From IMG/VR virus record IMGVR_UViG_3300048105_000052, positions 1-20,256 of that record: DNA of 20,256 nt, one strand, 5' to 3'. The notes under the pieces are model-generated. The model did not search any database. It was not told the DNA's origin and saw nothing but the letters and a program-made list of their open reading frames with translations. Each line of letters opens with the position of its first letter. Within the stretch, counting starts at the first letter, position 1. The stretch comes from a virus. Made by a program: the position numbers and the translations under genes. Positions 1-20,256 of the stretch are shown piece after piece.

Positions 1-1
1 A

Positions 2-346
2 TCTGAAGAAGGACAAATCAAAGGCGTGGCTCAAGGCAACTACGATGAGATGGCAACTTGGGCGAACGAGAATTTACCACAAGAAGAAATCGATGCTTTT
101 GATGAGGCGGTCACGGGTGGTACAATTTCGCAAGCTAAGTTAGCAGTCCAAGGACTTTATGCTCGTTACCAGAATGAAGTAGGTGCGAAGCCTAAACTCA
201 CACAGGGAGCAGTCAATGGTGCATCTACTATGCCTTTTCGTTCTATGCAAGAGCTTGCACGTGCTCAATCTGATCCGCGGTATAAGAGTGGCGATAAAGC
301 GTACCACGAAGAGATTGACAGACGTTTGCAAGTAAGTAGTATTTAG
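2..346 (+). CDS. Capsid assembly scaffold protein, C-terminal part (T7 gp9-like)
   Basis: The reading frame is open from the first bases of the window and ends with TAG at 344-346, so this is the last 114 residues of a gene that begins upstream. An in-frame GTG at 26 is internal and not a likely true start. The sequence is acidic and helical in its first half (NENLPQEEIDAFDEAV). It ends with FRSMQELARAQSDPRYKSGD followed by AYHEEIDRRLQ, the C-terminal signature of T7-family scaffolds, the region thought to contact the capsid shell. In the family this protein guides major capsid protein assembly into the procapsid and is then lost. Its place just before the capsid gene agrees, although two membrane-protein genes are interposed here. 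The hairpin at 373-415 follows directly. Confidence 0.85.
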   Translation, partial: SEEGQIKGVAQGNYDEMATWANENLPQEEIDAFDEAVTGGTISQAKLAVQGLYARYQNEVGAKPKLTQGAVNGASTMPFRSMQELARAQSDPRYKSGDKAYHEEIDRRLQVSSI

Positions 347-372
347 TTGTTCATTCATATATAGGTAGAGTT

Positions 373-415
373 CCCCTAGTGTTGGTTTATTGGTTTGCTG
401 ACACTAGGGGTTTTT
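373..415 (+). terminator. Rho-independent terminator after scaffold gene
   Basis: A perfect 10-bp stem, CCCCTAGTGT (373-382) with ACACTAGGGG (401-410), encloses an 18-base loop and is followed by five T (411-415). It lies 27 bases after the scaffold stop. The 3' arm ends in AGGGG at 406-410, nine bases before the ATG at 420, so the same bases could serve as the ribosome binding site of the next gene in read-through transcripts. Confidence 0.88.
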
Positions 416-419
416 CGTT

Positions 420-782
420 ATGTTTAAGAACATGGCAACAGAATTAGGAGATAACGTACAGGTAAAAGCCAACCTTGCGTTCATGGCTAAAGTGATAGCT
501 ATAGTCGGAACGTGTGTGTGGGGATACTCTGTGGTGTGGAATAAGCTGATGGTACTGGATAGTAGCTTAGACCGTGTACAGCATGAGGGTACGTTATTGG
601 GAGACTTGTCAGCCCGGATGATGCACCTTGAGAAGTTTGCAGAACAATCTAAAGCAGACCTCGATCATCTGTTAGAAATGCAAGACCAACCTATAACATC
701 TGACTATCAACAGTTTGAGCGGTTGCGGTATCTTGAAAAAGAATTAGACAGATTGCGTATCAAAATGGATGATTATGATTAA
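420..782 (+). CDS. Single-TM coiled-coil membrane protein (possible i-spanin)
   Basis: The product has 120 residues: about 20 N-terminal residues, one hydrophobic segment (about 22-43, AFMAKVIAIVGTCVWGYSVV), then a mostly charged helical tail to the end with LEKFAEQ, LDHLLEM and LRYLEKELDRLRIKM repeats typical of a coiled coil. I do not recognise a named family. The architecture (N-terminal membrane anchor and a roughly 75-residue coiled coil) is that of inner-membrane spanins, which join the inner and outer membranes in the last step of lysis. It is also seen in other phage membrane proteins, so this role is inference. ATG 420 was chosen because AGGGG lies nine bases upstream; ATG 432 is an alternative without a good site. 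T7 has no gene at this place between scaffold and capsid. Confidence 0.7.
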   Translation: MFKNMATELGDNVQVKANLAFMAKVIAIVGTCVWGYSVVWNKLMVLDSSLDRVQHEGTLLGDLSARMMHLEKFAEQSKADLDHLLEMQDQPITSDYQQFERLRYLEKELDRLRIKMDDYD

Positions 783-799
783 CAAAGGACAGTGAAAAG

Positions 800-1267
800 A
801 TGGGTGAGTTACTTATGTTATTTATCACGGGCGGTGGTAGCACTGCTATGGGGGCGATTCTTAAAGGCGTTTTTGGATATGTCTTTGAAGCCAAAGCACA
901 AAAGCATGATCTTGAAATGGCGAGAGAGGCTCGTGCGAATGATAATTTCCTTAGACTACAAACTGAAATCTCTAAAGGAGGTAATGGCGAATTTGTTTCT
1001 TTTACTCGTCGTTGTCTTGCTATTATCGGGGTGTCTACACTCTGTACTTGTATCATCCTCTGTACCCTCTATCCCCAAGCAGAAATCGTCACCTTTACAA
1101 ATGCAGACGGAGAAGGTGTCAACGAGTTCTTGTTCGGACTCATCAGTTTCCAAGCCAACCAAACACCAATCACCATCTCTTCTGGACACATCAGCCTTAT
1201 GGGATGTACGGTAATATTGCCTTGTATCCTTGGTTTTTACTTTGGTCCGAGTGGTCGAAGGGGTTGA
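800..1267 (+). CDS. Three-TM membrane protein, holin-like
   Basis: The product has 155 residues. A weakly hydrophobic glycine-rich N-terminal segment (about 4-29) is followed by a charged helical linker (31-66, EAKAQKHDLEMAREARAND), then TM 2 (about 71-91, CLAIIGVSTLCTCIILCTL), a polar loop, and TM 3 (about 131-149). The pattern resembles phage and gene-transfer-agent three-TM holins, in which a charged helix separates the first and second membrane segments, but no residue proves this. The start at 800 is supported by AAAGGA at 784-789. It follows the single-TM gene by 17 bases. The pair may form a lysis unit moved next to the capsid gene, or a membrane-associated virion component. The coding sequence also contains an overlapping lipoprotein-like frame at 984-1214. 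Confidence 0.62.
   Translation: MGELLMLFITGGGSTAMGAILKGVFGYVFEAKAQKHDLEMAREARANDNFLRLQTEISKGGNGEFVSFTRRCLAIIGVSTLCTCIILCTLYPQAEIVTFTNADGEGVNEFLFGLISFQANQTPITISSGHISLMGCTVILPCILGFYFGPSGRRG
984..1214 (+). CDS. Nested lipoprotein-like frame, candidate o-spanin (uncertain)
   Basis: This frame lies entirely within the 800-1267 gene, in another frame. From ATG 984 it would give 76 residues. It begins MANLFLLLVVVLLLSGC, a textbook lipoprotein signal with an L-S-G-C lipobox and cysteine at residue 17. The remainder is polar and Ser/Thr/Lys-rich with a few prolines. AAAGGAGGT lies just upstream (974-982), but only two bases separate AGGAGG from ATG, which is shorter than usual. Outer-membrane spanin genes are commonly nested out of frame in another lysis gene, which is why this is listed. 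The hydrophobic stretch may instead be a by-product of TM 2 being read in another frame. The role is inference. Confidence 0.3.
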   Translation: MANLFLLLVVVLLLSGCLHSVLVSSSVPSIPKQKSSPLQMQTEKVSTSSCSDSSVSKPTKHQSPSLLDTSALWDVR

Positions 1268-1292
1268 CAGTCAAGCATTTTTCCGCTTTACT
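1264..1292 (+). promoter_or_regulatory. Possible sigma70-type promoter upstream of the capsid gene
   Basis: TTGACA at 1264-1269 overlaps the TGA stop of the preceding gene. A 17-base spacer leads to TTTACT (1287-1292), four of six matches to the -10 consensus. It would give a leader of about 135 bases before the capsid ATG. No T7-type phage promoter consensus is visible. This rests on base matches alone. Confidence 0.28.
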
Positions 1293-1434
1293 AATAAATA
1301 AATTTAATCGACAACTAGCAACAACTAGTCCCTCGACCCGCTGCGGCGGACAATCCTGTGAAGACGAAAGAAGTGAAAGTCAAACGGTAATCATAATCAC
1401 ACATTCACACAATTAACATAGGAGATCATATATT
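1268..1434 (+). other. 167-base leader upstream of major capsid gene
   Basis: This is the longest non-coding gap in the window. It begins A+T-rich (1281-1310), has an ACAACTAG repeat (CGACAACTAG then CAACAACTAG, 1309-1328), and then an imperfect hairpin: GTCC 1328-1331 with GGAC 1348-1351, and inner CCG 1338-1340 with CGG 1344-1346. A purine-rich run follows (1360-1380). It ends with the capsid ribosome binding site, AGGAG at 1420-1424, ten bases before ATG, and the A+T-rich ATATATT just before the start. I compared it by eye with hammerhead and group I core motifs and did not find them. It may hold a promoter and a structured 5' leader. Confidence 0.55.
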
Positions 1435-2496
1435 ATGGCAAATGGAGATACATCCCCAAGTCGTGTAGGTCAGGTCAATTCGGCTGGCAATACTGATGCC
1501 TTGTTTCTTAAAAAGTTCAGCGGAGAAATTCTGCAGACCTTTGAAGAGAGCAACGTATTTAAGCCTCTACACACAATCAGAACTATCGAAAGTGGTAAGT
1601 CTGCACAGTTCCCAGTAACTGGCATCGCTTCCGCTTCGTACCACACTCCCGGCGAAAACATTGCCGACGGTGACAACAGCTACCTCAGCGACATCAAGAA
1701 AGCTGAACAAATCATCAACATCGATAAGATGCTTGTTGCTTCTACTTTCTTGGCTAACATCGACGACGTAAAGAATCACTACGACATCCGCAGCGTTTAC
1801 GCTAACGAGTTGGGTAAAGCTCTTGCCGTCCGTTTCGATACTGCTCTTGCTAAAGTATTCTTGGCTGCTGCTCGTGCTTCGGCTGTTGTAACTGGCGGTA
1901 AAGTTGGAGGCATCCTTGATGTTTCTGCTAACGCAATGGGAACAGGTGCTGACTCAGCTGATGACGCTGACAACACCGATCCTACAGGTGCAGAATTAAC
2001 TGCTGCTTTGTTCACTGCTGCTCAGAAGCTTGACGAAAATGACGTTCCTAGTGACGGTCGTTTTGCTGTCATTCGTCCTCAAGAGTACTACAAGTTAATC
2101 ACTGGCGGTGCCGGTGCATTGGCTATCTCTACTTCTGCTGTCAATAAAGACGTCGGAGGTTTAGGAAGTATTGCTTCTGGATCAATTCCACAAGTTGCAG
2201 GTATTACTATCTACAAGTCCAACCACATTCCATCCACTGATCTCAGTGCAGATGCTACTGGAGACGGTTCATCTAACAATGATGTATTCGGAGTTAATGG
2301 AGAAGGATACAACGGAAACTTCACTAATACTCTTGGTATTGTTGGACACTCCGCTGCTGTTGGTACTGTAAAACTTCTCGACTTGGCTACTGAGTCTGAA
2401 TATCAGATTGAGCGTCAAGGAACGTTGTTCGTTGCAAAATACGCTATGGGTCACGGAGTTCTCCGTCCTGAGTGTTGCATCGAGTTACAGAAGTAA
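1435..2496 (+). CDS. Major capsid protein (T7 gp10A-like)
   Basis: The product has 353 residues, close to T7 gp10A (about 345). It forms the HK97-fold icosahedral shell. Recognisable parts are an N-terminal region with FLKKFSGEILQTFEESNVF (about 24-42), the IESGKSAQFP block, the NIDKMLVASTFLANIDD block (about 95-111), the LAVRFDTALAKVFLAAARAS helix, and the C-terminal YAMGHGVLRPE segment, all in family order. AGGAG at 1420-1424 supports ATG 1435. Codon choice differs strongly from the neighbours: Ile is always ATC or ATT and never ATA, and AAC, GAC, TAC and TTC are frequent, as expected for the most abundant virion protein. T7 makes a minor frameshifted form (10B). Here a terminator begins 11 bases after the stop, leaving no room for such an extension. 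Confidence 0.95.
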   Translation: MANGDTSPSRVGQVNSAGNTDALFLKKFSGEILQTFEESNVFKPLHTIRTIESGKSAQFPVTGIASASYHTPGENIADGDNSYLSDIKKAEQIINIDKMLVASTFLANIDDVKNHYDIRSVYANELGKALAVRFDTALAKVFLAAARASAVVTGGKVGGILDVSANAMGTGADSADDADNTDPTGAELTAALFTAAQKLDENDVPSDGRFAVIRPQEYYKLITGGAGALAISTSAVNKDVGGLGSIASGSIPQVAGITIYKSNHIPSTDLSADATGDGSSNNDVFGVNGEGYNGNFTNTLGIVGHSAAVGTVKLLDLATESEYQIERQGTLFVAKYAMGHGVLRPECCIELQK

Positions 2497-2506
2497 CATT
2501 GTTTCT

Positions 2507-2571
2507 CTCGGTGTTGGGGAGGTCTGGATTCGTTCCGCTCCCCTCCACTGAGTATTTTTATATATATTTAT
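2507..2571 (+). terminator. Strong terminator after capsid gene (T7 T-phi counterpart)
   Basis: A 15-position stem pairs CTCGGTGTTGGGGAG (2507-2521) with CTCCCCTCCACTGAG (2538-2552). All positions pair, with one G-T wobble, except a two-base internal mismatch. The loop is 16 bases and a T-rich tract (TATTTTTATATATATTTAT) follows. Its place just after the capsid gene matches T-phi of T7, which lowers transcription into the less abundant tail genes. Confidence 0.9.
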
Positions 2572-2584
2572 CATTACATAAGCT

Positions 2585-3163
2585 ATGGCACTGACGACGA
2601 AACTGGAAGCTATCAACACGATGATTAGTGTCATCGGAGAATCACCCGTCAATACGATCACAGGTACAAGTTTACCGATCACAGCTATACAAGCCATATC
2701 TACATTAAATGAAACAAGCAGAGCCGTACAGTCGGAGGGTTGGCACTGCAATACAGAATATGATTTTGAACTTACTCCTGATAGCAATACCAGTAAGATC
2801 ACACTCCCCGACAACACTTTGAAGTTTGACCTCGATCCTTTGTTATATACAGACACAGACCCTGTGCAACGTGGATTAAAACTTTACGATAGAAAGAACC
2901 ATACTGAGGTGTGGGCAAAGAGCGTAAAGGGAATCATAACTTTTGAATTGGAATTTGAAGACTTACCAGAACAAATCAGACATTATGTCACGGTAAAGTC
3001 AGCCAGGATTTTCGCTAATCGATTCATCGGTAATCGTGAGATTGAAGGATTTACTTTGAGAGAGGAAGTAGAAGCGAAAGCCCGTGCTATTGATAGCGAC
3101 TCAGAGAACGCTGATCGTACTATCTTTGATGACTACAGCGTACTTAGAGTTTTAGATAGATAG
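2585..3163 (+). CDS. Tail tubular protein A (T7 gp11-like gatekeeper)
   Basis: The product has 192 residues, against 196 in T7 gp11. It forms the dodecameric ring between portal and nozzle that retains DNA. Family features are the N-terminal helix ending AINTMISVIGESPV (8-21), the LNETSRAVQSEGWHCNTEYD block (about 41-60), the LPDNTLKFD strand, the LYDRKNHTEVW block and the ITFELEFEDLPEQIRHYVTV block, then a long C-terminal helix with NRFIGNREIEGFT. ATG 2585 lacks a clear ribosome binding site (the upstream sequence is A+T-rich), but it fits the family start. The tail tube B gene follows after five bases. Confidence 0.92.
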   Translation: MALTTKLEAINTMISVIGESPVNTITGTSLPITAIQAISTLNETSRAVQSEGWHCNTEYDFELTPDSNTSKITLPDNTLKFDLDPLLYTDTDPVQRGLKLYDRKNHTEVWAKSVKGIITFELEFEDLPEQIRHYVTVKSARIFANRFIGNREIEGFTLREEVEAKARAIDSDSENADRTIFDDYSVLRVLDR

Positions 3164-3168
3164 TAGAT

Positions 3169-6100
3169 ATGCCTCTGTTAGTAACAAGCGTACCGAACCT
3201 CGCACAAGGGGTATCACAACAACCTGACAATCTTCGTTATCCCGGACAGTGTGACGAACAAATAAATGCTTGGTCAACTGTTGTGGAAGGCTTAGTAAAG
3301 CGTCCGAACACAAGATGGGTAAATGAGTTTAATAGCAGTGCAGTCAGTGATAGCGATAAGTTATTCACACACTTCGTAAAGAGGGATGAGCAAAACAAGT
3401 ACTGTGTGCAGGTATCGTTGGGTGGAGTAGGTGTTATTGATTTAGATACAGGTAGTAATATAACAGTAGAGACTACATCTATTGCACAGAGTTATCTCAG
3501 CTTGGGCGGATCAGCCAGTACGGCAGTAACAAACCCACTGAAAGACCTACGAGCTTTAACAGTAGCTGACTATACATTCCTAGTTAATAAGAACATGGTG
3601 GTCGAGAAGAACGCTAACAAGTTAAGTGCTGTTCCTGATAAGGAAGCGTTAATAAGTGTAAAGTTAGGAGACTACGAGAAAGCTTACAGTGTATATATAA
3701 ATGATAAATTAGTGCCTTTAGCCTCTACTATTTCCACTAATCCGCATTCATATACACACCACAGTCACCAACCAGCTACATATATTAGTGGACCTAGTTC
3801 TGGAACAGGTGCTGGTAAATATGCTGATACAGAATACATAGCAAAAGACTTATACGAATGTATAACGGAAGAGTTCGGCACTACTGCAAACACAACAGGT
3901 ATATCTGCTGTTAATATTACAGCTAGTACAGGCACAGGTTGGTTTCAAAATTTACAAACAAGTTCTGCGTTGTTGGGTATAGACTTTAATGATTATTTAT
4001 TAAGTAAACCAAAGAAAGTAGAATTTAAAGTAAGCCAAACTGTAGGGGGAGTCGTGAATGAATCTGCTTACGGCACTGCTGACTTCGATGATAACGGTGT
4101 CATTACTAGTGCTCAAATAGTGAATAATGGAACCAATTATAATACCGATCAAGTCACTTATCCTATTACTGTTACTTTTTATAGTGCGGTTATATGGTTT
4201 CACAGTGGGTGGAGGACTTTAGATAATTTTGTTATTATCAACGAAGTTTACAGCACGCCTCCAACACAACCTACATACACGGTATCTACACAAACATTTG
4301 ACCCTTTTACAGTTGAGCGTGAAGGTTCTGTTATAAAAGTAAGACCGGGAGATAGAGAATTTCGTATACGAGTCGAAGACGGTCTAGCTAATCAAGGACT
4401 CGGTCTAGCATATAAAGAGGTAGATAGTATTGTTGATCTTCCAAAGAGTTGTTTTAATAACTTCACGATAAAAATAAAGGGAGACGCTGACATAGACCAA
4501 GACGATTACTACGTAAGGTTTAAAGTAAAGGACGGTTCTAACTTCGGAGAAGGATCGTGGATAGAAACTGTAGGGTGGAAGAAGGATGAGAGTGAGACAG
4601 AGGTATTACAGTCTATCGAAACTAATCTTGAATACAGGACGATGCCCCTCACTCTTGTTAGACTAGCCAATGGAAACTTCAAGCTACAATCACCAGAGGA
4701 AGATCAGTTTGATACAGTAGAAGCCCCGAATGAAGTAGGATGGCGTAGCAGACAAGCGGGTGACGACTTCACTAATCCCTTTCCATCTTTTGTAGGCAGT
4801 ACAATCAACGATGTATTTTTCTTTAAGAACCGTTTAGGATTCCTTACGGACACTGCTGTTATATTTAGTGAAGCAGATGAATACTTTAACTTCTTCCGTA
4901 CAACCACACAACAACTACTAGACAGTGCACCGATAGATGTAGGACTCAGCCATACAAAGGTAGCTGTTCTTCAACACGCATTGCCGTTCCAAGAGAAGTT
5001 GATGTTATTCAGTAAGCAATCACAGTTTGTACTTAGAGGAGCAGACATATTAAGTCCTAAGACGGTAGCCATATCTCCTGTTACTGAGTACGATATAACA
5101 GATGGTATTGCTCCATTAGCTCTAGGTAGTTATATATACTTCCCATTTAATAGAGGCCAATATGAAGGAGTGTTTGAATACTTTGTAGATAACAACACGG
5201 AAGTATTTGAAGCTGAAGAGATAACATCACAAGTACCTAAGTACATACCATCTGATATACGAGCTATGGCGGGATCAGCTTCTGAGTCTATGGTGGTGTT
5301 GCAAAATGCTACAGACTTAAAGACGTTGTATGTATATAAATATTTCTGGAGTGGTAAGGAAAAGATACAGAGTGCTTGGCAGAAGTGGACATTTGACGAT
5401 AACATTACAGGGTTCGACTTTATAGACAGTACTTTATACTTGATACTTAATGGTCAGCAGTTGGTAGAGATGCCAGTTGAGAACGCTCTGACAGATACAG
5501 GATTAGACTATACATTGTTATTAGATAACAGAGTGGACGGTACAGTACCGGGTGTCTTCTACAACTCACAAACTAATAAGACCTCCATAACTGGTATACC
5601 ATTCAGTACGACTACAGAGAATACTACTGTATTTACTAAGGGTGGATCAGAACGTGTAGCCACTGCATTAACTAGTAGCTCTGTTGAGATCGATGGTTTC
5701 TTAGCTAGTTATGTTACACACAGTAATACAATCTATAAATGTGTAGAGACCCATACATCTTCAGCTTCTGATACACCTGGAATAAGTGCGAAGTGGTCAG
5801 CATCTACTGACGTTCCTTCCGCTCCCGCTTGGTCTGACGGTGGTGTGTTGTACAATAAGGATGACTACTTTGTAGTGGGTAAGCCGTACAATATGTTGTA
5901 CAGGTTCTCTAACCAGGCACTCAAACAACCTACGGAAAGAGGAGGAAAGTCAGCTTCTGATTATACCTTCCAAAACATTCGTAACGGAAGTATTGAATAT
6001 GCAGATAGCGGACACTTTACCGTAGAAGTAACTCCTAGATTCAGAGATACATACAGCTATGTATACAATCCTACTTTGTTATCTTCTATATCTACTCTTG

Positions 6101-6261
6101 ATCGGTTTACCCCGGAGAGTGGACACTTTAGATTTGGTGTACAATGCAGACCAGAAGAAGCGACTATTGAAGTTAAGAGTAGTTCAGCCTTGCCAGTTAA
6201 GTTATTAGCGGCAGAGTTTGAATCAATGGTAGCGTCAAGGAGTAGAAGATATGGAGCTTAG
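3169..6261 (+). CDS. Tail tubular protein B (T7 gp12-like nozzle), enlarged
   Basis: The product has 1030 residues, against 794 in T7 gp12. It forms the hexameric tail nozzle that closes the tail and anchors fibres. The N-terminus (NLAQGVSQQPDNLRYPGQ, then NAWSTVVEGLVKRPNT) and the central NPFPSFVGSTINDVFFFKNR and LGFLTDTAVIFSEADEYFNF blocks are family hallmarks, as is the C-terminal FTVEVTPRFRDTYSY region. Two parts look added. One is about residues 238-375, including a strand repeat of the GVITSAQIVNNGTNYN type seen in phage beta-sandwich domains. The other is residues 843-880, with IYKCVETHT...KWS, like carbohydrate-binding modules of the CBM5/12 kind. Those domain assignments are from resemblance only. 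The last 11 bases overlap the next gene. Confidence 0.93.
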   Translation: MPLLVTSVPNLAQGVSQQPDNLRYPGQCDEQINAWSTVVEGLVKRPNTRWVNEFNSSAVSDSDKLFTHFVKRDEQNKYCVQVSLGGVGVIDLDTGSNITVETTSIAQSYLSLGGSASTAVTNPLKDLRALTVADYTFLVNKNMVVEKNANKLSAVPDKEALISVKLGDYEKAYSVYINDKLVPLASTISTNPHSYTHHSHQPATYISGPSSGTGAGKYADTEYIAKDLYECITEEFGTTANTTGISAVNITASTGTGWFQNLQTSSALLGIDFNDYLLSKPKKVEFKVSQTVGGVVNESAYGTADFDDNGVITSAQIVNNGTNYNTDQVTYPITVTFYSAVIWFHSGWRTLDNFVIINEVYSTPPTQPTYTVSTQTFDPFTVEREGSVIKVRPGDREFRIRVEDGLANQGLGLAYKEVDSIVDLPKSCFNNFTIKIKGDADIDQDDYYVRFKVKDGSNFGEGSWIETVGWKKDESETEVLQSIETNLEYRTMPLTLVRLANGNFKLQSPEEDQFDTVEAPNEVGWRSRQAGDDFTNPFPSFVGSTINDVFFFKNRLGFLTDTAVIFSEADEYFNFFRTTTQQLLDSAPIDVGLSHTKVAVLQHALPFQEKLMLFSKQSQFVLRGADILSPKTVAISPVTEYDITDGIAPLALGSYIYFPFNRGQYEGVFEYFVDNNTEVFEAEEITSQVPKYIPSDIRAMAGSASESMVVLQNATDLKTLYVYKYFWSGKEKIQSAWQKWTFDDNITGFDFIDSTLYLILNGQQLVEMPVENALTDTGLDYTLLLDNRVDGTVPGVFYNSQTNKTSITGIPFSTTTENTTVFTKGGSERVATALTSSSVEIDGFLASYVTHSNTIYKCVETHTSSASDTPGISAKWSASTDVPSAPAWSDGGVLYNKDDYFVVGKPYNMLYRFSNQALKQPTERGGKSASDYTFQNIRNGSIEYADSGHFTVEVTPRFRDTYSYVYNPTLLSSISTLDRFTPESGHFRFGVQCRPEEATIEVKSSSALPVKLLAAEFESMVASRSRRYGA

Positions 6262-6697
6262 GATAGAAGATGCACAACCTGATATTGATGCTGTTGATCT
6301 GTACGAAGACTTACGGGAGGAAGATATGTTAGAGATACTCGGACTTAGTACTCACCCGAAAGATGCTGTTATTATGTCTTACGCTACATCAAGCAAATGC
6401 TACAGTGTAAAGGATGAGTATAACAATCTATACTGTTCTTTTGGAGTGGCCCATATAAACGGTACGAATATCGGAAGTGCTTGGTTATTAGGTACTCGAC
6501 GATTACCAAAGATTAAAAAGTTCTTTATGAAGCACTCAAAGGAGCGGATGATGGGACTGTTAGATGGTTTTGATTACCTCACTAACTTTGTTATGAAGAG
6601 TAACACGTTGAGTTATAGGTGGTTGAAGTGGTTAGGTGCTGAGTTTAACGATTGTCACTTGGACGGCTATATGTCATTTATATTAGAAAGGAAGTAA
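6251..6697 (+). CDS. Internal virion protein A (T7 gp13-like)
   Basis: The product has 148 residues, against 138 in T7 gp13. Similarity to gp13 lies mainly in the C-terminal half, where FDYLTNFVMKSNTLSYRWLK then WLGAEF resembles WNYVWVGNTSHIRFLKTIGAVF in T7. The pattern of a strand, then N, then a helix with W/FLK.xGA is that of the GNAT acetyltransferase fold, which this family appears to have borrowed. I see no acetyl-CoA P-loop, so activity is doubtful. In T7, gp13 is needed for infectivity and is associated with assembly of the internal core or tail. The start codon overlaps the end of the tail tube B gene by 11 bases, which suggests coupled translation. Confidence 0.8.
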   Translation: MELRIEDAQPDIDAVDLYEDLREEDMLEILGLSTHPKDAVIMSYATSSKCYSVKDEYNNLYCSFGVAHINGTNIGSAWLLGTRRLPKIKKFFMKHSKERMMGLLDGFDYLTNFVMKSNTLSYRWLKWLGAEFNDCHLDGYMSFILERK

Positions 6698-6701
6698 TTA
6701 T

Positions 6702-7337
6702 ATGTGTTTTCCAGCAATAGGTGCGGCAATGTTAGGTTTCGGTTCAGCTGGTGCAGCGACTGCTGCTACTGGTGTCACCGCTACGGGTTTAGGCATAATG
6801 GCGGGTACAACAGCTTTAGGAGTTGCTACTCCGATAGTCAGTGCAGTTGGTCAGCGTAAGCAAGCAAAACAGCAGATAGAGTTTCAAAAACAATCTCAAC
6901 AAGCTGCTATCAAAAAACAACAGTTTCAAGCAACAGCTGCTAACTTAGAATTTCAACAAAAAAGAGAAGCACTAGCACAACAAAAAGAGCAGATAGCTAA
7001 AACTTTTAGAAGGGCTGAATCTACAGAAAGAGCTAAAGGTGCTGTGGCTCAATCGGTTGCTATAAGCAATGAACTTAAAAGACAGCTTGGAACGCAATAC
7101 AATAGACTAGGCGAGCAGCAAGGATTGTATGAATTACAACACAGTTTAGGAGTTCAACAAATGGGGTTAGCAGGTGAGCAAGAGTTGTTATCACTCAGTC
7201 AACCAGTACAAACACAAAGCCCATTAGTTACTACATTGAGTGCGTTAAGCGGTGGGTTGCAGGGTATGGATACTGGTATGAGGTTTGCACAATATACTAG
7301 ACCTAGGCAAAACGTATCAATAAAAACAACAGAATAA
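6702..7337 (+). CDS. Internal virion protein B (T7 gp14-like)
   Basis: The product has 211 residues (T7 gp14: 196). In T7, gp14 leaves the virion first and forms a pore in the outer membrane as part of the DNA ejection machine. As in gp14, the chain begins MC, then has an Ala/Gly-rich hydrophobic region (about 5-50), followed by a long Gln/Ala/Lys-rich helix (about 50-150, KQAKQQIEFQKQSQQAAIKK) and a less ordered C-terminus. AAAGGAAG at 6687-6694 supports the ATG at 6702, four bases after the upstream stop. Identification rests on composition, length and gene order, because this family diverges quickly. Confidence 0.82.
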   Translation: MCFPAIGAAMLGFGSAGAATAATGVTATGLGIMAGTTALGVATPIVSAVGQRKQAKQQIEFQKQSQQAAIKKQQFQATAANLEFQQKREALAQQKEQIAKTFRRAESTERAKGAVAQSVAISNELKRQLGTQYNRLGEQQGLYELQHSLGVQQMGLAGEQELLSLSQPVQTQSPLVTTLSALSGGLQGMDTGMRFAQYTRPRQNVSIKTTE

Positions 7338-7338
7338 T

Positions 7339-9147
7339 ATGTCTGAACTTCTACAATTAAGACCCATACAACCTGTTGATCTTCCAGGGTTTCAGTACAG
7401 TATAGCTAGGCCCCAAGCGGGTAGGAATAAATACCAAGACCTAGCGGATGTTTTATCACAGATTAATCCAGCTCTTGCACAGTTTGGTAGGATAGGTGCA
7501 GCTAAACAACAGCTGATACAACAAGAAGAAGAAAAGAGGCGTAAGGAAGACGAAGCACAAGTACAAGCTGGTAGAGAAGCGGTTTATTTTGGGGGCGATC
7601 CTATATCCGACGGTTTAAAGAAAGTATCACGTAAAGCTGTAGAGAGCGGTCAATTATTAGATAAAGATAACGCAGCTTTTCAGATAGGAGCATTACAAGC
7701 ACAAGGAGTCACCGCTGTTAAAGGCCCTTACCGTGATATGTTATATAGTCAGGTCAATACCCTCGAAGGTGACATTGGAGAATTTATTGAGCAGACAAGG
7801 CTGGAGTTTATAAAACAACCAGAGTTCGCTAATCCTTCTGTTCGTTCTTTTGCTTTTGAAGAATTTAATAAAGTAGAGGACGAGTTTCGTAATGATGTTG
7901 AAAAAATAAGAGACGCTGCAAATACAGAGACATTTAAAAGAGCTTGGTTAGAATTAGGCAGACCTGTAGTTAACGGTATTATATCAGGAGAATTAGATGT
8001 TAATGATCCAAATATGATTGGGTGGTTGAATCACTCTGCTGGTGTGTTTAAGGGTTCACAAGAATACGCATGGACTAACTTAATTAAAGAACAGTTAAGG
8101 GAAGGTTTATCTAAAGAACCGGGAGAGGTTGGTAGTATATCACCTAATCAAGTTGATAGTTTTTTAGATAAGTTACGCACTTTAGATTTAGGTGGCGGTG
8201 TTAAGTTTGCTGATGCTGAAGTAGGGAACGCCATAACATCTTTCTACGACTCTACTGAGAATATCAGAATAAAGTGGGAGAATAATAAAAATAAACAATT
8301 AAATGAAAACTACGAAACAAAAAAAGGTTTAGCGGTTGATTTATTATTAAAATCTATGGGAGATGGTCCAACTGTTACAGCAAGCGAAGCGTCTGAAATT
8401 AGGGATGTTTTCTTAGCGAGTGTTCCGCCGACCCAAAAGCAAAAAGGTTTAAGCGACTTTAATGATATATTAAAAAATATTAATAAACCCACCGACGATA
8501 TGTCTTCCTTGGTTGTAGGTAATATCGAAACAAACATAGCAGAAGGGGAAGACTTAACGAAGACTGTAACAGAAGTAAATAATCTATTCCGAGGAGGATC
8601 AATAACAGCTACGCAGCGTTTGAATTTATTAGATAAAATTGATAAGGAAAGAGATTTCGACCAACTAGTTTATAAAACCGAAGGGGTGAGGAAGTTATCC
8701 GAAGGTTATGAAAATGTCATAACAGGTTTCAATACAACTAGAATAGGTAAAGCCACTTACGAAGAGGGGTATTTTACCCAACTAGGAGTGCCTAGCGATA
8801 TGGAGGCTAATGATAAAAAGGATGTAACAAACGGTAGTGTGTATAATCAAATACTACTTAAAACAGGGAGTGAATACGCTTCTAAACGTTTTGTTAATAG
8901 TAGGTACTATGCTTTTAATAAAGACTTTAAACAGGCTAATCTTTTAAAGTTTAAAGAATATGAAGCCGATCCCCAGACTAGCCCACAAGAAGCCGCTAAT
9001 AAAGTATTAGAGGAAATGCAAGAAACAGCTAGAAGTGTGTTTAAAGATTGGGAAAAAGAATCCATCGAAGAAGCTAAAAGATTGTATAAGATTGAAATTT
9101 TCACTACAGGAGAAGAACTACAACAAGCATTCCCCGAAGACCTTTAA
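7339..9147 (+). CDS. Internal virion protein C (T7 gp15-like)
   Basis: The product has 602 residues, shorter than T7 gp15 (747). In T7, gp15 and gp16 form the periplasmic tube and inner-membrane part of the ejectosome. The protein is almost wholly helical and hydrophilic: a short N-terminal segment, then a charged helix (about 55-80, AAKQQLIQQEEEKRRKEDEA), then many amphipathic helices (for example DMLYSQVNTLEGDIGEFIEQ and RSFAFEEFNKVEDEF). There are no membrane segments or catalytic motifs. The call rests on its position between the gp14- and gp16-like genes and its all-helical character. Codons are A+T-rich (TTA, AAT, ATA), unlike the capsid gene. No clear ribosome binding site precedes ATG 7339, one base after the previous stop. 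Confidence 0.78.
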   Translation: MSELLQLRPIQPVDLPGFQYSIARPQAGRNKYQDLADVLSQINPALAQFGRIGAAKQQLIQQEEEKRRKEDEAQVQAGREAVYFGGDPISDGLKKVSRKAVESGQLLDKDNAAFQIGALQAQGVTAVKGPYRDMLYSQVNTLEGDIGEFIEQTRLEFIKQPEFANPSVRSFAFEEFNKVEDEFRNDVEKIRDAANTETFKRAWLELGRPVVNGIISGELDVNDPNMIGWLNHSAGVFKGSQEYAWTNLIKEQLREGLSKEPGEVGSISPNQVDSFLDKLRTLDLGGGVKFADAEVGNAITSFYDSTENIRIKWENNKNKQLNENYETKKGLAVDLLLKSMGDGPTVTASEASEIRDVFLASVPPTQKQKGLSDFNDILKNINKPTDDMSSLVVGNIETNIAEGEDLTKTVTEVNNLFRGGSITATQRLNLLDKIDKERDFDQLVYKTEGVRKLSEGYENVITGFNTTRIGKATYEEGYFTQLGVPSDMEANDKKDVTNGSVYNQILLKTGSEYASKRFVNSRYYAFNKDFKQANLLKFKEYEADPQTSPQEAANKVLEEMQETARSVFKDWEKESIEEAKRLYKIEIFTTGEELQQAFPEDL

Positions 9148-9153
9148 ATAAAA

Positions 9154-12100
9154 ATGGATAAGGAAAAAGAAATTAAGCCGTTGATGCGTTCTACCTACAA
9201 AGGTTTGGACTCTGCTGATCCTGAAACTAAACTCACTCAAGAACAAGTTGAGCAAGGTATAGAGCAGTTTAAGGGAGATGTTAAAAGCTATTTAGACTCA
9301 GAGGAAGAACGAATTGTAAGTGATATAAAAACACAAAAACCCGTTCCATCGTTAACTAGAGTGGAAGAAATCGAAGCTACACCTGAAGGCACTTTACCTA
9401 CTAGACCTAGGCCGGGAGCATACACACCATCAACACCTCAAGTTGAAATACCTACTACATTACCAGAGCACGGAATAAAGTCACTATATACAAATGAAGA
9501 AAGAATCCTAGAAAGAGCTACACAGATAACTGGATTACCTCCTGAAAGCCCCGCTAATCATCAAATAGCAAACGTACTTGCTCAAGGCGATCCATTCTCT
9601 GCGTCTTCTATGGAGAAGGCTAAGGAAGAAACAATGAAACTTGTTCGAGCTGGTTTGATACCTAATCCTAATTACGACGGGTTTGATGCTGAAGTAGCAG
9701 AGTTCGTTGATTGGGCTAATCCAATGGCTGTTGAAATAATCGGAACTTTAGGAACAGGTATCGTTACTTCTCCTCTACTACTTTCTCCAGAGCCTGTAAC
9801 TAAAGCGACTTGGTTCGGTTTAAATGCTTCCTCAAGTGCGTTTTGGAATATGGTTGCTCAACAAATGGAAATAGGGTCAGGCGTTAGAGAGGAAACGAAT
9901 TGGTCTGAGGTTTTCGCTTCTGGTGCTTTAGGTGCTGTACCTGCAATTAAGACTGGCGTAGGACTATCTAAGGCAGGTGTGATAGGAGTAAGAGCAGCGG
10001 AGGGAGCTGGTTTAGGTATAGGTTACGAAGGTCTTCGGTTAGGATTTGCTGCTCTTTATGGGGAGGATTTAGATTTTAGTGTAGCTGGGCTTGCTGCTGC
10101 ACCTATTTTAGGTGCTACTATAGGAGGGACTTTAGGTAGGTTAGAGAAGTCTCTTGTTATATATAAGGATAATTCATCAGCTCAAGGAGCTTCTGTTTTG
10201 CGTAAAGTGATTACGGACGAGTTGAAACAAGTTAAAAAGGAATTACAACGTACTGAGAAAAAAGGAGGAGTTAATAAAACTGCTCGTACTAAAATTGAAA
10301 AACTAGAGTCTCAGTTACAAGAGTTAATACCTAACGAAGAGAAAGTACTGCAACGAGCTATTGATACTTTGGAGCAAGCTGAACAAAAACAAATGGAGGC
10401 GGTAGCTAAAGTTGCCGAAGAGTTTAAGAAGACAGAGGCGTTTAAGTTATTTCAAGAAGTAGATGTACAAGGCGAAGCACCTACGGTTAAAGTTGACCGA
10501 GAAGATGTAGGTCCGTTATCTGAGGAAGATTTTGATGAACTTAAAGAAGTAACAGCTTCCGAGCAACAAGCTAGAGGAATATTAGATGACTTTCTATCTG
10601 GTGGAGGCACTCGTGAAGTTGATCCTGTAACAGGGAAGGTTCTTGATTCTCACGACGAAGTAAAGGCTAGGTTGTTAACTGATGATACAGAGAAGCAAAG
10701 ACTTATTAACAGTGTTACTTCAGCTATTAACGATGACTTAAAAAAGGTTAAAGGCGGACGAGTTGGTAAGTTAGAATACTTAGCTAAAGTACAAAATGAA
10801 CTTGATAGAAGACTTGGAGTAAAAGCTAGTCAAGAATTAGCTATCGTTATGAATGCCGCCCAAGTAGCAGATAACGCTGAAGTAGCAGATACTATAAGTA
10901 AACTAGGCATACACATGGCGGCTAATGGTGCTGTTATGGTAAGGGGCTACGACGACTTACTTAAGTTATTAACTGAAGCAGATTTAAACGATCCTAACAT
11001 AATTAATGACGCTACCACTAGTATCTTAAAACTAATACCACAACAGTTAGCTTGGAAGAAGGCAGGAGCGGAATCTGGTAGGTTGTTGCAATCTAGGAAG
11101 TACACTAAAGATGTACTAGATGTTAAACAAAAAGAAGTACTTGAAGGATTAGAAGGTAAATTAGTAAGTGATTTAGATGAAGCTAAGAATCTAACAGACG
11201 AACAACTTCAAGAACAGTTAAAGACTTTTGGGGACATACAGGTTGTAAGGAAACTTCTTAAAACTATACAACAAGCAGAGGATACTTCAGAGGTTCATAA
11301 AATACTTACTGAACAACAAAAAGCATTTCAAAATACTTGGAAGAATACTGCTAAAAAATATTTATCAAAGCCTTACGAACCTGATGAAACAGGAGGTAGT
11401 TCTACGTATACTAAAGCAAGAGATATGGGTTCGGATGTACTTTACGCCTCTATGCTTAGTAGTCCTGTAACTCACGCTAAAGTTCTTATATCTAACACTA
11501 TTATGTCAAAGTATAATGCTTTAAATGGATGGGTGGGTTCTAGATTTATGGCTACATTACCTTGGACAACAGAAGGTATAACGAAAGACGAATGGAAAAG
11601 AGCGGGTGATTTTTGGAGTAAAACCGCAACTAATTTTAGTACTTATGGAGCTATAGTTCATAAAGAGGCTATGAAAGTGTTAAAGTCTGGTGATTCGGAT
11701 TTGAGGTCACATTTTGAAAGAGCGGGAAATTCGTCTTGGTCAATGGAGCGTACAGGAATGTCTGGAGCTTTAGGTGCTACTTTTGAAAACATAGGTAGGC
11801 ACGTTGATTTACCCGGAAAAGGTTTAGCTTCTTTAGATGTAAGAACTAGATTAAACGTAGCACACGCCATGACTCACGCTAAAGCTGAGGTTGATTATCA
11901 AAAGGCTGTGGCTTCAGGTGAAAGCGTAGGCACATTTAGGCAATATTACGATAACTTTGTAAGTAAAGTATTTACCGAGTCAAAAGGTAAGTTAATGACT
12001 GAAGATCAAGTAAGAAGGAAAGCTGTGTTAATGGCGGAGAAAGAAGGGGTGGCTCCAGAAAACTTAGCTTCTTATATGGATAATTTTGTTAAGAATAATT

Positions 12101-13905
12101 GGGATAAAGATACAAGTGCGTTCGTTGATTATGTTCAAAGAAATTTAAAAGAAATAACATTTACTGAGGAAATGGGTGAGTTTGCTGATCCAAACTTGTT
12201 AGAAAAAGGTAACTATTATTTAGAGCAATTCTTAAGAACATACCCCGCTTTACAAGTTGTACTGAATCCTTTCATGCGTACAGGACGAAACATACAAAGA
12301 GGTGCAGCAGCTGTAACTAGCCCTTTAAAAACTCTTACTGCGGCTATTGATAAAATACCATTAGTTAACAGAACGCCTTTAATTAAGGATGTTCCTAGAT
12401 TAGCGGAAAAGCTTTGGACTAAAACAACTAAAGACTTAGCAAGTGATGACCCCATAATATCCGCTAGAGCTAGAGGACAACAGATAACAAGTATAGGTAT
12501 ATTAACTACAGCGTGGGGGCTTGCTGAGGGGATACCCGGAGTCGCTGAATTCGTAGGGACGGAAAGCCAAGATTGGAAAATGAAGAAAGCTATCAAAGCT
12601 GCTACAGGTATGCCTGAGTACACATTAAGAATAGCTGACGTAACCAGACCGGGTAAACAAAAAGCTATAAGCCTAGCAGCACTTGAACCATTTAATACTG
12701 TAATGAGTATAGTAGCTGATATGAAAAGTTTAAGTAACGGTACAGTAGCACAACGAGAGGAAGCGAGGAATTTATTTGAATCAGCTGTATTAGCTCTATC
12801 AAATAATTTAACGAATAAATCCTACTATAAAAACTTAGGGGATGCGATGAAGTTAGTAACAGAAGCAACTAGCGATAAAGAAGCTCAAGCAGCTCAAGCA
12901 TTTAGGTTATTAAAAGGTATGGCGGGTAGTGTAATACCTTCAGTTCAAAATTCTGTAAACTATATGTCTGATGATGTTATTCGTGAAAATAATTCTATTT
13001 TACAAGTAATAGCTAGGCGTATGAATGGTTTATCTAAAGCCGTCCCTCCAATGCGTGATATATTCGGAGACATAGAACTTAGAGGTTTTAGTGATAAGAG
13101 AGGTGCTGGAGTTAATGTTTGGTCACCGTTCGGTGTTTACAATCAAAAGGGCGATATAGATCAATATGTTGAGGTTGATGAAGTAACAGGATTTAGGACA
13201 TTAAAAATACCTAAAATAACTAAGTCAACAGTAGCAACTGAACTACGTAAAAAAGGTAAAAAGGATGCAACAGAAAACGATATAGAACTAGCTTATCAAG
13301 CTAAGATTAGAGAAGCTGCTTACGCTACTATTATCGAACTAGGTATTGCTCCTCATTTCAACGCAGGGACCACTAAATGGAACGGTATAGATTTACAGGA
13401 GATAATACACCCAGATACTCAACAAGATGCGTTTGATAGGTGGCAGGAGATTACTAATGAAATGAAATTAAATTCTATGTCGTTGCCTTCTAGGAATGGT
13501 AAGACTTTGAAGGAAACTATTGTGGCTTTAGCTAGTGGTAAAAGTGTACCAGCTTATGGTGTTTTTGACAAAAGAGTTAGACGTGCTCCTAAGACGGCTC
13601 TACCTGAAGGAACTGCACAGGAGGACACTGAAAGAATAAGCACAATTAAAGCTGTATTTAGGCAGTTTAGAAATGAAGCTTTAGAAAAGTTAAAGAAAGA
13701 GTTTCCTATATTAGAAGAACAGAGAGAAGCCGTAGAAGTCTTTGAAGAAAAATTAGATAGACCATTAAGAAGTCCACAACATTTAGAAGCTAGGCGTAAG
13801 TTTGAGCTTGAGGTATCCGAGCAAAAGTTCCCAGAAGAAAAATATAAAGAACAACAAGTGCCATCTAAACTAGAGGAATTAATGTTACCGTTCAGAAGAA
13901 ACTAA
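9154..13905 (+). CDS. Internal virion protein D (T7 gp16-like ejection protein), no visible transglycosylase
   Basis: With 1583 residues this is the largest product in the window (T7 gp16: 1318). gp16-type proteins cross the host inner membrane and help pull DNA in. Visible parts are a Pro-rich N-terminus (about 60-110), glycine-rich hydrophobic stretches that could insert in membrane (about 190-215 and 250-330), a long coiled coil (about 345-440), the SDVLYASMLSSPVTHAKVLI block (about 758-777) typical of large phage ejection proteins, and the PPMRDIFGD motif near 1297. T7 gp16 has a lytic transglycosylase domain at its N-terminus. I do not see a catalytic Glu-Ser SLT motif here, so peptidoglycan cutting may be done elsewhere. 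The C-terminus is charged and helical. No clear ribosome binding site precedes ATG 9154. Confidence 0.85.
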   Translation: MDKEKEIKPLMRSTYKGLDSADPETKLTQEQVEQGIEQFKGDVKSYLDSEEERIVSDIKTQKPVPSLTRVEEIEATPEGTLPTRPRPGAYTPSTPQVEIPTTLPEHGIKSLYTNEERILERATQITGLPPESPANHQIANVLAQGDPFSASSMEKAKEETMKLVRAGLIPNPNYDGFDAEVAEFVDWANPMAVEIIGTLGTGIVTSPLLLSPEPVTKATWFGLNASSSAFWNMVAQQMEIGSGVREETNWSEVFASGALGAVPAIKTGVGLSKAGVIGVRAAEGAGLGIGYEGLRLGFAALYGEDLDFSVAGLAAAPILGATIGGTLGRLEKSLVIYKDNSSAQGASVLRKVITDELKQVKKELQRTEKKGGVNKTARTKIEKLESQLQELIPNEEKVLQRAIDTLEQAEQKQMEAVAKVAEEFKKTEAFKLFQEVDVQGEAPTVKVDREDVGPLSEEDFDELKEVTASEQQARGILDDFLSGGGTREVDPVTGKVLDSHDEVKARLLTDDTEKQRLINSVTSAINDDLKKVKGGRVGKLEYLAKVQNELDRRLGVKASQELAIVMNAAQVADNAEVADTISKLGIHMAANGAVMVRGYDDLLKLLTEADLNDPNIINDATTSILKLIPQQLAWKKAGAESGRLLQSRKYTKDVLDVKQKEVLEGLEGKLVSDLDEAKNLTDEQLQEQLKTFGDIQVVRKLLKTIQQAEDTSEVHKILTEQQKAFQNTWKNTAKKYLSKPYEPDETGGSSTYTKARDMGSDVLYASMLSSPVTHAKVLISNTIMSKYNALNGWVGSRFMATLPWTTEGITKDEWKRAGDFWSKTATNFSTYGAIVHKEAMKVLKSGDSDLRSHFERAGNSSWSMERTGMSGALGATFENIGRHVDLPGKGLASLDVRTRLNVAHAMTHAKAEVDYQKAVASGESVGTFRQYYDNFVSKVFTESKGKLMTEDQVRRKAVLMAEKEGVAPENLASYMDNFVKNNWDKDTSAFVDYVQRNLKEITFTEEMGEFADPNLLEKGNYYLEQFLRTYPALQVVLNPFMRTGRNIQRGAAAVTSPLKTLTAAIDKIPLVNRTPLIKDVPRLAEKLWTKTTKDLASDDPIISARARGQQITSIGILTTAWGLAEGIPGVAEFVGTESQDWKMKKAIKAATGMPEYTLRIADVTRPGKQKAISLAALEPFNTVMSIVADMKSLSNGTVAQREEARNLFESAVLALSNNLTNKSYYKNLGDAMKLVTEATSDKEAQAAQAFRLLKGMAGSVIPSVQNSVNYMSDDVIRENNSILQVIARRMNGLSKAVPPMRDIFGDIELRGFSDKRGAGVNVWSPFGVYNQKGDIDQYVEVDEVTGFRTLKIPKITKSTVATELRKKGKKDATENDIELAYQAKIREAAYATIIELGIAPHFNAGTTKWNGIDLQEIIHPDTQQDAFDRWQEITNEMKLNSMSLPSRNGKTLKETIVALASGKSVPAYGVFDKRVRRAPKTALPEGTAQEDTERISTIKAVFRQFRNEALEKLKKEFPILEEQREAVEVFEEKLDRPLRSPQHLEARRKFELEVSEQKFPEEKYKEQQVPSKLEELMLPFRRN

Positions 13906-13944
13906 CTTGCTCTTCTCTCTCAATAATTAATAATATATATCATC

Positions 13945-15765
13945 ATGGCTAACACCTACGTAGACTATACAGGTAACGGTTCAACGACCGACTTTAACTT
14001 TTCATTTCCATACATCAAAACTTCACACGTTGCTGTAGAAGTGAACGACGGACAAGGAGCGGGCGGCACGAACCAATGGGTACGCAAGACGTTGACCACT
14101 GATTACTCAGTTCAAACATCTCCCAATACATTCGTCAGATTTGTTACGGCTCCAGCTTCCAACGTTAAAGTACGAGTGCTGAGAGACAGTGACGCTAATG
14201 AAGGCATCGTAGACTTCGCTAACGGTTCGGTACTTACAGAGACAGAACTTGATAACTCCTACCAACATAATCGTTACCTTGCAGAAGAAGCAGAAGAAGG
14301 CAACACTGGAGGTGCGTTAACAAAGCGAGGAACTGAACATTACAACGCTGATGGATTGAAGCTTGAGAACGTTGCTGATCCAGACTCTGATGATGACGCA
14401 GTAAATAAAGGATATGCAGACACACGTTATGTAGATGCTGCCGGGGATACGATGAGTGGTGACTTAAACATGGGCAGTAATAAGATTACTAACTTAGCTG
14501 ACCCAACTGTCGATGCAGATGTTGCTAATAAGAACTATGTAGACGATACAATCACTACTTCTTTAGCGACAGGTTCTCCTCCTCCCGGTGTCCAGCTCGC
14601 TACTGATCAGATAGAAGACGACGCTATCACTTACGCAAAGTTACAAAACGTATCAGCTAACAATGTATTGATCGGTAACGATAATGGTGTGGGTGTTGAT
14701 GCTCAAGAACTTACAGCAAATGAAGCTCGTACCTTGCTAAATGTAGCAGACGGTGCGACCGCTAACGATAGTGACGCTAACTTAAAAGATAGAGCAAATC
14801 ATACAGGCACACAAACAGCAGCAACTATTTCAGACTTTGATACAGAGGTAGCTAACAACTCAGCCGTAGCTGCTAACACTGCAAAGATAAGTTATACGGA
14901 CGCTGCGGCTGTAGCCCTGAACACTGCAAAGGTGTCGAATGCTACCCACACTGGAGACGCTACGGGGGATACTGCTCTTACTCTTGCTACCGTTAATAGT
15001 AATGTAGGTTCGTTTACTAACGCTGATATAACAGTTAACGCTAAAGGATTAGTAACAGCGGCAAGTAGTGGTACGGGAGGTGCTGCTGGTACTCCTAATT
15101 GGAGTAGTGGGTGGGTAAATACTGACGGCACTACAGCTGTGGCTAACGGGGCTACTCTAACTTTTACTCATAACTTAGGAACAACAAATGTTAACTGGAG
15201 TATGTACGCAAATGCTAGTGCATCCGATAGCGGGGCGGCTTCTATTCACGGTCACGATGTTTTTACGAGCGGTAGGTTTGGTGCATTAGTTAAGGATTTA
15301 ACAAGTAATACAATTACATTTGAGTTGGCGGCTAACGGATATTCAACAGCTAACGGATCAGGTGCGACTATCACCGAAAGTTTCGCAGGGGATTATGTTA
15401 AAGTAGTAGTAAGTGCTAGTGCGACTGTGGGTGCTGTTTCTAAATACAATAGTGGATGGGTAACAACTGACGGTACTACTTCTGTGGCTAATGGTGCTAC
15501 TCTATCTTTCACTCATAGCTTAGGTTCGGATAATTTAATATTTGAAGTGTTTGCTAGAGATACAAGTGGAGGTACGAACTCTGTGAGAATAGATGTTCAA
15601 GACGGAAATAGCGGAGCTTATTACGGTGCTCAAGTAAAAGATATATCAACAAATACAGTTACAATTCAAATAGCGGCAAGCGGTCTTACTAAGTTTAATA
15701 GTAGCGGGGTAGCTGTAGTTACTAATTGGAACACTCAACAGATCAAGGTCGTAGTAATCGGATGA
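13945..15765 (+). CDS. Tail fibre protein with T7 gp17-type N-terminus
   Basis: The product has 606 residues (T7 gp17: 553). Residues 1-125 (YVDYTGNGSTTDFNFSFPYI, then VRVLRDSD and LTETELDNSYQHNRYLAEEA) are the conserved tail-binding domain of T7-like fibres. Residues about 145-200 contain two copies of a fibre repeat (DAAGDTMSGDLNMGSNKITN, NLADPTVDADVANKNYVD). Residues about 250-385 contain shaft-like VAANTAK, VALNTAK and ITVNAKGLVTAA motifs. Residues 387-606 are a tandem pair of about 115-residue beta-rich domains, probably the receptor-binding tip. ATG 13945 follows an A+T-rich leader without a ribosome binding site. The last four bases, ATGA, contain the start of the next gene. Confidence 0.9.
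   Translation: MANTYVDYTGNGSTTDFNFSFPYIKTSHVAVEVNDGQGAGGTNQWVRKTLTTDYSVQTSPNTFVRFVTAPASNVKVRVLRDSDANEGIVDFANGSVLTETELDNSYQHNRYLAEEAEEGNTGGALTKRGTEHYNADGLKLENVADPDSDDDAVNKGYADTRYVDAAGDTMSGDLNMGSNKITNLADPTVDADVANKNYVDDTITTSLATGSPPPGVQLATDQIEDDAITYAKLQNVSANNVLIGNDNGVGVDAQELTANEARTLLNVADGATANDSDANLKDRANHTGTQTAATISDFDTEVANNSAVAANTAKISYTDAAAVALNTAKVSNATHTGDATGDTALTLATVNSNVGSFTNADITVNAKGLVTAASSGTGGAAGTPNWSSGWVNTDGTTAVANGATLTFTHNLGTTNVNWSMYANASASDSGAASIHGHDVFTSGRFGALVKDLTSNTITFELAANGYSTANGSGATITESFAGDYVKVVVSASATVGAVSKYNSGWVTTDGTTSVANGATLSFTHSLGSDNLIFEVFARDTSGGTNSVRIDVQDGNSGAYYGAQVKDISTNTVTIQIAASGLTKFNSSGVAVVTNWNTQQIKVVVIG
15103..15765 (+). repeat. Tandem duplication of the fibre's C-terminal domain
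   Basis: Copy 1 begins at Ser387/Trp390 and copy 2 at Ser503/Trp505, a period of about 115 residues (345 bases). Both open with SGWV.TDGTT.VANGATL.FTH and continue with NL, GA.VKD, T.TI.F/I and a closing KVVV strand. The opening 75 bases are about 80% identical by eye at the DNA level, so the duplication is fairly recent relative to the rest of the gene. Confidence 0.85.
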
Positions 15766-16013
15766 TCGACTCTATCTCAGACTTACTTAACACCGCTCTC
15801 GTCATTGCTATAAGTGTAGTGGGGTGGATTATTAAACGTGTTATTGAACGCTTAGACATTGGTGATAAACGACTTACAAAGATAGAGGTAGAACTTGCCA
15901 CTCAACGAGAACGAGATGCTGCCGTAGAAAGTAGAATAGGTAAAGTGGAAACTGCAATACAAGAGATGCACGGAAAGCTTGACCGCATGATGGAAATATT
16001 AATGAGGAAATAG
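15762..16013 (+). CDS. Single-TM coiled-coil protein after tail fibre (lysis-cassette candidate)
   Basis: The product is 83 residues from ATG 15762, which overlaps the fibre stop as ATGA; an upstream alternative start at 15726 would lie inside the fibre gene and is less likely. One membrane segment (about residues 8-24, LLNTALVIAISVVGWII) is followed by basic residues and a coiled coil to the end (RLTKIEVELATQRERDAAVE, IGKVETAIQEMHGKLDRMME). T7 places its holin (17.5) and inner spanin (18.5) in this interval, but there is no sequence resemblance to gp17.5. The layout, an N-terminal anchor and about 55 residues of coiled coil, suits a small spanin-like or holin-associated protein. The function is inference; the reading frame itself is convincing. 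Confidence 0.75.
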   Translation: MIDSISDLLNTALVIAISVVGWIIKRVIERLDIGDKRLTKIEVELATQRERDAAVESRIGKVETAIQEMHGKLDRMMEILMRK

Positions 16014-16015
16014 AT

Positions 16016-16144
16016 ATGCCAAAAGGATTATACGCAAACATAAATAAACGTAAGAGCTTAGGCATTAGCCGTAGCAAGAAGAAGTCAACGATATCACCTA
16101 AAGCGTACGCTAATATGAAGCGTGGGTTTCCTAAAAGTAAGTAA
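16016..16144 (+). CDS. 42-residue highly basic protein (MPKGLYANI family)
   Basis: This small gene begins MPKGLYANINKRKSLGISRS and ends MKRGFPKSK. Thirteen of its 42 residues are Lys or Arg and there is no Asp or Glu. The same opening, MxKGLYANI, recurs in small basic proteins of many marine phages, which is why I call it a real gene despite its size; that is from memory. Its function is unknown. DNA, RNA or virion packing roles would fit the charge. ATG 16016 is two bases after the previous stop, and its TAA overlaps the next ATG (TAATG), so it sits in a tightly coupled cluster. Confidence 0.78.
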   Translation: MPKGLYANINKRKSLGISRSKKKSTISPKAYANMKRGFPKSK

Positions 16145-16419
16145 TGGCTGAAAAGAAGAAGATGACAGGTTGCAAGCGTCGTGGGCTTGCTATAAATAAA
16201 CCACGAAGAATACGTAAAGGTGAACCCGGATACGGTAAAAAGAAGTTTGTTGTGTGTGCTAAAGAAGGCAGCAAGCATCGAATAATCCGTTTCGGAGACG
16301 CTAAGATGACTATTAAGAAAAGTGATCCAGCCCGTCGTCGTTCTTTTAGAGCTAGACATAAATGCGACCAAAAGAAATCAAAGCTTACAGCGGGTTACTG
16401 GTCATGTAAAAAATGGTAA
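16144..16419 (+). CDS. 91-residue basic four-cysteine protein
   Basis: The product is strongly basic, with cysteines at 10, 38, 74 and 88. Its most distinctive part is the C-terminal half: RFGDAKMTIKKSDPARRRSF, RARHKCD and YWSCKKW. I recognise this block as a conserved unnamed family of aquatic phages and some large viruses, with no assigned function that I know. Four Cys plus His45 and His72 could bind a metal, but the spacing is not a standard zinc finger. The start overlaps the stop of the 42-residue gene. It is likely co-translated with it and could act with it on nucleic acid or in the virion. Confidence 0.82.
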   Translation: MAEKKKMTGCKRRGLAINKPRRIRKGEPGYGKKKFVVCAKEGSKHRIIRFGDAKMTIKKSDPARRRSFRARHKCDQKKSKLTAGYWSCKKW

Positions 16420-16422
16420 CTC

Positions 16423-16656
16423 ATGGCTAGACCTCCTAGAAGACCTGTAGTACGTCCTAATCCTCTTGCGTTTCAACAACGTACGATTTCTGCTACATCC
16501 GCTGCCCAAGCAAAAGAGAATGAGGAGAAAGCAGCAGAGCTGGAAGGTAAAGTAACTACTCTTGAGACTGATCCATTCTTTGTTACTGTTGACGGTGGAG
16601 GAGCGGTAGTGGAAGCAGATATAGATACTTTTGACGGAGGATCACCTGATGCCTAG
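16423..16656 (+). CDS. Small fibre-cassette protein of unknown function
   Basis: The product has 77 residues in three parts: a Pro/Arg-rich N-terminus (MARPPRRPVVRPNP), a helical middle (about 22-48, ATSAAQAKENEEKAAELEGK), and an acidic glycine-rich end (VDGGGAVVEADIDTFDGGSP). I do not recognise a family. Its position directly before an Mtd-N-like gene and two fibre-like genes suggests a structural adaptor of the same appendage; that is inference. It starts three bases after the previous stop and overlaps the next gene by eight bases. Confidence 0.72.
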   Translation: MARPPRRPVVRPNPLAFQQRTISATSAAQAKENEEKAAELEGKVTTLETDPFFVTVDGGGAVVEADIDTFDGGSPDA

Positions 16657-16882
16657 TTTTACTAAACGTATACAACTACGTCGAGGAACTTCTAGCGAGT
16701 GGACGACAGAGAATCCTGTACTACTTGAAGGAGAAATTGGAATCGAATTAGACTCTGCCAGGAATCGTATAAAGATCGGAGACGGTACGACAGCTTGGAA
16801 CTCTTTGCCGTACTTCTTGGACGCTCGTGAAGAAGAGGTTGGAGATTACAATGATTTCTTGACTGCTTTAACTACTCCGTAA
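16649..16882 (+). CDS. Mtd N-terminal-like (hyaluronidase-type) fibre domain protein
   Basis: The product is 77 residues from ATG 16649. GGAGG at 16636-16640, eight bases upstream, decides this start over TTG 16631. The sequence RIQLRRGTSSEWTTENPVLL, EGEIGIELD then IKIGDGTTAWNSLPY is the small beta-domain found at the N-terminus of phage fibres and of the major tropism determinant Mtd, where it trimerises and anchors to the baseplate. Here it stands nearly alone, followed by a short tail ending NDFLTALTTP. That end resembles AEFESALT at the end of the 17346 product. It may be a docking or collar subunit for the fibre-like proteins that follow. Confidence 0.82.
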   Translation: MPSFTKRIQLRRGTSSEWTTENPVLLEGEIGIELDSARNRIKIGDGTTAWNSLPYFLDAREEEVGDYNDFLTALTTP

Positions 16883-16903
16883 TTACAGTAATAACACTGA
16901 GAC

Positions 16904-17248
16904 ATGAGTAGTTTACTTACACAGTTAGGCCAGAAGGTTAAAGCGAAGCTTGATAACAAGTTTGATAAGTCTGGAGGCTTAATAAGCGGTTCGGTAAATA
17001 TCTCACAATCCCTGCAAATTGGATCATATCTTGCATCAAGTTTACCAGAAGTCGGTACATCAGGACGTTTAATATATGTCAGTGATGGGGACGGTAGTGG
17101 TGGTCCTTGTATAGCTGTGGACGATGGAACGGACTGGAAGATCGTAGAGCTTGGCGGTGCGGTACCTACTGCTACTCATATACTTGCGGAAGATGGAGAC
17201 AGCTTGACTACTGAGGTTGGAGACATTCTTATCACTGAAGCTGTTTGA
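16904..17248 (+). CDS. Fibre-like protein sharing its N-terminus with the 17346 product
   Basis: The product has 114 residues. The first 11 (MSSLLTQLGQK) are identical to those of the 17346 product, and the similarity continues more loosely (K.K..LD.K....GG...G....S). A beta region follows, with GTSGRLIYVSDGDGSGGPCI then AVDDGTDWKIVEL, common in phage tail proteins, and a short repeat-like end (LAEDGDSLTTEVGDILITEA). Four of its nine Ile codons are ATA, in contrast to the 17346 gene, which has none. It is probably a virion appendage subunit docking at the same site as its neighbour. ATG 16904 has only a weak upstream TGAG. Confidence 0.75.
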   Translation: MSSLLTQLGQKVKAKLDNKFDKSGGLISGSVNISQSLQIGSYLASSLPEVGTSGRLIYVSDGDGSGGPCIAVDDGTDWKIVELGGAVPTATHILAEDGDSLTTEVGDILITEAV

Positions 17249-17271
17249 CAGGTATTAGCTGTTCTTATAAC
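17245..17271 (+). promoter_or_regulatory. Weak promoter candidate before the 17346 gene
   Basis: TTGACA (17245-17250) overlaps the TGA stop of the preceding gene, as it does before the capsid gene. TATAAC (17266-17271) matches the -10 consensus at five of six positions, but the 15-base spacer is short for sigma70. The rest of the 97-base gap (17249-17345) is A+T-rich. It ends in AGAAAG and the same ATATATTATG leader seen at the capsid gene. Confidence 0.25.
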
Positions 17272-17345
17272 CTTTATTTCATATTTGAACCCGTAGCTAT
17301 TAGTGTTACGATTTTCGGTTAACCTCAAAAGAAAGTATATATATT

Positions 17346-18332
17346 ATGTCTAGTTTGCTTACCCAGTTGGGTCAAAAAACAAAAGTAGAGCTTGATAAGA
17401 AGCTCGCCCTTGCTGGCGGAACCATGACTGGGGCTTTGACCCTTAGCGGTGCTCCTACAGCCAACCTTCACGCCGCTACCAAGCAATATGTTGACGGAGA
17501 AATCTCAACTGTTAGCTCCAGCGTTTCCACTAACGCCAGCAACATCTCCACCAACACAAGTAATATCTCGACTAACACAAGCAACATCAGCGGTCTTCAA
17601 ACTGAACTTGACGCTACTCAAGCTGGTGCAGGTCTTGGTGCTGACGGTTCTTACACAGCTAATGGTTCTGCCAACTACATCAGTTCGGTAACAACTCTTC
17701 AAGCCGCTGATAACGCCCTTGACGCTCAGATCAAAACAAATGCTGATGCGATTGCTTCTAACGACTCTGACATTTCTACCTTACAATCTAACGTAAGCAG
17801 TAATGACTCGGACATCGCTACTCTTCAATCGAACGTTTCTTCGAATGATAGTGACATCAGCACCTTGCAAAGCAATGTTTCCAGTAACGATACTGACATC
17901 TCTGCTCTGCAAACTAAAGCTGGCTCCCTTGCTACTGACGGTAACTCTGCTTCATTCAGTGGTGACATCTCAGCTGCTAACGCTGTATTCTCCGGTAACT
18001 TAACAGTACAAGGAACAACTACTTCCGTACAGACCACCAACATCGATGTTTCTGACTCGTTGATGAATCTGTCGAAAGGTGCCGGTTCCGGTGCTAACGC
18101 TTCTAATGACGGTGGTTTTATCGTTGAGCGTGGTTCTTCCGAATCCAATGTTGCATTCATCTGGGACGAAGGAGACGACAAGTTCAAGGTTCTTTCAACC
18201 TCCGCAACTGCTGCTTCTTCCGACATCTCCGGAACTGACGGCAGTGCTGCTCTTGCTGATCTTGACGCTAATCTCTACCACAACGGTACAGAGTTAGGAA
18301 CAGTCGCTGAGTTCGAATCTGCTCTTACCTGA
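17346..18332 (+). CDS. Trimeric coiled-coil fibre/adhesin protein, codon-optimised
   Basis: The product has 328 residues. Residues 1-50 are an anchor shared with the 16904 product plus a fibre motif (GGTMTGALTLSGAPTANLHA). Residues 60-84 are heptads with Ile/Val at position a and Asn at d. Residues 138-189 are 3.7 copies of a 14-residue repeat (SNDSDISTLQSNVS). Residues 205-328 are a beta-rich head with FSGNLTVQGTTTSVQTTNID and GGFIVERGSSESNVAFIWDE, a block common in marine phage structural proteins. None of its 16 Ile codons is ATA and C-ending codons dominate, as in the capsid gene, pointing to high expression. It has its own leader and terminator. It is likely a virion fibre, decoration or secreted adhesin; which of these cannot be told from sequence. 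Confidence 0.82.
   Translation: MSSLLTQLGQKTKVELDKKLALAGGTMTGALTLSGAPTANLHAATKQYVDGEISTVSSSVSTNASNISTNTSNISTNTSNISGLQTELDATQAGAGLGADGSYTANGSANYISSVTTLQAADNALDAQIKTNADAIASNDSDISTLQSNVSSNDSDIATLQSNVSSNDSDISTLQSNVSSNDTDISALQTKAGSLATDGNSASFSGDISAANAVFSGNLTVQGTTTSVQTTNIDVSDSLMNLSKGAGSGANASNDGGFIVERGSSESNVAFIWDEGDDKFKVLSTSATAASSDISGTDGSAALADLDANLYHNGTELGTVAEFESALT
17526..17591 (+). repeat. Seven-residue coiled-coil repeat array
   Basis: Three 21-base units encode STNASNI, STNTSNI and STNTSNI (residues 61-81), with a following Ser. Ile falls at every a position (67, 74, 81; Val60 before) and Asn at every d position (63, 70, 77). The codons differ between copies while the residues stay the same. Confidence 0.85.
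17757..17912 (+). repeat. Fourteen-residue coiled-coil repeat array
   Basis: Three full 42-base units and a partial fourth encode SNDSDISTLQSNVS-type repeats at residues 138-189. Core positions run I143, L146, V150, N153, I157, L160, V164, N167, I171, L174, V178, N181, I185, L188, so d alternates Leu and Asn. The DNA copies have diverged by synonymous changes, so selection acts on the protein pattern. Confidence 0.88.
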
Positions 18333-18360
18333 TAAGAGTTTCATAGCTCATCATCCATTA

Positions 18361-18390
18361 AGGGGCGGTTCTTAGGAGCCGCCTCTTTTT
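18361..18390 (+). terminator. Rho-independent terminator after the 17346 gene
   Basis: An 11-bp stem, AGGGGCGGTTC (18361-18371) with GAGCCGCCTCT (18376-18386), has two G-T wobbles and a four-base TTAG loop and leads into five T. It separates the codon-biased fibre-like gene from the terminase genes. Confidence 0.92.
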
Positions 18391-18391
18391 G

Positions 18392-18420
18392 TTTACAAAG
18401 ATAACAACCAATAGTACTAT
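18392..18420 (+). promoter_or_regulatory. Possible promoter directly upstream of the terminase genes
   Basis: TTTACA (18392-18397, five of six to the -35 consensus), a 17-base spacer and TACTAT (18415-18420, four of six) follow the terminator immediately. A start about seven bases downstream would fall on the ATG at 18427, giving a leaderless message, which fits the lack of a ribosome binding site there. This is sequence matching only. Confidence 0.3.
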
Positions 18421-18426
18421 AACAAT

Positions 18427-18681
18427 ATGCTCAGTCATAAAGAGGGAAGTAAACTGCACGATAAGATTGCAGACGCATACAGGAATAGTATAGATGTTAT
18501 GGATGAGACCGGGGAGTACAACGCTGCCCTACTCAATGGAGCCAGACAATTCCTGAAGGATAACAACGTTATTATGGACAGCGGCTTAGGTACACCCTTA
18601 CAAGCGTTAAACAGTCAAATACAAGCGTTACCATTTGAAGAAGAAGAACATCGAGATACCGCCCAAGCTACGGGACTTTAG
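18427..18681 (+). CDS. terS: Terminase small subunit (T7 gp18-like DNA maturase A)
   Basis: The product has 84 residues (T7 gp18: 89). The small terminase recognises the concatemer and presents it to the large subunit at the portal. The helical block IADAYRNSIDVMDETGEYNA then LLNGARQFLKDNNVIMD matches the T7 family pattern, in which a helix ending in a Y.NA...L motif leads to a LLD/FLKD..I segment. The acidic C-terminal tail (FEEEEHRDTAQATGL) overlaps the large terminase start. Its position right before the large terminase supports the call. No ribosome binding site is visible before ATG 18427. Confidence 0.85.
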   Translation: MLSHKEGSKLHDKIADAYRNSIDVMDETGEYNAALLNGARQFLKDNNVIMDSGLGTPLQALNSQIQALPFEEEEHRDTAQATGL

Positions 18682-20256
18682 AAACTTTCTATACTTAGTT
18701 TGGAAACACCTTAATCTGCCAGACCCTACACCGCTCCAATACGATATAGCGGAGTATATGCAACACGGTCCGAAGAGATCGTTAATCATGGCGTTCCGTG
18801 GAGTGGGTAAGTCCTGGGTTTGTAGTGCGTATGTAGTACATCAACTGCTACTGGACCCATCTAAGAACATACTTGTTGTATCTGCCAGTAAGAATAGATC
18901 AGATGACTTCTCGACGTTTACCCTGCGGATCATCCAAGAGATTCCATTACTACAGGGATTAAAGCCGTCAGAGAACCAACGCTTCAGTAAGATTGCATTT
19001 GATGTAGGCCCCGCTCCGGCAGCTCACGCTCCTTCCGTTAAGTCCCTAGGTATAACATCCCAGCTTACAGGTAGTCGGGCAGATATAATCGTAGCAGACG
19101 ACGTAGAAGTTCCTAACAACTCAGCTACACAAGGTATGCGGGACAAACTAGATGAACAAGTAAAAGAGTTTGAAGCTATTCTTAAACCCTTAGATACCTC
19201 TCGTATTCTCTTCTTAGGTACTCCACAGTGTGAAGACTCTATATATAACAAACTTCGAGAGAGAGGCTACAACGCTCGTATATGGCCTTCAGAGTATCCA
19301 GATGCTAAAGAAGCTGCTTACAACTATGCAGGTGATCTAGCACCCCTCATAGCGGATGAGATAGATGAAGACACTGTAGGTACTTCAACAGAACCTCTAA
19401 GGTTTACTGACCTTGACCTAGAGGAACGTAAGATGAGTTATGGACGTACAGGGTACGCTCTACAGTTCATGCTCAATCCTAAGCTGTCTGATGCTGATAG
19501 ATATCCTTTAAAAATAAACGATTTAATTATCATGGATGTCGATGTTGACCTAGCTCCTGAAAAAGTAGTGTGGTCAAGTGATAACGATAACACAGATAAA
19601 GAGTTACCCAACGTAGGACTAAGTGGTGATCGTTTTAGACGACCCTCAAATACAGTAGGTGAAATGATACCTTATAACGGTTCTGTACTATCTATTGACC
19701 CTAGCGGTCGTGGTAAGGATGAAACAGGATATGCTGTAGTAAAGATGTTGAACGGTCAACTGTACGTTCCTGATGCCGGAGGTATAAGAGGTGGATACGA
19801 CGTTAAAACATTAAATCAACTGGTAGCTATCGCTAAGGATAACAAAGTTAATAAGGTAGTCATAGAGTCAAACTTTGGAGACGGTATGTTCATGGAACTT
19901 ATTAAACCGTTATTTCGTACCACTTACCCGGTAACCATAGAAGAAGTTAGACATAACAAACAAAAGGAACTTCGTATAGTAGATACCTTAGAACCAGTAC
20001 TTAATAGTCATCGTTTAATCATAGACCCTAAAGTTATAACGTACGATTACAAGTCCGCTCTTAGCTACCCCATAGAACAACAAACTAGATATATGTTATT
20101 TTATCAGCTATCTAGGATAACAAGAGATAGAGGATCACTAGTACATGACGACCGTCTTGATGCTCTATCAATAGCTGTTGGTTATTGGACTCAGCAAATG
20201 GCTAGTGACGTTAACCAATCTATGATTGATAGACAACAAGAACTGTTACAACAAGA
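18635..20256 (+). CDS. terL: Terminase large subunit, 3' truncated by the window (T7 gp19-like)
   Basis: The frame is open to the window end, giving 540 residues so far. TerL is the ATP-driven packaging motor and concatemer nuclease. Visible motifs are Walker A FRGVGKS (54-60), Walker B IIVADD (151-156), and the RNase H-like nuclease acidic residues D355 (SIDPSGRG), E411 (VIESNFGDG) and D506/D509 (HDDRLDAL). The family N-terminus PPKLRDFRNFLYLVWKHL is present. The preceding in-frame stop is TAA near 18608. No ATG lies between it and the conserved N-terminus, so TTG 18635 (KKKNIEIPPK follows) is the best start. It has no clear ribosome binding site and overlaps the small subunit gene by 47 bases, so translation is probably coupled. 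The next in-frame ATG, near 18758, would remove the conserved N-terminus. Confidence 0.95.
   Translation, partial: MKKKNIEIPPKLRDFRNFLYLVWKHLNLPDPTPLQYDIAEYMQHGPKRSLIMAFRGVGKSWVCSAYVVHQLLLDPSKNILVVSASKNRSDDFSTFTLRIIQEIPLLQGLKPSENQRFSKIAFDVGPAPAAHAPSVKSLGITSQLTGSRADIIVADDVEVPNNSATQGMRDKLDEQVKEFEAILKPLDTSRILFLGTPQCEDSIYNKLRERGYNARIWPSEYPDAKEAAYNYAGDLAPLIADEIDEDTVGTSTEPLRFTDLDLEERKMSYGRTGYALQFMLNPKLSDADRYPLKINDLIIMDVDVDLAPEKVVWSSDNDNTDKELPNVGLSGDRFRRPSNTVGEMIPYNGSVLSIDPSGRGKDETGYAVVKMLNGQLYVPDAGGIRGGYDVKTLNQLVAIAKDNKVNKVVIESNFGDGMFMELIKPLFRTTYPVTIEEVRHNKQKELRIVDTLEPVLNSHRLIIDPKVITYDYKSALSYPIEQQTRYMLFYQLSRITRDRGSLVHDDRLDALSIAVGYWTQQMASDVNQSMIDRQQELLQQ

Follow-up and report, generated by a model that had tools for sequence, protein, structure and literature searches.

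According to extracts of previous studies, the base of gp8.5, the head fibre of phage phi29, is completed by C-terminal strands of the capsid protein (PMC6542822), and the phi29 head fibres leave infectivity unaffected and are linked to an ordered contact with cell walls (PMC7602432). Phage Syn5 carries a horn at the pole opposite its tail, as described in an excerpt of PMC10575957. For Klebsiella phages, an excerpt of PMC6872550 presents models in which second receptor-binding proteins attach by short conserved N-terminal peptides. In purified virions of phage P-SS2, ORF066 and ORF067 were represented by 2.5 and 9.5 peptides on average, respectively (PMC2784084, Table 2). Here, we describe four consecutive genes (A to D) whose products could form an accessory fibre on the virion surface of a T7-like phage.

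Gene order and location of the cassette

The window analysed in this study is an entire IMG/VR record (G000) with a length of 20,256 b, and its source is an uncultured T7-like phage. Upstream of a gp17-type fibre gene lie the genes for the capsid protein, tube, nozzle, gp13/gp14-like proteins and two large proteins, and downstream of it follow a holin-like gene, two small basic genes, A to D, the small terminase and the large terminase. The closest annotated match of the large terminase was found in uncultured phage MedDCM-OCT-S45-C18 (67% identity), followed by the large terminases of Roseobacter phages (~60% identity). The gp17-type fibre (13945-15765) possesses a Phage_T7_tail N-terminal domain (PF03906, E 1.1e-22, Pfam), which the Pfam scan did not find in A to D.

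The original prediction, made from the sequence of the window, proposed a second fibre-like cassette of an adaptor-like, an Mtd-N-like, a short fibre-like and a long fibre-like gene behind the gp17-type fibre. All four ORFs were recovered at the predicted place, and the cassette does lie downstream of the fibre gene, but it does not adjoin it, as three genes are located in between, namely the holin-like gene (15762-16013), a 42-aa basic gene and a 91-aa basic gene. The features of the cassette are as follows.

16423..16656, plus strand: A, 77-aa adaptor with N-terminal motif PLxxQxxT, likely helical middle and C-terminal DGG tail
16453..16485, plus strand: N-terminal peptide of A, residues 11-21 RPNPLAFQQRT, proposed virion anchor (alignment conservation)
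16582..16653, plus strand: DGG tail of A (VTVDGGGAVVEADIDTFDGGSPDA), which may plug into the Mtd_N head of B (sequence and neighbour statistics)
16649..16882, plus strand: B, stand-alone Mtd_N protein of 77 aa counted from its ATG (PF18454)
16670..16792, plus strand: Mtd_N domain of B, residues 8-48 (Pfam)
16841..16873, plus strand: C-terminal tail of B, GDYNDFLTALT (tail matrix)
16904..17248, plus strand: C, 114-aa short fibre-like protein, its end without the B/D tail
16904..16963, plus strand: N-terminal head of C (MSSLLTQLGQKVKAKLDNKF) (sequence)
17245..17271, plus strand: promoter-like TTGACA (15) TATAAC before D, overlapping the stop codon of C
17346..18332, plus strand: D, 328-aa long fibre with head, helical shaft and conserved beta-rich tip (AlphaFold2)
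17346..17405, plus strand: N-terminal head of D (MSSLLTQLGQKTKVELDKKL), common to C (sequence)
18297..18329, plus strand: C-terminal tail of D, GTVAEFESALT, modelled as helical at 320-327 (tail matrix, AlphaFold2)
18360..18387, plus strand: terminator-like hairpin 3' of D, 12-pair stem plus T tail

The 42-aa and 91-aa basic genes located before A (16016-16419 of the window) recur in very different phages, and relatives of the 91-aa gene were found on at least 592 stretches.

The cassette in related phages

A total of 273 loci were collected via four window proteins (D, B, C and the 91-aa gene), those fetched with the 91-aa gene being mostly from other phages. The order hol-b42-(b91)-A-B-C-D-terS-terL recurs among these loci, and the gene-neighbourhood comparison suggested in the original prediction thus indicates that the four products belong together as an ordered set. 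The frequency of the set was counted in two further collections anchored on terS and on hol, which were not selected for the cassette, overlap with each other and retain near-identical contigs. In the terS-anchored collection, 53 of 80 loci span the site, including 31 ABCD, 11 ABD, 5 empty, 2 AB, 3 B and 1 BD, while the three B loci and some of the ABD loci contain A-like or C-like genes missed by BLAST. In the hol-anchored collection, the site is spanned by 50 of 80 loci (22 ABCD, 10 ABD, 14 empty, 3 AB and 1 BD). The first codons of A are kept in the empty loci L197, L198, L310, L311, L312 and L351 (four contigs, with L197, L310 and L351 being one contig), indicating that deletion of the cassette occurred; no such stump was present in the other four empty loci examined (L200, L201, L284 and L340).

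Several relatives carry variants of the set. In L195, L287, L382 and L354, A is followed by a B fused to a collagen-like stretch, an esterase and further sequence (a SASA carbohydrate esterase, PF03629, E 7.9e-14, in a scan of L195 only), and a C/D-type gene is absent from these four loci. Locus L124 has a 411-aa D, extra head genes and a LamG lectin (PF13385, E 2.1e-29). The set of L330 ends in a homologue of Syn5 gp54, and the same A-B-D-head-gp54-like series was also found in L542, L545 and L547, with 35-68% identity to L330 and with flanking genes unlike those of the window. Occurrence of each gene alone in unrelated contexts, which would speak against a joint structure, was largely not observed, since the module travels as a set elsewhere; the exceptions are A and B without C/D in some relatives and L546, where a head-type gene occurs with no A, B or D on the stretch covered. 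As for the predicted additional adsorption apparatus, the cassette is an addition between the gp17 and terminase genes, and glycan-active cargo (esterase, LamG lectin) is present in relatives, but a function of the A to D products in adsorption and a branched build are hypothetical.

Heads and tails of the cassette proteins

The Mtd_N-like nature predicted for B was confirmed by Pfam (PF18454, E 2.5e-13, 50.2 bits versus a gathering cut-off of 26.3), and phage hyaluronidases of known structure match residues 6-58 of B (best E 1.3e-5). B ends 29 residues beyond the Mtd_N match and has no large C-terminal receptor-binding domain after Mtd_N, as Mtd proper would have.

In protein A, residues R11, P14, L15, Q18 and T21 are invariant (38-row A-B alignment), and the form PLxxQxRT(L/I/V) occurs in 178 of 247 A-annotated ORFs and in six unannotated ORFs (A-like where shown), but in no other annotated gene of the same set. 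A low-confidence model of an A relative contains a helix at residues 11-46. Searches of Pfam (E up to 1) and PHROGs (E up to 0.01) assigned A to no family, and no partner was found for its N-terminal peptide. In 54 distinct pairs (gap-3 loci, e.g., L188, L069, L373), A and B share a reading frame and are separated by one TAA and one codon, and read-through to an A-B fusion is conceivable in these loci. In the window, A and B overlap by 8 nt in different frames, which argues against read-through as a rule. AlphaFold2 prediction of the read-through A-B chain gave a poor model (pLDDT 55) with no confident contact.

The DGG tail of A directly precedes the Mtd_N protein, and we looked at the same position in other phages. 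Outside the window's group, [DN][GC]G was present within the last 22 residues in 46 of 70 distinct ends upstream of Mtd_N versus 15 of 477 other ends, and within the last 12 residues in 34 of 70 versus 10 of 477, where the pattern had been broadened after first inspection of the sequences and kinship is ignored. The 70 ends exclude the window's group, 21 cyanomyovirus-type genes, nine genes lacking a close upstream ORF (within -30..60 nt of the Mtd_N gene) and repeat ends. The 15 background positives include several genes that do lie upstream of Mtd_N but were overlooked by the script, and 24 of the 70 counted ends lack the motif. The upstream ORFs of the 21 cyanomyovirus-type Mtd_N genes end 73-83 nt away without the motif; a DGG tail is also missing upstream of the Mtd_N gene of S-ShM2 and in BPP-1, where Mtd was named and the upstream bbp9 ends ADLGGIA. 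Six cultured phages, hand-picked from 30 Mtd_N matches listed, all have a DGG tail upstream of Mtd_N (P-SS2, S-CBS3, phiST, Anekin, Javan94 and Ingrid). In Arthrobacter phage BruhMoment, gp34 and gp35 have DGGTP ends, each followed by a gene starting with Mtd_N, and in gp36 DGGTP directly precedes a second Mtd_N within one chain. Strict DGG motif ends were found in 2 of 3308 ORFs of another set, neither of them before Mtd_N, indicating that this tail seldom occurs elsewhere and that its specificity is not perfect. A published DGG-Mtd_N link was not found among the papers listed in a literature search that covered few subscription papers; PMC9206674 contains a single mention of the Mtd_N domain.

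In Streptococcus phage Javan94 (L535), an endopeptidase-annotated gene located upstream of the hyaluronate lyase gene ends DGGN, which suggests how hyaluronate lyase may be mounted on the tail.

The C-termini NDFLTALTTP of B and AEFESALT of D, for which a shared motif was considered possible, are both present, and the common motif proved to be real. When ORF ends were scored with a matrix derived from 23 distinct B tails alone, the window D tail was beaten or equalled by none of 2274 distinct other ends of the same loci, and by 4 of 60000 random internal segments. Eleven of 19 distinct D-annotated ends outscore all 2274 other ends; as for the remaining eight, five have two ends above them, one has 7, one has 41 and one has 924, the last (ATTLSTIDGGT) being a different kind of end. 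Coincidence is disfavoured as an origin of the B/D motif by this ranking.

C and D also have their first ~20 residues in common (MSSLLTQLGQK...), a likeness that was missing from the original prediction. In distant relatives, this head is still recognisable, with the remainder diverged (MANILQQIGTTVK, MPDTSSIFYQIGQSTK). No Pfam family was assigned to C, its best cultured-phage match had an E of 0.07, and a search with the C head peptide gave no convincing match.

Among related phages, a head-type gene lies downstream of B in 94 of 94 distinct loci where B is short and bears the tail, versus 0 of 8 distinct loci where B is long, of the esterase type and devoid of the tail (at 90% identity, all collected B sequences fall into 23 clusters of short and 4 clusters of long B). 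With tail and head patterns that were fitted by eye on the sequences before counting, and with kinship ignored, a head gene follows in 14 of 27 cases with the tail versus 8 of 3247 without it outside the window's group, where the 10 distinct positive ends among those listed all come from loci fetched through the head gene; within the group, the corresponding counts are 72 of 154 and 66 of 1921, the latter 66 including genes such as C before D. P values calculated for these counts and for those of DGG and Mtd_N are too optimistic, as the patterns had been adjusted by eye beforehand. The B/D-type tail tends to precede C/D-type heads, in a pattern less independent than that of DGG and Mtd_N. Within the window, the rule holds for B followed by C only: C has no tail though the next gene, D, has the head, and the tail of D precedes terS. 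A further family of about 370-400 aa (GSMADYQ... and relatives) was likewise picked up by the tail pattern, and its members are not followed by a head gene. In L542-L544, a protein of ~150-170 aa ending (D/N)DFLxALQ is encoded directly before a QIG-head protein, which itself ends in a DGG tail in L542 and L544; in L542, a single 81-aa protein thus combines the QIG head and the DGG tail.

Another recurrent C-terminus, NTxLIPxLL, was observed in the 835-aa protein of L330, in L538-L547 and in Syn5 gp55, and this end precedes a QIG-head gene in L542 and L545.

Predicted structure, conservation and expression of D

The AlphaFold2 model of D (52 sequences, mean pLDDT 80, pTM 0.37) consists of two long helices, a beta-rich tip and a final helix formed by the common tail; residues 2-94 are helical, with residues 21-40 at pLDDT 63-66. 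Matches of D in cultured phages fall within residues 83-198 only, i.e., the helical part. In the fold search, the P22 tail needle was retrieved with Z 6.5, which may reflect merely a common coiled coil, and the viral matches were mostly unnamed or fibre-annotated proteins.

Over 26 distinct full-set loci, the D tip has a mean pairwise identity of 0.85, versus 0.11 in the last 200 residues of gp17; the D head reaches 0.97, and the large terminase 0.88 in its first 150 residues. The D tip is nearly as conserved as the terminase and the gp17 tip is variable, suggesting that D is probably not a host-range determinant; a role of D as a variable receptor-binding tip is disfavoured by the same identities.

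Of the codons counted, 71 of 100 end in C in D, as do 70 of 108 in the capsid protein and 566 of 1433 in the other genes counted. After stratification by amino acid, the odds ratio is 4.34 for D (z 6.6), 3.12 for the capsid protein (z 5.3) and 1.46 for gp17. The bias of D is above that of the rest of its own locus in 114 of 115 distinct loci, and D-type proteins without the bias were seen in L330 (0.46) and L542 (0.37, frame approximate). When 78 distinct upstreams were aligned, the TTGACA before D proved largely conserved, the promoter-like element was not among the matches of the standard scan, and a hairpin with a T run follows D in 154 of 211 locus copies, duplicates included. Codon bias, promoter-like element and terminator together suggest that D is made in large amounts, and in the light of the capsid-like codon bias, a fibre on the capsid is no less likely than a branch of the tail.

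Proposed fibre and alternative explanations

We propose, with the chances about evenly balanced, that A-B-C-D is an optional, self-plugging and probably abundant fibre of the virion surface. A would hold the virion through its conserved N-terminal peptide, and its DGG tail would plug into the Mtd_N head of B, a docking suggested by gene adjacency in unrelated phages and by natural fusions. The C-terminal GDYxxFxxAL tail of B would take the common head of C and D, and D, probably a trimer, would contribute a coiled-coil shaft and a conserved tip. Such a fibre would probably help the particle to touch cell-surface glycans or other surfaces, and host range would more likely be set by the variable gp17 tip than by D. 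No proteomics or structure was found for the window's phage group, and we lean towards a fibre on the capsid, like the phi29 head fibres or the Syn5 horn, over one on the tail.

A second fibre branching from the tail appears rather unlikely. In this reading, the head peptide of C/D or protein A would attach to the gp17-type fibre or to the tail, similar to the anchor-branched systems of KP32 or G7C type, and the module would provide a second receptor-binding arm. This reading agrees with the way short conserved N-terminal peptides are used in the Klebsiella models (PMC6872550, excerpt), with the 30 Mtd_N genes listed, which include minor tail proteins, fibres, SGNH hydrolases, esterases and hyaluronate lyase annotations, with the esterase and LamG lectin at this site in relatives, and with the L542 protein just upstream of the QIG-head A, which matches tail-fibre PHROGs. 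However, both the tip and the head of D are about as conserved as the terminase, the codon bias of D is capsid-like and that of gp17 far lower (odds ratio 4.34 versus 1.46), no T4gp10-like domain was detected in the window gp17 by Pfam or PHROGs, and a gp17 66% identical to that of the window occurs without the cassette in L197.

It is improbable that A to D are unrelated late structural genes that have short compositional or paralogous stretches in common and build no joint structure. The tiny size of A, B and C, the A-B model without a confident contact and the presence of A and B without C/D in some relatives would fit such genes, but presence and loss of the genes are set-wise, the same series occurs in other lineages (e.g., L542, L547) and the head/tail adjacency statistics point to a connection. 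Although small genes not far 3' of a fibre gene could encode assembly factors for the gp17 fibre, such as chaperones or trimerisation aids, rather than virion parts, this is very improbable in view of the gp17-type fibres without A to D in L197, L200 and L201 and of P-SS2, where proteins of both the DGG-tail and the Mtd_N type are part of the virion.

Extending the proposed surface fibre, we tentatively suggest, at somewhat less than an even chance, a general plug-and-socket code in tailed phages, in which DGG tails fit Mtd_N heads and (D/E)Fxx(A/G)L tails fit QIG heads, in consecutive genes and with free mixing. Under such mixing, whole fibres could be gained, lost or re-tipped by gene swaps. 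Provided that tails and heads do bind in these pairs, the order of the genes would be enough to tell which fibre protein of a phage is mounted on which other one, both in numerous uncultured phages and in known ones, e.g., P-SS2, Arthrobacter phages and the streptococcal phage with hyaluronate lyase. The code would also account for accessory fibres that are swapped as units, and it yields short, directly testable peptides.

Comparison with known phage systems

The combination of genes in this module and the suggested head/tail pairing are new, and its general kind is already known. B has the Mtd_N head in common with BPP-1 Mtd and streptococcal phage hyaluronidases, whereas it consists of this head and a short tail only, and neither a receptor-binding nor a catalytic domain was found in it. 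ORF066-ORF067 of P-SS2 resemble A-B, as a DGG-tail protein is followed by an Mtd_N fibre, both present in P-SS2 virions; unlike the window's source, P-SS2 is a siphovirus, and its ORF067 runs well past Mtd_N (264 aa). The anchor-branched systems of Klebsiella phage KP32 and E. coli phage G7C combine a T7-type anchor fibre with added proteins that bear a short conserved N-terminal peptide, similar to the C/D head, but the tip encoded by the cassette is conserved rather than variable.

The horn/knob locus of Syn5 (gp52-gp58), of which gp53 and gp54 presumably form the horn, is located between the tail fibre and the large terminase, as is the window cassette, and Syn5 gp59 resembles the 42-aa gene of the window (83% identity over 35 residues). 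However, the order differs, with gp59 after and the terS-like gp49 before the horn/knob genes. Homologues of gp52-gp58 were not found in the window (E 1e-3), and no direct homology of A to D to the Syn5 horn was found; the sole match among the loci searched is the gp54 homologue at the cassette site of L330 (38.8% over 240 aa, E 3e-39). With 28% identity (E 1e-4, 66 loci), gp49 of Syn5 matches the small terminase of the window's group, suggesting that gp49 may be the Syn5 small terminase. Within Syn5 (L274, 30000-46214), gp53 and gp54 have a common C-terminus (ERNYSNP / DRQYNNPV), a possible further shared tail.

Finally, D can be likened to phi29 gp8.5, a coiled-coil fibre present in many copies in phi29. 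gp8.5 has a beta base of ~110 residues, while D is predicted to start with a helical head, and the AlphaFold2 model of D (helical at 2-94) shows no N-terminal beta-barrel capsid-binding base of phi29 type. The completion of the phi29 base by C-terminal strands of the capsid protein provides a precedent for the docking of a tail into a head, as proposed here for the cassette proteins.
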